A DNA stretch of 64,000 nt, from contig JACCQO010000003.1 in assembly GCA_015709205.1 (NCBI GenBank), positions 62,001-126,000 of the forward strand, in the 5' to 3' direction. A program made the translations under genes and the position numbers. Each line of letters begins with the position of its first letter. The stretch's first letter is position 1. Positions 1-64,000 of this stretch are shown here, piece after piece. The DNA is from Desulfovibrionaceae bacterium. GTDB lineage: Bacteria > Desulfobacterota > Desulfovibrionia > Desulfovibrionales > Desulfovibrionaceae. A model generated the notes under the pieces. The model was not told where the DNA came from and did no database searches. It saw only the letters and a list, made by a program, of their open reading frames with translations.

Positions 1-1
1 C

Positions 2-226
2 CTGGCCGCCCCCACGATCCTGGCGGGCGTGAACCAGACGGTCATGCTCGCCCTGTCCATGGTCGTCATCGCGGCCATGATCGGGGCCAAGGGCCTGGGC
101 GGCGAGGTCTGGAAGGCCATCCAGCGGCTGCAGATGGGCCGCGGCTTCGAGGCGGGCATCGGCATCGTCATCGTGGCCATCATTCTGGACCGGGTGCTGC
201 AGAAGATCGGCGCCCGCAAGCGATAA
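2..226 (+). CDS. Glycine betaine/proline ABC transporter permease, C-terminal end (partial)
   Basis: This is the last 74 codons of a gene that begins before the window. The frame is open from base 2 and ends in TAA at 224-226. The stretch [19 protein letters not shown] matches the conserved end of ProW/OpuAB-type inner-membrane permeases, in which this loop contacts the ATPase and is followed by the last transmembrane helices. A final hydrophobic segment ([14 protein letters not shown]) leads to a basic cytoplasmic tail. The next gene encodes the matching binding protein only 24 nt downstream, so the two are almost certainly one operon importing betaine-type osmoprotectants. A GTG codon at 29 lies inside the gene and is not its start. 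The family is clear, although only the end can be seen. Confidence 0.9.
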
Positions 227-250
227 CCTTTTGATCGTACGGAGGCTCCA

Positions 251-1108
251 ATGAAAAAACTCCTGTTATTCGTCGTTTTCGCCGCCCTGGCGGCCCTGCT
301 GGCCGCGCCCGCGGCCCAGGCCGCGTCCAAGGGCAAGGTCAAGCTCGCCTACGTGGAATGGGACTGCGCCACGGCCAGCACCAACGTGGCCAAGGCCGCC
401 CTGGAAAAGATGGGCTACGAGGTGGAGATCCTGCCCGTGGCCGCGGCGGCCATGTGGCAGGCCGTGGGCACCGGCGACGTGGACGCCATGGTCACCGCCT
501 GGCTGCCCGTGACCCACGCCGACTACTTCGCCAAGGTCAAGGACAAGGTCGAGGACCTCGGCGCCATCGCGGGCGGGGCCAAGCTCGGCTGGGCCGTGCC
601 CGACTACGTGGCCATCGACTCCATGGACCAGGTCAACGCCAACGCCGCCAAGTTCGACGGCAAGATCATCGGCATCGACCCGGGCGCGGGCCTGATGAAG
701 CTCTCCGAGCAGGCCGTCAAGGACTACGGCATGGACAAGATGGAGCTCATGGAAGGCTCGGGCGCGACCATGACCGCGGCCCTGGCCGACGCCATCAAGC
801 ACGACAAGTGGGTCGTGGTCACGGCCTGGTCGCCGCACTGGATGTTCGGCACCTGGAAGCTCAAGTACCTCAAGGACCCCAAGGGCGTGCTCGGCGGCGA
901 GGAGCACATCGACACCATCGTGCGCAAGGGCCTCAAGGCCGACATGCCCGAGGTCTACACGTTCTTCCAAAACTTCAAGTGGAAGAATGCCGACCAGCTG
1001 CAGATGGTCATGGCCTGGAACCAGCAGAAGGGCGTGACCCCGGAGCAGAGCGCGCAGCGTTTCCTCAAGGAGAACCCCGAGCAGGTCGCGGGCTGGATGG
1101 GCAAGTAG
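251..1108 (+). CDS. opuAC: Glycine betaine ABC transporter substrate-binding protein (OpuAC/ProX type)
   Basis: Periplasmic receptor that delivers glycine betaine or a related quaternary amine to the upstream permease. The 285-residue product opens with a Sec signal peptide (MKKLLLFVVFAALAALLAA, cleavage near AQA-A at about residue 24). The mature protein has the OpuAC fold. AYVEWDCATASTNVAK at the start and several tryptophans (for example VTAWLPVTH and VVTAWSPHW) could form the aromatic cage that holds the trimethylammonium group in this family. The start is fixed by a GGAGG ribosome site 7 bases upstream. A strong terminator follows 25 nt after the stop, so this is the last gene of the operon. 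The exact ligand (betaine, proline betaine or choline) cannot be read from the sequence. Confidence 0.93.
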   Translation: MKKLLLFVVFAALAALLAAPAAQAASKGKVKLAYVEWDCATASTNVAKAALEKMGYEVEILPVAAAAMWQAVGTGDVDAMVTAWLPVTHADYFAKVKDKVEDLGAIAGGAKLGWAVPDYVAIDSMDQVNANAAKFDGKIIGIDPGAGLMKLSEQAVKDYGMDKMELMEGSGATMTAALADAIKHDKWVVVTAWSPHWMFGTWKLKYLKDPKGVLGGEEHIDTIVRKGLKADMPEVYTFFQNFKWKNADQLQMVMAWNQQKGVTPEQSAQRFLKENPEQVAGWMGK

Positions 1109-1133
1109 TCCGTTCCGTGCCGCACGCGACGCC

Positions 1134-1170
1134 AAAAGGCCGCGCCCCGAATCGGGGCGCGGCCTTTTCT
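1134..1170 (+). terminator. Rho-independent terminator after the betaine importer
   Basis: GGCCGCGCCCC and GGGGCGCGGCC form a GC-rich stem with a GAAT loop followed by TTTTCT. It closes the opuAC operon. Confidence 0.85.
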
Positions 1171-1700
1171 CTCGCCGGACAGCCGGGGGGACGCCCGGGG
1201 CATCGACCCATCGATATTTTCAATAATATTTCCCCCTGATGGGCTTTTCTTTTCGACTATGGGGGTGTTCCCCCATTGCCAACATTCCACGCGTCGAGTA
1301 CTGCGAAGGCAAGGAGCACTTGTAACCTTGGGGGGTTGGCGACAAGATTGTAACATTTCTCGCCAGAAGTCTCTTGCGGCCGCCGGATGCGGCCGTCCTA
1401 TCGGTTCACGCCGCCACTATCGAGACCTGCAAACCCCTTTCGTCGGGAACGCAGCACCCCACAAACGATTTCCGGAGCCCTCGCCGAGCCGCCATCCTGC
1501 GGAGCGACGAATTCCCGAACCACCGCCTTTCCGAACGCCCTTTTCCCGGACACGACGAACCAGCAAGCACGCCGCATTAGACGCAACCCAAAGGAACCCA
1601 ACGTCCGGACGCCCATCCGGACGCCACCCGGTCGTCAACGGGGGTCCGCCCCAATGCCGCCCACCCGCGCCAGCCCAACCTGCGCGAACTAGGAGTTTTC
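1171..1700. other. 530-base intergenic region before the first chemoreceptor
   Basis: No convincing gene is seen. Bases 1209-1260 are AT-rich compared with the surroundings (GATATTTTCAATAATATTTC) and could hold the promoter, but no good -35/-10 pair was found. TTGTAAC occurs at 1320 and again at 1348. The rest is GC-rich leader. Confidence 0.4.
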
Positions 1701-4031
1701 ATGCGCTTCAACCGGATTTCCACCGTCCTCACTCTGGCCGTCGGGGCGATCATCGCCGTCGCCCTGACCATCGGCGTCATCGCCGTGAACTCGAGCACCT
1801 ATTCCGCGGTCCTATCCAACCAGTCCAAGGCCATGGACAACGCCGTCACCGCGACCATGGCCGGGCTGGAGGACTTCGTGACCAACGCGGCGTCCACGGC
1901 CAGGACCCTGGCCCAGGCCCCGTCGGTGCACAACCTGCTGGAGGGCCGCAACGACCCGGTCGTGGTCCACGCCCGGGTCCAGAAGCTGCTCCGCTCCCAG
2001 TTCGACGGCGACGACGGCCTGTGGGCCCTGTTCGTGTTCGACGCCGACGGCCGCGTGGTGGCGGGCGGCAACGCCCGCGGGGACGACCTCACGGGCGCGG
2101 ACCGCGCCGGCCGCGAGTACGTCACGGCCGTGCTCGGCGGCCAGGAGAGCCACATCGGCCGCAAGATCGTCAAGGCCAAGAGCGCCGACCTGCCCATCGC
2201 CACCTTCGCCCACGCCGTGCGCGACGACACGGGCCGGGTCGTGGGCGGCGTGGGGCTGTTCCCGAACTGGAACAAGATGGCCGAGCGCTACGTGAACGCC
2301 GTGCACATCGGCGAGAGCGGCTACGGTTTCATCCTCGACGCCGACGGCGTGGTCATCGCCCACCCGGACAAGGCCACGCACTTCCAGGACATCTCCGGTC
2401 AGGCCTTCGTGCGCGAGGCCATGGCCAAGCACGACGGGAACATGGTCTACGAGTGGCACGGCGAGGCCAAGCGCATGGCCTTCAAGACCTGCGCGCTCAA
2501 CGGCTGGCTGGTGGCCATGAGCGCCTACGAGAGCGACCTGGCCTCGGCCGCGACCACCCAGCGCAACCTGCTGAGCATCGGGGGCGCGGTCTGCGGCCTG
2601 CTCATTCTCGGGCTCATCGACCTGCTCTTCCGCCGCCTGATCCGCCGCCCCATCGCCGGGCTGCTCGCCTTCACCGAGCGCGTGGCCAAGGGCGAATACA
2701 CGGCTCGCCTGGAGGGCGCCTACCACTTCGAACTGGCCCGGTTGGCCGCCAGCGTGAACGAGATGGTCGAACGCCTCAAGGACCGCCTGGGCTTCGCCCA
2801 GGGGCTGCAGGACAACCTGCCCCTGGCCACGCTGATCAGCGACATGGACGGCTCCGTGATCTTCGTCAACCGGCACATGGTCGAAATCATGGGACACCAG
2901 GGCACGCCCGAGGACCACCTGGGCAAGTCCACGGCCCGCTTCTTCTACGGCGAAGAGGGCCACTCCACCGTGACCGGGCAGGTGCTCAAGACGCGCATGC
3001 CGGTCACGGCCGTGGAGCGGACCCTGCGCAACCACGCGGGCCGCGACGTGGACCTGCGCATCGACGCCGCTCCGCTCTTCAACCTGGACGGCCAGCTCAT
3101 CGGGGCCTTCGGCATGCTCACGGACCTGACCGACGTGCGCCGCCAGCAGCACGCCATCGAGGCCCAGAACGAAAAGATCACCCAGGTGGCCGCCTCGGCC
3201 TCGGAGATCGCCGAGCGCGTGGCCTCGGCGGCGGCCGAGCTCGCGGCCCAGGTGGAGCAGTCCGCCGACGGCGCGCGCGCGCAGTTCGGCCGCGCCTCGG
3301 AAACCGCCGCGGCCGTGGAGGAGATGAACGCCTCGATCATGGAAGTGGCGCGCAACGCCGCCCTGGGCGCGGAAAACGCCGGCCGCTCCAAGGAACGCGC
3401 CGAGCAGGGCGAGGGCAAGGTCCACGCCGTGGAGGACGCCGTGGCGCGGCTGGAGGGCCAGATCCTCGGCCTGCGCGACAGCATGGCCGACCTGGGCAAG
3501 CAGGCCGAGGGCGTGGGCGAGATCATGAACGTGATCAGCGACATCGCGGACCAGACCAACCTGCTCGCGCTCAACGCGGCCATCGAGGCGGCCCGCGCGG
3601 GCGAGGCCGGGCGCGGCTTCGCCGTGGTCGCCGACGAGGTGCGCAAGCTGGCGGAAAAGACCATGCACGCCACCCAGGAGGTGGGCGCCGCCATCCACGC
3701 CATCCAGGAGGGCACGCGCAAGACCATCGGCCAGACCGAAACCACGGCCGCCTCGGTCACCGCCAGCACGGCCCTGGCCAAGGAGGCCGGAAGCTTCATC
3801 GCCGAGATCGCCCAGATCACGGCCGAGACCTCGGACCAGGTCCAGGCCATCGCCTCGGCCGCTGGCCAGCAGTCCGCGGCCAGCGAACAGATCGGCCGCA
3901 GCGCCGAGGAAATCCGGCGCGTCAGCGGCGAGACCTCCGACGCCATGACCGAATCCTCGGCCGCGGTGACGGACCTGACCCGCCAGGCCGAAGAGCTCAG
4001 CCGCCTGATGACCGACCTGGGTTCCGAGTAG
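1701..4031 (+). CDS. Methyl-accepting chemotaxis protein with Cache, HAMP and PAS domains
   Basis: Transmembrane chemoreceptor that controls the CheA/CheW complex at the cell pole. The 776 residues read in order: TM1 (about 8-30), a large periplasmic Cache-type sensor (about 35-285), TM2 (about 292-313), HAMP, a cytoplasmic PAS domain (about 375-480) and a signalling domain. The hairpin tip [20 protein letters not shown] is the family signature and is followed by the [16 protein letters not shown] stretch. AGGAG lies 5 bases before the ATG. The protein ends in LMTDLGSE, without the NWETF-type pentapeptide that tethers CheR/CheB. Its PAS domain shares a PEDHxGxxxxxFFYG motif with the chemoreceptor at 40799, which suggests paralogy. 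The ligand is unknown; PAS in this position may sense redox or a bound cofactor. Confidence 0.95.
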
Positions 4032-4072
4032 CGGCGGGATCGCGCCCGGCCGCCATGACCGGCGCGCCGAAC

Positions 4073-4111
4073 GGGCAAGGGCCGCATCCCCTTCGGGGCG
4101 CGGCCCTTGCC
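4073..4111 (+). terminator. Hairpin terminator after the chemoreceptor
   Basis: GGGCAAGGGCCGC pairs with GCGGCCCTTGCC around a CCCCTTCGGGG-type loop. There is no clear T-run, so efficiency is uncertain. Confidence 0.55.
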
Positions 4112-4281
4112 GGCTGGGCGCGGGACCGTCCGGTCCGGCCGGATTTCCCCCGGCCGCCAGCGGCGCGCGCCTTTTCCTCCAGCCGCCTGTTTTCATTTCG
4201 GCCAAAAGCGCGTAAACTTCCCTACCGGCATTCGCAGTTGCGCGTTGTCCCTTTCCCCATCAGGAACTTCAAGGAGATCCC

Positions 4282-5364
4282 ATGAAACGCAGGACCTTTC
4301 TGAAAAAGGCGGGCGTGGGTCTGGCCGCCGGTGCGGCCGCGACGACCCTCTCGGCCCCGGCCGTGCTGGCCAAGAGCAAATTCAATTGGAAAATGGTCAC
4401 CTCCTGGCCCCCGGGAATGCCCATCCTGCAGACCGGCGCCGAGCGTTTCGCCAAGCGCGTGGCCGAACTCTCCGACGGCGACCTGACCATCCAGATGTTC
4501 GCGGGCGGTGAGCTGGTGCCGCCGCTGGGCGTGTTCGACGCCGTGTCCAACGGCATGGTCCAGTGCTACCACTCGGCCTCCTACTACTGGGCGGGCAAGC
4601 ACCCGGCCACCCAGTGGTTCACCTCCGTGCCCTTCGGCATGGACACCGTCGGCTACAACGCCTGGTTCAATTCCGGCAACGGGCTCAAGCTCTGGGAGGA
4701 GCTCTACGCCAAGTTCAACCTCCTGCCCCGGCCCCTGGGCACCACCAGCTACCAGATGGGCGGCTGGTTCAACAAGAAGGTCAACACCGTGGACGACCTC
4801 AAGGGCATGAAGCTGCGCTTTCCGGGGTTGGCGGGCAAGATCTACGCCAAGCTCGGCGCGTCCGTGGTCCTCTTGCCCGGCAGCGAGGTCTACACCTCCA
4901 TGGAGCGCGGCGTGATCGACGCCACGGACTGGGTCGGCCCGCATCTGGACAAGCGCATGGGCCTGGCGCGCGTGGCCAAGTTCTACTACTACCCCGGCTG
5001 GCAGGAGCCCACGGGCTACACCGAGGTGGTCTTCAACAAGAAGGCCCACGAGGAGTTGCCCGCGGACCTCAAGGCCATCCTCGACGCCGCCGCGGCCGAG
5101 GTGACCTCCTGGATGGTCGGCGAGTTCGACTACAAGAACGCCCTGGACCTGGCCGAGCTGGAAAAGGATCCCTCCACCCAGGTCGTGGCCTTCCCGCAGG
5201 AAGTGCTCGACGTCTTCAAGAAGGTCTCGGCCGAAGTGCTGGAGGAAGAGGCCGACAAGGACGTGCTGGCGCGCAAGATCCACGACGACTACAAGGCCTT
5301 CATGGCCCAGTGGAAGGTCTGGACCGACGCGGCCAACACCATGTACTACAAGGGCGTGCTCTAG
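4282..5364 (+). CDS. dctP: TRAP transporter substrate-binding protein, DctP/TakP family
   Basis: Periplasmic receptor of a sodium-driven TRAP importer. The 360-residue protein starts with a twin-arginine-type signal (MKRRTFLKKAG followed by a hydrophobic Ala-rich segment ending APAVLA). The mature part (KWKMVTSWPPGMPILQTGA, TTSYQMGGWFNKKVNTVDD, ATDWVGPHLD) closely resembles the TakP/mannitol-chloroaromatic subgroup, whose known members bind alpha-keto or other organic acids. AAGGAG lies before the ATG. The membrane subunits lie on the opposite strand and converge on this gene, so receptor and permease are transcribed separately although clearly one system. A terminator follows. An organic acid is the likely substrate, but the ligand cannot be assigned from sequence. 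Confidence 0.92.
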   Translation: MKRRTFLKKAGVGLAAGAAATTLSAPAVLAKSKFNWKMVTSWPPGMPILQTGAERFAKRVAELSDGDLTIQMFAGGELVPPLGVFDAVSNGMVQCYHSASYYWAGKHPATQWFTSVPFGMDTVGYNAWFNSGNGLKLWEELYAKFNLLPRPLGTTSYQMGGWFNKKVNTVDDLKGMKLRFPGLAGKIYAKLGASVVLLPGSEVYTSMERGVIDATDWVGPHLDKRMGLARVAKFYYYPGWQEPTGYTEVVFNKKAHEELPADLKAILDAAAAEVTSWMVGEFDYKNALDLAELEKDPSTQVVAFPQEVLDVFKKVSAEVLEEEADKDVLARKIHDDYKAFMAQWKVWTDAANTMYYKGVL

Positions 5365-5390
5365 CCGCCCCGCTTCCCGCACCAAAAGCG

Positions 5391-5427
5391 AACGCCGCGC
5401 CCCGGCTCCGGGGCGCGGCGTTTTTTT
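5391..5427 (+). terminator. Rho-independent terminator after dctP
   Basis: AACGCCGCGCCCC and GGGGCGCGGCGTT form a perfect stem around GGCTC, followed by seven T. Strong plus-strand terminator. Confidence 0.92.
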
Positions 5428-5453
5428 GGGGCCTTACGCCGCTCCCGCGCCGG

Positions 5454-5484
5454 AAAAAAAGCGCCGCCCCCTGCGGGGCGGCGC
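5454..5484 (-). terminator. Rho-independent terminator after dctM
   Basis: Read on the minus strand, GCGCCGCCCC and GGGGGCGGCGC form a stem followed by seven T. It faces the dctP terminator, so the convergent transcripts are cleanly separated. Confidence 0.9.
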
Positions 5485-5527
5485 CGGATTTTCTCGGATG
5501 CACCGTGCGGGCCCGCGGCCCGGGAGA

Positions 5528-6877
5528 TCAGTACTTCGCGCCGTAGAGCAGCTTGGGCAGCCAGGTGATCAGGTCCGGGAAGAACACGCAGAACACGAGC
5601 ACGGCCAGTTGCAGGAGCACGAAGGGGATGATGCCGCGGTAGATGGCCCCGGTGCCGACCTCGTCCGGGCACACGCCCTTGAGGTAGAAGAGCGCGAAGC
5701 CGAAGGGCGGGGTCAGGAACGAGGTCTGCAGGTTGAGCGCGAAGATGATGCCCAGCCAGCAGGGGTCGAACCCGGCCTCGATCATGATCGGCGCGAGCAC
5801 CGGGATGTGGATGAAGGTGATCTCGATGAAGTCGAGGAAGAAGCCGACCACGAAGATGATGGCCATGACGATGGCCAGGACCAGGTACTTGCCGTAGGGC
5901 AGGTGCTGGATGAAGTTGCGCACCATCACGTCGCCGCCCAGGCCGCGGAAGACCAGGCCGAAGGCCGTGGCGCCCACGAGGATGATGAAGATCATGCTCG
6001 TCAGCCGCGCCGTGGACTCCATGACCTGGCCGAGCAGGCGCAGGTCGAAGCGGCCGTTGGTGTAGCTGAGCACCAGCGCGCCGAACGCGCCCACGCCCGC
6101 GGCCTCGGTGGGCGAGGCGATGCCCCAGAAGATGGAGCCGAGCACGGCGAGCATGAGCACCAGCGGCGGGAACAGCGCGCTGCACAGCTCCTTGAGGGTC
6201 GGCATGGGCACGGCGTCGGGGCGGCAGGGATCGTGGCGGCAGCCGCGCGGCAGACAGTTGACCGGCGGCGCGGCCTCCGGGCGCATGCGCGCGTAGATCA
6301 GGATGTAGGCCACGTAGATGGCCACCAGGAGCAGGCCCGGGGTGAGCGCGCCCATGAACAGGTCGCCCACGGGCACGCCGATGATGTCCCCCAGGAGCAC
6401 GAGCACGATGGAGGGCGGGATGATCTGCCCCAGGGTGCCCGAGGCGGCGATGACGCCCGTGGACAGCTCGTTGCGGTAGCCGCACTTCATCATCGACGGC
6501 AGGGCCAAAAGCCCCATGGTCACCACCGTGGCGCCCACGATGCCCGTGGACGCGCCCAGCAGCGCGCCGACCACGACCACGGCCACGGCCATGCCGCCGC
6601 GCACGCGGCCGAAGAGCATGCCCATGGCCTCGATGAGCTTGGTGGCGATGCCGGAACGCTCCATGACCATGCCCATGAAGATGAACAGCGGCACGGCCGT
6701 GAGCGTGAAGTTGCTCATGGTGCCCCAGATGCGCAGGGGCAGCAGGTTGAAGAAGTCCCAGCCGAAGCCGTAGAGGCCGAAAATCAAGGAGACGCCGAGC
6801 AGGGTGAAGGCCACGGGGAAGCCCACGAGCATGAGCACCGTCATGGCCAGGAACATCCATCCGGGAAGGAATTCCAC
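5528..6877 (-). CDS. dctM: TRAP transporter large permease subunit DctM
   Basis: Main transmembrane subunit (449 residues, about 12 helices) of the TRAP importer. It carries the DctM signatures, including TGIVGATVVTMGLLALPSMM and the GQIIPPSIVLVLLGD stretch typical of the substrate path. Translation starts at GTG, preceded by GGAAGGAGG, three bases after the stop of the small subunit, so the pair is coupled. Between the two halves (about residues 215-240) there is a short cysteine- and proline-containing cytoplasmic loop (PRGCRHDPCRPDA), longer than usual for the family. It works with DctQ (next gene upstream) and the binding protein at 4282-5364. Confidence 0.94.
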   Translation of the reverse strand: MEFLPGWMFLAMTVLMLVGFPVAFTLLGVSLIFGLYGFGWDFFNLLPLRIWGTMSNFTLTAVPLFIFMGMVMERSGIATKLIEAMGMLFGRVRGGMAVAVVVVGALLGASTGIVGATVVTMGLLALPSMMKCGYRNELSTGVIAASGTLGQIIPPSIVLVLLGDIIGVPVGDLFMGALTPGLLLVAIYVAYILIYARMRPEAAPPVNCLPRGCRHDPCRPDAVPMPTLKELCSALFPPLVLMLAVLGSIFWGIASPTEAAGVGAFGALVLSYTNGRFDLRLLGQVMESTARLTSMIFIILVGATAFGLVFRGLGGDVMVRNFIQHLPYGKYLVLAIVMAIIFVVGFFLDFIEITFIHIPVLAPIMIEAGFDPCWLGIIFALNLQTSFLTPPFGFALFYLKGVCPDEVGTGAIYRGIIPFVLLQLAVLVFCVFFPDLITWLPKLLYGAKY

Positions 6878-6880
6878 GAC

Positions 6881-7390
6881 CTACTCCTCCTTCCCGCCGC
6901 GCAGGACGATGAGATTGCGCAGGAAAAACGCGATGCCCTGCACGCCCAGCAGGGCGAAGCAGAAGGGGATCAGGCTCTTCAGGAACCACCGCGCGGGCAG
7001 GCCGCCCGGATCCGGACTGATCTCGTGCATGGAGAAGCTGAACTGCACGAAGGGTATGGATGTCTTGATGGCCAGGAAACACCCCGGAAAGAGGAAGATC
7101 AGGCAGCCGAGCACGTTGATGAGCGCCTGCCGCTTCGGGGAGAGCCGGTGGTAAATGATGTCCACGCGCACGTGCGCGTCGTGGCGCAGGGTGTGCGCCG
7201 CGCCGAGAAGGAAGATGGCGGCGTAGATGTGCCATTCCAGTTCCTGCACGGCCACGAAGCTGATGCTGAAGAAGTAGCGCATGGCCACGTCCGTCACCAC
7301 CAGGAGGACCAGGGCCAGACTGAGGAAGGCCGCGATGCGCCCAAAAAAGGTGGACACCGCGTCGATGAAATGCATGCAGCGGATGAGCAT
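6881..7390 (-). CDS. dctQ: TRAP transporter small permease subunit DctQ
   Basis: Small four-helix membrane subunit (169 residues) that scaffolds DctM. Hydrophobic segments fall near residues 20-40, 50-70, 90-110 and 135-155. The QELEWHIYAAIFLLGAAHTL motif in the second helix is characteristic of DctQ, and DAHVRVDIIY follows as in characterised members. It is the first gene of the minus-strand dctQM pair. The start is supported by AAAAGGCG upstream of the ATG. A weak minus-strand promoter candidate lies at 7449-7476. Confidence 0.92.
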   Translation of the reverse strand: MLIRCMHFIDAVSTFFGRIAAFLSLALVLLVVTDVAMRYFFSISFVAVQELEWHIYAAIFLLGAAHTLRHDAHVRVDIIYHRLSPKRQALINVLGCLIFLFPGCFLAIKTSIPFVQFSFSMHEISPDPGGLPARWFLKSLIPFCFALLGVQGIAFFLRNLIVLRGGKEE

Positions 7391-7448
7391 TGAAACGCCT
7401 TTTGCCAGAGGTGCGGCGACCTGCGCGCATTCGCAGGCGTCCGCGTCG

Positions 7449-7476
7449 GCATAAAGGATATTTCCGGGCCTGACAA
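7449..7476 (-). promoter_or_regulatory. Possible sigma-70 promoter for dctQM
   Basis: On the minus strand TTGTCA is followed after 16 bases by TTATGC, about 60 bases before the dctQ start. The -10 match is poor. Confidence 0.3.
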
Positions 7477-7617
7477 GGCCGCCCCCGCCGGCCGTTTCGA
7501 CCGGACGCGGGGCATCGGGCGGCCCGCCCGGTTTATCAGCAAGTTATCATGGGCACGCGACGTCGCCGAACCTAGATTCCAAGGGTAGTCTTCCGTCCAC
7601 CCGAGGCGCCGGGCCCT

Positions 7618-10200
<2,583 letters not shown>

Positions 10201-10344
10201 GCGCGCCGACGGCGCGGGGCGCGAAGGGGGAACGAACGCGCGGCTGGACGCGGAAGAGTGCGGATGGACGAGGAAGCGGGCCCGGAGGCGGGGGGGGAAA
10301 ACGTGGAGACAAGCGCGGGGGCGGGCGCGCGAAGACACCGGACC

Positions 10345-11586
10345 CTATCGAGAGGCACGGCCCGGCTTGGCGGCCGGTACGGGTTCGGCGGCCGAAGCGG
10401 GCTTCGGCGCGGGCCCCGGGGGGCGGCTGCCCGAATACATCTCGTACTCCAGCAGACGGCATTCGATGGTCGAGTTCCAGAAGGGCAGCCGCCGCGCGGC
10501 GCGCAGCCCCACGCGCTTGCCCAGTTCCGGGTTGCCCGTGAACACGTAGCCCGTATAGCCCTGACAGCGCTGCTTGAAGAAGTCGCCGATGGCCGCGTAG
10601 GTGGCCGTGAGCTGGCGCTCGTCGCCCAGCCGCTCGCCGTATTCCGGATTCAGGGCCGCCACGCCCGCGCCCTCGGGCACGTCCGTGTCCCGAAAATCGC
10701 AGACCGCGAACTCGATGCACGCGCCCACCCCGGCGGCCACGGCGTTGCGCCGCGCCGCGTCCACGGCCGCGGGGTCGCGGTCCGTGGCCACCACCAGCCC
10801 CCGCACCCCGCCGAGCTCGGCCTTGCGGGCCTCTTCGCGCAAGGTCTCCCAGAGCGCCGCGTCGAACCCGCGCAGGGCCCGGAAGGCGAAGGCCTCGCGC
10901 AGCAGCCCCGGGGCCGTGTTGCGGCGCGCGAGCACGGCCTCGATGGCCAGGGTGCCGCTGCCGCACATGGGGTTGACGAAATGGCCCTTGAGCCCGGGCT
11001 TCTGGCCCATGGCCGCGACCAGCGCGGCGGCCAGGGTTTCCTGGAGCGGGGCGCGGTGCGGCCGGGTGCGGTAGCCGCGCCGCTGCAACGGCTCGCCCGA
11101 GGTGTTCAGGTAGACCTCGCCGCCGTCGTCGCGCCAGTAGAGGAACACGGCCGCGCCGAGCATGCGCGGCCCGGAGTCCGGACGGCGGCCGCAGGAGAGC
11201 GCGATGCGGTCCACGATGGCGTCCTTGCAGCGCAGGTTGGGGAAGCGCGTGTCGCGGATGAAGGCGTTGGAGACCGAGGAGTCCACGCTCACGTAGCCGT
11301 CGGCCGGGATGAACTCCTCCCAGGGCAGGGCCGCGAGGCGCTTGTAGAGCTCGTCGGGATGATGCGCGCGGAAGGAGCCCATGGACCAGAGCACGCGGTG
11401 CGCGGTGCGCAGCCAGAGGTTCAGGCGCAAACAGTCCGCCAGCGTGCCGTGGGTGCGCACCCCGGCGGACAATTCCGCGTCCACCTCGAAGCCCAGGGCG
11501 CGCGCCTCCTCGGCCAGATAGGGCGCAATGCCCCTGGGGCAGGTCAGCAGGATGTCCGCGACGCGCTGAAAGGGCTCGGAAGTCAT
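10345..11586 (-). CDS. THUMP-domain class I SAM-dependent rRNA methyltransferase (RlmL/YcbY N-terminal type)
   Basis: Predicted to methylate a guanine N2 in 23S rRNA, as the N-terminal half of RlmL does. The 413-residue protein has a ferredoxin-like/THUMP RNA-binding region (about 5-160) and a Rossmann methyltransferase. SAM-binding motifs are [13 protein letters not shown] and [16 protein letters not shown]. The catalytic loop reads NPEYGERLG where the family normally has NPPYGERLG. The chosen ATG gives the typical start [19 protein letters not shown]; codons further upstream read as low-complexity Ala/Pro/Arg and were excluded. The C-terminus ends in an Ala/Pro/Lys-rich tail of about 25 residues. 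It converges on the upstream kinase and is divergent from the radical SAM gene. Confidence 0.88.
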
Positions 11587-11872
11587 GGGGCCTCGGTGTC
11601 GGCCCCCGGCGGTCGGGGGCCTGGGGAGTCGCCGCGCGCGTGGCCGGAGCCCCGCGCGGCGCGTGGCCGTGTATACCCCAGGGCCCGGCCGCTGTGAAGA
11701 GGGGGGCATCGGGGCCGGACGGCGCCGGGCGCCGGGCGGCGCAAAGCCCGCCGCCCAACCCCGGGGACGCCGGGACGGGCGAGGGGGGCAGGGAGCGCAG
11801 GGCGGACGGACGACGAGACGGACGGGCAAACGCCCTCTTGCCACGGCCCGGCTCCGGGCCGTAGGGTGCTCC

Positions 11873-14155
11873 ATGCCCAAACGAGCCCCCCAAAAGGCCC
11901 CGACCGGCGAACGCACCGGAAAGCGCCCGAACACCCCCCGCGCGGGCAAAACCCAACCGGACAAACCGCGCCCGGACAGGCCCCCCACGGACAGGCCCCC
12001 CACGGGCAAGCCGCGCCCCGACGCCACGCGCCCGGCCAAGGCCCGGGGCGGCTCCGGCGCGGGCAAGGCGGCCCGCGACGCACAGGCCCCGGCGCGTCCC
12101 GCGTCCGGGCGCAAGGGCGCGGGCGGCCGCCGCCCCTCCCCGGACCACGGCGGCGTGCAAGGCCAGGCCGGGGCAAAAACCCGCGGAAGGGTCAATGGGC
12201 CCGAGACCCCGGCCTTCCTGCCCATGAGCCGGGCGGAGATGGACGCCCTGGGCTGGGCCGAGCTGGACGTGCTCCTGGTCACGGGCGACGCCTACGTGGA
12301 CCACCCCAGCTTCGGCGTGCCGCTGCTCGGGCGGCTGCTGGCCTCGCGCGGCCACCGCGTGGGCATCTGCGCGCAGCCGCGCTGGGACGTGGTGGACGAC
12401 GTGGCCGCCATGGGCAGGCCGCGCCTGTTCGCCGGGGCCGCGGCCGGGGCCCTGGATTCGCTCCTGGCGCACTACACCGCGTTCCGCAAGAAGCGCCACG
12501 ACGACGCCTACACCCCTGGCGGGCGCGCCGGAAAACGGCCCAACCGTGCGGTCACGGTCTACGCCAACCTGCTGCGCCGCGCCTTTCCCGGCCTGCCCGT
12601 GGTCGTCGGCGGCATCGAGGCCTCGCTGCGCCGCGTCTCGCACTACGATTTCTGGACCGACGCCCTGCGCCGCTCCGTGCTCCTGGACGCCAAGGCCGAC
12701 CTGCTGGTCTACGGCATGGGCGAGCGCGCCCTGCTGGAAACGGCCCGCCGCCTGGCCGAGGCCGCCGACGAGCCCGGCCCCCGGCCGCCGGAGCTGCTCG
12801 CCGGAATCCTGGGCACGGCCGTGGCCCTGGCCCCGGAGCGCGCCCAGGAGCTGGCCTTCGAACTTTCCGGCGCTACGCCGGAGTCCGCCGCGCCCACGGC
12901 CGAGGTCGATTCCGGCGACGATGCCGCACCAAACGCGGCCAGCCCGAACGCAGCCACTCCGGACGCGGCCGGCCCGGACACGGCCCGCGCCGACGCCGGG
13001 CCCCTGTTCCTGCCCTCCCACGAGGAAATCCTGGCCGACCCGCGCAAGCTGCTCACGGCCACCCTGGCCCTGGAGCGTCAGGTGCACCAGGGCGCGCGCT
13101 GGGCCGTGCAGGAGGCCGGGGGCCGCGCCGTGCTCGTGGCCCCGCCCGCGCCCCCCCTGTCCACCGGGGAGCTGGACGCCCTCTACGACCTGCCCTTCAC
13201 CCGGCTGCCGCACCCGGCCTACGCCGAGCCCATCCCGGCCTGGGGGATGATCAAGGGCTCGATCACCAGCCACAGGGGCTGCGCCGGCGGCTGCTCGTTC
13301 TGCGCCCTGGCCCTGCACCAGGGGCGGCGCATCCGCTCGCGCTCGCGGGCCTCGATCCTGCGCGAGGCCGAACGGCTGGCAACCCTGCCCTGGTTCGACG
13401 GCTCCATCTCCGACGTGGGCGGGCCCAGCGGAAACATGTGGAACGCGCGCTGCGCCGCGGACCCGGCGGCCTGCCGCCGCGCCTCGTGCCTGACCCCGCG
13501 CCCGTGCCGCCACTTCCTGGCGGACCAGCGCGCGGGCGTGGAACTGCTGCGCGCGGTGCGCGCCCTGCCCGGGGTGCGCCACCTGCGGCTGGCCAGCGGC
13601 ATGCGCCTGGACCTGGCCCTGACCGACGAACAGGCGCTGCGCGACTACGTGGCCGAGTTCACGGGCGGCCAGCTCAAGGTCGCGCCCGAGCACTTTTCCG
13701 ACAAGGTCCTGCGGCTGATGCGCAAGCCCTCCTTCGCGCACTTCGAGCGGCTCTGCACCCTGTTCGACGCGGCCTCGCGCCGCGCGGGCAAGGAGCAGTA
13801 CATCGTGCCCTATCTGATGTCCGCGTTCCCGGGCTGCACGGACGCGGACATGCGCGACCTGGGCGACTGGCTGGCCCGGCGCGGCTGGCGGCCGCGCCAG
13901 GTGCAGTGCTTCATCCCCCTGCCCGGCACCGTGGCCGCGGCCCTGTTCTTCGCCGGGTGCGACGAGGGCGGCGCGCCCATCCCCGTGGCGCGCACCGACG
14001 CCGAGCGGCTGCGCCAGCACGCCGTGCTCGCGCCCGAGATCGGCGCGCGCGGCCGCAGGACCGGCGGTCCGAAGGCCGACGGCCGCCCGGGCCCGCGCGC
14101 GCCGCGTCCCGCGCCCAAGGGCGCAGCGCGGAACGGACGCGGGCGCGCGAAATAA
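11873..14155 (+). CDS. ygiQ: YgiQ family radical SAM protein
   Basis: Radical SAM enzyme of the YgiQ family, whose reaction is still not established. The [4Fe-4S]/SAM motif CAGGCSFC places Cys470, Cys474 and Cys477 in [19 protein letters not shown]. The family opening is [18 protein letters not shown], with [13 protein letters not shown] shortly after. Upstream of this the protein carries about 110 residues rich in Lys, Arg, Pro and Thr. The ATG at 11873 is taken as the start, but an internal ATG at 12224 would give a protein beginning at the conserved region. A second Ala/Pro/Asp-rich insert lies near residues 340-380, before [13 protein letters not shown]. The C-terminus is basic (ending [12 protein letters not shown]), as is common in this family. 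Confidence 0.87.
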
Positions 14156-14167
14156 TCCGAAGTCTTC

Positions 14168-15271
14168 TCAGTCGCCGAGGAAGTGGGAATAGGCGGGAAA
14201 GCCGATGGTCGCGTACATGGCGCGGATCGGGTCGTACTCCGCGTCCGAGACCCAGGGCACGAAGCACACGTCGCGGTACTTGCCGTTGCCCTCGCCCCGG
14301 AGCAGCGCGCCCTTGAGCTCGGCCGCGTGGTCCAGGAAGGCGCGACGGACCTCCGAGACCACGCCGCCGTTGACGTGCGGCGCGGCCACGAGCACGTCGC
14401 CGGGCAAGTCCGGTCCGCGCGCCAGCACACGCATGTCCTTGGCACCGCAGGGGGGCCAGTCGGCGGCTATCTTTCCGGCCCCCGAAACGGACGTCGGCCC
14501 GGCACCGGCCGGGTCCGGCCCCTGCGCGGCGGCGGCGAGCAGCTCATGGAAGTGGGTGTCGGACATGCACGCCGCGTCCACGTCGCCGCGCACCAGGGCG
14601 CGCCAGGCCTTGGCCAGGGTGGTGTGCACCAGGCGCACGTCGCGCAGCGGGTCCAGCCCCAGGGCGGCCATGAGCCCCATGGGCGCGAGGTGCGCCGAGG
14701 TGGAGCCCACGCTGCCCAGGGCCACCTTGCGCCCTGCCAGGCCGCGCACGTCGGCGATGCCCGAATCGCGGCGCGTGGCGATGACCGTGAAATAGTCCAC
14801 GCGGTGCAGCCCGGCCACGGGCCCGGCGTCCGTGAGCTTGCGCAGGACCACGTATTCCGCGGGCCCCGTGATCGCCAGGTCCACGGCCTTGGCGCGCATC
14901 AGGCCCACGGCGTCGGTGCGCGAGCGCACGGGCACCAGGACCACCTCGCGGTCCAGCAGATCGCCCAGCTCGCGCGCAAAGGGCCCGAAGTCGCGGACCA
15001 GTTCCTCGCGACCGACCAGGTCCGTGACCGTGAAGCGCAGGGGCGCGCCGCCCAGGGCGGGCACGCGCCAGAGCAGCAGCGTGGCGCACACGGCCAGCGC
15101 GGCCGCGGCGGCCAGCCCGCGACAGGCCGCCAGCCGGGTCGCGGCCAGCGCCACGGCCCAGTCCACCCGGGCGCGCCCACGTTCCGACAGGGCGCGCAGC
15201 CGGTCCGAAAACGTCCTTGGCCGCCGCCCAGCCGGGCGCGGCCGCGTCGCCGTTCCCGCGTTGCGGCTCAT
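14168..15271 (-). CDS. PhnD-like phosphate/phosphonate-type binding protein, membrane-anchored
   Basis: Periplasmic binding protein of the PhnD/SsuA family (367 residues). Family features include TDLVGREELVRDFGPFARELGD, LAITGPAEYVVLRK and GSVGSTSAHLAPMGLMAALG. The N-terminus is unusual: a basic cytoplasmic stretch of about 50 residues precedes one hydrophobic segment (about 52-72) without an obvious cleavage site, so the domain is probably tethered to the inner membrane. The start ATG overlaps the stop of the upstream kinase (ATGA), which implies translational coupling. No ABC permease or ATPase gene lies in the operon. I infer a sensory role, presenting a ligand to the kinase, rather than transport; the ligand is unknown. 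Confidence 0.82.
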   Translation of the reverse strand: MSRNAGTATRPRPAGRRPRTFSDRLRALSERGRARVDWAVALAATRLAACRGLAAAAALAVCATLLLWRVPALGGAPLRFTVTDLVGREELVRDFGPFARELGDLLDREVVLVPVRSRTDAVGLMRAKAVDLAITGPAEYVVLRKLTDAGPVAGLHRVDYFTVIATRRDSGIADVRGLAGRKVALGSVGSTSAHLAPMGLMAALGLDPLRDVRLVHTTLAKAWRALVRGDVDAACMSDTHFHELLAAAAQGPDPAGAGPTSVSGAGKIAADWPPCGAKDMRVLARGPDLPGDVLVAAPHVNGGVVSEVRRAFLDHAAELKGALLRGEGNGKYRDVCFVPWVSDAEYDPIRAMYATIGFPAYSHFLGD

Positions 15272-17577
15272 GCCCCGGCCTCCCGTTCCCGCTCGGCCGC
15301 GAGCGCCCAGGTGCCGTTTCCGGCCTTGCGGCCCCTTGCGCCGGACGGCGCTCCCGGCGCAGCGGTTCCGGCGGGTTCGGCGGCCGCCGGTTCCGCCGCC
15401 ACGGTGGATCCCGCCTCCGCCTCAGGCCCGATCGCGGCGGCGGACCCGTCCGTTCCGGCCTTGGGCGTTCCCGGCTCTTCGGTGTCCGGCGCCTCCGGCG
15501 CGTGAACGGGCTCGGAAACGGTTCCGGCGATGGGCGCGGGCACGGGCAGGCGGAAGAGGAAGGCGCTGCCCAGCCCGGGCTCGGACTCGGCCCGGATGCC
15601 GCCGCCGTAGTGCTCCACGATCTCGCGGCAGATGGCCAACCCCAGCCCCGTGCCCTGGGGCTTGTCCGTGAGCGAGGCGCGGCGGCGGCTCTGGCGGAAC
15701 TTGTCGAAGACGTGCTCCAGGTCCTCGCCCGGAATGCCCGCGCCCGTGTCCTCCACGCGCACGAAGATCTCGCCGCGCTGCTCCCAGGCCGAGAGCGCGA
15801 CCATGCCGCGCTCCGTGAACTTGGCCGCATTGCCCAGCAGATTGGCCAGGACCTGCTCCAGCCGGTCGGGGTCGATGCGCAGCCGGGGCAGGTCCGGGGC
15901 GATGGCGACCTCGAAGCGCACCCCGGGGCTGTTCAGGAAGAGCCCCTGCGCGGCGCGCGCGCCCTTGAGCAGCAGGGCCGAGGTATCCACGTCCGTGTCG
16001 TTCCATTCCATCCGTCCGGCCTCGATGCGCGAGAGGTCGAGCACGTCGTCGATGAGCCGCGTGAGGCGCTCGCCCTCGTCCAGGATCACGCCCAGGTTGG
16101 ACTGCACGCGCTCCAGCCGCGCGTCCAGGATTTCGTCTTCGGCCGTCAGGGGGCCGAAGTGGCGCTCCAGGTCGCGCGAAACCAGCCGGGCGAAGCCGCG
16201 CACCGAGGTCAGCGGGGTGCGCAGCTCGTGGGAAACCGAGGAGAGGAATTCGCTCTTGAGCTCGTCGAGCTGGCGCAACTGGAGGTTGGCCGCCTCCAGC
16301 TCGCGCGCCTTGCGGTCCAGGTCCGCGGTCCGCTCGGCCACGTTGGCCTCCAGCCGCCGGTTCAGCTCGGCCAGCTCGCCCTCGGCCCGGGCGCGCTCGG
16401 CGATCTCGGCGCTGAGGGCCTGGTTGGCGCGGCGCAGCGCCCCGGTGGCCCGCCCCACCCGCCGCCGCAGCAGCCAGTTCCAGACCATCACCCCGGCGAC
16501 CAGCCCGCACAGGGCCAGCGCCGCCAGGCCGATGCCCTTCCACGGCAGCCCGGCCAGGGGCAGCGCGGCCAGGGGCCGTCCGCGCCAGTCGTTCTGGGAG
16601 CGCTGCAGCAGCGAGCCCGGGACCTCGCCCAGGTCGCGGTCCAGGACCGCGAGCAGCGCGGCCGAACGCGCGGGCGCGCCCACGCGCAGCTGGAGCACGG
16701 CCACGGGCGCCTCGGCCACGTAGAACTCGCCGCCCAGGTCCATGCGCCCGAACTGGGCGCTGAGGTTGGCCTCGGCCCCGACCACGGCGCGCACCTCGCC
16801 CAGAAAGGCGTCCTCGGCCAGGGCGGCCGCATCGTCGTATTCCACCACGCGCACGCCGAAGGGCGCGTGGCGGCGCAGCCAGATTCCGGCCGGGCCGTTG
16901 CGCAGCACGCCCACGCGGAACCCGTCCAGTTCGGCCAGGCGGGTGATGTTGGGCACGTCGGTGCGCACGAACAGGCGCAGGGGCAACGCGGCGTAGGCGC
17001 GGCCCCAGCGCAGCCGCGCCCCCCGCGCGGCCGCGGCCGCGGCCCCCGAGACGGAGGGGGAGGCGGCGACGGAAGAAGAGGAAGAGGAGGAAGAGGAGGA
17101 GGAAGCGGCGCCGCGGCCGGACGGCGGCGCAGGCAGGGCCGGGGCGGAGGCCGCCGGGCCCGCCGAACCCGCCTGGCCCGCCGGAGCCGGAACGTCAGTC
17201 AGAGCCGGGACGTCCGCCGGGGCCGGGCCACCCGTCAGGGACGGGACGTCCGTCGGAGCCGGAACGTCCGCCGGGTCGCGGGCGTCCACCAGCACGTCGG
17301 CCCGGCCCGTGCGCACCGAGCCCAGGGCCTGGGCGCGCGGCACCACCAACAGTTCGCAGGCCACGCCGCGCTGCGCGGCCCACTGCCGCCAGAAGCGCAC
17401 GGAAATGCCCTCGGCCTGGCCGTCCTCGCCGAGGTAGGCGTGCGGCCGCAGGTCGTCGGGCAGGGCCACGACCAGCCGGTCCGGCAGGCCGGGCAACGAC
17501 GGGCGCGCCGGCGCGACCCACGAGGGCAGCGCAAAAAAACCCACCAGGGCCACGGCAAGGAGAAGACGAAGTCGCAT
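15268..17577 (-). CDS. Sensor histidine kinase with periplasmic family-3 solute-binding domain
   Basis: Membrane kinase of 769 residues. The ATG at 17577 starts a Sec-type leader (MRLRLLLAVALVGFFALPSW). A periplasmic SBP_bac_3-like domain follows, but after VDARDP it is interrupted by about 75 low-complexity residues: degenerate PADVPAPTDVP repeats, then a run of 11 serines. The domain resumes at about RWGRAYAALPLRLFV. After it come a TM helix (about 350-375), a coiled coil, HisKA with His450 in VSHELRTPLTSV, and an HATPase (NLLGNAAKF, DTGAGIPGED, GTGLGL). The C-terminal 70 residues are again Ala/Glu/Pro-rich. It is co-transcribed with the PhnD-like gene. No response regulator is adjacent. 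Pho-box-like repeats lie about 95 bases upstream. Confidence 0.88.
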   Translation of the reverse strand: MRLRLLLAVALVGFFALPSWVAPARPSLPGLPDRLVVALPDDLRPHAYLGEDGQAEGISVRFWRQWAAQRGVACELLVVPRAQALGSVRTGRADVLVDARDPADVPAPTDVPSLTGGPAPADVPALTDVPAPAGQAGSAGPAASAPALPAPPSGRGAASSSSSSSSSSSVAASPSVSGAAAAAARGARLRWGRAYAALPLRLFVRTDVPNITRLAELDGFRVGVLRNGPAGIWLRRHAPFGVRVVEYDDAAALAEDAFLGEVRAVVGAEANLSAQFGRMDLGGEFYVAEAPVAVLQLRVGAPARSAALLAVLDRDLGEVPGSLLQRSQNDWRGRPLAALPLAGLPWKGIGLAALALCGLVAGVMVWNWLLRRRVGRATGALRRANQALSAEIAERARAEGELAELNRRLEANVAERTADLDRKARELEAANLQLRQLDELKSEFLSSVSHELRTPLTSVRGFARLVSRDLERHFGPLTAEDEILDARLERVQSNLGVILDEGERLTRLIDDVLDLSRIEAGRMEWNDTDVDTSALLLKGARAAQGLFLNSPGVRFEVAIAPDLPRLRIDPDRLEQVLANLLGNAAKFTERGMVALSAWEQRGEIFVRVEDTGAGIPGEDLEHVFDKFRQSRRRASLTDKPQGTGLGLAICREIVEHYGGGIRAESEPGLGSAFLFRLPVPAPIAGTVSEPVHAPEAPDTEEPGTPKAGTDGSAAAIGPEAEAGSTVAAEPAAAEPAGTAAPGAPSGARGRKAGNGTWALAAEREREAGA
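17071..17106 (-). repeat. Poly-serine coding tract
   Basis: A purine-only GGAAGA/GGA run on the plus strand encodes 11 consecutive serines (TCC/TCT codons) on the minus strand, inside the kinase sensor domain. It is a simple-sequence tract prone to length change. Confidence 0.85.
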
Positions 17578-17671
17578 CAAGGTATCCGCCACCAACGGCC
17601 CCGCGGGGCCGCCCCGAAAAATCCGCGGCGCGGTCAGCACCGCGCCGCGCCCCAGCTAAATCCGCGTTGCG

Positions 17672-17700
17672 TGACAACGGCGTGACGCCGTTATGACTTT
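17672..17700 (-). promoter_or_regulatory. Pho-box-like triple direct repeat upstream of the kinase/PhnD-like operon
   Basis: TGAC occurs at 17672, 17683 and 17694, exactly 11 bases apart. Read toward the minus-strand kinase these are AAGTCAT, GCGTCAC and TTGTCAC separated by 4 bases, the same architecture as PhoB-type sites (CTGTCAT-N4-CTGTCAC). The central part is also a palindrome (AACGGCGTGACGCCGTT, 17676-17692). Confidence 0.5.
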
Positions 17701-17910
17701 TAGCTTAAGGCGTGCATTTCCCGTGATCTGGGCAGGCCGGGAACCGGCGGAGATGGGCCGGGCGAGCTTTTCGGAACCGGGGGAGCCGCTCGCCCGGACG
17801 AACCAGCCGCATGCCCCGGGCTGGTCCAAGCAGGCCGGGCAGGCAGCCCGGCCGTGCGTCCAGCCGGGAAAGATGTTATTCCTCTTGCAAAACCTGAGGG
17901 CCTGCTACAT

Positions 17911-17932
17911 ATTAGTAGAAATTCCTATTAAT
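17911..17932 (+). promoter_or_regulatory. AT-rich imperfect inverted repeat before the persulfide dioxygenase gene
   Basis: ATTAGTAG and CTATTAAT are separated by 6 bases and flanked by GCTAC and AGCAGC. This AT-rich dyad in a GC-rich region lies 52 bases before the start codon. It is a plausible operator overlapping the promoter. No regulator gene is adjacent. Confidence 0.5.
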
Positions 17933-17983
17933 AGCAGCGGACATGTTCCCGTTTGCATTGACCGCCAAAAAATGGAGTATGCC

Positions 17984-19381
17984 ATGTATTTCAAGCAAAT
18001 AACCGTACAAGGCCTGGGCTGCCTGTCCTACGTGCTGGGCTGCCCGGCCAAGGGCGAAATGATCGTCGTGGATCCCAAACGCGACGTGGCCGACTACCTG
18101 GACATTGCCCGCGAAGAGGGCATGCGCATCACCCGGGTCATCGACACGCACACCCACGCCGACCACGTCAGCGGGGCGCACGAGCTGCGCTCCATAACCG
18201 GCTGCGAAATCTGCATGCACGAAAGCACCGCGGCCGACTTCCCCTTCACCCCGCTGGCCGAGGGCGACGTCGTCGAGGCGGGCGCGGCCAGGCTGGAGGT
18301 GCTGCACACCCCCGGGCACACCCCCAACTCCATCTCCCTGCTGGTCACGGACAAGGCCCGCTCCGAGGAGCCGTGGATGCTGCTCACCGGCGACCTGCTC
18401 TTCGTGGGCGACGTGGGCCGCCCGGACCTGGTGGGCGACGCCGTGCTCGAAGAGCAGGTCAAGAACCTGCACACCTCCCTGTTCACCAAGCTGGGCCGCC
18501 TGCCCGACCACCTGGAGGTCTTCCCGGCCCACGGCGCGGGGTCGCTCTGCGGCCGGGGCATGAGCTCCAAGCCCAACTCCACCCTGGGCTTCGAGCGCCG
18601 CGCCAATCCCGCGTTCCGGCATCCGGAATTCGAGGACTTCCGGGCCTTCATGACCCAGTCCTACCCCTCGCGGCCCAAGAGCTTCTCGCACATCATCGCC
18701 ACCAACCGCGCGGGCGCTCCGCTCCTGGACCGCTGCCCCGTGGACAAGGCCCTGACCCCGGAGGCCTTCCAGAAGATGATGGACGGCGGGGCCGTGGTCA
18801 TCGACACGCGCGACGTGGCCGCCTTCGGCGGATTCCACATCCCCGGCGCGCTGAACATCGGCTTCGAGAAGCAGCTGGCCAACTGGGTCGGCATGGTCGT
18901 GGCCCCGGACAGCCGCATCCTGCTGGTCACCGAGAACCGCGCGGCCTACGACGCCATGGGCGTGGAGCTGCACCGCATCGGCTACGACAACATCTACGGC
19001 TACCTCGCGGGCTCCATGTCCGCCTGGCTGCTGTCCGGGCGGCCCGTGGAGAAGCTCGCCCAGCTCGACGTGCGCGAGGTGCGCGCGGGACTGACGAAAA
19101 ACGCCTTCGCGCTCCTGGACGTGCGCACCGCGGCCGAGGCCCAGGAGGGCCGCATCGAAGGCGCGGAATGGATGCCCCTGGACAAGGCCATCTCCGGCGG
19201 CTATGCGCCCGACCCGGACCGGCCCGTGGTGGTCTACTGCCGCTCGGGCTACCGCGCCAACATCGTGGCCTCGCACTTCCAGCGCCAGGGCCACGGCGAG
19301 GTGCTCTCCATGGCCGGAGGCGTGCTCGCCTGGACGCGCGCCGGGTATCCGCTGGCGCCCTGCCCGGCCTGCGTGATCTAG
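17984..19381 (+). CDS. CstB-like persulfide dioxygenase/sulfurtransferase (metallo-beta-lactamase plus two rhodanese domains)
   Basis: A 465-residue cytoplasmic protein with the architecture of CstB. The N-terminal metallo-beta-lactamase domain (about 1-250) has His56, His58, Asp60 and His61 in THTHADH and the ETHE1/CstB-type TGDLLFVGDVGRPDL. The central rhodanese fold (about 265-365) has LLVTENR where the active-site loop should be and lacks the cysteine. The C-terminal rhodanese carries Cys419 in YCRSGYR. Known relatives oxidise low-molecular-weight persulfides to sulfite or thiosulfate using Fe(II) and O2. GGAG lies 6 bases before the chosen ATG; an earlier ATG at 17972 would add four residues. 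An AT-rich dyad lies upstream. The protein ends CPACVI, a possible extra thiol pair. Confidence 0.88.
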   Translation: MYFKQITVQGLGCLSYVLGCPAKGEMIVVDPKRDVADYLDIAREEGMRITRVIDTHTHADHVSGAHELRSITGCEICMHESTAADFPFTPLAEGDVVEAGAARLEVLHTPGHTPNSISLLVTDKARSEEPWMLLTGDLLFVGDVGRPDLVGDAVLEEQVKNLHTSLFTKLGRLPDHLEVFPAHGAGSLCGRGMSSKPNSTLGFERRANPAFRHPEFEDFRAFMTQSYPSRPKSFSHIIATNRAGAPLLDRCPVDKALTPEAFQKMMDGGAVVIDTRDVAAFGGFHIPGALNIGFEKQLANWVGMVVAPDSRILLVTENRAAYDAMGVELHRIGYDNIYGYLAGSMSAWLLSGRPVEKLAQLDVREVRAGLTKNAFALLDVRTAAEAQEGRIEGAEWMPLDKAISGGYAPDPDRPVVVYCRSGYRANIVASHFQRQGHGEVLSMAGGVLAWTRAGYPLAPCPACVI

Positions 19382-19475
19382 CCGCGGAACGCAACGGCCG
19401 CGCCCGCCCCCCGCCCCGGCCGGGCGGGGGGCGGGGCCCGGCGATCCCCACATCCTCCGCCAGGACGGACCACGC

Positions 19476-19867
19476 ATGATCCTGGAGACCTACACCCGCA
19501 TCTTCGTGAAGGCCGACGCCCTCGAACGCACCATCGCGGCGTACGTGAAGCCGCTCTCCGGCGACGTCAGCCCGCGCTTCGCCTCTCCCGAGGCCGGGCT
19601 GGAGCTCGCCGCGGTCTCCTCGCCCCGGCTCTCGGTACTCATCGTGGCCGGCCTGCCGCAGCTGCGCGCACCGTTCGAGGCCACGCGGCCGACCGTGCGC
19701 GTGGACCGGCTGGAGGAGCACCTGGAACCGCTGCGCAGCGCCGGGGCCGGGCAGCTCGAACCCGTCCGGGCCACCCCGGTGGGCCGCAAGACGCGCTTCC
19801 GCCCGCGGACGGCCTGATCGTCGAATACGTGGACCACGCCGCGCCCCAAGGGCCCCGGGACGTCTGA
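19476..19867 (+). pseudogene. VOC (glyoxalase/bleomycin-resistance) family protein, frameshifted near its C-terminus
   Basis: The intact frame gives 113 residues starting MILETYTRIFVKADALERTI, with PEAGLELAAVSS and TPVGRKTRF as in small VOC-fold proteins of about 130 residues. In such proteins the last strand reads like RHPDGLVVEYVDH. Here that ending (DGLIVEYVDHAAPQ) is encoded from 19808 to the TGA at 19865-19867, but in another frame. One base appears to be missing at about 19800-19807 (CGCCCGCGGAC). As written the protein stops at 19817 after RPRTA and loses a strand bearing a usual metal-ligand region. Either the gene has recently decayed or the sequence carries a one-base error. The substrate is unknown. 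Confidence 0.72.
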
Positions 19868-20067
19868 AGCCGTCCTCCCACCGCCGGGCGAGCCGGCTTC
19901 GGGCAGCCAGCCGCAAGATGCTCCGGCCGCGTTTATCCTTCTCCCCGGGTAGGGAAAATGCGCCGACCGGGCCGTTTTTCCCGGAACGGTGAACAGCTTT
20001 CTTACAAACCGACAAGAAATCCGTCGCCCCTCCCCGGCCCGGGCCGCGCAACGCCGCACCTCCATGC

Positions 20068-20082
20068 GAATTTGTCAAATTC
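20068..20082 (+). promoter_or_regulatory. Perfect palindrome, candidate activator site
   Basis: GAATTTGTCAAATTC has 7-base perfect arms around a single T. It is centred about 46 bases upstream of the sigma-54 -24 element, a position where enhancer-binding activators often bind. Confidence 0.5.
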
Positions 20083-20120
20083 TCGCGGCAGGTTAAAAAT
20101 TCCTCTCCGGACCGCCTCCT

Positions 20121-20135
20121 TGGCACGGCCCTTGC
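20121..20135 (+). promoter_or_regulatory. Sigma-54 (-24/-12) promoter for the universal stress protein
   Basis: TGGCACGGCCCTTGC matches the TGGCACG-N4-TTGC consensus perfectly. Transcription would start near 20146, about 70 bases before the gene. The same 15 bases recur at 24833. Confidence 0.9.
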
Positions 20136-20140
20136 CTAGG

Positions 20141-20158
20141 ATTGATTAGTCAATCAAT
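20141..20158 (+). promoter_or_regulatory. Inverted repeat over the predicted transcription start
   Basis: ATTGATT-AGTC-AATCAAT has perfect 7-base arms starting 5 bases after the -12 element. It could be a repressor operator or the 5' end hairpin of the mRNA. Confidence 0.45.
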
Positions 20159-20216
20159 GTCCGGGACCTCCCGGACGACAAGCGGGCCAGGCAACTCACG
20201 CAAGGAGGACAAGAAC

Positions 20217-21161
20217 ATGGAAACCGCCACTTCGCAGCTACGGGAACCGATCGCGCCCCAGGTGCGGCCAGAAACCGAGCGCAGCATTCTCATCACCGTG
20301 GGCGAGGAGCCGCAGCACCTCTATGCTGCGCGCTTCGCCGCCCACTTCTTCCAGGAAGTGCCCAACGTACGTTTCACCCTGCTGGGCGTCCTGCCCCCGG
20401 AGGAGACCGAGATCCGGGGATTCTACCGCACCGTGGTCGGCACCGGACAGATGGACGAGGACGTGCGCAAGCTGCACACGGACCGCCGCCGCGAGGCCCT
20501 GGAAACCGCACGGCGCCTGCTCATGAGCGGCGGCGCGGGCAAGGGCGACATCAACGTGCGCCTGCGCACCCAGCGCACCTCCATGGTCCTGGACATCATC
20601 GACGAGGCCGCGCTCGGCGGCTACGACGCCTGCGCCCTGGGCAACCGCGGCCGCACCTGGCTCGACGACATGCTCGAAGGCACGGAGAACATCACCAAGG
20701 AAATCATCGAGCGGTCCTGCGGCATCCCCCTGTGGCTGTGCCGCACCCCGGCCCCCAGCGGCCGCGACGTGCTGCTCTGCGTGGACGGGAGCGAACCCGC
20801 CAACCGCATGGCCCGCCACGTGGGCCGCATCCTGGGCTCCTCGGGCGCGCACCGCGTGACCATCCTGCGCGTGCGCCGCGAGGGCGCGGCCAACCCCGAG
20901 GAACCGGAAATCACGTTCGCCGCGGCGCGCGCCCTGCTCGAGGCCGAGGGCGTGCCCCCGCACACCATCACCACGCGGGTGGTGGAGGACAACGATCCCG
21001 CCCGCGCGATCCTCAACGAGGCCGAATACGGCCGATTCGCAGTGGTCGCTGCGGGACGCGGCGGCGCGGGAGGAGGATTGCTGAGAAGGCTCTTCATGGG
21101 CTCCGTCTCCCACGCCCTGTACAACCGCCTCACCGACGCGGCCCTCTGGGTCTGCTGCTGA
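20217..21161 (+). CDS. Tandem universal stress protein (UspA family)
   Basis: Cytoplasmic stress protein of 314 residues built from two Usp-like halves (about 20-165 and 178-312). The first half carries the AHFFQEVPNVRFTLLGVLPPEE region and the second LLCVDGSEPANRMARHVGRIL and VVAAGRGGAGGGLLRRLFMGSV. The latter resembles the G-2x-G-9x-G-(S/T) nucleotide-binding motif of ATP-binding Usp proteins, so the second half probably binds ATP. A strong AAGGAGGA site 7 bases before the ATG at 20217 decides the start over an ATG at 20142. Expression should depend on sigma-54 and therefore on an NtrC-type activator, most simply the one encoded at 23148. Confidence 0.88.
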   Translation: METATSQLREPIAPQVRPETERSILITVGEEPQHLYAARFAAHFFQEVPNVRFTLLGVLPPEETEIRGFYRTVVGTGQMDEDVRKLHTDRRREALETARRLLMSGGAGKGDINVRLRTQRTSMVLDIIDEAALGGYDACALGNRGRTWLDDMLEGTENITKEIIERSCGIPLWLCRTPAPSGRDVLLCVDGSEPANRMARHVGRILGSSGAHRVTILRVRREGAANPEEPEITFAAARALLEAEGVPPHTITTRVVEDNDPARAILNEAEYGRFAVVAAGRGGAGGGLLRRLFMGSVSHALYNRLTDAALWVCC

Positions 21162-21666
21162 GGCAAGCCGCGACGCGGCGGGGGCGGGCCGAAGCAATGG
21201 GCCCCGGCCGCAGGCGGCGAAGATAGCATCGTTGCGCCGTTCGACGAACGGCGCACGAAAGAGGCCCGGACACGGCGGCCGCCCCGTGCGAGCAACCCGT
21301 CCCCATGCGCCCGGCCCGCGCAGGCGCGGGGCGGCCGCCACCTCAAGCCGCCCGGCGGTCCCCCCGTCGGGCGGCCCTTTCCGGGCCCTCTGGCGCTCGC
21401 CGCGCCGGACGCGTCCTCAGCGCCCGGCGCGGCGAACGTTCTCGGTCCGGCCGCACCCGCCCGGGCGCGGCAGCATCGCCTCCCCCCGCCGGAGCCCTCC
21501 GCACCGGACTCGCGCCAACGGGGCGTCGCGCCTTCCGGCACGCGGGCGGGCGACGCAACCGGCCGCGCCGCTTCCCTTTCCACCGTCTCTGGCGTATACA
21601 CGGACCCGGAACCCAACCAGACGGGCAGGGGATCGCCGCACGCCCCCGGCGCCCGCATCGAGCGCC
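21162..21666. other. 505-base intergenic region before the sensor kinase
   Basis: No convincing gene is seen. It contains a 23-base palindrome (21233-21255) and a 13-base inverted repeat with arms at 21274-21286 and 21327-21339. No sigma-54 element or clear sigma-70 promoter was found. Confidence 0.5.
21233..21255. repeat. 23-base perfect palindrome
   Basis: TGCGCCGTTCG and CGAACGGCGCA flank a central A. It has no T-run on either side, so it is either a weak terminator for the stress protein gene or a protein-binding site. Confidence 0.5.
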
Positions 21667-23163
21667 ATGTTCAAGCCCTTAAGCCTGCGCCTCAAGGTCG
21701 CCCTGCTGCTGGCCGCCCTGCTCGCCGTCTCCACCCTCGGCGGCCTGGGCACCTTGTGGTTCATCAACCGCACCCAGTCCACCTACACCGAGATCATGGA
21801 CCGGGACATCACCGCCCTGGCCGCGGCGCACGGGCTCATGAGCGCCCTGGCCTCGCAGAAGGGCTACGTCACCGACTATCTCTCCACCGACGATCCCGAG
21901 TGGCTCGACCGCATGAACGAGCACCACCAGGCCTTCGAGCACTGGATCTCCCGCGCGCGCCAGTCCGCCCTGGAGGAGGGCGCGCACACCGTGCTCAACC
22001 GCATCGAGGCCGAGTACCTGCGCCTGGCCTTCGACCGAGGCCGCATCGTGGAGCTGCACCAACAGAGCCGCGAACAGGAGAGCGCGGCCGTGCACGTGGA
22101 GTACCGGGACCGATTCAAAAAAATCTACGAGCTCTGCCAGGACTACAAACGGCTGCACGAACGTTCCATCGCGGCCAGCCGCGAGGAGTACGACACCCAG
22201 ACGCGCACCGTGGCCGCCCTGGCCTGGGTGGCCCTGTCCCTGAGCGCGGGCGCGTGCGTGCTCCTGGCCTGGATCCTGTTCCGCAACATCCTCGGCCCCA
22301 TCCGCCGCCTGGCCCTGAGCCCCGGCGGCCAGGCCCCGGGACCGGCCGACGCCCCGGGCTTTCCCGACGAGGTCGAGGCCCTGGCCTCCAAGGTGCGCGG
22401 GCTCATCGGCGACGTGGAGCAGGCCCAGGGCAAGCTCGACGCCAGCCGCCAGGTCCTGGCCCAGTCCGAGAAGATGGCCACCGTGGGCAAGCTGGCAGCG
22501 GGCGTGGCCCACTCCATCCGCAACCCGCTGACCTCCGTGAAGATGCGCCTGTTCTCCCTGGAGCGTTCCCTGGAGCTGGACGTTGCGCAGAAGGAGGACT
22601 TCGCCGTGGTCGCCGAGGAAATCGGGCACATCGACACCATCGTGCACAACTTCCTGGAATTCGCGCGCCGCCCCAAGCTCAAGTTCCGGCGCATGGACCC
22701 GGCCGAGGTCGTGGACATGACCCTGCTGCTGCTCAACCAACGGTTGGAATCCGGCGGGATCAAGGTGCGCTTCGAACGGCCCGAGCGCGCGCCGCACCTG
22801 GCCATCGACGCCGAGCAGCTCAAGGAGGCCTTCGCCAACCTGCTGCTCAACGCCCTGGAGGTCATGCCCGGCGGCGGGCGCATCGACATCTCCATGGAGG
22901 AGGGCGTGCTCGAGCCCCTGGGCCGCGCCGTGGTCTTCCGCTTCTCGGACAACGGCCCCGGCATCGCCCCGGACATCCAGGAGAAGATCTTCGAGCCCTT
23001 CTTCAGCACCAAGGAGGAGGGGTCCGGCCTCGGGCTGTCCATCGTGCGCCGCATCGTGGAGGGCCACGGCGGCTGGCTGCACGTGCATTCCAAGGAGGGC
23101 GACGGCGCGACCTTCGTCATCGCCCTGCCCTGCGAAAGGAGGGAGACGTGGCTTCGATCCTGA
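21667..23163 (+). CDS. Membrane sensor histidine kinase (NtrB-like), partner of the sigma-54 activator
   Basis: A 498-residue kinase with TM1 (about 9-31), a helical periplasmic domain of about 155 residues (four-helix-bundle type, beginning NRTQSTYTEIMDRD), TM2 (about 190-212), a HAMP-like linker, HisKA and HATPase. His282 lies in GVAHSIRNPLTSVKMRL, an AHSIRNPL variant typical of kinases paired with NtrC-family regulators. ATP-binding boxes are NLLLNALEVMPGGG, DNGPGIAPD and GSGLGLSIV. The regulator gene starts 16 bases before this gene ends, so they form a coupled pair. Start choice: the ATG at 21667 begins directly at MFKPLSLRLKVALLLAALL, but no good ribosome site is visible. Confidence 0.92.
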   Translation: MFKPLSLRLKVALLLAALLAVSTLGGLGTLWFINRTQSTYTEIMDRDITALAAAHGLMSALASQKGYVTDYLSTDDPEWLDRMNEHHQAFEHWISRARQSALEEGAHTVLNRIEAEYLRLAFDRGRIVELHQQSREQESAAVHVEYRDRFKKIYELCQDYKRLHERSIAASREEYDTQTRTVAALAWVALSLSAGACVLLAWILFRNILGPIRRLALSPGGQAPGPADAPGFPDEVEALASKVRGLIGDVEQAQGKLDASRQVLAQSEKMATVGKLAAGVAHSIRNPLTSVKMRLFSLERSLELDVAQKEDFAVVAEEIGHIDTIVHNFLEFARRPKLKFRRMDPAEVVDMTLLLLNQRLESGGIKVRFERPERAPHLAIDAEQLKEAFANLLLNALEVMPGGGRIDISMEEGVLEPLGRAVVFRFSDNGPGIAPDIQEKIFEPFFSTKEEGSGLGLSIVRRIVEGHGGWLHVHSKEGDGATFVIALPCERRETWLRS

Positions 23164-24563
23164 TCGTGGACGACGACGCGCAGCTGCGCAAAAGCTTCCA
23201 GCGCGTGCTGGCGGCCGAGGGGTTCGCCACGCGCACCGCGTCCTCGGGCGAGGACGGCATCAAGGAGGTGGCCGCCGAGCGCCCGGACCTCGTGGTCATG
23301 GACGTGCGCCTGCCGGGCATGAACGGGCTGGAGGCCTTCAAGGCCATGCGCGAACGCGAGCCCGCCCTGCCGGTGATCATCATGACCGCCTACGGCACCA
23401 CGGACACGGCCATCGAGGCCACCAAGATGGGCGCCTTCGACTACGTGCTCAAGCCCTTCGACGTGCCCGCGGTGCTCGCGCTCATCGACAAGGCCCTGAG
23501 CACCGCCGTGCGCGAGCAGCGCACTCCCGAGGCCGCCGGGCACCCGCAGCCCGACGTGCTGCTCGGCCGCAGCCAGGCCATGCAGGACCTCTGCAAGGCC
23601 ATCGGCCGCGCCGCGCCCACGGACGCCACGATCCTCATCCAGGGCGAATCCGGCACGGGCAAGGAGCTCATCGCCCGCACCCTGCACCGCCACAGCCTGC
23701 GCGCCGAGCGGCCCTTCCAGGTCATCAACTGCGTGGCCATTCCCGAAACCCTGCTGGAGAGCGAGCTCTTCGGCTACGAAAAGGGCGCCTTCACCGGCGC
23801 CTCCAACCGCCGCGTGGGCAAGATCGAGCAGGCCAACCGCGGCACCGTGTTCCTGGACGAGATCGGGGACATGCCCCTGGGCATCCAGGCCAAGCTCCTG
23901 CGCCTGCTCCAGGAGCGCCAGATCGAACGCCTCGGCGGGCACCAGACCATCGCGGTGGACGTGCGCATCCTGGCCGCCACCAACCGCGACCTGGAGGCCG
24001 CCGTGGCCGCCGGGCACTTCCGCGAGGACCTCTACTACCGCCTCAAGGTCGTGACCCTGTCCCTGCCACCCCTGCGCGAGCGCAGCGAGGACGTGCCCAT
24101 CCTGGCGCGCCACTTCCTGGAGCGCTTCGCCGCCGAACTCGGCGTGCCCAACCCGGGCCTGACCGTGGCCGCCGAACGGCTGCTGATCGAACACGACTGG
24201 CCCGGCAACGTGCGCGAGCTGGCCAACGCCGTGCACAAGGGGCTGATCTTCAGTCGGGGCGGGCCGCTGGAGGCCGAGGACCTGGCCGAAACCCTGGCCC
24301 ACTCCGGCGCCTCGGACGCGCCGGGCGCGGCCGACGCCGAGGAGGTCATGCGCCGCTGGGTGCGCGCGCGGCTCAAGTCCGCGGACTCGGACAACCTCTT
24401 CGAGTCCATGGCCGACCGTTTCGGGGCCCTGATCGTGGCCGAGGCCCTGGCCATGACCGGCGGCAACCGCACGCGCGCGGCCAAGCTCCTGGGCCTGTCG
24501 CGCCCCACCCTGCTCGCGCGCATCGACAAGTACGGCCTCAAGGTGACCACCTCGGTGGCCTGA
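23148..24563 (+). CDS. Sigma-54-dependent response regulator (NtrC family activator)
   Basis: A 471-residue enhancer-binding activator. The N-terminal receiver has acceptor Asp52 in VVMDVRLPGMNG. The AAA+ domain carries Walker A GESGTGKE at 166-173, the sigma-54 contact loop GAFTGA at 213-218 and Walker B GTVFLDEIGD. The C-terminal Fis-type helix-turn-helix reads TRAAKLLGLSRPTLLARIDKYGL. Translation starts at GTG (23148) with AGGAGGGAG just upstream, inside the end of the kinase gene. All motifs needed for activity are intact. The nearest sigma-54 promoters lie on both sides, at 20121 and 24833, which makes the stress protein and the receiver/TauE genes its likely targets. Confidence 0.95.
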   Translation: MASILIVDDDAQLRKSFQRVLAAEGFATRTASSGEDGIKEVAAERPDLVVMDVRLPGMNGLEAFKAMREREPALPVIIMTAYGTTDTAIEATKMGAFDYVLKPFDVPAVLALIDKALSTAVREQRTPEAAGHPQPDVLLGRSQAMQDLCKAIGRAAPTDATILIQGESGTGKELIARTLHRHSLRAERPFQVINCVAIPETLLESELFGYEKGAFTGASNRRVGKIEQANRGTVFLDEIGDMPLGIQAKLLRLLQERQIERLGGHQTIAVDVRILAATNRDLEAAVAAGHFREDLYYRLKVVTLSLPPLRERSEDVPILARHFLERFAAELGVPNPGLTVAAERLLIEHDWPGNVRELANAVHKGLIFSRGGPLEAEDLAETLAHSGASDAPGAADAEEVMRRWVRARLKSADSDNLFESMADRFGALIVAEALAMTGGNRTRAAKLLGLSRPTLLARIDKYGLKVTTSVA

Positions 24564-24875
24564 TCCGCGCCCCGGCCGGCCCGGGCCGGCGTCTGCCCGG
24601 TTGCCGGCCGGTTGCCGGGCGGTCCCGCAGGGCCGCTTCGACGCGCCGCCGTTGCGGCCGTTTTCCGGCCGTCCGCCCCCGCCTCCCCACGCGCGCCGTG
24701 CAGCGCGCGGCTTTGCCAGACCGTAAAAAATCCTGACAGCCCGTCCCGCGCCCGTTCCGGGCGCCGCCGCGCCGCGCCTGCGCAACACATCCTAATCACG
24801 GCATTTTTCGCAAAGCCCCCTGTGCGCCGTTCTGGCACGGCCCTTGCCATTGTCCGGGCAAGCCCGGAGCACGCC
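24564..24875. other. Intergenic region with the receiver/tauE promoter
   Basis: No gene is seen. Besides the sigma-54 element at 24833, an 11-base tandem duplication (CCGGTTGCCGG) lies at 24597-24618. TAAAAAATCCT at 24724 resembles TAAAAATTCCT at 20094 before the other sigma-54 promoter, but at a different distance. Confidence 0.5.
24833..24847 (+). promoter_or_regulatory. Sigma-54 (-24/-12) promoter for the receiver-tauE operon
   Basis: TGGCACGGCCCTTGC is identical to the element at 20121. The start codon of the receiver gene follows 28 bases after it, so the leader is very short. Confidence 0.9.
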
Positions 24876-25292
24876 ATGTCGCCAACCCCACGTATTCTGA
24901 TCACCGACCGCAATCCCAACGTGCGGGAGCTGCTCAGGCGCGAATTCGCCAAGCACGGGGTCCGTGCGGACACGGCCCGGGACGGGCGCGAAGTCTGCGC
25001 CCGGCTCTGCTCGCCCGAGCCGCCGCACCTGCTGGTGCTCGACCCGGAGATTCCGCACGCCGGGAGCATGGGCGAATGGGCCCGCCGCCGCGGAGGCGCA
25101 GGCCCCGTGGCCGTGGTCCTGAACACCTTCACCCCGGACGCCCCCGGCCCCCTGGCCGGCCTGGCCGTGGCCGTGGTGGAGAAGGACCCGGACACCGACC
25201 TGCTCTGGGAGCGGGTCAGGGCCATTCTGGCGCAACGCGGCGCCGGGACGGGGGCCGGGGCCGAACCAAAGGCGCAAGCCGCTCCGGGCTAG
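24876..25292 (+). CDS. Stand-alone receiver-domain protein
   Basis: A 138-residue CheY-like protein with no output domain. It begins RILITDRNPNVRELLRREF. The acidic pocket is reduced to one Asp (TDRN) where typical receivers have two acidic residues. The phospho-acceptor position is the Asp of LVLDPEIPHAG, the Thr/Ser position lies in VVLNTFTP, and the conserved Lys in VVEKDP. The last 15 residues are Ala/Gly-rich. It is the first gene after the second sigma-54 promoter and precedes tauE by 160 bases, so it may be a phosphate sink or an adaptor in the same circuit. The degenerate pocket leaves phosphorylation uncertain. Confidence 0.78.
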   Translation: MSPTPRILITDRNPNVRELLRREFAKHGVRADTARDGREVCARLCSPEPPHLLVLDPEIPHAGSMGEWARRRGGAGPVAVVLNTFTPDAPGPLAGLAVAVVEKDPDTDLLWERVRAILAQRGAGTGAGAEPKAQAAPG

Positions 25293-25327
25293 CCGGGGTG
25301 AAACGCATTTCAGGCCATCGGGGCCGA

Positions 25328-25381
25328 CTGCCGCGGGCGGCGCAGCGCCCGGCGGGGCGCGGGGAGCGCCGCCCGCGGCAG
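25328..25381 (+). repeat. Long perfect hairpin between receiver gene and tauE
   Basis: CTGCCGCGGGCGGCGC and GCGCCGCCCGCGGCAG form a perfect 16-bp stem with a 22-base loop. There is no T-run. It could reduce read-through or stabilise the downstream mRNA. Confidence 0.7.
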
Positions 25382-25452
25382 GGGAAGATCGCGACGCGGC
25401 GCACCGGGGACAGCCCCGCGCCGTCCACCACGAACCAAGAGGAAAGAGGGAG

Positions 25453-26715
25453 ATGACGAAACACCTGCGCGCTTTCTACGACATGCTCATGCAGGCCTCG
25501 CGGGAACACGCCAAGTGGGACTACGAGGCCTCCATGACCATCATGCGGAGCAAGAAACGGCTCCTCATCCTGCTCTGTCTGGCCGTTCCGGCCCTGATCT
25601 TCGCCGTGGCCCTGGCCGGGGACACCCTGCCCGCCATGCTCGGCGGCAAGAAGGCCTACACCCCGGCCTTCTACACCCCGGCCATCTTCGCCGTGTCCAT
25701 CCTCATCGGCCTGGCCGCCGGACTGATCACCGGGTGCATCGGCGCGGGCGGCGGCTTCATCATCACCCCGGCGCTGATGAGCGCGGGCATCAAGGGCATC
25801 CTGGCCGTGGGCACGGACCTGTTCCACATCTTCGCCAAGGCGATCATGGGCACGGCCGTGCACAAGAAGCTGGGCAACGTCTCCGTGCCGCTGGCCGTGG
25901 CCTTCCTCGGCGGCTCGATCATCGGCGTGCTCGGCGGCGGCGTGATCAACCGCGCCCTCTACGAGATCAACCCGGTGCTCTCGGACATGTTCATCAGCCT
26001 GGTCTACGTGGTCCTGCTCGGCTTCCTCGGCATCTACTCGATGATCGACTTCCTCAAGCTGCGCAAGTCCGACACGGGCGGCGACGCCCACGGCTCGGCC
26101 CCCAGCGGCAAGCAGGGGTTGCCCACCAAGCTGCAGTCCATGAACATCCCGCCGATGATCACCTTCGACACCGACCTGGTGCCCGGCGGCAAGCGCATCT
26201 CCGGCGTGTTCGTGGCCCTGTGCGGCTCGGTGGTCGGCTTCACCGCGGCGATCATGGGCGTGGGCGGCGGCTTCCTGACCTTCCCGATGTTCGTCTACAT
26301 CCTCGGCGTGAGCTCCTTCACCACCGTGGGCACGGACATCCTGCAGATCATCTTCACCGCCGGTTTCGCGGCCATCAGCCAGTACGCCATCTACGGGTTC
26401 ATCTTCTACACCCTGGCCATGGGCATGCTCCTCGGCTCGCTCTTCGGCATCCAGATCGGCGCGCTGACCACCCGCGTGGTCAAGGGCATCTACATCCGCG
26501 GCTTCTACGCCACGGCCATCCTGGCCGGTTTCGTCAACCGCCTCTTCGCCCTGCCGGGCAAGCTGGGCGAAATGAAGATCATCAGCATCGACCCCGGGCT
26601 GTCCGGCACCCTCACGCAGATGGGCAACTGGGCCTTCTTCGTGGTCGTGGGCATCTTCGGCGTGTGGGTCATCGGCATGTTCTTCAGCAACATCGGCAAG
26701 CTGAAGGAGGCGTAA
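25453..26715 (+). CDS. TauE/SafE family anion (sulfite/sulfonate-type) exporter
   Basis: Inner-membrane protein of 420 residues with about eight to nine helices after a 35-residue cytoplasmic N-terminus. The two repeated TauE halves are visible: GLAAGLITGCIGAGGGFIITPALMSAGI (shown in part: GAGGGFIITPAL) and GFTAAIMGVGGGFLTFPMFV, the latter with the GVGGGxxxxP signature. The loop between them (about 205-240) is hydrophilic. Known TauE/SafE members export sulfite, sulfoacetate or related anions. GAAAGAGGGAG precedes the ATG. It overlaps functionally with the next gene, which starts one base after its stop. Dependence on the sigma-54 promoter at 24833 is inferred from the absence of a closer promoter. 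Confidence 0.88.
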   Translation: MTKHLRAFYDMLMQASREHAKWDYEASMTIMRSKKRLLILLCLAVPALIFAVALAGDTLPAMLGGKKAYTPAFYTPAIFAVSILIGLAAGLITGCIGAGGGFIITPALMSAGIKGILAVGTDLFHIFAKAIMGTAVHKKLGNVSVPLAVAFLGGSIIGVLGGGVINRALYEINPVLSDMFISLVYVVLLGFLGIYSMIDFLKLRKSDTGGDAHGSAPSGKQGLPTKLQSMNIPPMITFDTDLVPGGKRISGVFVALCGSVVGFTAAIMGVGGGFLTFPMFVYILGVSSFTTVGTDILQIIFTAGFAAISQYAIYGFIFYTLAMGMLLGSLFGIQIGALTTRVVKGIYIRGFYATAILAGFVNRLFALPGKLGEMKIISIDPGLSGTLTQMGNWAFFVVVGIFGVWVIGMFFSNIGKLKEA

Positions 26716-26716
26716 C

Positions 26717-27424
26717 ATGGCTGCGAGCAAGAAAGAATTCTTCAAGGGCGCGACCATGGCGGTGATCTTCTTCATCGTCCTGGCCTACATGTTCAGCCCC
26801 TCCTTCGGCGACGGCCGCAACGCCTTCAGCGCGTCGGACGACCTGTTCAACTCCATCTCCAAGGGCTCGACCTACTACATCCCGTCCCTGCGCGAGCAGG
26901 TGCAGCCCCTGGGCGGCAAGGTCTTCAAGGCCACGGTCGAGCTCAAGAGCGACAAGCTGGCCGGCAACGCCGAGCACATCTTCGCCACGGCCGGGGCCGA
27001 GGCCAAGGCCGCGGGCCAGGGCTGCGAGGTCTCCGGCGACCTGGGCGCGGTGCTCACCCGCGTGCTCGACGACTCCGACGCCATGTTCCACAACAAGGGC
27101 GACGCGCTCAGCTCGGCCTACGGCATCGAGGAGCGCGAGGCCATGTACACCTGGTGGCGGGCCCTGACCTCCCTGGAGACCGAGCTCAAGCACCAGAAGG
27201 AGTTCAAGGCCGCCAAGGTCGTCTCCGAGGTCATCAAGCGCGGAGTCGAGGTGGGCTACAACTACTACGGCATCGTGCCCCAGAGCGCGGCCGGCGACGC
27301 GGGCGTGCTGACCTTCGCCCTGATCTTCTACGTGGTCTACACCCTGTGGTGGGGCTACTCGATCTTCTTCATGGCCGAGGGCATGGGCCTGGCCATGAAG
27401 GGCGGGCACAAGAAGGAAACCTAG
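26717..27424 (+). CDS. Conserved membrane protein of unknown function, partner of TauE
   Basis: I do not recognise a named family. The 235-residue protein has one hydrophobic helix near the N-terminus (about 13-30, ATMAVIFFIVLAYMF), a soluble periplasmic-type domain of about 165 residues and a second helix near the C-terminus (about 195-222, TFALIFYVVYTLWWGYSIFF). It ends with a Lys/Gly-rich tail. The soluble part contains one cysteine (QGCEVSGDLG). The start follows the tauE stop by a single base, with AAGGAGG inside the end of tauE, so the two are translationally linked. A subunit or regulator of the exporter is the simplest reading. Confidence 0.75.
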   Translation: MAASKKEFFKGATMAVIFFIVLAYMFSPSFGDGRNAFSASDDLFNSISKGSTYYIPSLREQVQPLGGKVFKATVELKSDKLAGNAEHIFATAGAEAKAAGQGCEVSGDLGAVLTRVLDDSDAMFHNKGDALSSAYGIEEREAMYTWWRALTSLETELKHQKEFKAAKVVSEVIKRGVEVGYNYYGIVPQSAAGDAGVLTFALIFYVVYTLWWGYSIFFMAEGMGLAMKGGHKKET

Positions 27425-27483
27425 GCCCTCGAAGGCGTGCGGCGCGGCCCGAACGGACCGCGGCGGCGCATCCCCCCATATGC

Positions 27484-27515
27484 GGCGGGGCCCCTCGGGG
27501 CCCCGCCGATCCTTT
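27484..27515 (+). terminator. Terminator after the tauE operon
   Basis: GGCGGGGCCCC and GGGGCCCCGCC form a stem with a TC loop followed by GATCCTTTT. It may also act on the converging minus-strand transcript. Confidence 0.65.
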
Positions 27516-27578
27516 TCCAGGAGGCGAAAGGTAGGGGAAGGGCGGGCGTCCCTGGCCGGATGCGGCGCCGGGCTGAAT

Positions 27579-28385
27579 TCAGCGCCGCGCCAGGGCGTAG
27601 AGCTGGGCGCCGCTCGTGCGGGAGTTGAACAGAAAGAGAACACGCAGCGCGGCGCAGACCAGACGCTGCGCGGGCGTGTAGCGGCCCTGCCCGAAGGAGG
27701 CCAGGGCCTTTTGCGGGTTCAGGTTGGCCAGCCGCTTGGAGAGGTCGTGGAAGGGGAAGCCCTCGTTCCAGACCCGCACCTCGGAGAACCCGGCCCCGCG
27801 CAGCAGCGCCTCCATCTCCGCCGCGCGCCAGTGGCGCACGTGGCCCACGTGGCGCTCGGTGGCGTGCACCGGTCCGCTCTGGGTGCTGAGGGCCAGCGTC
27901 CCGCCCGGGACCAACGCCCCGGCCACGTTGGCCAGATAGTTCTCCGGCGCGTCCACGTGCTCGATGACCTCGCTGCTCACGGCCATGTCCACCCGGGGCC
28001 AGGGAAAGGCGAAGTCCGGCGCGGAGAGATCCGCCGCCGCAAAGGCCACCGAGGGCATGCGCTCGGCGTCGTCCGCCACCAGGGGCGCGGAGAGGTCCAG
28101 CCCGAAGAGCTGGGCCGCGGGCATGGCCCGGGCCACTTCGGCGAGCAGCGCGCCGTTGCCGCAGCCGAAGTCGCACAGTCGCGACGGCCGCGCGGCGCGC
28201 ACCAGCTCCAGGATGCGGCGCACGCGAAAGACCGGCGCGGCCATCAGGGTCCAGTAGTCGTCCTGCCCGCCGCTGAGGCGGTCGTAGAAGGCGCGGTTGC
28301 GGGCGGCCGCGTCCCTTCGGTGTGTCCTGTCCCCGGCGTCGCCGGTCCTTTCGCCCGTCTCCACGGTGCTCCTCCTTGGGTTCAT
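27579..28385 (-). CDS. Class I SAM-dependent methyltransferase
   Basis: A 268-residue methyltransferase. SAM-binding motif I is LCDFGCGNGALLAEVA, motif II is FGLDLS, and the post-I region includes VSSEVIEHVDAPENYLANVAG, as in methyltransferase-11/23 proteins acting on small molecules, lipids or glycans. The ATG overlaps the asnB stop (ATGA), so it is coupled to asnB. Its neighbours are asparagine synthase, a polytopic membrane protein and a glycosyltransferase, which points to modification of a surface glycan or its precursor rather than RNA or protein. The acceptor is unknown. Confidence 0.85.
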   Translation of the reverse strand: MNPRRSTVETGERTGDAGDRTHRRDAAARNRAFYDRLSGGQDDYWTLMAAPVFRVRRILELVRAARPSRLCDFGCGNGALLAEVARAMPAAQLFGLDLSAPLVADDAERMPSVAFAAADLSAPDFAFPWPRVDMAVSSEVIEHVDAPENYLANVAGALVPGGTLALSTQSGPVHATERHVGHVRHWRAAEMEALLRGAGFSEVRVWNEGFPFHDLSKRLANLNPQKALASFGQGRYTPAQRLVCAALRVLFLFNSRTSGAQLYALARR

Positions 28386-30289
28386 GCCCGTTCGCCCGGG
28401 CCCGCCGGACTCGTCGAATCCGCGAAACTTCCCTGGCCCAGCAGCCAGACGTTCCACAAAAAGAGCCGCTCGTCCGCGCGGCCGCGCCGGTGCGCCTCCA
28501 GCCGCGCGCGCACGAAGTCCCGGCTCAGCCCCTGCGCCGTGCGCGCGGGGTCCACGGCCACGGCCCCGTCCGCCAGCCAGCGGCCCACGGGCATGGCGAA
28601 GCCCTGCTTGGACCGGTGGATGATCTCGCGCGGCAGCACGGGCTCCAGGGCCTTCTTCAGGATGTACTTGGTCGTGCCCCGGCGCAGCTTCCAGGCCGAG
28701 GGGATGCGGCGCACGAAGTCCACCAGCTCGATGTCCAGGTAGGGCGAACGCACCTCCAGGGAGTTGAGCATGGAGGCGCGGTCGGCCTTCACCAGGATGT
28801 CGTCCGCCAGGTAGAGGCGGGTGTAGAACTGCAGGGTGCGGTCCACGTCGTCGCCGGCGCAGGAGTTCCAGGCCTCGATGGCCTCGGCGTAGACATCGTC
28901 CGGATCCACGGGCGCGGCGAAGAGTTCGGCCAGTTCGTCCGGCTCCAGCGGGCCGAGCCAGACCGGGTTCCACAGGGCCGGTGGCTGGGACAGCCCGCGC
29001 AGCGTGCGCGAAATCTTGAAGCCCAGGGACATGTAGTTGTGCGACACGGGCAGGAGCGCTGCGGCCAGCCGCGCGCCCCGGTGCGCGAAGCCGGGCACCA
29101 GCGCGCTCCAGGCCCGGGCCGCGCGCAGGGCACGGAACGGCGCATAGCCCGCGAAGAGCTCGTCCGCCCCGTCGCCGCCCAGGGCCACGGTCACGTGGCG
29201 GCGCGTCTCCCGGCAGAGCAGGTAGGTGGGCAGGAAGGAGCTGTCGCCCATGGGCTCGTCCAGCCCGGCCGCGGCCGCGGGCAGCAGGTCGCGGGCCTGG
29301 TCCGGGGTCAGGCGGCAATTCTCGTGCGCCGTGCCCAGTTGCCGGGCCATGAGGTCGGAATAGGCCGACTCGTCGAAGCTCCGCTCGCCGAAACCGATGG
29401 AAAAGGTGCGCAGCTCGCCCGGGCCAACGTGGCGCGCGGCGAACGCGGCCACGGACGAGGAGTCGATGCCGCCGGAGAGGAACACGCCCAGAGGCACGTC
29501 GCTCATCAATCGCCGGGCCACGGCGCGGTCCAGCAGTTCGCGGATGCGCCCGCCCCACTCCTCCTCCGGATCGCGCGGCGTGCCGGCGAAGGGGTCCAGT
29601 TCGAAGGACCACCAGCGCCGGACCTCGGGCGCGGACACGGTGCCCGGGCCGTCCGCGCCCACGCGCACGCGCAGCAGGTGCCCGGCCGGGAGCTTGTGCA
29701 CGTCGCGGTAGAGCGTGCGCGGCGCGGGGATGAACCCGTAGGCGAAGTACTTTTGCAGCGAGAGCCTATCCGTCTCGGTGCGCACGGCCGGGTACAGGGC
29801 CAGGGCGGTGAGCTCCGAGGCGAAGGCGAACCAGCCCTCCCCGGCGGCCCAGTAGAGCGGCTTCTTGCCGAACCGGTCGCGGGCCAGGAACAGCTCGTTG
29901 CTGCGCCGGTCCCAGATGGCGAAGGCCCACATGCCGTTGCAGCGGTCGAGCACGGCCGCGCCCCAGTGCAGATAGCCGTTGAGCAGCACCTCGGTGTCCG
30001 AGTGGTCCGTGCGGAACGCCAGCCCGGCGTCCTCCAGCTCGCGCCGCAGTTCGGCGTGGTTGTATATCTCGCCGTTGTAGACCGTGACCAGCGAGCCGTC
30101 GGCCGACTCCATGGGCTGCGCGCCGCTGGCCAGGTCGATGATCGACAGCCGCCGGTGCCCGAGCCGCACCCCGCGCGCCGCGTCGGCCCACTCCCCGGCC
30201 GCGTCCGGCCCGCGATGGCGCAGGCGGTCGTTCATGGCCGTGAGCGTGGCGGGCCCCTCGGGCCCCACGAATCCGCAGATGCCGCACAT
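28382..30289 (-). CDS. asnB: Asparagine synthase (glutamine-hydrolysing), AsnB family
   Basis: A 635-residue amidotransferase. Cys2 of MCGICGFVG is the glutaminase nucleophile after loss of Met1, and the N-terminal Ntn domain continues with RHRGPDAAGEW and YNGEIYNHAELR. The C-terminal synthetase domain has the pyrophosphate-binding SGGIDSSSVAA loop and LGGDGADELFAGY. Family members make asparagine from aspartate, glutamine and ATP. Copies inside glycan clusters often amidate a sugar carboxylate or an amino-acid decoration instead. It is followed by a coupled methyltransferase and preceded, three bases away, by a polytopic membrane protein. The glycan context favours a specialised role, but a housekeeping role cannot be excluded. 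Confidence 0.93.
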   Translation of the reverse strand: MCGICGFVGPEGPATLTAMNDRLRHRGPDAAGEWADAARGVRLGHRRLSIIDLASGAQPMESADGSLVTVYNGEIYNHAELRRELEDAGLAFRTDHSDTEVLLNGYLHWGAAVLDRCNGMWAFAIWDRRSNELFLARDRFGKKPLYWAAGEGWFAFASELTALALYPAVRTETDRLSLQKYFAYGFIPAPRTLYRDVHKLPAGHLLRVRVGADGPGTVSAPEVRRWWSFELDPFAGTPRDPEEEWGGRIRELLDRAVARRLMSDVPLGVFLSGGIDSSSVAAFAARHVGPGELRTFSIGFGERSFDESAYSDLMARQLGTAHENCRLTPDQARDLLPAAAAGLDEPMGDSSFLPTYLLCRETRRHVTVALGGDGADELFAGYAPFRALRAARAWSALVPGFAHRGARLAAALLPVSHNYMSLGFKISRTLRGLSQPPALWNPVWLGPLEPDELAELFAAPVDPDDVYAEAIEAWNSCAGDDVDRTLQFYTRLYLADDILVKADRASMLNSLEVRSPYLDIELVDFVRRIPSAWKLRRGTTKYILKKALEPVLPREIIHRSKQGFAMPVGRWLADGAVAVDPARTAQGLSRDFVRARLEAHRRGRADERLFLWNVWLLGQGSFADSTSPAGPGERA

Positions 30290-30292
30290 GGC

Positions 30293-32017
30293 CTAGCCCT
30301 CCCTCGGAATCGGCCGGTCGGCCGGGCCCGTTCCCGAACCCGTGCCCGGGCCAGAGCCCGGACCCGGGCCCGAACCGGCGCCGGACGACAGTTGCGCGAG
30401 CACGAAGTGGTCGTTGGCGTAGAGCACGCGCACGTCGCCGTCCAGGGCGCGGGCCTCGGGCAAGTCGCGGGAGAGCAGCAGGACGGTCCCCCCCCGCGTG
30501 CGCGAAAATTCCTCCCAGCGGCGCAGCCGGGCCGTGGGGTCGGGCACGCGGCGGATGGCCTCGTGCTCCTGGTAGGCGCGCCACCAGGCGATCATGCCGT
30601 CCTTGTCGCCGAAGACCACGAACCCGCCGTCCTTCCAGGAATAGACCAGGGGATGCAGGGCGTAGTAGCGCACGGGCAGTTCGTCGGCCCCAAGGACCAG
30701 GACCTTGGCCCCGGGCGCGGTGCGCTGGCGCACGGCGTCCAGCGCGGCCACGTAGTCGCGCCGCTCGGGCGACAGGCTGAAAAAGTGCCCGTGGCGCAGC
30801 TCGGCCGTGCGCCGCCAGAGCTGGTCCCCGAACCCGCCGACCACGACGGCGGCCAGCAGCACCGCCAGGACCGCGCCGCGCCGCCCGAGCGGGCCGCGCC
30901 CCGCGGCACCTGCCGGCGCGCGCCGTCCCTCGGCCCAGACCACCAGGGCCCAGACCAGGGCCAGCAGGGCCAGGGGAATCAGGTAGCGCAGCCCGCGCAC
31001 CAGAAAGAAGTCCAGAGAGGGCACGCCGCCGTCCGCGTGGCGCAGCCCCAGCAGCCAGGTGAGGCCCACGCTCACGCCGACCACGCCCGCGGCCCAGGCC
31101 CCGATGAGCCGCGCGCCCTCGCGCCGCGCGCCCCCGGCCGCGCGCAGCAGGGCCACGGCCGCCGCCCCGGCGGCCAGCAGCGCGACCAGCCCGGGCGTGA
31201 AGAACTCCCGCACGTTGTCCCAGACGTGCACGGACCCGGGCCGCAGCCGCACGCGCATGGCCTCCAGCAGTTCGGCGCGGTCGCCGTGAAAGGCCGCGCT
31301 GTTGCCCGCGAAAAAACGCAGGGCGAACGGGGCCATGACCAGCACGAAGACCGCGCCCGTGGCGGCCATGACCGCCAGCTTGCGCCACGGCGACCAGCGC
31401 GCGGGCAGGAACCCCCACATGCCCAGCCACAGGGCCAGGCCCCAGACCGGCGCGCTCAGGGAGTGCACGTAGGTCAGCGCGCCCGCGCCGAGCAGGAGCA
31501 CGGGCCACAGGAGCGGTCGCGCGCGCCAGAGCCAGGCCCCGGCCAGCAGCCAGGGCAGCAGCGCGGAAAAGGTCAACCGGGCCTGGGCGTCGCGGTGCGC
31601 GCCCCAGTATTCGCCCATGCCCAGGGAGATGGGCACCAGCGCCAGGAGGGAAAACAGCGCGGCGTGGAGCGGACGGGGAAAGAGCAGGCGGCCGAGCAGG
31701 TAGTACCCGGCCAGGTGCAGGAAGAGCACGGGCGCAAGCAGCAGGCAGTAGGCCGTGCCGTAGTCGCCGGTGAACCCGGCCAGCCAGCGCGTCAGCGGGA
31801 TGTGCACGATGCGGTAGAAGGCGTAGTTGGCCGGGTCGCCGAAGACCGGGTCGCCCGCGAACGCGCCGGGATGGGCCATGGCCGCGAGCACGGAGAGGGT
31901 GTTGGCCGTGTCGCCGGACACGTACACGTAGGGCGAGGCCCCATTCCAGACGAGCAGGAAATAGGCGAGCGCGAAGCAGAGAAACGCAAGCAGGACGCGG
32001 GTGTCGGTGCGGGTCAT
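30293..32017 (-). CDS. Polytopic membrane protein, glycosyltransferase-like
   Basis: A 574-residue integral membrane protein with about 11-12 helices in the N-terminal 410 residues and a soluble C-terminal domain of about 150 residues. The first extracytoplasmic loop (SPYVYVSGDTANTLSVLAA) has an acidic residue where GT-C transferases keep catalytic carboxylates. The later PISLGMGEYWGAHRDAQARL loop also fits such a lumen-facing site. No family name can be assigned with certainty. It ends three bases before asnB begins and is divergent from a GT2 gene that probably makes the polyprenyl-phosphate sugar donor. The start at 32017 begins MTRTDTRVLLAFLCFALAY; an ATG at 32050 would add 11 polar residues. 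Confidence 0.7.
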   Translation of the reverse strand: MTRTDTRVLLAFLCFALAYFLLVWNGASPYVYVSGDTANTLSVLAAMAHPGAFAGDPVFGDPANYAFYRIVHIPLTRWLAGFTGDYGTAYCLLLAPVLFLHLAGYYLLGRLLFPRPLHAALFSLLALVPISLGMGEYWGAHRDAQARLTFSALLPWLLAGAWLWRARPLLWPVLLLGAGALTYVHSLSAPVWGLALWLGMWGFLPARWSPWRKLAVMAATGAVFVLVMAPFALRFFAGNSAAFHGDRAELLEAMRVRLRPGSVHVWDNVREFFTPGLVALLAAGAAAVALLRAAGGARREGARLIGAWAAGVVGVSVGLTWLLGLRHADGGVPSLDFFLVRGLRYLIPLALLALVWALVVWAEGRRAPAGAAGRGPLGRRGAVLAVLLAAVVVGGFGDQLWRRTAELRHGHFFSLSPERRDYVAALDAVRQRTAPGAKVLVLGADELPVRYYALHPLVYSWKDGGFVVFGDKDGMIAWWRAYQEHEAIRRVPDPTARLRRWEEFSRTRGGTVLLLSRDLPEARALDGDVRVLYANDHFVLAQLSSGAGSGPGPGSGPGTGSGTGPADRPIPREG

Positions 32018-32320
32018 GGCCTGTTCGGGACCGGACGAGGGTCGGTGCAAAAACTACGTAAGCCCCGGCCGGAGGGCAAGGACTTTTTCCGCGCCCCGCG
32101 CCGCTCGCGCGGCCGTCCTCGTGGCCCCGCGCGGTCCCGGGCGGTCCCGCGCGGCCTCCGTTCGGGGACCACCGCAGGCGCCGCCCCGGAACGCCGCGCG
32201 TCCCGGAATGGCCGCCGCGCCCGCCCGGCGGGGCCGGTTGCGGGATGACGGGCGGTTGTGTACAAACTCCCATCCGCCGGGGCTTCCGCGCCCGGCCAAC
32301 CCCAACCACGGACCGCCAGC

Positions 32321-33478
32321 ATGGCCAACCTCCCGTCCTCCGCGCCGAGCGCGCCCGAGCGCGACGCGATCTCCGACACCAACGCGGCCGGCGCTCCCAG
32401 CACGACCGGCGAAACAGGCGCGCCCGGCGCGCCAGGCGAAACAGACGCACTCGACGTCAGCATCGTCATCCCCGTCTACAACGAGGAGGCCAACGTCGCG
32501 CCGCTGTGCGAGCGGCTCGCCGCCCTGCTCGCGCGCGGCGGGTTCGGTTCGACCGAGGTCATCGTGGTGGACGACGGCTCCACGGACGGGACCCTGGAGG
32601 CCCTGCGCACCCAGGCCGCGCGCCTGCCCTTTCTCAAGGTCCTGGCCTTCCGCCGCAACTACGGGCAGACGCCCGCCCTGTCCGCCGGGTTCGACGCCGC
32701 GCGCGGCCGGGTCATCATCCCCATGGACGGCGACCTGCAGAACGACCCGGACGACATCCCCCTGCTCATCGCCCGGCTCGACGAGGGCTTCGACGTGGTC
32801 AGCGGCTGGCGCAAGAACCGCCAGGACGACATGCTCAAGCGCAAGATCCCGTCGATGATCGCCAACAAGCTCATCTCCTGGGTCACGGGCGTGCATCTCA
32901 ACGACTACGGCTGCACGCTCAAGGCCTACCGCGCCGAGGTGCTCAAGGGCGTGCGCCTCTACGGCGAAATGCACCGCTTCATCCCGGTCTACGCCCACTG
33001 GGAGGGCGCGCGCATCACGGAGATGCCCGTGCGCCACCACCCGCGCACCGCCGGAACCTCCAAGTACGGCATCATCCGCACCTTCAAGGTCATCCTCGAC
33101 CTGATGACCGTGAAGTTCCTGGGCGACTTCGCCCAGAAGCCCATCTACCTCTTCGGCGCCTTCGGGCTCGTCTCCGCCCTGGGCGCGACCGTGATGGGGC
33201 TGAAGACCCTCTACGAACGCATGGTCCTGGACATTCCCGGCGTGATGCTCATCCAGCCCACGCTGCTGACCATGCTCCTGATCCTCTCCACGGTGCTCTT
33301 CCTCTCCGTGGGCATCCTCGCCGAAATCCTGCTGCGCATCTTCCACGAGAACCGCAACCAGAAGACCTACCGCGTGCGCGAGGTCATCCAGGGAGCCGCT
33401 GGGACGACGCCCGCAGCGGCCCGGAACGCCGGGCAGGGGCCCCCGGCCGCAGCCCCGGACTCTCCGGCGGACGCCTGA
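32321..33478 (+). CDS. Glycosyltransferase family 2, polyprenyl-phosphate sugar synthase type (GtrB/ArnC/DPM-like)
   Basis: A 385-residue membrane-attached GT2 enzyme. After a low-complexity N-terminus of about 45 residues the GT-A fold starts at SIVIPVYNEEANVAPL. The nucleotide-sugar site includes VVDDGSTDGT and the metal-binding MDGDLQNDPDDIP. Further family marks are GWRKNRQDDMLKR and YGCTLKAYR. Two C-terminal TM helices (about 255-280 and 293-318) are typical of enzymes that load a sugar onto undecaprenyl phosphate. The divergent polytopic protein is a candidate user of the product. The start is uncertain: ATG at 32321 or GTG at 32258 (21 residues longer); neither has a good ribosome site. 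The C-terminal 25 residues are Ala/Pro/Gly-rich. Confidence 0.87.
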   Translation: MANLPSSAPSAPERDAISDTNAAGAPSTTGETGAPGAPGETDALDVSIVIPVYNEEANVAPLCERLAALLARGGFGSTEVIVVDDGSTDGTLEALRTQAARLPFLKVLAFRRNYGQTPALSAGFDAARGRVIIPMDGDLQNDPDDIPLLIARLDEGFDVVSGWRKNRQDDMLKRKIPSMIANKLISWVTGVHLNDYGCTLKAYRAEVLKGVRLYGEMHRFIPVYAHWEGARITEMPVRHHPRTAGTSKYGIIRTFKVILDLMTVKFLGDFAQKPIYLFGAFGLVSALGATVMGLKTLYERMVLDIPGVMLIQPTLLTMLLILSTVLFLSVGILAEILLRIFHENRNQKTYRVREVIQGAAGTTPAAARNAGQGPPAAAPDSPADA

Positions 33479-33594
33479 GCCGTACGCCCGCCCCGGACAC
33501 CCGAGCCCGGGGCGCCCGACCCGGGCCATCGCCCGACCCGCCGATCCGGAAGGCCGAAGCGGCCCACGGAAGCGGGCAACCGCGCATTCCGTTC

Positions 33595-33622
33595 TTGACA
33601 CCGGCTCGCTCTCGGCTATTAT
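33595..33622 (+). promoter_or_regulatory. Sigma-70 promoter for the lipoprotein gene
   Basis: TTGACA at 33595-33600 and TATTAT at 33617-33622 with a 16-base spacer. GGGAGG at 33655 is the ribosome site. Confidence 0.75.
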
Positions 33623-33669
33623 CTGCTTTTATTTCTCCATTCATTTCAACAAGTGGGAGGTTCCCCCAG

Positions 33670-34233
33670 ATGCGCAGCCCGCTCTTCGCCCCGCTCGCCC
33701 TGGCCCTGGTCCTGGCCCTGGCCATGGCCGCCGGGTGCCGGCACACGGTGTTCGGCAACGAACTCGGCCAAACCGTCTCGCCCCTGGCCATCGCCTTCGC
33801 CGACCCCGCGTGGGACGGCGGAAAGGTGCCGGCGGGCATGCAGTGCCGGCGTTACGGAGGCTCGAAATCCGCGTCCCCGGCCCTGAAGGTCTCGGCCATC
33901 CCGGCCTCGGCCGACACCCTGATCGCGGAATTCAACGACCTGACCTACACGCCCCTTTCCTCGGGCGGCGGCCACGGCGTCATCTCCGTACCGGTTCCGG
34001 CCGGAGCCCGGGAAGTGGTCATTCCCGCCGTGCCCGGCGAGTCCATGCGGCTGCCCGAGGGCGTGACCGGCGTGCGCGCCCACCGCGCCACGGCCGGCGA
34101 CATCGGCTCCGGCTACTACCTGCCCCCGTGCTCCGGCGGCCAGGGCAACACCTACGAGGTCACGGTCCACGCCGTGGACTCCAAGACCAAGCTCGTGGTC
34201 GGCCAGGCCAAGAAAATCATCGGCAGGTACTAG
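33670..34233 (+). CDS. Putative lipoprotein with possible PEBP-like fold
   Basis: A 187-residue exported protein. The signal peptide ends in AMAAGC, a lipobox with Cys23, followed by R-H-T, which permits outer-membrane sorting. The body (KVPAGMQCRRYGGSKSASP, then LIAEFNDLTY and GGHGVIS) resembles the order of motifs in YbhB/PEBP proteins (Pxxyxc-G-SPxLxW, D-P, GHW), but this is a weak, eye-level similarity. Two further cysteines (QCRRY, PPCSGG) could form a periplasmic disulfide. It has its own strong promoter and tandem terminators, so it is monocistronic. I cannot assign a function. Confidence 0.7.
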   Translation: MRSPLFAPLALALVLALAMAAGCRHTVFGNELGQTVSPLAIAFADPAWDGGKVPAGMQCRRYGGSKSASPALKVSAIPASADTLIAEFNDLTYTPLSSGGGHGVISVPVPAGAREVVIPAVPGESMRLPEGVTGVRAHRATAGDIGSGYYLPPCSGGQGNTYEVTVHAVDSKTKLVVGQAKKIIGRY

Positions 34234-34270
34234 CCGCCCCGACGCCGCCCCGACGCCGCCCGATAACCGC

Positions 34271-34345
34271 CCGATGGCCGCCGCGACGGCCACCAGGGCC
34301 GCATCGGTTTTTCGAACGCCCGGCCCGGCCGGGCGTTCCCTTTTT
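34271..34345 (+). terminator. Tandem terminators after the lipoprotein gene
   Basis: The first hairpin pairs CCGATGGCC with GGCCGCATCGG (bulged) before TTTTT at 34307-34312. The second pairs GAACGCCCGGCC with GGCCGGGCGTTC (34314-34338) before CCTTTTT. Two more CGTTCCTTTTTTC copies follow at 34365 and 34399. Confidence 0.8.
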
Positions 34346-34491
34346 CCGCGGCGGCCGGGGGCAACGTTCCTTTTTTCCCATTCTCCGGCCCCAGATCGCG
34401 TTCCTTTTTTCTCATGCCGTTGCCCCGAACGGCGGCGCAGGGCATAATGGCGCACCAGGCCCCACGGCCGGAACCTCTTTCAGGAGCGACC

Positions 34492-35508
34492 ATGTCCACG
34501 ATCCCGCCCGAGCCCGGCTTCGCGCCGGAGCCCGACGTTCCCTCGATCCGGGTCGGCGCGTCCGCCTGCCTGCTGGGCGAGCCGGTGCGCTACGACGGTT
34601 CGCACCGCCGCGACCGCTACGTCACCGACGTGCTCGCGCGCCACTTCGCCTTCGTGCCCGTGTGTCCGGAAACCGAATGCGGCCTGGGCGTGCCGAGGCC
34701 CTCCATGCGCCTGGTCGGCGACCCGGACGAACCGGACTCCTGGCGGTTGACGGTCCCGTCCACCGGGGCCGACCACACCGAGCGGATGCTCGCCTGGGCG
34801 CGCACGCGGCTGGACGGGCTTGCCGGGGAGAACCTCTGCGGCTTCATCTTCAAGTCCAAATCGCCCTCCAGCGGCATGGAGCGCGTGGCCGTGTTCCGGC
34901 CGGGCCTGCCCCAGCCCGTGAAGCGCGGCAAGGGCCTGTTCGCGCGCGAGTTCCTGCGCCGCTTCCCCACGGTGCCCGCCGAGGAGGAGGGCCGCCTCAA
35001 CGATCCGGCCCTGCGCGAGAACTTCGTGGAACGCGTCTTCGCCCTGCACCGCTGGCGCTCCCTGCTGGCCGCCGGGCTCACGCCCGGCGGGCTGGTGGAC
35101 TTCCACACGCGCCACAAGCTGCTCGTGCGCGCGCACAGCCCGCAGCTCTATCGCGAGCTCGGGGCCTTCGTGGCCCGCGCCGCCACCCCGGCCGGTTTCG
35201 CCGAACCGGCAACGGTGGCGGCCGACTACGAGGCGGCGCTGATGCGCGCCCTGGCCGTGCGCGCCACGCCGAAGAAGCACGCCGACGTGCTCCTGCACGT
35301 GCTCGGGCACTTCAAGAAGCGGCTGGAGGCCGACGAAAAGCGGGAATTCCTGGAAACCGTGGAGGCCTACAAGCTCGGCCACGTGCCCCTGATCGTGCCC
35401 GTGACCCTGGCCAACCACTACGTGCGCAAGTACGCCGAGCCCTATCTGGCCCGGCAGCACTACCTGCGGCCGCACCCGGCCGAACTGGCCCTGCGCAACC
35501 ACGCGTAG
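34492..35508 (+). CDS. DUF523-DUF1722 (YbgA) fusion protein
   Basis: A 338-residue cytoplasmic protein. The N-terminal DUF523 domain (about 18-165) shows IRVGASACLLGEPVRYDG and FVPVCPETECGLGVPRPSM. Its three cysteines match the [4Fe-4S] ligands of TudS-type thiouracil desulfurases, which belong to this family. The C-terminal YbgA/DUF1722 domain (about 190-315) includes LVDFHTRHKLLVRAHSP and VLGHFKKRLEADEKREFLE. The fusion is common in bacteria. A sulfur-removal or thio-nucleobase role is inferred from the DUF523 relatives only. CAGGAGC precedes the chosen ATG. Confidence 0.85.
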   Translation: MSTIPPEPGFAPEPDVPSIRVGASACLLGEPVRYDGSHRRDRYVTDVLARHFAFVPVCPETECGLGVPRPSMRLVGDPDEPDSWRLTVPSTGADHTERMLAWARTRLDGLAGENLCGFIFKSKSPSSGMERVAVFRPGLPQPVKRGKGLFAREFLRRFPTVPAEEEGRLNDPALRENFVERVFALHRWRSLLAAGLTPGGLVDFHTRHKLLVRAHSPQLYRELGAFVARAATPAGFAEPATVAADYEAALMRALAVRATPKKHADVLLHVLGHFKKRLEADEKREFLETVEAYKLGHVPLIVPVTLANHYVRKYAEPYLARQHYLRPHPAELALRNHA

Positions 35509-35598
35509 CGCCGGGATCGGCGCGCGGCAAACGAAGACGCGGGAAACGAAGGCGCGAAAACGGAAGGCGGCGAAGGGAAGAGGCGGCGCGGGCCGGGC

Positions 35599-35868
35599 CT
35601 AGCAGTTGCGGCAGGCCCCGGAGTCGCGCATGTAGGTTTCCCAGTCCGGGGCCAGGCAGTCGATGGTCCCGCCGAAGCGGGCGCGCATGGCCTCGCGCGG
35701 AGGCACGGCCGGAGCGTCCGGGTGGTCGCAGGCCGCCTGCACCGCGCTCAGGGCCTTGAGTTCCCGCGCGCTGCGGTACTCCATGACCCCGCAGTGCTTG
35801 CACACGAAGCGCGTGGCGCGCTTGAGGCATTCGCAATCGGTCTTCACGAACTGGTGCTTGCGCAGCAT
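35599..35868 (-). CDS. Small cysteine-rich protein, coupled to a receiver-PAS protein
   Basis: An 89-residue protein with eight cysteines: DCECLKRATRFVCKHCGVMEY, in which two CxC/CxxC pairs suggest a zinc ribbon, then one in QAACDHP and three near the end (DCLAPDWETYMRDSGACRNC). The ATG overlaps the stop of the upstream receiver-PAS gene (TGATG), so translation is coupled. I do not recognise the family. A metal-binding partner or output module for the receiver-PAS protein is possible. Confidence 0.65.
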   Translation of the reverse strand: MLRKHQFVKTDCECLKRATRFVCKHCGVMEYRSARELKALSAVQAACDHPDAPAVPPREAMRARFGGTIDCLAPDWETYMRDSGACRNC

Positions 35869-36998
35869 CACGCGCCTCCGGTGCGGGCCAGGGGGGTAAA
35901 GGTGTAGATCACGCCCACCAGTTCGCCCTCGGGCGAAACGTAGGGCGAGAGGGTCAGCAGGTGGCTGGACGCGGCCCGGCCGCCGTTGCCCGGCCCGGCC
36001 GGGATCCGGTAGATGCCCGGCCGCCTGGCGAAGCGCGCGAAGCTCTCGGACCAACGCCCGCCGGACATGCCCTGCAGGAGCCTGGCGCAGTCGGGTTCCG
36101 CGTCCTCGTCCAGGCCGAAGACGCGGCGGAACACGGCGTTGCACAGGATCATGTTGTGCTCCAGGTCCGTGACCAGGAGCGGATCGGCCAGGGAGTCCAC
36201 CACCTGGTCGAGCTGGTGCACGGCCGCCTGCAGGCCCACCTCGGCCTCGTGCCGGTCCGTCACGTCCACGACCACGCCTTCCACGGCGGCCAGCCGCCCG
36301 GCGGCGTCGCGCACGCCGCGCACGTGCTCCGAGACCCAGAGCACGTCGCCGTCCCTGCCGTAGACCCGCGACTGGAAGCCGTGCGCCTCGCCATCGCTCT
36401 CCAGCAGGTCCAGCAGCTCGTTCCAGCGCTCCTGGCGCACGTAGTAGCGGGCGCCCAGGCGCGGGCAGCAGGCGAGCATGTCCTGCGGCCCGTCGTAGCC
36501 CAGAATGCCGCACAGGGCGTCGTTGACCCAGACCAGCGCGCCGTCGGGATCGGCGCGGAAGATGCCCGCCAGGGCGTTCTCCAGCAGGCGGCGGTAGTCC
36601 TCGTTGCGCTCGGCCAGCCTGCGCCGCAGGGCGTGGTTCTCGACGATGAACTGCAGGTTGGCGGCGAGCGTGTCCTTGGACAGGGGCTTTTCCAGGAAGC
36701 AGTCCAGGACCCCGCCCCCGCGCGCCAGGGCGCGCCCGGCGTCCAGGCCGGTGACCAGGATCACCGGCAGGTCCATCTCCAGCTTGATGCGCCGCGCGGC
36801 CTCCACCCCGTCCATCTCGCCCTCGAGTTCGGCGTCCATGAGCACCACGTCCGGCCGGAGCTCCCCGGCCATTTCCAGGGCCCGCTCGCCGGAAACGGCG
36901 CTGCCGCAGCATTCGTGCCCCAGGACGCGCAGCAGGCCCCGGGCGTGGGTGGCGTCGACAGGACTATCCTCGACCAAAAGAACGCGACGGGGGCTCAT
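35868..36998 (-). CDS. Response regulator with receiver and two PAS domains
   Basis: A 376-residue cytoplasmic protein. The receiver (about 4-118) has VLLVEDSPVDATHAR, the acceptor Asp in VVLMDAELEGEMDGVE, and a Lys in FLEKPLSKD. A PAS domain follows (about 135-258; NALAGIFRADPDGALVWVND and VEGVVVDVTDR), then a second PAS (about 262-372; VVDSLADPLLVTDLEHNMILC). No DNA-binding, GGDEF or kinase domain is present, so output is probably by protein contact. GGGAGGA precedes the ATG at 36998, which is preferred to an ATG at 37028. It is divergent from a chemoreceptor and shares with it a promoter region that holds two matching dyad sites. Confidence 0.88.
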   Translation of the reverse strand: MSPRRVLLVEDSPVDATHARGLLRVLGHECCGSAVSGERALEMAGELRPDVVLMDAELEGEMDGVEAARRIKLEMDLPVILVTGLDAGRALARGGGVLDCFLEKPLSKDTLAANLQFIVENHALRRRLAERNEDYRRLLENALAGIFRADPDGALVWVNDALCGILGYDGPQDMLACCPRLGARYYVRQERWNELLDLLESDGEAHGFQSRVYGRDGDVLWVSEHVRGVRDAAGRLAAVEGVVVDVTDRHEAEVGLQAAVHQLDQVVDSLADPLLVTDLEHNMILCNAVFRRVFGLDEDAEPDCARLLQGMSGGRWSESFARFARRPGIYRIPAGPGNGGRAASSHLLTLSPYVSPEGELVGVIYTFTPLARTGGA

Positions 36999-37030
36999 GC
37001 ATATCCTCCCGCGATCCGTACGAACCAAGA

Positions 37031-37048
37031 TTGTGAATTTATGAACAA
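37031..37048. promoter_or_regulatory. Candidate operator 1, TTGTG-N8-AACAA
   Basis: TTGTGAATTTATGAACAA has the half-site arrangement of Rex or CRP/FNR-family sites (TTGTG-N8-CACAA) with one mismatch in the second half. It lies 33 bases before the receiver-PAS start. Confidence 0.45.
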
Positions 37049-37093
37049 GCTAGCGCCCCCCGGCTCGCCCCGCTCCTTCCAAAGCCGCAGTTC

Positions 37094-37111
37094 TTGTGCA
37101 AAGCGGCACAA
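37094..37111. promoter_or_regulatory. Candidate operator 2, TTGTG-N8-CACAA
   Basis: TTGTGCAAAGCGGCACAA has perfect 6-base arms. It starts 63 bases (six helical turns) after operator 1 and ends 14 bases before the -35 of the chemoreceptor promoter. Confidence 0.55.
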
Positions 37112-37124
37112 ATTTCTAATCAGC

Positions 37125-37152
37125 TTGACAGTTCCTTGCCGATATCTAATAG
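37125..37152 (+). promoter_or_regulatory. Sigma-70 promoter for the second chemoreceptor
   Basis: TTGACA at 37125-37130 and TAATAG at 37147-37152 with a 16-base spacer. AAGGAGC precedes the ATG at 37187. Confidence 0.6.
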
Positions 37153-37186
37153 GTTGAAAGAATCCCATTATATATAAGGAGCGACC

Positions 37187-39610
37187 ATGAAACTGCAGAC
37201 CAAGGTCAGCCTGCCCACCGTGCTCGTCACCCTGCTCTTGGCCGCGGCCAGCCTGTACCTGTTGACGCGGGAACTCGACGGGCTGCGCCAGGGCTTCGTC
37301 GACACGCTCGTGGACAACAAGGCCGCGGAAATCGGCCAATCCATCGCCGCCAGCGCGGCCATGGCCCAGGGCATGGCCGCGCAGTACAGCGAGTTGCCCG
37401 CCGTTGTCCAGGCCTTCGCGGAGGCCGGCGCAGGCAACATCGACGACGAGAATTCTCCCCAGTCGCAGCACGCGCGCGAGATGCTCCGCCAGGCCCTGGC
37501 TCCGGCCCTGGCGGGCTACAAGGCGGTCATGGGCACGGACCTCAAGCTGCACTTCCACCTGCCCAACGGCCGCAGCCTGGTGCGCCTGTGGCGCAAGCTG
37601 CAGTCCAAACGCGACGGCAAGTGGGTGGACGTCTCCGACGACATCTCCTCTTTCCGCCAGACCGTGCTCGACGTCAACACCTCGGGCAAGCCCGTGGCGG
37701 GCATCGAACTCGGCCGCGGCGGCTTCGTCATGCGCGGGCTCGCGCCCGTGAAGGGCCCGGGCGGCGAGCAGCTCGGCTCCGTGGAGGTCCTCCACGACTT
37801 CGGCCCGGTCATGGCCGCCGCCTCCACCGTCAAGGGCCAGCACCTGCTCCTGTACATGAATGCGGACCGCCTGCCCATCACCCGCCAGCTCACCGACCCG
37901 GCCAAGTATCCCCTGGTGGGCAAGGACTTCGTGCTCGTGGCCGGCAACAAGGACGGCCGCGCCAGCGCCCTGGTCACGCCCGGGCTGCTGCGCGGCGGGG
38001 CCTCTGGCCGCGTGGTCGAAAACCACAAGGGCCTCGGCCTGGCCGCCTTCCCGATCACCGACTACCTGGGCAAGCAGATCGGGGTCATGGTCTTTGCCCG
38101 CGACAACACCCTGGAACAGACGCTCATGGGCCGCCTGCAATGGACCCTGGGCTCCATCCTCGCCGCGCTCGTGGTCATCCTGTTCCTGGCCAACCTGCTG
38201 GTCATCCGGCGCTCCGTGGTCCGCCCCGTGGGCGCGATCATGGCCAAGATCCAGGACATCGCCGAGAACCGCGCCGACCTCGACGAGCGCCTCCCTGACA
38301 CGCAGAACGACGAGATCGGGGCCCTGGCCACCTGGTTCAACCGGCTCATGGGCAAGATCCAGGACATGCTCTGCGACACCGAGAGCTACAAGAACCTTGT
38401 CAACGCCGTGCCCGACCCCATCTTCGCCGTGGACGACGACTTCAAGATCCTGGTGGCCAACACGGCCACGGAAAAGTTCCTGAACAAGAAGCAGATCGAA
38501 CTGCTCGGCAACAAGTGTTCGAGTTTCTTCAAGACCTCTTCCTGCGGCACGGAGAAGTGTCCCATCAGCCAGGCCAAGCGCACCCGGGGCAGCTTCACCT
38601 CCGAGGTCATCGACATCGGCTCGGCCGGGAAGCCGCACTTCATCGCGCCCGTCGGCGACCTGCTCTACGACTGCTACGGCAAGGTCGTGGGCTACGTGGA
38701 GGTGGCCAAGAACGTGACCTCCCTGGTGCTCAAGGAGCGCGAGGCCGAAACCCAGATGAAGCGGCTCGGCGAGATCAACGTGGAGATCACCTCGGCCTCC
38801 TCCAACGTGGCCGCGGCCTCCACCCAGCTCTCGGCGCGCTTCAGCTCCGTGGCCAACGGCGCCCAGGAGCAAAGCAGCCGCGCCGCGGAAACGGCCACGG
38901 CCATGGAGCAGATGAACGCCACGGTCATGGAGGTGGCGCGCAGCGCCACCGAGGCCGCGTCCCAGGCCGATGCGGCGCGCGACTGCGCCGAGCGCGGCGC
39001 GGACGTGGTGCGCCAGGCCGTGGACGCCATCGCCGAGGTGCGCGAGAACTCCCGCCACCTGCAGGAGAACATGGAGGAACTGGCCGGCCGCGCCGAATCC
39101 ATCGGCCAAGTCATGAACGTGATCAACGACATCGCGGACCAAACCAACCTGCTGGCGCTCAACGCGGCCATCGAGGCGGCGCGCGCGGGCGAGGCCGGGC
39201 GCGGGTTCGCCGTGGTCGCGGACGAGGTCCGCAAGCTGGCCGAGAAGACCATGTCCGCCACCAAGGAGGTGGGCCCGGCCATCGTGGCCATCCAAAACGG
39301 CGCGCGCACGAACATGGAGATCGTGGAGCGCACGGTGCAGAGCGTGGATGCGAGCACGGACCTGGCCGGGCGCTCGGGCGAGGCCCTGGACGAGATCCTC
39401 GGGCTGGTGGGCGCGACCACCGAGCGCGTGCAGTCCATCGCCACGGCCGCCGAGGAGCAGTCCGCGGCCAGCGAGGAGATCAACCGCTCCGTGGCCGAGA
39501 TCAACCGCATCGCCGAGGCCACGGCCGACGGCATGACCGAGGCCATCGACGCGGTCAATTCCATCGCCGAGCAGACCGAACGGCTGCGCACGGTGGCCTC
39601 GACGAAATAG
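37187..39610 (+). CDS. Methyl-accepting chemotaxis protein with Cache sensor and cysteine-containing PAS domain
   Basis: Chemoreceptor of 807 residues: TM1 (about 7-27), a periplasmic Cache domain (about 33-310; [19 protein letters not shown] is typical of the subgroup), TM2 (about 318-340), HAMP, PAS (about 400-520) and the signalling domain (about 530-807) with [20 protein letters not shown]. The PAS domain contains Cys444, Cys453 and Cys458 in [19 protein letters not shown]. This cluster could bind a metal or react with a redox signal. The C-terminus (RTVASTK) lacks a CheR-binding pentapeptide. It has its own sigma-70 promoter and two upstream dyad sites, so expression is probably regulated by redox or energy state. 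The ligand is unknown. Confidence 0.94.
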
Positions 39611-39671
39611 CGGCGCGAGCCGCCCGGGCGTTCGCGCCTTTCCGGCGCGCCTCGTTGCGCGCAAGGCGTTG

Positions 39672-39705
39672 GGCCCGCCCCCGCCCTCCGGGGCGGGGGC
39701 GGGCC
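39672..39705 (+). terminator. GC hairpin after the second chemoreceptor
   Basis: GGCCCGCCCCCGCCC and GGGCGGGGGCGGGCC pair perfectly around TCCG, 61 bases after the stop. No T-run follows. Confidence 0.5.
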
Positions 39706-39820
39706 GCGACGTTGCGGCCCCCTGCCCCCTGCGCGCGGGCCGGACCAGGCTCCGGCGACGAGGACGGCAGCGGGGGCGGGCCCGGGGCGCAGGGGCCGGA
39801 GACGCGGTGCAACGCACGTC

Positions 39821-39849
39821 TTGTCAAACCGGGCGTTCTCGGACAGAAT
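39821..39849 (+). promoter_or_regulatory. Possible sigma-70 promoter for the helix-turn-helix gene
   Basis: TTGTCA and CAGAAT separated by 17 bases, 43 bases before the start codon. Confidence 0.4.
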
Positions 39850-39892
39850 ATGACAGGGCCCCGGCACCGCGCCTCGGGCCGAAGGATTCGCC

Positions 39893-40612
39893 ATGTCCCG
39901 CCAGGAACTCTTGACCATCGCCGAGGTCTGCGCCCTGCTCAAGGTGCATGAGCGCACCGTCTACCGCTGGCTCAAGGGCGGCAGGCTCAGGGCCTTCAAG
40001 GCCGGCAAGCTCTGGCGCATCCCGGCCGGGGCCCTGGACGCCTTTCTGCAGGACGCCGGACCGGCCCCGGATGCCGGACCGGCCCTAAATGCGGGACCGG
40101 CCCTGGACGCCGGACGTCCCGAGCCCGCCGCCTCCGCGCCACTCGCCCCCGTCGATCCCGCCTCCGCCCCGACTGCGGCGTACGCCCATCCGATATCGCC
40201 GGACCTTGACACGAAAAGCCCGGGCGACGTAGGTTACCAAGCGAGGATAGAGTCCGCGCCCCCTGCGCGCGCAACGTCGGACCGCGACCGGGATTGCGGC
40301 CCGACGCGCGGCGGGAGGGCCGGGAATGTCGGGATCGTGGAGGAGAGGCGCACCGTGCGCATCCGCTACGAGACCCTGGAAGGCGTCATTCGCTACGATG
40401 AATCCAACCCCGCCGACTTCGAGGTCCTTATCGACCATCCGGTACGGGAAAAGATCATCGAGCACTTCACCAGCGAGCGGGACTTCAAGACCCCGGCCTC
40501 GCGCAAGGACGACCGGCCCATCGAGCGAGCGCGCCCGGTGGACGACCCTTCCTATTTCTCTCTGGCGCTGTGCACCCTGCACGTGAGCACCGGCGTGCGC
40601 GTGGACTGGTAG
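39893..40612 (+). CDS. Excisionase-type helix-turn-helix protein with an in-frame C-terminal domain that may be a separate gene
   Basis: The frame encodes 239 residues. Residues 1-52 form an HTH_17/MerR-like domain (LLTIAEVCALLKVHERTVYRWLKGGRL, shown in part as LLKVHERTVYRWLKGG), the type used to bind DNA as a dimer. A linker of about 95 residues follows, built of DAGPAL-type 18-base repeats and then disordered Pro/Arg-rich sequence. The last 86 residues (from TVRIRYETLEGVIRYDES to STGVRVDW) look like a small folded domain that I do not recognise. Inside the linker lie a TTGACA promoter (40206) and, before GTG at 40355, a strong GGAGGAGAGG ribosome site. An 86-residue protein could therefore be made on its own, with or instead of the fusion. 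Confidence 0.72.
   Translation: MSRQELLTIAEVCALLKVHERTVYRWLKGGRLRAFKAGKLWRIPAGALDAFLQDAGPAPDAGPALNAGPALDAGRPEPAASAPLAPVDPASAPTAAYAHPISPDLDTKSPGDVGYQARIESAPPARATSDRDRDCGPTRGGRAGNVGIVEERRTVRIRYETLEGVIRYDESNPADFEVLIDHPVREKIIEHFTSERDFKTPASRKDDRPIERARPVDDPSYFSLALCTLHVSTGVRVDW
40052..40114 (+). repeat. 18-base in-frame tandem repeat
   Basis: Three and a half degenerate copies of an 18-base unit (GACGCCGGACCGGCCCYG type) encode DAGPAP-DAGPAL-NAGPAL-DAG in the helix-turn-helix protein linker. Confidence 0.85.
40206..40235 (+). promoter_or_regulatory. Promoter-like element inside the helix-turn-helix reading frame
   Basis: TTGACA and TAGGTT separated by 18 bases, followed at 40339-40348 by GGAGGAGAGG and a GTG at 40355 in the same frame. 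Confidence 0.45.
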
Positions 40613-40798
40613 ATCGACGGCCGCGCCCGAACCGCCAGCCCCGCCCACCCGCCCGACGCCCAGGCGCCGCCCCTCCAGAACATGTCGCAACGCTCCGGCG
40701 CGGACGGTCCGCGTTCCGGGGCCGTTTCCCGTGGTGGGAAGGCTATCGGCTTGGGGGACTTCTTTTTTCGCCATTTCCAAACCTGGAACGGTGCATCC

Positions 40799-42394
40799 AT
40801 GACCACTCTATCGACAACCGCGCGCCTTGCGCTGCTGACCCTCGTGGCCGCGCTCGCGCCCTTGGCGGCCTGGGGCCTCGGCTCCGTGCTGCCGGGAGGA
40901 GCATGGGCCGCGCCCACGGTCGTCTGTCTGGCGGCCCTGGCCCTGGGCGGCGCGCTGACCGCCGCCACCGCCGCAACCTTCAACCGCGCCGCGCGCGACG
41001 CGGCCAAGCTGAACGACGCGGTGACCGGCGAGCGCTACCCCGCCGCCCTCGCACTGGCCCTTCCGTCCGACGCGGCCCGCGCGCTGGCGCCCCTGGACAC
41101 GGTCTACGCGACCATGAAACAGCGCCTCGGCCTGACCTCGGCCGTGCTCGGCGGCATCACCACCCCCTTCGTGGTCGTGGACACGGAGGAGACGCTGATC
41201 CGCACCAACCCGGCGCTCATCAAGATCCTGGAGCAGACCGGCAAACCCGAGGACCACTACGGCCAGAACGTGGCCCTGTTCTTCTACGGCGACGCCTCGC
41301 GCCCCACGGTGCTGCGCGCCTGCCTCAAGGAGGGCATCTCCACCAACAAGGAAGTGGAGCTCGTCGGCCGGCGCGGCGGCAAGCGCGACATCCACATCTT
41401 CGCCTTCCCGCTCTACGACCTGGACCGCAAGCTCATCGGGGCCATGTGCATCTACCTGGACAAGAGCGAGGTGCGCGCGCGCGAGCGCGAGATCAATGCG
41501 CACAACGTCACCGTGGCCAAGGCCGTGCGCGAGTCCGAGGACGTGGCCTCGGACGTGGCCCGCGTGGCCGGGGACCTCTCGGTCCAGCTGCGCGAGTCCG
41601 CGGAGCGCGCGGGCGACCAGAGCCGCGGGGCCGAGGACGTGGCCGCGGCCATGGAGCAGATGAACCAGGCCGTGTTCGATGTGGCCAAGAGCGCCTCGGA
41701 CGCGGCCGTGCAGTCCGGCGAGGCGCGCAGCAAGGCCCTGGCCGGGCAGGAGGTGGTCCAGCAGGCCGTGGCGGCCATCGACACGGTCACGGGCCTGACG
41801 CGCACCCTGCGCGCCAGCCTGGACGACCTGGGTTCGCGCGCCAACGCCATCGGCTCGGTCATGGCCGTGATCAACGACATCGCGGACCAGACCAACCTGC
41901 TGGCGCTCAACGCGGCCATCGAGGCCGCGCGCGCGGGCGACGCGGGCCGCGGCTTCGCCGTGGTCGCGGACGAGGTGCGCAAGCTGGCGGAAAAGACCAT
42001 GACCGCCACCAAGGAAGTGGGCGACGCCGTGACCGGCATCCAGTCCGGCACCCAGGAAAACATCCGCTCCATGGACGAGGCCGCGCGCGCCGTGGAAAAG
42101 GCCCGCGAGCTCTCCGAGTCCTCGGGCTCGGCCCTGGCCGAGATCGTCAACCTGGTGGTGGCCTCCTCGGACCTGGTCCAGGCCATCGCCACGGCCGCCG
42201 AGGAACAATCCTCGGCCTCCAGCCACATCAGCGGGTCGGTGGAGGACGCGCGCACCCTGGCCCGGGAAATGGCCGAGGCCCTGGGCGAGGCCGACGCGGG
42301 CATCGGCTCACTGAGCGAGTCGGCCGAACGGCTGCGCACGATCATCTGTTCCATCAACCCGGACGCCTGTCCGCCCGAGGAATCGAAACGCTGA
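40799..42394 (+). CDS. Methyl-accepting chemotaxis protein without periplasmic sensor, with cytoplasmic PAS
   Basis: Chemoreceptor of 531 residues. Two adjacent TM helices (about 8-28 and 36-58) leave almost no periplasmic loop, so sensing must be membrane-based or cytoplasmic. A PAS domain (about 112-230; [15 protein letters not shown]) is followed by the signalling domain with [20 protein letters not shown]. The PAS motif repeats that of the chemoreceptor at 1701. The arrangement resembles energy-taxis receptors, but no cofactor ligand can be identified. The C-terminus ([10 protein letters not shown]) lacks a CheR pentapeptide. The ATG at 40799 starts the hydrophobic helix after four residues; an ATG at 40682 would add 39 polar residues. 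No strong ribosome site decides between them. Confidence 0.92.
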
Positions 42395-42441
42395 GCAACC
42401 GGGGAGCCGGGCCTTGCACCACCGTCCCGGAGCCGCAACAA

Positions 42442-42485
42442 CACGAGGCCCGGAGCGCAAGCGCTCCGGGCCTCGTGGCGTTTTC
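42442..42485 (+). terminator. Terminator after the third chemoreceptor
   Basis: CACGAGGCCCGGAGCGC and GCGCTCCGGGCCTCGTG form a perfect 17-bp stem around AA, then GCGTTTT. Confidence 0.85.
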
Positions 42486-42520
42486 CGGGCCGGTTCCCGC
42501 GCCGCGCGCGGCGGTCCGGC

Positions 42521-43381
42521 CTAGCGAAAGACCATGGTCCGCCCGTTGTGGGCGATGATGCGGTCCTCCAGGTGCCAGCGCACGGCGCGCGCGAGCACCT
42601 GGCGCTCCAGGTCGCGGCCGATGTCCTTGAAGTCCTCCACGCTGTTGCGGTGCGTGACCCTGGCCGTGTCCTGCTCGATGATCGGCCCGGCGTCCAGCTC
42701 CGCGGTCACGTAGTGGGCCGTGGCCCCGATGATCTTGACCCCGCGCTCCTGGGCCTGGCGGTACGGATCCGCGCCCGCGAAGGCGGGCAGGAAGGAATGG
42801 TGGATGTTGATGATCCGCCCCGGGAAGCGGTCCACGAACTCGGGCGAGAGCACCTGCATGTAGCGCGCGAGCACCACCAGGTCCGGGTCGCCCGCCACTT
42901 CCAGGATGCGCGTCTCGGCCTCGGCCTTGGTCTCGGCCGTCACGGGCACGTGGTGGAAGGGCACGCCGAAGCGCTCCACGGCCTCCTTGAGGTCCGCGTG
43001 GTTGGAGATCACGGCCGAGATGGTGCAGGGCAGCTCGCCGCGCGTCCAGCGCCAGAGCAGTTCCAGGAGGCAGTGCTCGAAGCGCGAGACCAGGATGGCC
43101 ACGGAGCGGGGCCGGTCCGTGTAGTCGATCTGCCAGTCCATCTCGAAGGGACCGCCGAGCACGCTTTCGAAGGCGCTCTCCAGGGCCGGGCGGATCACGG
43201 CCATGTTCTCGGAATAGAACTCCAGGCGCATGAAGAAGACCCCGCCCATGGCGTCGGTGGAGTGCTGGTCCAGGTCGGTGATGTTCACCCCGTGGGAGTG
43301 CAGGAAATTGGTCACCGCGGCCACGATGCCCGGCTTGTCCGGACAGGTGATGCGCAGCCGCGCCTTGATGATCTCGCTCAT
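42521..43381 (-). CDS. purU: Formyltetrahydrofolate deformylase PurU
   Basis: A 286-residue enzyme that hydrolyses 10-formyl-tetrahydrofolate to formate and tetrahydrofolate, balancing one-carbon pools and feeding formate to PurT. The N-terminal ACT domain (about 5-85; LRITCPDKPGIVAAVTNFL) is the regulatory part that responds to methionine/glycine in characterised PurU. The C-terminal formyltransferase fold (about 90-285) has the catalytic Asn-His-Asp set: Asn in VISNHADL, His in INIHHSFLPAF and Asp in TAELDAGPIIEQD. Length and motifs are normal. It lies on the minus strand after a terminator, so it is probably a separate transcript. Confidence 0.96.
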   Translation of the reverse strand: MSEIIKARLRITCPDKPGIVAAVTNFLHSHGVNITDLDQHSTDAMGGVFFMRLEFYSENMAVIRPALESAFESVLGGPFEMDWQIDYTDRPRSVAILVSRFEHCLLELLWRWTRGELPCTISAVISNHADLKEAVERFGVPFHHVPVTAETKAEAETRILEVAGDPDLVVLARYMQVLSPEFVDRFPGRIINIHHSFLPAFAGADPYRQAQERGVKIIGATAHYVTAELDAGPIIEQDTARVTHRNSVEDFKDIGRDLERQVLARAVRWHLEDRIIAHNGRTMVFR

Positions 43382-43457
43382 TGGTCAACCTCGCAGAAAA
43401 ATCGCCGCGCGACGAAAACGTCGTCGCCGGGGGATACCCGAAGAGCGGCGGAAAGGC

Positions 43458-43493
43458 CAGCGCCCCCGCCGGAGGGCTCCGGCGGGGGCGCTG
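43458..43493 (-). terminator. Hairpin terminator after the Dabb gene
   Basis: CAGCGCCCCCGCCGGAG and CTCCGGCGGGGGCGCTG are perfectly complementary across two central bases; on the minus strand GGCCTTTCC follows. Confidence 0.7.
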
Positions 43494-43510
43494 CTCGATG
43501 GCGGTGCGGA

Positions 43511-43813
43511 CTAGATGGCCCAGTCCAGAACGCGGCGCTCGGACACGACTTTCTTGACGAATTCCGAGCACTTGACGTGCTCGGGATGCACGGCGTACGC
43601 CTTCAGGCCCGCCGCGTCGTCGAACTCGGAATAGAGCACCACCTGGGTCTCGGGCGCGGCGTTGAGGATCTCCACCGAAACCTCGATGTGCCTGAGGGTG
43701 GGCACCTTGCCCCGCAGCGCCTCGAGCATGCCCTTCATCTTCAGGCCGTTGGACGCGCCGTCCGCGCCCTCGGCCTGTGCCTTCAGATTCCACATCACGA
43801 TATGCTTGACCAC
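43511..43813 (-). CDS. Dabb family (stress-responsive alpha/beta barrel) protein
   Basis: A 100-residue protein beginning VKHIVMWNLKAQAEG, the hallmark of Dabb proteins (KHIVxWxL). LRHIEVSVEIL and LYSEFDDAAGLKAYAVHPEH complete the dimeric ferredoxin-like fold. Known members are stress-induced or act as small cyclases; no substrate can be assigned here. GTG at 43813 is taken as the start because AGGAG lies 6 bases upstream and the product then begins at the conserved motif. It lies 67 bases after the FMN oxidase gene on the same strand and may share its transcript. Confidence 0.87.
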   Translation of the reverse strand: MVKHIVMWNLKAQAEGADGASNGLKMKGMLEALRGKVPTLRHIEVSVEILNAAPETQVVLYSEFDDAAGLKAYAVHPEHVKCSEFVKKVVSERRVLDWAI

Positions 43814-43880
43814 GACGACTCCTTGTCGCTGTGCCCCGGCCATCCCGGCACGGCGGCGGGGCGGTTGTCCTGCCGAAGGC

Positions 43881-44894
43881 CTATTCGTCGTGCAGCACGG
43901 CGCCGTCGATGGCCGCCAGATCCTGGCAGCCGGTGAGCACCATGGCCTGCACCAGTTCGCCCTTGAGGGTGTTGAAGTACTTGGCCACGCCCTCGCGCCC
44001 GCCGCCCAGGGCCGCTACGGAGACCGGACGGCCGATGAGCACCGCGTCCGCGCCCAGGGCGAGCATCTTGAGCACGTCCACGCCGGTGCGCACGCCGCCG
44101 TCCACCAGCACCGGCACCTTGCCGCCCACGGCCTCGGCGATGGCCGGAAGCACCTCGCAGGTGCCCGGGGTGTGGTCCAGCACGCGGCCGCCGTGGTTGG
44201 AAACCACGATGGCCGCCGCGCCGGCGTCCACGGCCCCGCGCGCGTCCTCCACGGTCATGATGCCCTTGATGATCAGCCGCGCGCAGGCGCGCTCCACGAT
44301 CTTGGCCAGCTTCTCCGCGCTCTTGGGGGAGACAGGGCGGCCCATCTTGGCCAGGGTCACCAGGCCCGCGGCGTCGATGTCCATGCCCACGACGCCCGCG
44401 CCCGCGGCCACCGCGCCCTCCAGCTTGCGGAAGAGCTCCTCGTCCTCCCAGGGCTTGATGAACGGAATGCCCCGGCCGCCGTTGGCGCGGATGGAGGCGA
44501 AGCCCGACTGGTGGATGATGTCCGGCACGCCGTCACCCGTACAGCCCACGGCCCCGGCGTCGGCACAGCCGCCGACAACGGCGTCGGTGTACGCGCCCTC
44601 TTCCATGCCGCCGCCCATGTTGAAGGACACGCCGCCGATGGGCGCGGCCAGCACGGGCAGGGCCAGCTTCCAGCCGAACAGCTCGCAGGAGGTGTCCGGA
44701 TCGGTCACGGAATGGACCAGCCGCATGTCCAGGCGCACGCGGGAGAGCGCCTCCACGTTGTTCATGAAGGAGGACCCGGTGCCCATGCCGCCCATGCCCG
44801 GCACCTCGCCCCGGCAGGCGCGGCCGTCGCATACCGGGCAGACACGGCAGTGGCCCTTCATCAGCTTCCTGGCCTTCTCGCGAATCTCGTTCAT
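43881..44894 (-). CDS. FMN-dependent alpha-hydroxy-acid oxidising protein (LldD/lactate oxidase-like)
   Basis: A 337-residue TIM-barrel flavoprotein of the subgroup that carries an N-terminal cysteine cluster (HCRVCPVCDGRACRGEVPGM), probably an Fe-S or zinc site absent from classical LldD. The FMN barrel shows PVLAAPIGGVSF, the catalytic VVSNHGGRVLD (His as general base) and VLVDGGVRTGVDVLKMLALGADAV with IGRP, which bind FMN phosphate. Predicted to oxidise a short 2-hydroxy acid such as lactate or glycolate; the physiological acceptor is unknown and O2 is unlikely in an anaerobe. It lies 123 bases after pta on the same strand, which links it to lactate/acetate metabolism. Confidence 0.88.
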   Translation of the reverse strand: MNEIREKARKLMKGHCRVCPVCDGRACRGEVPGMGGMGTGSSFMNNVEALSRVRLDMRLVHSVTDPDTSCELFGWKLALPVLAAPIGGVSFNMGGGMEEGAYTDAVVGGCADAGAVGCTGDGVPDIIHQSGFASIRANGGRGIPFIKPWEDEELFRKLEGAVAAGAGVVGMDIDAAGLVTLAKMGRPVSPKSAEKLAKIVERACARLIIKGIMTVEDARGAVDAGAAAIVVSNHGGRVLDHTPGTCEVLPAIAEAVGGKVPVLVDGGVRTGVDVLKMLALGADAVLIGRPVSVAALGGGREGVAKYFNTLKGELVQAMVLTGCQDLAAIDGAVLHDE

Positions 44895-45017
44895 TGCGTC
44901 ACTCCTTGCTGTTCATGGCGAATTCCTGATCCCGAACGCGCCGCGTTCACCATCACGGGGCTACGCCATTTCCGGCCCGCGGGCAAGCGGAGCGGGGTGC
45001 GGCGCGTTCCGGAACGG

Positions 45018-47132
45018 TCAGCGCACCGGGTTGCGGGCCTGGACCTGGGCCTGGATGGCGGTGATGGCCACGGTGTTGACGATGTCCGTGACCGTGCAGC
45101 CGCGCGAGAGATCGTTGACCGGCTTGTTCAGCCCCTGCAGCACCGGGCCGATGGCCACGGCCCCGGCCGAGCGCTGCACGGCCTTGTAGGTGTTGTTGCC
45201 GGTGTTCAGGTCCGGGAAGATGAACACCGTGGCCCGCCCGGCCACCCGGCTGTCGGGCAGCTTGGTGCGCGCCACCTCGGGGTCGATGGCCGCGTCGTAC
45301 TGGATGGGCCCCTCCAGGAGCAGGTCCGGGGCCAGCTCGTGCGCCAGGCGCGTGGCCTCCACGACCTTGTCCACCTGCGCGCCGTGGCCCGAGGTGCCCG
45401 TGGAATAGGAGAGCATGGCCACGCGCGGCTCGATGCCGAAGACCGCGGCCGTGGCCGCCGAGCTGATGGCGATCTCGGCCAGCTGGCGCGCGTCCGGGTC
45501 CGGGTTCACGGCGCAGTCGCCGTAGACCAGCACGCGGTCCTTCAGGCACATCAGGAAGACCGAGGAGACCACGGACACGCCGGGCCGGGTCTTGATGAAC
45601 TCGAAGGCCGGGCGGATGGTCGCCGCCGTGGTGGAGATCGAGCCCGAGACCATGCCGTCGGCATCGCCCTTGTGGACCATCATGGCCCCGAAGTAGTTGC
45701 GGTCGAGCAGGGCGTCGTGGGCGCGCTCCTCGGTCACGCCCTTGTGTTGGCGCAGCTCGAAGTAGGTCTCCACGTAGTCGCCGAAGCGCGGGTTGCGCTC
45801 GATGGGCTCGACCACGGCGGCCTCCAGGTTCAGGCCCAGCTGCGAGGCGCGCGAGCGCACGTGCGCCGCGTCGCCCAGGAGGACCACGTCGGCGATGCCC
45901 CGGCGCAGGATGATGTCCGCGGCGCGCAGGATGCGCTCGCTGTCGCCCTCGGGCAGCACGATGCGCTTCCTGTCCTGGCGGGCCATCTGGATGAGGCTGT
46001 ACTCGAACATCCGCGGCGTGACCTTGGTGGTCGTGGCGGCCACCAGCTCGCGCCGCAGCTCGTCCTCGTTGACGTACTTCTCGAACACGCCCAGGGCCGA
46101 GGCCAGCTTGTTGTCGTCGTCGGGCTCGATGCGGCCGTAGAGGTCGTGCAGGATGTGCAGGGTCTTGTAGGTGTGCCCGCGCGTGAGCAGCACGGCGATG
46201 GGCACGCCCGGCCAGCCCGCCAGCGCGCGCATCACGCTCTCGTCGGGCTTGATGCCGCCGGTGAGCAGGATGCCCGCGGCGTCCGGGTAGCCGTCGGACA
46301 GCCGCGAGGCCAGGGTGGAGAGGATCACGTCCGCGCGGTCGCCCGGGGTGATCACCAGGCAGCCCTGGCTGAGGTATTCCATGAAGTGCTGGACCTGCAT
46401 GGCCGCCACCAGGAACTCGTCCACCTGGGCCTTGAGCCCCTCGCCGCCCCAGATCACGCGCGCGTCCAGCCAGTTGCGCACGTCGGCCATGGTCGGCCGC
46501 CCCAGGGCGGGCTCCTCGGGCAGGGCGTAGGCCAGGGCGCAGCCGTGCGGGGCCACGCAGCCGCGCAGCCTGTCGGCCAGCCCGTCCAGATGCTGGGGCG
46601 AGACGCGGTTGAGCACCGTGGCCAGCACGCTCACGCCCTTGTCCACGTAGGCCTCCACGGTCAGCTGCGCCGTGCCCAGGACCTGCTCCGCGGGCTTGTT
46701 CTGGGCGTTGATGATGATCATCACCGGCGTGCCCAGGTTGGCGGCGATGTCCGCGTTGATGTCGAACTCGAAGCTCGTCTCCTGGGAGAGGAAGTCCGTG
46801 CCCAGGCAGAGCACGAAGTCGTACTCCTCCTCCAGCCGCTTGTACTTCGCGAGGATGGCGTCCAGGAAATCCGCCTGCCGCCCGGCGTTCATCATCTCCC
46901 GGGCCTCGTTCATGGTGAAGGCGTAGGTGTCCCCCACGGGCATGTCGAGCTTGAAGAAGGAGAGCATCAGCCGCGTGTAGTAGTCCTTGCCGTCGTTGGG
47001 ATCGATGGTCATGACGGGCCGGAAGAAGGCGACCTTCTGCACGTCGCGCAGCAGCAGCTGCATGACGCCCAGGGCCACGGCGGACTTGCCGCTGCGCGTT
47101 TCCGTGGTGGTGATGTACAGACTCTTGGACAT
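45018..47132 (-). CDS. pta: Phosphate acetyltransferase (long, three-domain form)
   Basis: A 704-residue enzyme interconverting acetyl-CoA and acetyl phosphate. The N-terminal DRTGG/BioD-like P-loop domain begins KSLYITTTETRSGKSAVALG, and the middle DRTGG domain includes GDRADVILSTLASRLSDG. The catalytic C-terminal PTA_PTB domain (about 370-700) has RIVLPEGDSERILRAADI, GSISTTAATIRPAFEFIKT and FPDLNTGNNTYKAVQRSAGA. The length equals that of other sulfate-reducer Pta proteins. ATG 47132 starts at the conserved MSKSLYI; in-frame codons further upstream are low complexity. No ackA lies next to it. The upstream region holds TGCAG iterons. Confidence 0.95.
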   Translation of the reverse strand: MSKSLYITTTETRSGKSAVALGVMQLLLRDVQKVAFFRPVMTIDPNDGKDYYTRLMLSFFKLDMPVGDTYAFTMNEAREMMNAGRQADFLDAILAKYKRLEEEYDFVLCLGTDFLSQETSFEFDINADIAANLGTPVMIIINAQNKPAEQVLGTAQLTVEAYVDKGVSVLATVLNRVSPQHLDGLADRLRGCVAPHGCALAYALPEEPALGRPTMADVRNWLDARVIWGGEGLKAQVDEFLVAAMQVQHFMEYLSQGCLVITPGDRADVILSTLASRLSDGYPDAAGILLTGGIKPDESVMRALAGWPGVPIAVLLTRGHTYKTLHILHDLYGRIEPDDDNKLASALGVFEKYVNEDELRRELVAATTTKVTPRMFEYSLIQMARQDRKRIVLPEGDSERILRAADIILRRGIADVVLLGDAAHVRSRASQLGLNLEAAVVEPIERNPRFGDYVETYFELRQHKGVTEERAHDALLDRNYFGAMMVHKGDADGMVSGSISTTAATIRPAFEFIKTRPGVSVVSSVFLMCLKDRVLVYGDCAVNPDPDARQLAEIAISSAATAAVFGIEPRVAMLSYSTGTSGHGAQVDKVVEATRLAHELAPDLLLEGPIQYDAAIDPEVARTKLPDSRVAGRATVFIFPDLNTGNNTYKAVQRSAGAVAIGPVLQGLNKPVNDLSRGCTVTDIVNTVAITAIQAQVQARNPVR

Positions 47133-47295
47133 GGCTGCTCTTTCCGCCGGGGGCGGGTCCGGAAGGGGGGTCGGGGCCGCCGCGCGGCCCCCGGGAAAAG
47201 GCCGCGCGACAGTGGCGCTTCGGGCCCACGGTGCCATGATCGCGGCCCAGCGTCCACATCCGAAAGCCCCCCGCCGACGGCGGAAGCCGCGCTTG

Positions 47296-47332
47296 TGCAG
47301 ATTCTTGCAGGTCGCTGTGCAGGATATTGCAG
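47296..47332. promoter_or_regulatory. Four TGCAG direct repeats at helical spacing
   Basis: TGCAG starts at 47296, 47306, 47318 and 47328 (spacing 10, 12, 10), each preceded by G or T. Such an array suggests cooperative binding of a regulator on one face of the DNA, 164-200 bases before pta. Confidence 0.5.
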
Positions 47333-47385
47333 GAGGAACGCAACAAAAATGTCACAATAGACTGGAACAAAAGAATATCTTATGC

Positions 47386-47400
47386 TGGCACGACAAATGC
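47386..47400 (+). promoter_or_regulatory. Sigma-54-like promoter for the RND efflux genes
   Basis: TGGCACGACAAATGC matches TGGCACG-N4-TTGC with one mismatch and correct GG-GC spacing. It would give a leader of about 180 bases before 47594. Confidence 0.6.
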
Positions 47401-47593
47401 TTGATTGCCGGTGGCGACAAGGGGAACGCGCAGCCCCCCGCCGCCGCCCTTCCGGAACGCCCGAGCGGACCGATCGCGAAATATTCCGCCGCTCAGGCCC
47501 CGGAAATAGTTGCATACCGCAGGGGCAAGCCCTATTCTCCCAATGCGGTCGCCCTCGCGACCGCCAGTACACGACCTCAAGGACGCCGCTTTC

Positions 47594-48859
47594 ATGAGCC
47601 ACGACATCCGGCGCAAATCCTCCTTTCTGGCCCTGGTGCTGAAGATCGGCCTGCCGCTGCTCATCGTGGCGGCCGGAGCCGCTTCGGCGTACAAGCTCTA
47701 CGACACCCGCCCCGTGGCCAAGCGCACCCGGCCGCTGGAGGCCGCGCCCCTGGTGCGGACCATGCGCGCCGAGGCCACGACCATGCCCGTGAGCGTCACG
47801 GCCACGGGCACTGTGCGCGCGGCGCGGGAGATCGCGCTCAAGCCGCGCGTGGCCGGTCGCGTGGAGCAGATGAGTCCCTCCTTCACCCCGGGCGGGGTGC
47901 TCCGGGAAGGCGAGATGCTCCTGCGCCTGGACGAGAGCGACTTCCGCCTGGCCGTGGACGAGAAGAAGGCCGACGTGACCAAGGCCGAGGCCGACCTGGA
48001 GCTGGAGATGGGCCAGCAGTACGTGGCCCGCGAGGAGTGGAAGCACCTGCTCGGCGAAAAGACCCTGAAGACCGCCCTGGCCCTGCGCAAGCCGCAGCTG
48101 GCCCAGGCCCAGGCCGCCCTGGACGCGGCCAAGGCCGCCCAGCAAAAGGCCGAGCTGGACCTCACGCGCACCGTGGTCCGCGCGCCCTTCAACGCCCTGG
48201 TCACGGCGCGCAACGTGGACGTGGGCTCGCAGGTCTCCACCGCCGACACCCTGGCCACCCTGGCGGGCACCGACGAATACTGGATCGAAATCTCCGTGCC
48301 CATGGACCGGCTGCGCTGGATCGACCTGCCCGGCTCGAACGCGGAAAGGGGCAGCCCGGCCACCGTGTCCGTGGCCGCCGGCGAACGCCGGGGCCGCGTG
48401 CTCCGGCTTCTGGGCGAGCTGCAGTCCGACAGCCGCATGGCCCGGGTGCTCGTCTCCGTGCACGACCCCCTGCTGTTGGCGGGCACGGCGGGCCCGGCCG
48501 CGGCGCAGCTCATCCTGGGCGACTACGTGTCCGTGGCCGTGCAGGGCCGCGAGGTGCAGAACGCCGTGCGCCTGCCCCGCTCGGCCCTGCGCGACGACGA
48601 CACCGTCTGGGTGGTGCGCGACGCGGCCCTGTCCATCCGCAAGGTGCACACGGTCTGGAAGGACCGCGACGACGTGTTCGTGGATTCCGGACTCGCGCCG
48701 GGCGAAAACGTGGTCGTCTCCAACCTTTCCTCGCCCATCGAGGGCATGAGCCTGCGCGTGGAGGGGGCTCCCGCCCGGAAGGACGCCCAAAAGACCGCCC
48801 AGGCCAACACCACCGAGCCCTCCGCCTCCCCCACCCCCGTCCGCCCCGCCACGGAGTAG
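47594..48859 (+). CDS. RND efflux periplasmic adaptor (membrane fusion) subunit
   Basis: A 421-residue HlyD/AcrA-type protein. One N-terminal membrane helix (about 14-33, LKIGLPLLIVAAGAASAY) anchors it, with no lipobox. Beta-barrel, lipoyl (RAAREIALKPRVAGRVEQM and VRAPFNALVTARNVDVGSQV halves) and coiled-coil hairpin (about 120-195, rich in Ala/Lys/Glu) domains follow. It links the inner-membrane pump, which starts 3 bases downstream, to an outer-membrane channel that is not encoded here. The C-terminal 35 residues are Ala/Thr/Pro-rich. The ATG at 47594 has AAGGA about 10 bases upstream. Confidence 0.92.
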   Translation: MSHDIRRKSSFLALVLKIGLPLLIVAAGAASAYKLYDTRPVAKRTRPLEAAPLVRTMRAEATTMPVSVTATGTVRAAREIALKPRVAGRVEQMSPSFTPGGVLREGEMLLRLDESDFRLAVDEKKADVTKAEADLELEMGQQYVAREEWKHLLGEKTLKTALALRKPQLAQAQAALDAAKAAQQKAELDLTRTVVRAPFNALVTARNVDVGSQVSTADTLATLAGTDEYWIEISVPMDRLRWIDLPGSNAERGSPATVSVAAGERRGRVLRLLGELQSDSRMARVLVSVHDPLLLAGTAGPAAAQLILGDYVSVAVQGREVQNAVRLPRSALRDDDTVWVVRDAALSIRKVHTVWKDRDDVFVDSGLAPGENVVVSNLSSPIEGMSLRVEGAPARKDAQKTAQANTTEPSASPTPVRPATE

Positions 48860-48862
48860 CCC

Positions 48863-52201
<3,339 letters not shown>

Positions 52202-52231
52202 GGCCCAACGACAACCCGCGAGGAGGAACCC

Positions 52232-52714
52232 GTGACACAGACCTTTTCCGCCCTGGTGGACAACCGGCCCGGCGTGCTCGCCGAAATGGCCGAGACCTTC
52301 CGCCGACTTTCCGTGAACATCAAATCCATCTCCTGCGGCGAAACCGAGGACCCCTCGGTCACGCGCATGGTCATCCGCGCCGACTGCACCTCCGACGAGC
52401 AGGTCCAGGAAATCACCGACGCCATGCACGCCATGGCCGCGGTGCGCGCCCTGGACGACCTCTCGCGCACCGGGTTCGTGGACCGCGAACTGGCCCTGGT
52501 CAAGGTGACCATGGACAAGGACACCACCACCCAGCTCATGCAGGTCTTCGAGGTCTTCCGGGCCAACGTGGTCGGCATGGGCACCGAGTCCATCACCGTG
52601 GAGCTGACCGGCGACGAGGAGCGCGTCACGGCCTTCATCCATATCCTGGCTCAATACGGCATCCGCTCCATGTGCCGTACGGGCGTGATCGCCCTGACCC
52701 GCGGCGATGCTTAG
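52232..52714 (+). CDS. ACT-domain protein, acetolactate synthase small-subunit (IlvH) family
   Basis: A 160-residue protein collinear with IlvH. The N-terminal ACT domain begins TFSALVDNRPGVLAEMAETF with SVTRMVIRAD, and the C-terminal regulatory domain has VDRELALVKVTMD and ends GVIALTRGD as in IlvH. In IlvH these domains bind valine and control the catalytic IlvB subunit. No ilvB is nearby; the next two genes are ptb and buk. I infer either regulation of a distant acetolactate synthase or a branched-chain-sensing role linked to the Ptb-Buk pathway. It starts at GTG after GAGGAGG and overlaps ptb by 8 bases. Confidence 0.87.
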   Translation: MTQTFSALVDNRPGVLAEMAETFRRLSVNIKSISCGETEDPSVTRMVIRADCTSDEQVQEITDAMHAMAAVRALDDLSRTGFVDRELALVKVTMDKDTTTQLMQVFEVFRANVVGMGTESITVELTGDEERVTAFIHILAQYGIRSMCRTGVIALTRGDA

Positions 52715-53825
52715 GGCCACCCCGCTCCGCATCCAATGCCTGGACGACCTGGTGCGCGCCGCGCGCCTGGCCGAGGAACCGCCGCGCATCGCCATCGCCC
52801 GCTGCAAGGACGACTTCGTCCTGGCCTCCGGGGTCCTGGCGCGCGAGCACGCCATCGCCGAGCCCATCTTCATCGGCGACCTCGAAGCCACGCGGCCCAT
52901 CGCCGAGAAACTGGGCATCGACCTGGGCGACTTCACCTGCATCCACGCAGACACGGACGGCGAGGCCGTGGGCACCGCCATCCGGCTCTACAAGGAGGGC
53001 GAGGCCGCGCTGATCATGAAGGGCCTCGTGTCCACGGCGACCCTGCTCAAGGCCATCCTGGACAAGGAACACGGCGTGCCGCCCAAGGGGCTGCTCAGCC
53101 ACGTGGGCGTCTTCTCCCTGCCCAGCCAGAACCGCCTGGTGATCATGACCGACGCGGGCGTGAACATCCGCCCCACCCTGCAGCGCAAGGTGGACATCCT
53201 CAAGAACGCCCTCTACGTGGCCCGCGCCCTGGGCATCGAGCGGCCGCGCGCCGCCCTGCTGGCGGCCACGGAAAAGGTCAACTACCCGGCCATGCCCGCC
53301 ACCCTGGACGCGGACATCATCAGCAAGATGGCCGACCAGGGCGAATTCGGCGACGCCATCGTGCACGGGCCCATGGCCCTGGACATCGCCATCTCGCCCG
53401 AGGCCGCGCGACGCAAGGGCTACGACCACCCCGTGGCCGGCCGCGCCGACGTGCTCGTGGTCCCGGACATCGAGAGCGGCAACGTGCTCTACAAGGCCGT
53501 GAACTCGCTGATGCGCCTGGACATGGCCAGCTCCGTGGTCGGCAGCGACGTGCCCATCGTGGTGCCCTCGCGCGGCGACTCGGAACGCACCCGGGTCTAT
53601 TCCATGGCCCTGGGCGTGTATCTGGCGCGCGTGGCCGAGCGCGGCCCGCTGGAGGCGGCCGGGACCCACGTGCCGCACCACGCCCCGAACGGCTCCCCAG
53701 ACGGCTCCCCGAACGCAGCGCCGGACGCGGGCGCGGGCAAGACCCCGGGATCCGGTGCGAACGGGGGCGCGGGCGGGGGCGCGAACGGGAGCAACGGCGC
53801 GAACGGCACGGGAGTGGACCTGTGA
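52707..53825 (+). CDS. ptb: Phosphate butyryltransferase
   Basis: Enzyme interconverting butyryl-CoA (or a branched-chain acyl-CoA) and the acyl phosphate. The PTA_PTB fold covers about residues 10-310: RIAIARCKDDFVLASGV, ALIMKGLVSTATLLKAIL, VIMTDAGVNIRPTLQRKVD and VPDIESGNVLYKAVNSL, as in Ptb rather than Pta. The typical length is about 300 residues; here it is 372 because of a C-terminal Gly/Asn/Ala/Pro-rich tail of about 50 residues. Its start lies inside the IlvH-like gene and its stop overlaps buk (GTGA), so the three are one translationally coupled operon. Confidence 0.9.
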   Translation: MLRATPLRIQCLDDLVRAARLAEEPPRIAIARCKDDFVLASGVLAREHAIAEPIFIGDLEATRPIAEKLGIDLGDFTCIHADTDGEAVGTAIRLYKEGEAALIMKGLVSTATLLKAILDKEHGVPPKGLLSHVGVFSLPSQNRLVIMTDAGVNIRPTLQRKVDILKNALYVARALGIERPRAALLAATEKVNYPAMPATLDADIISKMADQGEFGDAIVHGPMALDIAISPEAARRKGYDHPVAGRADVLVVPDIESGNVLYKAVNSLMRLDMASSVVGSDVPIVVPSRGDSERTRVYSMALGVYLARVAERGPLEAAGTHVPHHAPNGSPDGSPNAAPDAGAGKTPGSGANGGAGGGANGSNGANGTGVDL

Positions 53826-55114
53826 GCAGGCCCCTGCGCGTGCTGGCCGTAAATCCCGGGTCCACGACCACCAAGGCCGTGCTCTACGAGGACGAACGCG
53901 TGCTGGCCGGGCTGGAGGTGGAGCACCGCGCCGCGGAGCTGGAGGCCTGCGGGCACGCGGTCTACGACCAGCTCGACCTGCGCGAGGCCGCGCTGGTGCG
54001 CGGCTTTGCGGACAAGGGCGTGGACCCGGCCGCGGGCGGCCTCGACGCCGTGGCCGGGCGTGGGGGGCTGCTGCGGCCCATGCCCGGCGGGGTCTACGCC
54101 GTGGGGGAGGCCATGCTCGACGACCTGCGCCACGCGCGCTACGGCGAACACGCCTGCAACCTGGGCGCGGAGCTGGCCGTGCGCCTGGCCGCGCGCTGGG
54201 GCGGGCCCGGCTGCCCGGCCGTGATCACGGACCCCGTGGTCACGGACGAGTTGCTGGACGCCGCGCGCGTCACCGGATTGCCGCCCCTGCGCCGCCGCTC
54301 GCTGTTCCACGCCCTGAGCCAGCGCGGCGCGGCGCGCGAGGCCGCGCGGCGGCTGGGCCTGGCCTACGAGGAGGGCGATTTCCTGGTGCTGCACCTGGGC
54401 GGCGGCGTGTCCGTGGGCGCGCACTGCCGCGGCCGCGTGGCCGACGTGACCAACGCCCTGGACGGCGAGGGCCCCTTCTCGCCCGAGCGTTCGGGCGGGG
54501 TTCCGCTGATGGGGGTGCTGGACCTGCTGGAAAGCGGCGCCACGACCATCCCCGCACTGCGCAGGGCCATCGTGTCCACCTGCGGGCTCAAGGCCCTGCT
54601 GGGCACCAAGGACCTGCGCCGCATCGAGGCCATGGCCGTGGACGGCACGACCGCTGCCGACGGCACGGCCGCTCCGGGCGGTGCGACCGCTGCGGGCGGT
54701 GCGCAGCTCCCTCCCGCCGCGGACGCGCCCACGGCGGAAACGGCCCGCCGGACCCTGGAGGCCATGGCCTACGCCATGGCGCGCACGGCCTACTCGCTGC
54801 TGCCGACCTTCGTCCTGGCCCACGGCCGGGCCGTGCCCCCGCCTGGGGCCGTGCCTCCGACTGAAGCCGCGGGCCTGCCCGACGTCCCGACTCCCGACGC
54901 CCCCCCGGCCCGCAGCACGCCGGTGGACGCGGTGGTGCTCACGGGCGGCATGGCCCGCAGCGCGTGGCTCACGGCCGCGCTGACGCGCTACCTGGAACGG
55001 TTGGGCCCCGTGGTCGTTGTCACGGGCCTGGAAGAGATGCAGACCCTGGCCGACGGCGCGCGGCGCATGCTCCTGGGCCGAACCCGCGCCGAAGAATACC
55101 TGCCCGCGCCGTAG
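53822..55114 (+). CDS. buk: Butyrate kinase
   Basis: ASKHA-fold kinase that makes ATP from acyl phosphate. The GTG start overlaps the ptb stop. LAVNPGSTTTKAVLYEDE is the phosphate-1 motif, VLHLGGGVSVGAHCRGRV phosphate-2, and VVLTGGMARSAWLT the adenosine motif. The protein has 430 residues, about 75 more than usual, because of two low-complexity inserts (about 275-305, TTAADGTAAPGGATAAGG, and about 335-365, PPPGAVPPTEAAGLPDVP). These fall between helices of the second domain and do not touch the nucleotide motifs. Together with Ptb it would yield ATP from butyryl- or isobutyryl-type CoA esters. Confidence 0.9.
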   Translation: MSRPLRVLAVNPGSTTTKAVLYEDERVLAGLEVEHRAAELEACGHAVYDQLDLREAALVRGFADKGVDPAAGGLDAVAGRGGLLRPMPGGVYAVGEAMLDDLRHARYGEHACNLGAELAVRLAARWGGPGCPAVITDPVVTDELLDAARVTGLPPLRRRSLFHALSQRGAAREAARRLGLAYEEGDFLVLHLGGGVSVGAHCRGRVADVTNALDGEGPFSPERSGGVPLMGVLDLLESGATTIPALRRAIVSTCGLKALLGTKDLRRIEAMAVDGTTAADGTAAPGGATAAGGAQLPPAADAPTAETARRTLEAMAYAMARTAYSLLPTFVLAHGRAVPPPGAVPPTEAAGLPDVPTPDAPPARSTPVDAVVLTGGMARSAWLTAALTRYLERLGPVVVVTGLEEMQTLADGARRMLLGRTRAEEYLPAP

Positions 55115-55379
55115 CCCGGCGCGCGGGGCCGCCCCGCTCCTCGGGCTCCCGCCCCCGACATCGAACTCCCGAACATCGAGCCCGGCGGCCGTCGTGCTGC
55201 CCGACGCGAACGGCCGACGCAGCGACGCGCCAACACGCCGAGGACGGCGGCGACAGGGATGGCAACGGGGCGACAGTCCCCAAAGAGGCCCCAAAGGCAG
55301 GCGACGGCGCGGAAACAAGGCGCGGCAGGCGCGGCGTCACGGGGCATGGCCGACGGCGGCGCAGTGCGGAAAGCAGCGT

Positions 55380-55410
55380 GCGCCGTTCCGGCCGGGGGCC
55401 GGAACGGCGC
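55380..55410. repeat. GC hairpin
   Basis: GCGCCGTTCCGGCC and GGCCGGAACGGCGC pair perfectly around GGG, 265 bases after buk, with no T-run. Confidence 0.55.
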
Positions 55411-55569
55411 AACTGCGGCGCATCGGCGTCTTCCCGGAGGGAAGGCCCGTTGGGGGAACGGGCCACGGGAAGCCGCCGACAGGAAACGGAAAAAGCGGGC
55501 GAGGGGTCCCGCCAAATCCGGTTGGGGCGTCGCAGGGCGCTCCGCCCGTCACCGGTTCTCCGTTCCCCT

Positions 55570-55588
55570 CTGCATCGTGACGATGCAG
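55570..55588. repeat. Perfect 19-base palindrome
   Basis: CTGCATCGTGACGATGCAG has 9-base arms around a central G. It is a candidate operator; it lies downstream of both neighbouring genes. Confidence 0.5.
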
Positions 55589-55858
55589 CATTCGCCGGAC
55601 CGGGGAAGTCCAATAGCGAATGTGCATTCATTTATACGCCAATCCAACCCGACTGTCACCCCCCGACGCAGCGACGGCCCCGGAAAACCGGGGGCAATGG
55701 CCGCTCGGCAGTGGGTTGGCCCGCCCCCCCGGCAACAGCCCGGAGAAACGGCCTTTTCGGCGGAAGGCGGAAGGGTCCGGGGACGGCGATCGGGACGGCG
55801 TGGGACGTGGGCGCGGCGCGGGGCGGCCCGGCAGCGCAAAAAAACGCGAGGCGTGCGC

Positions 55859-56434
55859 TCAGGGCGCCACGGAGCGCCAGCAGCGGGCGAAGGCGTCGGG
55901 CAGCCGGGCCTCCTCCAGGGTCAGCTGGCCGCCGACCACGTGCTTGGCCAGCCGCACGGCCGGAGCGAAGAGGTGCGCGCGCAGGGCGTAGTCGGACAGC
56001 TCCGGGGCCAGGGAGCCGTCGGCTCGGCCGCGCCGGAACAGCTCGAAGAGCCCCGTGTAGTAGGCGCGGCCCCGGCCGTAGCTCTCCGGGTCGAAGAACC
56101 TGGTCTCCCGGTGCAGCTCGAAAAGCAGGTACTGCTCGAACTCGCCGACGATGTAGCGCACGAGGTTGTACCAGGTGCGCTCCAGGGCCTCGCGCACGGC
56201 CATGGCCTCCTCCACGCCGTCGAGCATGGCCGCGCTCATGCGCCGCCCAAGCTCCAGGACCAGCCCCTCGAACATCTCGTCCTTGCTGGCGAAATAGACG
56301 TAGATGGTCGCGGGCGAAAGCCCGGCCTCGCGCGCGATGCGCGCGATGGAACTGCCTTCCACGCCGTAGCGGCTGAAGACCTTCACCGCGGCGTCGAACA
56401 GCCGCTCCCGTTTCTTCTCGTCCTTGACGCGCAT
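55859..56434 (-). CDS. TetR/AcrR family transcriptional regulator
   Basis: A 191-residue repressor-type protein. The N-terminal helix-turn-helix reads RLFDAAVKVFSRYGVEGSSI followed by ARIAREAGLSPATIYVYFASKDEM, a textbook TetR DNA-binding domain. The C-terminal ligand domain (about 65-190) is helical and not informative about the inducer. It lies between the RND/ptb-buk region and the lactate operon, with a terminator separating it from dld. It could control the RND pump, as many TetR proteins do, but no shared operator was recognised. Confidence 0.92.
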   Translation of the reverse strand: MRVKDEKKRERLFDAAVKVFSRYGVEGSSIARIAREAGLSPATIYVYFASKDEMFEGLVLELGRRMSAAMLDGVEEAMAVREALERTWYNLVRYIVGEFEQYLLFELHRETRFFDPESYGRGRAYYTGLFELFRRGRADGSLAPELSDYALRAHLFAPAVRLAKHVVGGQLTLEEARLPDAFARCWRSVAP

Positions 56435-56667
56435 TCGGCTGCCTTAAACGAGCCCGTTTCTTCTGACAAGAAAAATCCCGGCCGCAGCTCCCGCTCCCTC
56501 CCGGCGTAAACCGCCGCAGCCGGGTCCGGCGGCCACTCGCGTGCGCCGCCGAACGCCGCAAACGGTGAAGACGACACGGCCTTGGCCCACCGCCAGGTGC
56601 ACGGGCGACGAAGTGCTACGCCGCCTCGGCCGGGCGGCCGGGCGGATGCGCGAATGACGGGCGACGG

Positions 56668-56721
56668 ATGGGCGGATGGCGGATAGACGAATGGGCGGAT
56701 GGCGGATAGACGAATGGGCGG
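56668..56721. repeat. 23-base direct tandem repeat
   Basis: Two identical 23-base copies (56668-56690 and 56691-56713) and 8 bases of a third, each containing GGCGGATGGCGGATAGACGA. Confidence 0.9.
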
Positions 56722-56791
56722 AAAAGGCCCGGAAAGGGGGAAACGGGACGTACACCGGGCCCGCCTCCGGCGGACCGCTGGACGTGCGGAC

Positions 56792-56841
56792 AAAAAAAGG
56801 CCGGCAGGGGAGAGGGCGTCCCGTCCCTCTCCCCTGCCGGC
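56792..56841 (-). terminator. Rho-independent terminator of the lactate operon
   Basis: On the minus strand GCCGGCAGGGGAGAGGG and CCCTCTCCCCTGCCGGC pair perfectly around 8 bases and are followed by CCTTTTTTTG. Confidence 0.93.
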
Positions 56842-56856
56842 GCGGACGGCCTGCTC

Positions 56857-59664
56857 TTAACGGGGAGTGGAGCTCTCGTCCAACAGGTACATGACGTTTT
56901 TGTAGGAAATGCCGCCGTGCAGGCTCAGGCCGATCTCGCACGTGCGCGAGGTGCTGTAGCCCGCGTCGCAGTCCGCAACCTGGCCGCGCAGGGTGGCCAG
57001 GGCCGCGGCGTTGAGTTCCGGGTGCGTGAAGCCCTTGTCCCCGGAAAAGCCGCAACACTGGATGTCCTTGGGCCAGACCACCTCCTCGGCGCAGCGCCCG
57101 GCCAGTTCCACGAAGGGCTCGGCCAGCCCCAGCAGGCGCATGGAGCAGGTCGGGTGCACGGCCACGCGCCGCGGCAGCCTGTGCAGCGTAAGCCGGTCCG
57201 TCAGGAAGGCCAGCGCGAACTCCACGGGCTCGTACATCTTCAGCCGCTCGTCCATGACCTTGCGCATCCGCGCCAGGCACGGGCTCGTGTCACAGAGGAT
57301 GGGCAGCGCGCCGTTCTCGCTGGCCGTAAGCAGCGCCGCCTCCATCTCGCGCGACATGGCGTCCGCTTCCTCGAAGAGTCCCTTGGTCTCGAAGGCCTTG
57401 CCGCAGCAGAGCTTGTCGATGTTCGCGGGGATGACCACGGTGTAGCCCGCGCGCTCCAGCACGCGGATCGTCACCGTGGGCAGGTCGTCGCCCGGGTCGT
57501 GCACCGTGTCGCCCATGGTGCGCGCCGCGCACGAGGGCACGTAGACCACCCTGTCGCCGCCCTGCGGTCCCTGCGGCGCGCGGACCCTGCCCGCGCCGCG
57601 CGGCATGCTCGCGTTCCACGCGGGCAGCCGCCCGCCCGAGACCTTGCGCGCAACGCCCGCACCGCCGGCCAGCACCGCGTCGCCCAGCAGCCGCTGGAAG
57701 AACGCCAGCCCGTCCAGGAGCAGGGACATGGACCTCGTGCCGCCCGCGAAGTGGTTGCCCACGGAACGGGCCAGCCGCTTCTGGCCGTCCGTGGCCCTGT
57801 CCGCGCGCCGGTCGCGCACGAACCCGGCCACGTCCACGCGCAGGGGGCAGCGCGTCAGGCACAGCCCGTCCGTGGCGCAGAGGTCCGTGCCCAGTTCGTC
57901 GAAGGCCTTTTCCCACTCCGCGGCCTCGCCCAGGGCGTCCTTGGCGCGCAGCCGCGCCACCTCGCGCCACATGGCCACGCGCTGGCGCGGGCTGAAGGCG
58001 ATGCGCCCCGAGGGACAGATCGGCTCGCAAAAGCCGCATTCCACGCAGTTGTCCAGCTTGTCGTGGCTGGCCAGGGGCACCTTGAGGTCCTTGGTGTGGC
58101 ACTTCGGATCGTCGTTGAGCAGGGTGCCGGGGTTGAGGATGCCGTGCGGGTCCAGGATGGCCTTGACCCGGCGCATGACGTCGTAGAGGAAGTCGCCCCA
58201 CTCCAGGCGCACGAACGGGGCCACGGTGTAGCCGGTGCCGTGCTCGGCCTTGAGCGAGCCGTCGAGCCCGAGGACCATGTGCATCATGTCCTCGAGAAAG
58301 GCGTGCACCCGCTCCCGCTCGGCGTCGGAGGTCAGGTCCACGGGCATGCAGAAGTGCAGGTTGCCGTGGAAGGCGTGGCCCTGCACACCGCCCTCCATGT
58401 AGCCGTGCCGGGCGAAGAGCTTGCCGAATTCCAGGCAGCCCTCCTCCAGGTGCTCCACCGGAAAGCAGACGTCCTCGATGACCACGGTCTCGTCCGGGCG
58501 GCGCGCGCCGGCCACGGCCGCGAACAGCGCCTGGCGCACGGCCCACAGCCAGGCGCAGCGCTTCTCGTCGAAATAGAATTCCACCGGCGTGAGCGTGGGA
58601 ATGTCCGCGATGGCCTCGGTGAGCTGCGCCGCGTTCCGCGCCAGGGTCTCGGGATCGCGCGACCTGGTTTCCAGAAGCACGGCGCAGGCATTGAGATCCA
58701 GCTCCTTGAAGGTCGGCGGGGAGATGGCCAGCTTGGAGAGCGCGCGCAAGGTCGGGCCGTCGAAGACCTCGGCGGCCTCGGCCAGGTTCAGCTTCTTCCA
58801 GCGGGTCACGGCCTGGGCCCCGGTCTTCAGGTCGGCGAAGAAGATCAGGGCCGTGGCGCGGTGCGGCAGGATGTCGATGGTCCGCAGCGTGGCGCTGGAG
58901 ACGAAGCCCAGGGTGCCCTCGGACCCGACCATCAGGTGGGTGAGGACGTCCACCGGGTCCTCGTGCTCGGTGAAGGCGTTGAGCGCGTAGCCGCAGGTGT
59001 TCTTGATGCGGTACTTGCGGCGGATGCGCTCCACCTCCTCGGGCCGTTCGAAGATCTCGGCGCGCAGCGCGGCCAGGGAGGCGAGCAGAGGCGCGTGCGT
59101 GGTGCGCAGGCGGGACACGCTGGCCGGGTCCGCGGTGTCCAACAGGGTGCCGTCGGCCAGGATCAGGCGGATGGCGTCCAGGGAGGCGAAGGTGTTCTGG
59201 TCCACGGTGCAGCACATGCCCGCCGCGTTGTTGACCACGATGCCGCCCATGGTCGCCGAGGCCAGGGAGGCCGGATCCGGGCCCATCTTCTTCAGCGGCG
59301 CGAGCTGCGCGTTGACGTCCGAGCCGAGCACGCCGCACCCGGCGCGCACGCGCTCGCCGCCGTCGAGCACGGTGACGTGCTTCCAGGCCTCGCCGCGCAG
59401 CCGGGCCAGGATGCCCTCGCCGCAAGCCTGGCCGTTGAGGCTGGTTCCCGAGCCTCGGAAGGTGACGCCCACGCCCTTTTGCGTGGCATAGGCCAACAGC
59501 TCGCGGACCTCCTCCTCGGTGTGCACGTCCACCACCACCAGGGACCGGCGCTGGTACATGCTCGCGTCCACGGAATAGGCCAGGCGCCGCACCGGATCGG
59601 CGTAGATGCGCTCGGCGGGAAGAAACCGGGCGAGTTCCCTCGCCAGCTCACTGCTCGTTGCCAT
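56857..59664 (-). CDS. dld: FAD-binding and Fe-S D-lactate dehydrogenase (Dld-II type)
   Basis: A 935-residue membrane-associated flavoprotein. The N-terminal FAD_binding_4 domain (about 35-270) has VTFRGSGTSLNGQACGEG and SATMGGIVVNNAAGM. The C-terminal FAD-oxidase domain has HAFHGNLHFCMPVDL and ILDPHGILNPGTLL. The Fe-S part then carries CVECGFCEPICPSGR and a second cluster with CATDGLCLTRCPLRVD, followed by CCG-type segments (LCCGKAF, QCCGFSGDKGF). This is the architecture of the Shewanella-type D-lactate dehydrogenase, which passes electrons from D-lactate to the quinone pool. It is the last gene of the lut operon, 67 bases after lutC, and is followed by a strong terminator. Confidence 0.93.
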   Translation of the reverse strand: MATSSELARELARFLPAERIYADPVRRLAYSVDASMYQRRSLVVVDVHTEEEVRELLAYATQKGVGVTFRGSGTSLNGQACGEGILARLRGEAWKHVTVLDGGERVRAGCGVLGSDVNAQLAPLKKMGPDPASLASATMGGIVVNNAAGMCCTVDQNTFASLDAIRLILADGTLLDTADPASVSRLRTTHAPLLASLAALRAEIFERPEEVERIRRKYRIKNTCGYALNAFTEHEDPVDVLTHLMVGSEGTLGFVSSATLRTIDILPHRATALIFFADLKTGAQAVTRWKKLNLAEAAEVFDGPTLRALSKLAISPPTFKELDLNACAVLLETRSRDPETLARNAAQLTEAIADIPTLTPVEFYFDEKRCAWLWAVRQALFAAVAGARRPDETVVIEDVCFPVEHLEEGCLEFGKLFARHGYMEGGVQGHAFHGNLHFCMPVDLTSDAERERVHAFLEDMMHMVLGLDGSLKAEHGTGYTVAPFVRLEWGDFLYDVMRRVKAILDPHGILNPGTLLNDDPKCHTKDLKVPLASHDKLDNCVECGFCEPICPSGRIAFSPRQRVAMWREVARLRAKDALGEAAEWEKAFDELGTDLCATDGLCLTRCPLRVDVAGFVRDRRADRATDGQKRLARSVGNHFAGGTRSMSLLLDGLAFFQRLLGDAVLAGGAGVARKVSGGRLPAWNASMPRGAGRVRAPQGPQGGDRVVYVPSCAARTMGDTVHDPGDDLPTVTIRVLERAGYTVVIPANIDKLCCGKAFETKGLFEEADAMSREMEAALLTASENGALPILCDTSPCLARMRKVMDERLKMYEPVEFALAFLTDRLTLHRLPRRVAVHPTCSMRLLGLAEPFVELAGRCAEEVVWPKDIQCCGFSGDKGFTHPELNAAALATLRGQVADCDAGYSTSRTCEIGLSLHGGISYKNVMYLLDESSTPR

Positions 59665-59731
59665 GATTGCGACTCCATGAGTGCGCCCCGAACGGTGCGG
59701 CCGCCCGGGGCGCTGTGGGACTTCTCGGGGG

Positions 59732-60388
59732 CTAGTCGTCCACCAGAAGGACGACGAGTTCCATGGGACCGTGGACGCCGATACGCAGGGTGTTTTCGAT
59801 GTCCCCGGACCTGGACGGGCCGGAGATCAGCACGGCGTTGTTCGGACGGTTCACGGCCCAGTCAAAGGCCGCCACGGCCTCGGCCAGGGACGGCAGGATC
59901 TGCCCGACGCGCACGGCCGCGATGTGCAGCGGCGGCACCAGGGACATGGTCCTGGGCTCGGACGGGGTGGGCCAGAGCACCACGGCCCCTTCGTCGGCCA
60001 CCAGGGCCTTGACCGTGGTGATCGAGGCCTGCGCCTCGGGGAAGAGCACGTCGCGGCAGTAGTCCGGGGCCGCGTGGTCCCAGGTCAGCAGCTCGCACTC
60101 CCCGTCCCCGGGCCATTGCGCGTCCAGCAGCTCGCCGACCCAGGTATCGGGGGCGCGCAGCAGGTTGGTGACCGAGCGCTGCCGGAGCAGGTCGCGCACC
60201 GTGGCGCCGATCTCAGAGGGCGCGACGCGCAGCACCAGGGTGCGCGTGGCCTCCATGTGCTTCACGGCCAGGGCCACGAGTTCGTCGCCCTCGGGGTGCG
60301 CGGGCGACCAGCGCGGGATGTAGTCGGGAACCCGCTCGGCGCGCGCGGCGCGCAGGCGGGCCAGGATGTTTTCACGGGCGTTGCTCAT
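59732..60388 (-). CDS. lutC: L-lactate oxidation complex subunit LutC/LldG (LUD domain)
   Basis: A 218-residue LUD-domain protein starting SNARENILARLRAARAERVPD. The LUD fold shows ITTVKALVADEGAVVLWPT and ends GVHGPMELVVLLVDD, both typical of LutC. With LutA and LutB it forms the Fe-S L-lactate dehydrogenase complex. ATG 60388 overlaps the lutB stop (ATGA), so translation is coupled. Confidence 0.93.
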   Translation of the reverse strand: MSNARENILARLRAARAERVPDYIPRWSPAHPEGDELVALAVKHMEATRTLVLRVAPSEIGATVRDLLRQRSVTNLLRAPDTWVGELLDAQWPGDGECELLTWDHAAPDYCRDVLFPEAQASITTVKALVADEGAVVLWPTPSEPRTMSLVPPLHIAAVRVGQILPSLAEAVAAFDWAVNRPNNAVLISGPSRSGDIENTLRIGVHGPMELVVLLVDD

Positions 60389-61806
60389 TTGCTTCCCTTC
60401 TCCTTGGCGTCTTCCTCCCTGAGCAGATCGGCCAGCCCCTTGGACGAGAACTTCGGGCGCACGCGCACCGAGGTCCAGGCCCCCAGGGGACCCACGGCGG
60501 GCAGCGCGCCGCCCAGGGCCGCCATGGTCTTGCGGGCCATGGCGTTCAGGCCCGGCGAGGTCATCACCTTGGCCCACAGGGACCAGGCCAGGGATTCCAT
60601 GCGCGCCGCGTCGTGACCGTGGTCGAGCACGGCTCCGTGCGCGTCGTGGGCCTCCACGCGCAGGCGGCGGATGATCGAGGGGATCGGCACCATGACCGGG
60701 CAGACCTCGCCGCACGCGCCGCACAGGGACGAGGCCAGGGCCATGTAGCCGTACTCGTCCAGTCCCTTGAGCTGGGGCATGACCATGGTCCCGACCGGGC
60801 CGGGGTAGGTCGCGGCGTAGGCGTGACCGCCGATGCGCTTGAACACGGGACAGTGGTTGAGGCACGCGCCGCAGCGCAGACACTGCAGGCTCTGGCGCAG
60901 TTCCTCGTCCCCGGCCATGCGCGAGCGGCCGTTGTCCAGCAGGACCAGGTGGACCTGTTCGGGGCCGTCCTGGTCGCCGGGCCTGCGCGGGCCGCCGACC
61001 ATGTTGAAGTACGTGCTGATGCGCTGGCCCGTGGCCGAGCCCACGAGCATGCGCAGCATCAACGGCAGGTCCGCGAGGCGGTCCACGATCTTCTCCAGGC
61101 CCGTGACCGCCACGTGGACGCGGGGCACGGAGGCGCACATGCGCGCGTTGCCCTCGTTCTCCACCACGCAGATGGTCCCTGTCTCGGCCACGGCGAAGTT
61201 CACGCCCGTGACGCCCACGTCGGCCCGGCGGAACCGCTCGCGCAGAAACCTGCGCGCCTCGGCCTGAAGCCGGTCCGGGTCCTCGGTGTAGTCGATGCCG
61301 ATCTTTTCCGCGAAGATCGCGCCGACCTGCTCCTTGGTCACGTGCAGGGCCGGGGCGATGATGTGGAAGGGCGTCTGGCCGATGAGCTGGATGATGAACT
61401 CGCCCAGGTCCGTCTCGCGGATCTCGCAGCCGTTCGCCTCCAGGGTCTTGTTGAGGTGGATCTCCTCGGTGACCATGGACTTGCTCTTGACCAGGGTCTT
61501 GCCGCCCACGGAGCGGGTGATGTCCAGGACGATGTTCGAGGCCTCCTCGCCGGTCTCGGCCCAGTGCACCTGGATGCCGTTGGCGGCGCAGCTCGCCTCC
61601 AGGCGTTCGAGCACCTCGGCCAGGCGGCCGACAACGCGCCGCTTGACGGCGTTGGCCGCCTCCCGCAGCGCGGCCAGTTCCTCGTCGTCGTTGAACAGCC
61701 CCCGGCGCCCGCGCATGAAGTTGGTGATGACGTGCTCCAGGTGGGCGCGCTGGGGCGCATCGTTCAGGGCCTTGGCCACGTTTCGGGTGAAGTCGGCGTT
61801 ATGCAT
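60385..61806 (-). CDS. lutB: L-lactate oxidation complex Fe-S subunit LutB/LldF
   Basis: A 473-residue Fe-S protein. Its LUD domain (about 65-290) contains KTLVKSKSMVTEEIHLNKTL and VGVTGVNFAVAETGTICVVENEGN, the LutB signature. Two [4Fe-4S] motifs follow: CLRCGACLNHCPVF and CGACGEVCPVMVP. It transfers electrons from L-lactate oxidation. The start overlaps lutA by 8 bases and the stop overlaps lutC by 4. Length and motifs are normal; a short basic/acidic tail (LLREEDAKEKGSK) closes it. Confidence 0.95.
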   Translation of the reverse strand: MHNADFTRNVAKALNDAPQRAHLEHVITNFMRGRRGLFNDDEELAALREAANAVKRRVVGRLAEVLERLEASCAANGIQVHWAETGEEASNIVLDITRSVGGKTLVKSKSMVTEEIHLNKTLEANGCEIRETDLGEFIIQLIGQTPFHIIAPALHVTKEQVGAIFAEKIGIDYTEDPDRLQAEARRFLRERFRRADVGVTGVNFAVAETGTICVVENEGNARMCASVPRVHVAVTGLEKIVDRLADLPLMLRMLVGSATGQRISTYFNMVGGPRRPGDQDGPEQVHLVLLDNGRSRMAGDEELRQSLQCLRCGACLNHCPVFKRIGGHAYAATYPGPVGTMVMPQLKGLDEYGYMALASSLCGACGEVCPVMVPIPSIIRRLRVEAHDAHGAVLDHGHDAARMESLAWSLWAKVMTSPGLNAMARKTMAALGGALPAVGPLGAWTSVRVRPKFSSKGLADLLREEDAKEKGSK

Positions 61807-62551
61807 GGATGCGCTCCCAGAGGAACTCGGCGATGTGCAGGCCCCGCATGGGCGACCGCTCCTTTTCCAGGTGCCCGGCGATGTTCATCAGGCACCCGCA
61901 GTCGCCCACCAGGAAGACCTCGGCGCCGGTCTTGGCGATGGCCGCGGCCTTGTCGCGGACCATGGCCGCGGAGATCTCCGGCTGCTTGACCGAGAAGGTC
62001 CCGCCGAAGCCGCAGCACTCGTGTTCGTTGTCGATGGGCAGCACGGTGACGTTCTCCAGCTGGGCCAGCAGGGCCAGGGAGTCCTTGATGCAGTCCATCT
62101 CGCGCCGGGCGTGGCACGAGGAGTGCCACGCGACCTTGATGGGCGCGCCCGCGTCCTTGTAGGCCGGGTGCAGCACGTTGTTCAGGAACTGCGTCAGCTC
62201 GAAGACGCGCTCGGAGAAGCGCAGCACCTCGGCGTGCTCCGGGCGGCCTTCGAACAGGCGCGGGTAGTGGTAGCGCATCATGGCCGCGCAGGACCCCGAG
62301 GGCACCACGATGGGCGCGTCGTTGTCCGCGAAGACCTTGACCTGGTGCAGGGCCACGGTGCGGGTCTCGTCGAGAAAGCCCGAGTTGTAGGCGGGCTGGC
62401 CGCAACAGCTCTGGCGGGGGGGGCAGAGGACCTCCACCCCCTCCCGACGCAGAAGTCTGATGCCGGCCATGCCGTATTCCGGATAGCACATGTCCACGAG
62501 ACATGTTCCGAAGTAGTTGGCCACTGGGGCCGAGGCCGGAAAGTGCAACAT
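61799..62551 (-). CDS. lutA: L-lactate oxidation complex subunit LutA/LldE (CCG domains)
   Basis: A 250-residue protein with two CCG (DUF3390/cysteine-rich) domains: PPRQSCCGQPAYNSGF and HECCGFGGTFSVKQPEIS. These bind Fe-S clusters in heterodisulfide-reductase-like proteins. GTCLVDMCYPEYGMAGIRLL opens the protein as in other LutA. It is the first of the three enzyme genes and starts only 6 bases after the transporter gene ends. Confidence 0.95.
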   Translation of the reverse strand: MLHFPASAPVANYFGTCLVDMCYPEYGMAGIRLLRREGVEVLCPPRQSCCGQPAYNSGFLDETRTVALHQVKVFADNDAPIVVPSGSCAAMMRYHYPRLFEGRPEHAEVLRFSERVFELTQFLNNVLHPAYKDAGAPIKVAWHSSCHARREMDCIKDSLALLAQLENVTVLPIDNEHECCGFGGTFSVKQPEISAAMVRDKAAAIAKTGAEVFLVGDCGCLMNIAGHLEKERSPMRGLHIAEFLWERIHA

Positions 62552-62557
62552 CGTTCT

Positions 62558-63742
62558 TTACTCCCCTGCGGGCACGGCGGGCACCAGGAGGATCTTGGCG
62601 CCGTCCGGTTCCGGACTCCAGATGCCCAGGCCGCGGAGGATGACCGGCACGGAGATGGCGAGCAGGGCCATCCAGCCCACCGCGCCGAAGCCGGTGGCCA
62701 CCAGCGGGATGAGGCCGAACTGGGCCACGCCCCAACACACGACCAGGAGCAGGAACGAGGCGATGATCGAGTGCTTGCGCAGGTTCCGGAGCTTGGTGGC
62801 CTCGTCCATGTTGCGGCCCAGGAAGATGACCACGCGGTGGGCGACGCCGAAGATCAGGGAGACGCCCGTGGAGATCGAGGCCAGGATCAGGGTCACGGAG
62901 AGCACGATGGCCATGAAGCCGCCGCCGATGCCGTTGGAGACAACGAACAGGGAGGGCACGACCTGGGTCGTGGCGCCCTTGTCGTAGAAGATGATGATGC
63001 CGAAGTAGGCCAGGTAGAGGATGAAGGCGTTGAGCAGGAAGCCCATGAAGGCGGCCTTGCCGAGGCTGGACTTGTCCGGGCAGGCCTGGGCGTGGACGAT
63101 GTACGCGCCGATGGCGCAGCCCTGCAGCCCGCCGTACTTCAGGCCCCACCACAGGGCCTCCCACACGGAGTAGTCCGCGCCCGGCGCGGTGGTCACGTCG
63201 TGGATGGCCTTCAGGTTCTCGATCATCTTGGGAAAGAAGGCGATGACGTTGGGGATGTAGACCCCGAGCAGGGCGATCATCATGAACACGGAGATGGCCG
63301 TGGCGGCCTTGCGCACCAGCCCCGCGCCGAAGATGGTCAGCAGGAAGATGACCACGCCGGTGACGACCGTGTTCATGAGGAAGTTCGTGCCGATCATCTG
63401 CTCCAGGGTGGAGCCGGAGGTGGCGAAGGCCACGGCCGTGGCCAGGATCATGGTCGTGTTCAGGACCACGGAAAAGATCGGACCCATGACCTTGGCGAAG
63501 GGATAGTAGATGCGCTTGGACCAGGAGGCGTAGTCGTAGGTGTTGTATTTGACCGCGAGAATCCAACCGAAGTAGAGCGTGAGCCCGGTGGTGGCCATGG
63601 CTACGGCGGGCATGAACACGGCGGTCCAGTGGTGGCGGATGAAGAAGTCCACGGGCTGCCGGCCCGAGGCGAATCCGCCGCCGAAGTGGACGCTGAACCA
63701 GACAAACGCGAGACTGAGGTACGTCAAGTTACGTTTGGACAT
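62558..63742 (-). CDS. YkvI-like membrane transporter heading the lactate operon
   Basis: A 394-residue integral membrane protein with about 10 helices. The first helix contains GGGFASGRQPVDFF, which resembles the broken first helix (GxGFATGQEI) of YkvI/COG3949 proteins, distant relatives of LeuT/APC-fold transporters. It is clearly not a LctP/LldP-type lactate permease, nor a TRAP or TctA protein. It begins the polycistronic transporter-lutABC-dld unit, 6 bases before lutA, so a lactate or other 2-hydroxy-acid uptake role is the natural inference. ATG 63742 has GGAG 8 bases upstream and starts just before the first helix; in-frame codons upstream are not hydrophobic and were excluded. Confidence 0.72.
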   Translation of the reverse strand: MSKRNLTYLSLAFVWFSVHFGGGFASGRQPVDFFIRHHWTAVFMPAVAMATTGLTLYFGWILAVKYNTYDYASWSKRIYYPFAKVMGPIFSVVLNTTMILATAVAFATSGSTLEQMIGTNFLMNTVVTGVVIFLLTIFGAGLVRKAATAISVFMMIALLGVYIPNVIAFFPKMIENLKAIHDVTTAPGADYSVWEALWWGLKYGGLQGCAIGAYIVHAQACPDKSSLGKAAFMGFLLNAFILYLAYFGIIIFYDKGATTQVVPSLFVVSNGIGGGFMAIVLSVTLILASISTGVSLIFGVAHRVVIFLGRNMDEATKLRNLRKHSIIASFLLLVVCWGVAQFGLIPLVATGFGAVGWMALLAISVPVILRGLGIWSPEPDGAKILLVPAVPAGE

Positions 63743-64000
63743 CGCTGAAACTCCATTGCGCGAGAGCGTTGATCGTGGGCTCGCGCACGCCGCTCGGCCC
63801 CTGACGGCGAAAAGGCCGTTTTGTTTTGGTGCGTTACGGAGTGCGCTCCGAGAGTCCCCTGCCGCTGCCAAAAAGACTGACCTTTGGTAGCTCCTGAACA
63901 GAATTGTGTCAATACGAATATGGCATCTTCCAGGTAAAAATTGTCCTCCGTAGCGTACGCGAATAGACAACATGTTGATAATATATATTATTATTAATGA
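63743..64000 (-). promoter_or_regulatory. Promoter region of the lactate operon
   Basis: About 260 bases, AT-rich beyond 63880. On the minus strand TTGACA (63907-63912) is followed after 17 bases by the poor -10 TACCAA. A palindrome CAACATGTTG lies at 63968-63977. No sigma-54 element was found. The window ends within an AT-rich stretch, so part of the control region may lie outside. Confidence 0.4.

Follow-up and report, generated by a model that had tools for sequence, protein, structure and literature searches.

A predicted two-component sigma-54 regulon joining a TauE-type transporter operon and a tandem universal stress protein in a Desulfovibrionaceae bacterium

A stretch of 64,000 nucleotides from a Desulfovibrionaceae bacterium (hereafter the window) carries a locus that is best explained as a two-component sigma-54 regulon. 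A sensor kinase and an adjacent NtrC-type activator are predicted to control two promoters, one before a tandem universal stress protein gene and one before an operon encoding a receiver, a TauE permease and a membrane protein (MEM). The computational evidence for a single shared circuit is good: a conserved motif stands at the same distance from both promoters, and across the order its occurrence follows that of the activator. At the level of sequence the circuit is real, and it is better supported than two identical promoters alone could show.

Results

Genes and promoters of the locus

The genes and sites of the locus are listed in Table 1. An earlier note on this DNA had named a tandem universal stress protein, a kinase, an activator, a receiver, a TauE permease and a membrane protein, and these contents are borne out by coordinates and profiles. 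The receiver is present in the operon, but it is divergent and its profile score falls under the cut-off; 'DRN', a phospho-acceptor-like aspartate and a lysine are largely conserved in it (12 relatives, by eye). Two hydrophobic segments can be seen by eye in the kinase. In the activator, the GAFTGA and Walker motifs that had been called intact are readable, with GESGTGKE as Walker A, whilst VFLDEIGD is only Walker B-like. With these AAA+ motifs, a receiver and a Fis-type helix-turn-helix (PF00158 243.8, PF00072 111.7 and PF02954 36.6 bits), its sequence has the features expected of an NtrC-family sigma-54 activator. MEM has no match in Pfam or NCBIfam. The hairpin downstream of the operon is one of five terminator-like hairpins in the stretch, against 5.3 expected in shuffles.

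Table 1. Genes and predicted regulatory sites of the locus (positions within the window; scores in bits).
Feature	Position	Strand	Remarks
Predicted activator site (degenerate), stress-protein promoter	19997..20034	+	motif G at 20011, 17.9 bits
Sigma-54 promoter of stress-protein gene	20121..20135	+	exact 15-mer TGGCACGGCCCTTGC
Tandem universal stress protein P0001, 314 aa	20217..21161	+	PF00582 66.7 bits, two stretches
Sensor histidine kinase P0006, 498 aa	21667..23163	+	HisKA 44.7, HATPase_c 97.1 bits
NtrC-type activator P0007, 471 aa	23148..24563	+	GTG start; receiver, AAA+, Fis-type HTH
Predicted activator site, receiver-TauE promoter	24709..24746	+	motif G at 24723, 35.4 bits, best in window
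Sigma-54 promoter of receiver-TauE-MEM operon	24833..24847	+	exact 15-mer TGGCACGGCCCTTGC
Stand-alone divergent receiver P0002, 138 aa	24876..25292	+	PF00072 22.8 bits, cut-off 30.2
TSUP/TauE permease P0003, 420 aa	25453..26715	+	PF01925 121 bits, cut-off 32.6
MEM (P0004), partner membrane protein, 235 aa	26717..27424	+	no family
Terminator-like hairpin 3′ of receiver-TauE-MEM operon	27483..27508	+	weak by itself

The earlier note had argued for a single circuit from the identity of the two promoters. Both copies of the 15-mer are exact and on the forward strand, as claimed, and no further exact copy occurs in the 64-kb window. In the bacterium's own genome TGGCACN5TTGC occurs 17 times and its reversed control 6 times, so the 15-mers in the window are good sigma-54 candidates; TGGCATN5TTGC is found at 15 sites against none for the control. 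However, a third exact copy of TGGCACGGCCCTTGC lies elsewhere in the same genome (G000:C45:101633), where it precedes an isocitrate-lyase-superfamily-like gene and then a solute-binding-like protein (names by eye). Since this operon is unrelated, identity of the 15-mer is not specific to one regulon, and the argument is weakened accordingly. Identical promoters as such are no proof of shared control.

A conserved motif at both promoters

The gaps downstream of the activator gene in relatives share a motif of the outline TTTAC-N5-GTAAA-N5-CTGACA, which is common to 24 of the 29 regions with a near full-length activator orthologue. Of the 23 regions in which its distance to the sigma-54 site was measured, 20 have it 108-112 bp upstream and the other three 88-101 bp upstream. 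A weight matrix was built from the 24 relatives' sites, leaving the window out, and was scored over 127,926 window positions on both strands. The best position is at the receiver-TauE promoter and the second best is at the stress-protein promoter, each exactly 110 bp from its own sigma-54 site. Rank three (14.1 bits) overlaps the stress-protein site on the opposite strand; the next score is 3.2. The score of the stress-protein site was reached in none of 2000 shuffles of the 253 bp upstream (largest 17.6) and in 3 of 2000 shuffles of the AT-richer local 160 bp. None of the remaining 15 TGGCAC sites of the genome exceeds -4.3 bits at 95-125 bp, and over a wider range of distances the best of them scores 9.4; 14 TGGCAT sites score up to 1.9.

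A closer inspection of the stress-protein site reveals that its right half is degenerate. Its 19-bp core alone scores 6.8-7.2, and other sigma-54 promoters in the genome score higher (9.5 at L233, 7.9 at L234). In a profile search of the genome the TauE site is listed at E 9e-4 and an unrelated position at E 0.44, and the stress-protein site is absent from the matches. A conserved site at a fixed distance from a -24/-12 promoter is thus present by sequence, more weakly so at the stress-protein gene. The matrix scan of the window found no motif at the kinase and activator genes themselves; autoregulation through this motif is therefore not predicted.

The motif follows the activator across the order

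Within the order, 174 of 248 genomes contain a match to MEM. Sixty regions around such matches were compared; they come from 57 genomes and were selected to cover a range of genera. By tblastn many of them show the same arrangement: kinase and activator come first, then the sigma-54 site and the receiver, frequently with another kinase and more receivers behind it, and finally TauE and MEM. The earlier note had made its proposal depend beforehand on promoter sites and genes being conserved together in relatives; both are kept, with the motif module in 39 of the 60 regions.

An activator orthologue (at least 57% identity) lies inside 31 of the regions. Module and orthologue occur together in 30, the orthologue alone in one (L059), the module alone in nine and neither in 20 (Fisher, 4e-8). 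Whole genomes were then searched at E 1e-125, scoring the best candidates from a first look. All nine module-only genomes encode an orthologue elsewhere, at 59-67% identity. In contrast, of 17 genomes with neither module nor nearby orthologue, one has an orthologue (G083, 66%), one a relative at 50% (G027) and 15 none (9/9 vs 1/17, Fisher 5e-6 without G027). Second TauE-MEM copies (L110 and L112), in genomes that own an orthologue, are without the module. Of all the results, this co-occurrence argues most strongly that the motif is read by this activator. Together with the shared 110-bp spacing, it supports by computation the earlier claim that the activator drives both promoters, although the degenerate stress-protein site holds that claim back. 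We consider it likely that one activator serves both, with binding and activation as predictions.

Besides these regions, 80 named loci were included. The module exceeds the threshold in 65 of 141 regions, the window among them, made up otherwise of the 39 regions of the order and 25 of the named loci; the latter include Desulfacinum, Desulfomonile, Desulfobacca and Desulfosarcina. By eye, the genes downstream of additional modules resemble those for DASS-type permeases, CBS-domain proteins and 'DRN' receivers, and one for a further TSUP protein. Longer operons in relatives run receiver, kinase, receivers, TauE, MEM and a PEP-binding-like protein of 860-880 aa.

The stress-protein gene in relatives

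A sigma-54-like site close upstream of a P0001 homologue was seen at 4 of the 30 loci returned, namely in the window and in the three relatives closest to it (genus g6). In two of these relatives (L197 and L198) reversed motif cores lie 92 and 172 bp before the sigma-54 site and rank first and second within each locus; in the third (L199) the best is a reversed core at 184 bp, and the site at 92 bp is weak. The cores of all three were unmatched in 1000 shuffles each. A forward scan found no forward module at the three relatives' stress-protein genes, and with the full matrix the best position in L197 falls inside the gene. The gene need not adjoin the cluster: it lies about 450 kb away in one of these three relatives (G171; C1:2773821 against C1:2306000-2324000) and on a different contig in the other two (G143 and G076).

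A Usp domain occurs in the TauE region of 16 of 141 loci (E 1e-8), including the window and two Nitrospirota loci (L157 and L193), and at the same threshold in none of the 60 regions compared within the order. The stress protein has a predicted place in the circuit within the window, by motif and sigma-54 site, but not a constant one, and by sequence it appears to be an occasional member of the regulon. A small stress-protein-like neighbour was noticed by eye in Desulforamulus (L182).

The TauE-MEM pair and dissimilatory sulfite reductase

In the 80 named loci, which were selected by TauE alone and do not include D. vulgaris, MEM directly follows TauE in 79; in the exception (L167) the contig ends soon after TauE. 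TauE and MEM may work as one transporter. The predicted model of MEM (mean pLDDT 90.8, pTM 0.77) places long end helices (residues 5-26 and 192-222) around an alpha/beta domain, and no clear match to it was found among solved structures.

Of 118 genomes across the phylum, 31 have MEM and dsrA, 32 have dsrA without MEM and 55 have neither. In this sample MEM is confined to genomes with dsrA over the cut-off (31/31; Fisher 4e-11, a value inflated by kinship), which would tie the pair, indirectly, to dissimilatory sulfite reduction. Because no genome was seen to have MEM without this reductase, our tentative prediction for the cargo is a small oxyanion of sulfur, be it sulfite, thiosulfate or sulfate, and we hold it at somewhat short of an even chance. 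The earlier note had suggested sulfite or another sulfur anion as the possible signal, and the sulfite reading is plausible. More speculatively, and with rather less confidence, TauE-MEM may be an obligate two-protein transporter of sulfur oxyanions in many dsrA-bearing sulfate reducers, often governed by this kinase, activator and motif, to which single lineages add responders such as the universal stress protein by motif gain.

Discussion

In sigma-54 activation, an activator bound upstream loops to the sigma-54 polymerase. In the circuit proposed here the kinase would sense a cue and phosphorylate the adjacent activator, which would bind the inverted-repeat site (TTTAC-N5-GTAAA with CTGACA) about 110 bp upstream of both promoters and loop to the polymerase in this way. 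The tandem universal stress protein and the receiver-TauE-MEM operon would both be turned on, and the stand-alone receiver may act as a phosphate sink or as a link to the transporter.

Shared control could be apparent only, with two good sigma-54 promoters sharing five spacer bases by chance. The third exact 15-mer before an unrelated operon is what such a coincidence would look like; however, the motif stands at 110 bp in the two window promoters and not at the third copy (best -4.3 bits), and we regard this explanation as very improbable. A narrower reading is that the activator drives the receiver-TauE operon alone, that another sigma-54 activator serves the stress protein and that the site at 20011, lying in AT-rich DNA, matches the motif by chance. 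The degeneracy of that site, its unremarkable core score, its absence from the genome profile search and the three local shuffles that reach its score all speak for this, as do the many activator-like matches in the genome. Its rank in the window with the full matrix, the identical spacing and the motif cores upstream of the stress-protein gene in three relatives speak against it, and we judge it unlikely, though far less so than mere coincidence of promoters.

The circuit may instead be as described here whilst the transporter is no sulfite exporter but imports another anion, such as thiosulfate or sulfate, with nitrate an accidental substrate, or whilst the kinase senses envelope or redox stress in place of a sulfur anion. 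A known system to compare is the Desulfovibrio nitrate cluster DVU0251-0245 / Dde_0597-0605 (PMC4001038). Most transposon mutants of this cluster, which encodes TauE, kinase, receiver and PEP-binding proteins, are nitrate resistant (those in DVU0245 are not, and pooled and single mutant results for DVU0250 disagree in part); mild sickness on thiosulfate is given as unpublished data, and a leaky thiosulfate transporter was suggested by the authors (PMC4001038). TSUP substrates in sulfate reducers have moreover been called unpredictable (PMC5840216). By described gene content, the cluster shares a TauE permease, a small conserved partner, a kinase, a receiver and a PEP/pyruvate-binding protein with the locus or with the longer operons of relatives. 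However, its order of genes from receiver to transporter differs, the genes for TauE and its partner, at 963 and 588 bp, fall short of those in the window, and it has a PtxB-like protein and a phosphatase of its own, with no activator named in its table. Genes for PtxB, a PEP-binding protein or a phosphatase are absent from the window operon, although PEP-binding-like genes occur in other parts of the genome, and the locus does not have the gene set of the nitrate cluster. We hold another anion or cue to be an evenly balanced proposition.

The two-component regulon preferred here belongs to a known kind, the sigma-54-controlled TSUP operons. D. vulgaris Hildenborough has 37 activators and nine sigma-54-dependent TSUP or PSE operons, with substrates given as unknown (PMC4641369). 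As in the window, NtrC-type activators adjoin sigma-54 operons with TSUP permeases there: DVU0110 and DVUA0057 are assigned to DVU0132-0133, and DVU2956 to DVU2957-2964 (PMC4641369). DVU2956, unlike the activator in the window, is a single-component regulator without an N-terminal domain, and Table 1 of that study, compared by description, gives no stress-protein target for the TSUP activators (PMC4641369). The author of the earlier note knew of no described system of this composition. Such operons are known (PMC4641369, PMC4001038), so this holds only in part: TauE, a universal stress protein and a sigma-54 activator joined in one system were not found in the open-licence literature, nor were the pairing of regulator and motif or the MEM partner.

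Which carriers take sulfur oxyanions across the membranes of sulfate reducers is an unsettled question (PMC5840216), and a described conserved TSUP clade includes DVU2958 (PMC5840216; repeated in PMC7531388). A conserved regulator with a predicted site, a permease and its partner, and a predicted second target make a poorly understood transporter system testable. The DVU3303-3305 three-component stress system of D. vulgaris (PMC3333781) resembles the locus in having a two-component regulator with UspA-domain gene targets, but its response regulator has a Lon protease domain, and its other targets are described as potassium uptake and dicarboxylate/pyruvate formate-lyase genes, with no mention of TauE. 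NmpRSTU of Myxococcus xanthus likewise has an NtrC-like regulator, with universal stress proteins mentioned, but is described as an oxygen-utilisation regulon (PMC11841059). For an archaeal TauE homologue, import of sulfite has been suggested (PMC3949148).

Probable parallel TSUP circuits and neighbouring features

Three paralogues of the TauE permease family (TSUP; 31-37% identity) were found elsewhere in the window's own genome (C12:26095-26946, C15:8866-9801 and C67:112288-113127). Two of the three have sigma-54 sites of their own approximately 500 bp upstream (C12:25572 and C67:111784), and scoring of both sites found the activator motif at neither. Because of this, it is likely that TSUP circuits operate in parallel in this genome, each under separate control. 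The same genome contains seventeen matches to the PEP-binding-like protein encoded after MEM, the membrane partner of TauE, in the longer operons of relatives. These lie on contigs C7, C12, C15, C34, C67 and C92, with several grouped on C12.

Among the 60 regions taken from relatives, two (L067 and L071) have a relative (65%) of the MBL-rhodanese protein P0005 approximately 3 kb from the genes for kinase and activator, by tblastn. This is in keeping with a sulfur theme. An open stretch in a different frame follows the short VOC-type-like ORF. Of the two repeats, the palindrome makes a second regulator possible, and the inverted repeat may act in attenuation or in stabilising the RNA.

Features near the circuit and the third promoter copy
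Feature	Position	Strand	Context	Basis
Phosphonate-binding-like protein adjoining sensor kinase with periplasmic-binding-like domain	14168-17640	-		by eye
P0005, MBL-fold and two rhodanese domains	17984-19381	+	a short way upstream of stress protein	profile search
Short ORF, glyoxalase/VOC-type-like protein, early end	19476-19817	+		by eye
Palindrome GAATTTG-T-CAAATTC	20068-20082		39 bp upstream of stress-protein sigma-54 site	by eye
Perfect 16-bp inverted repeat, 22-nt spacer, without T run	25328-25381		between receiver and TauE genes	
Third exact copy of 15-base promoter (L003)	G000:C45:101633		upstream of isocitrate-lyase-superfamily-like and solute-binding-like genes
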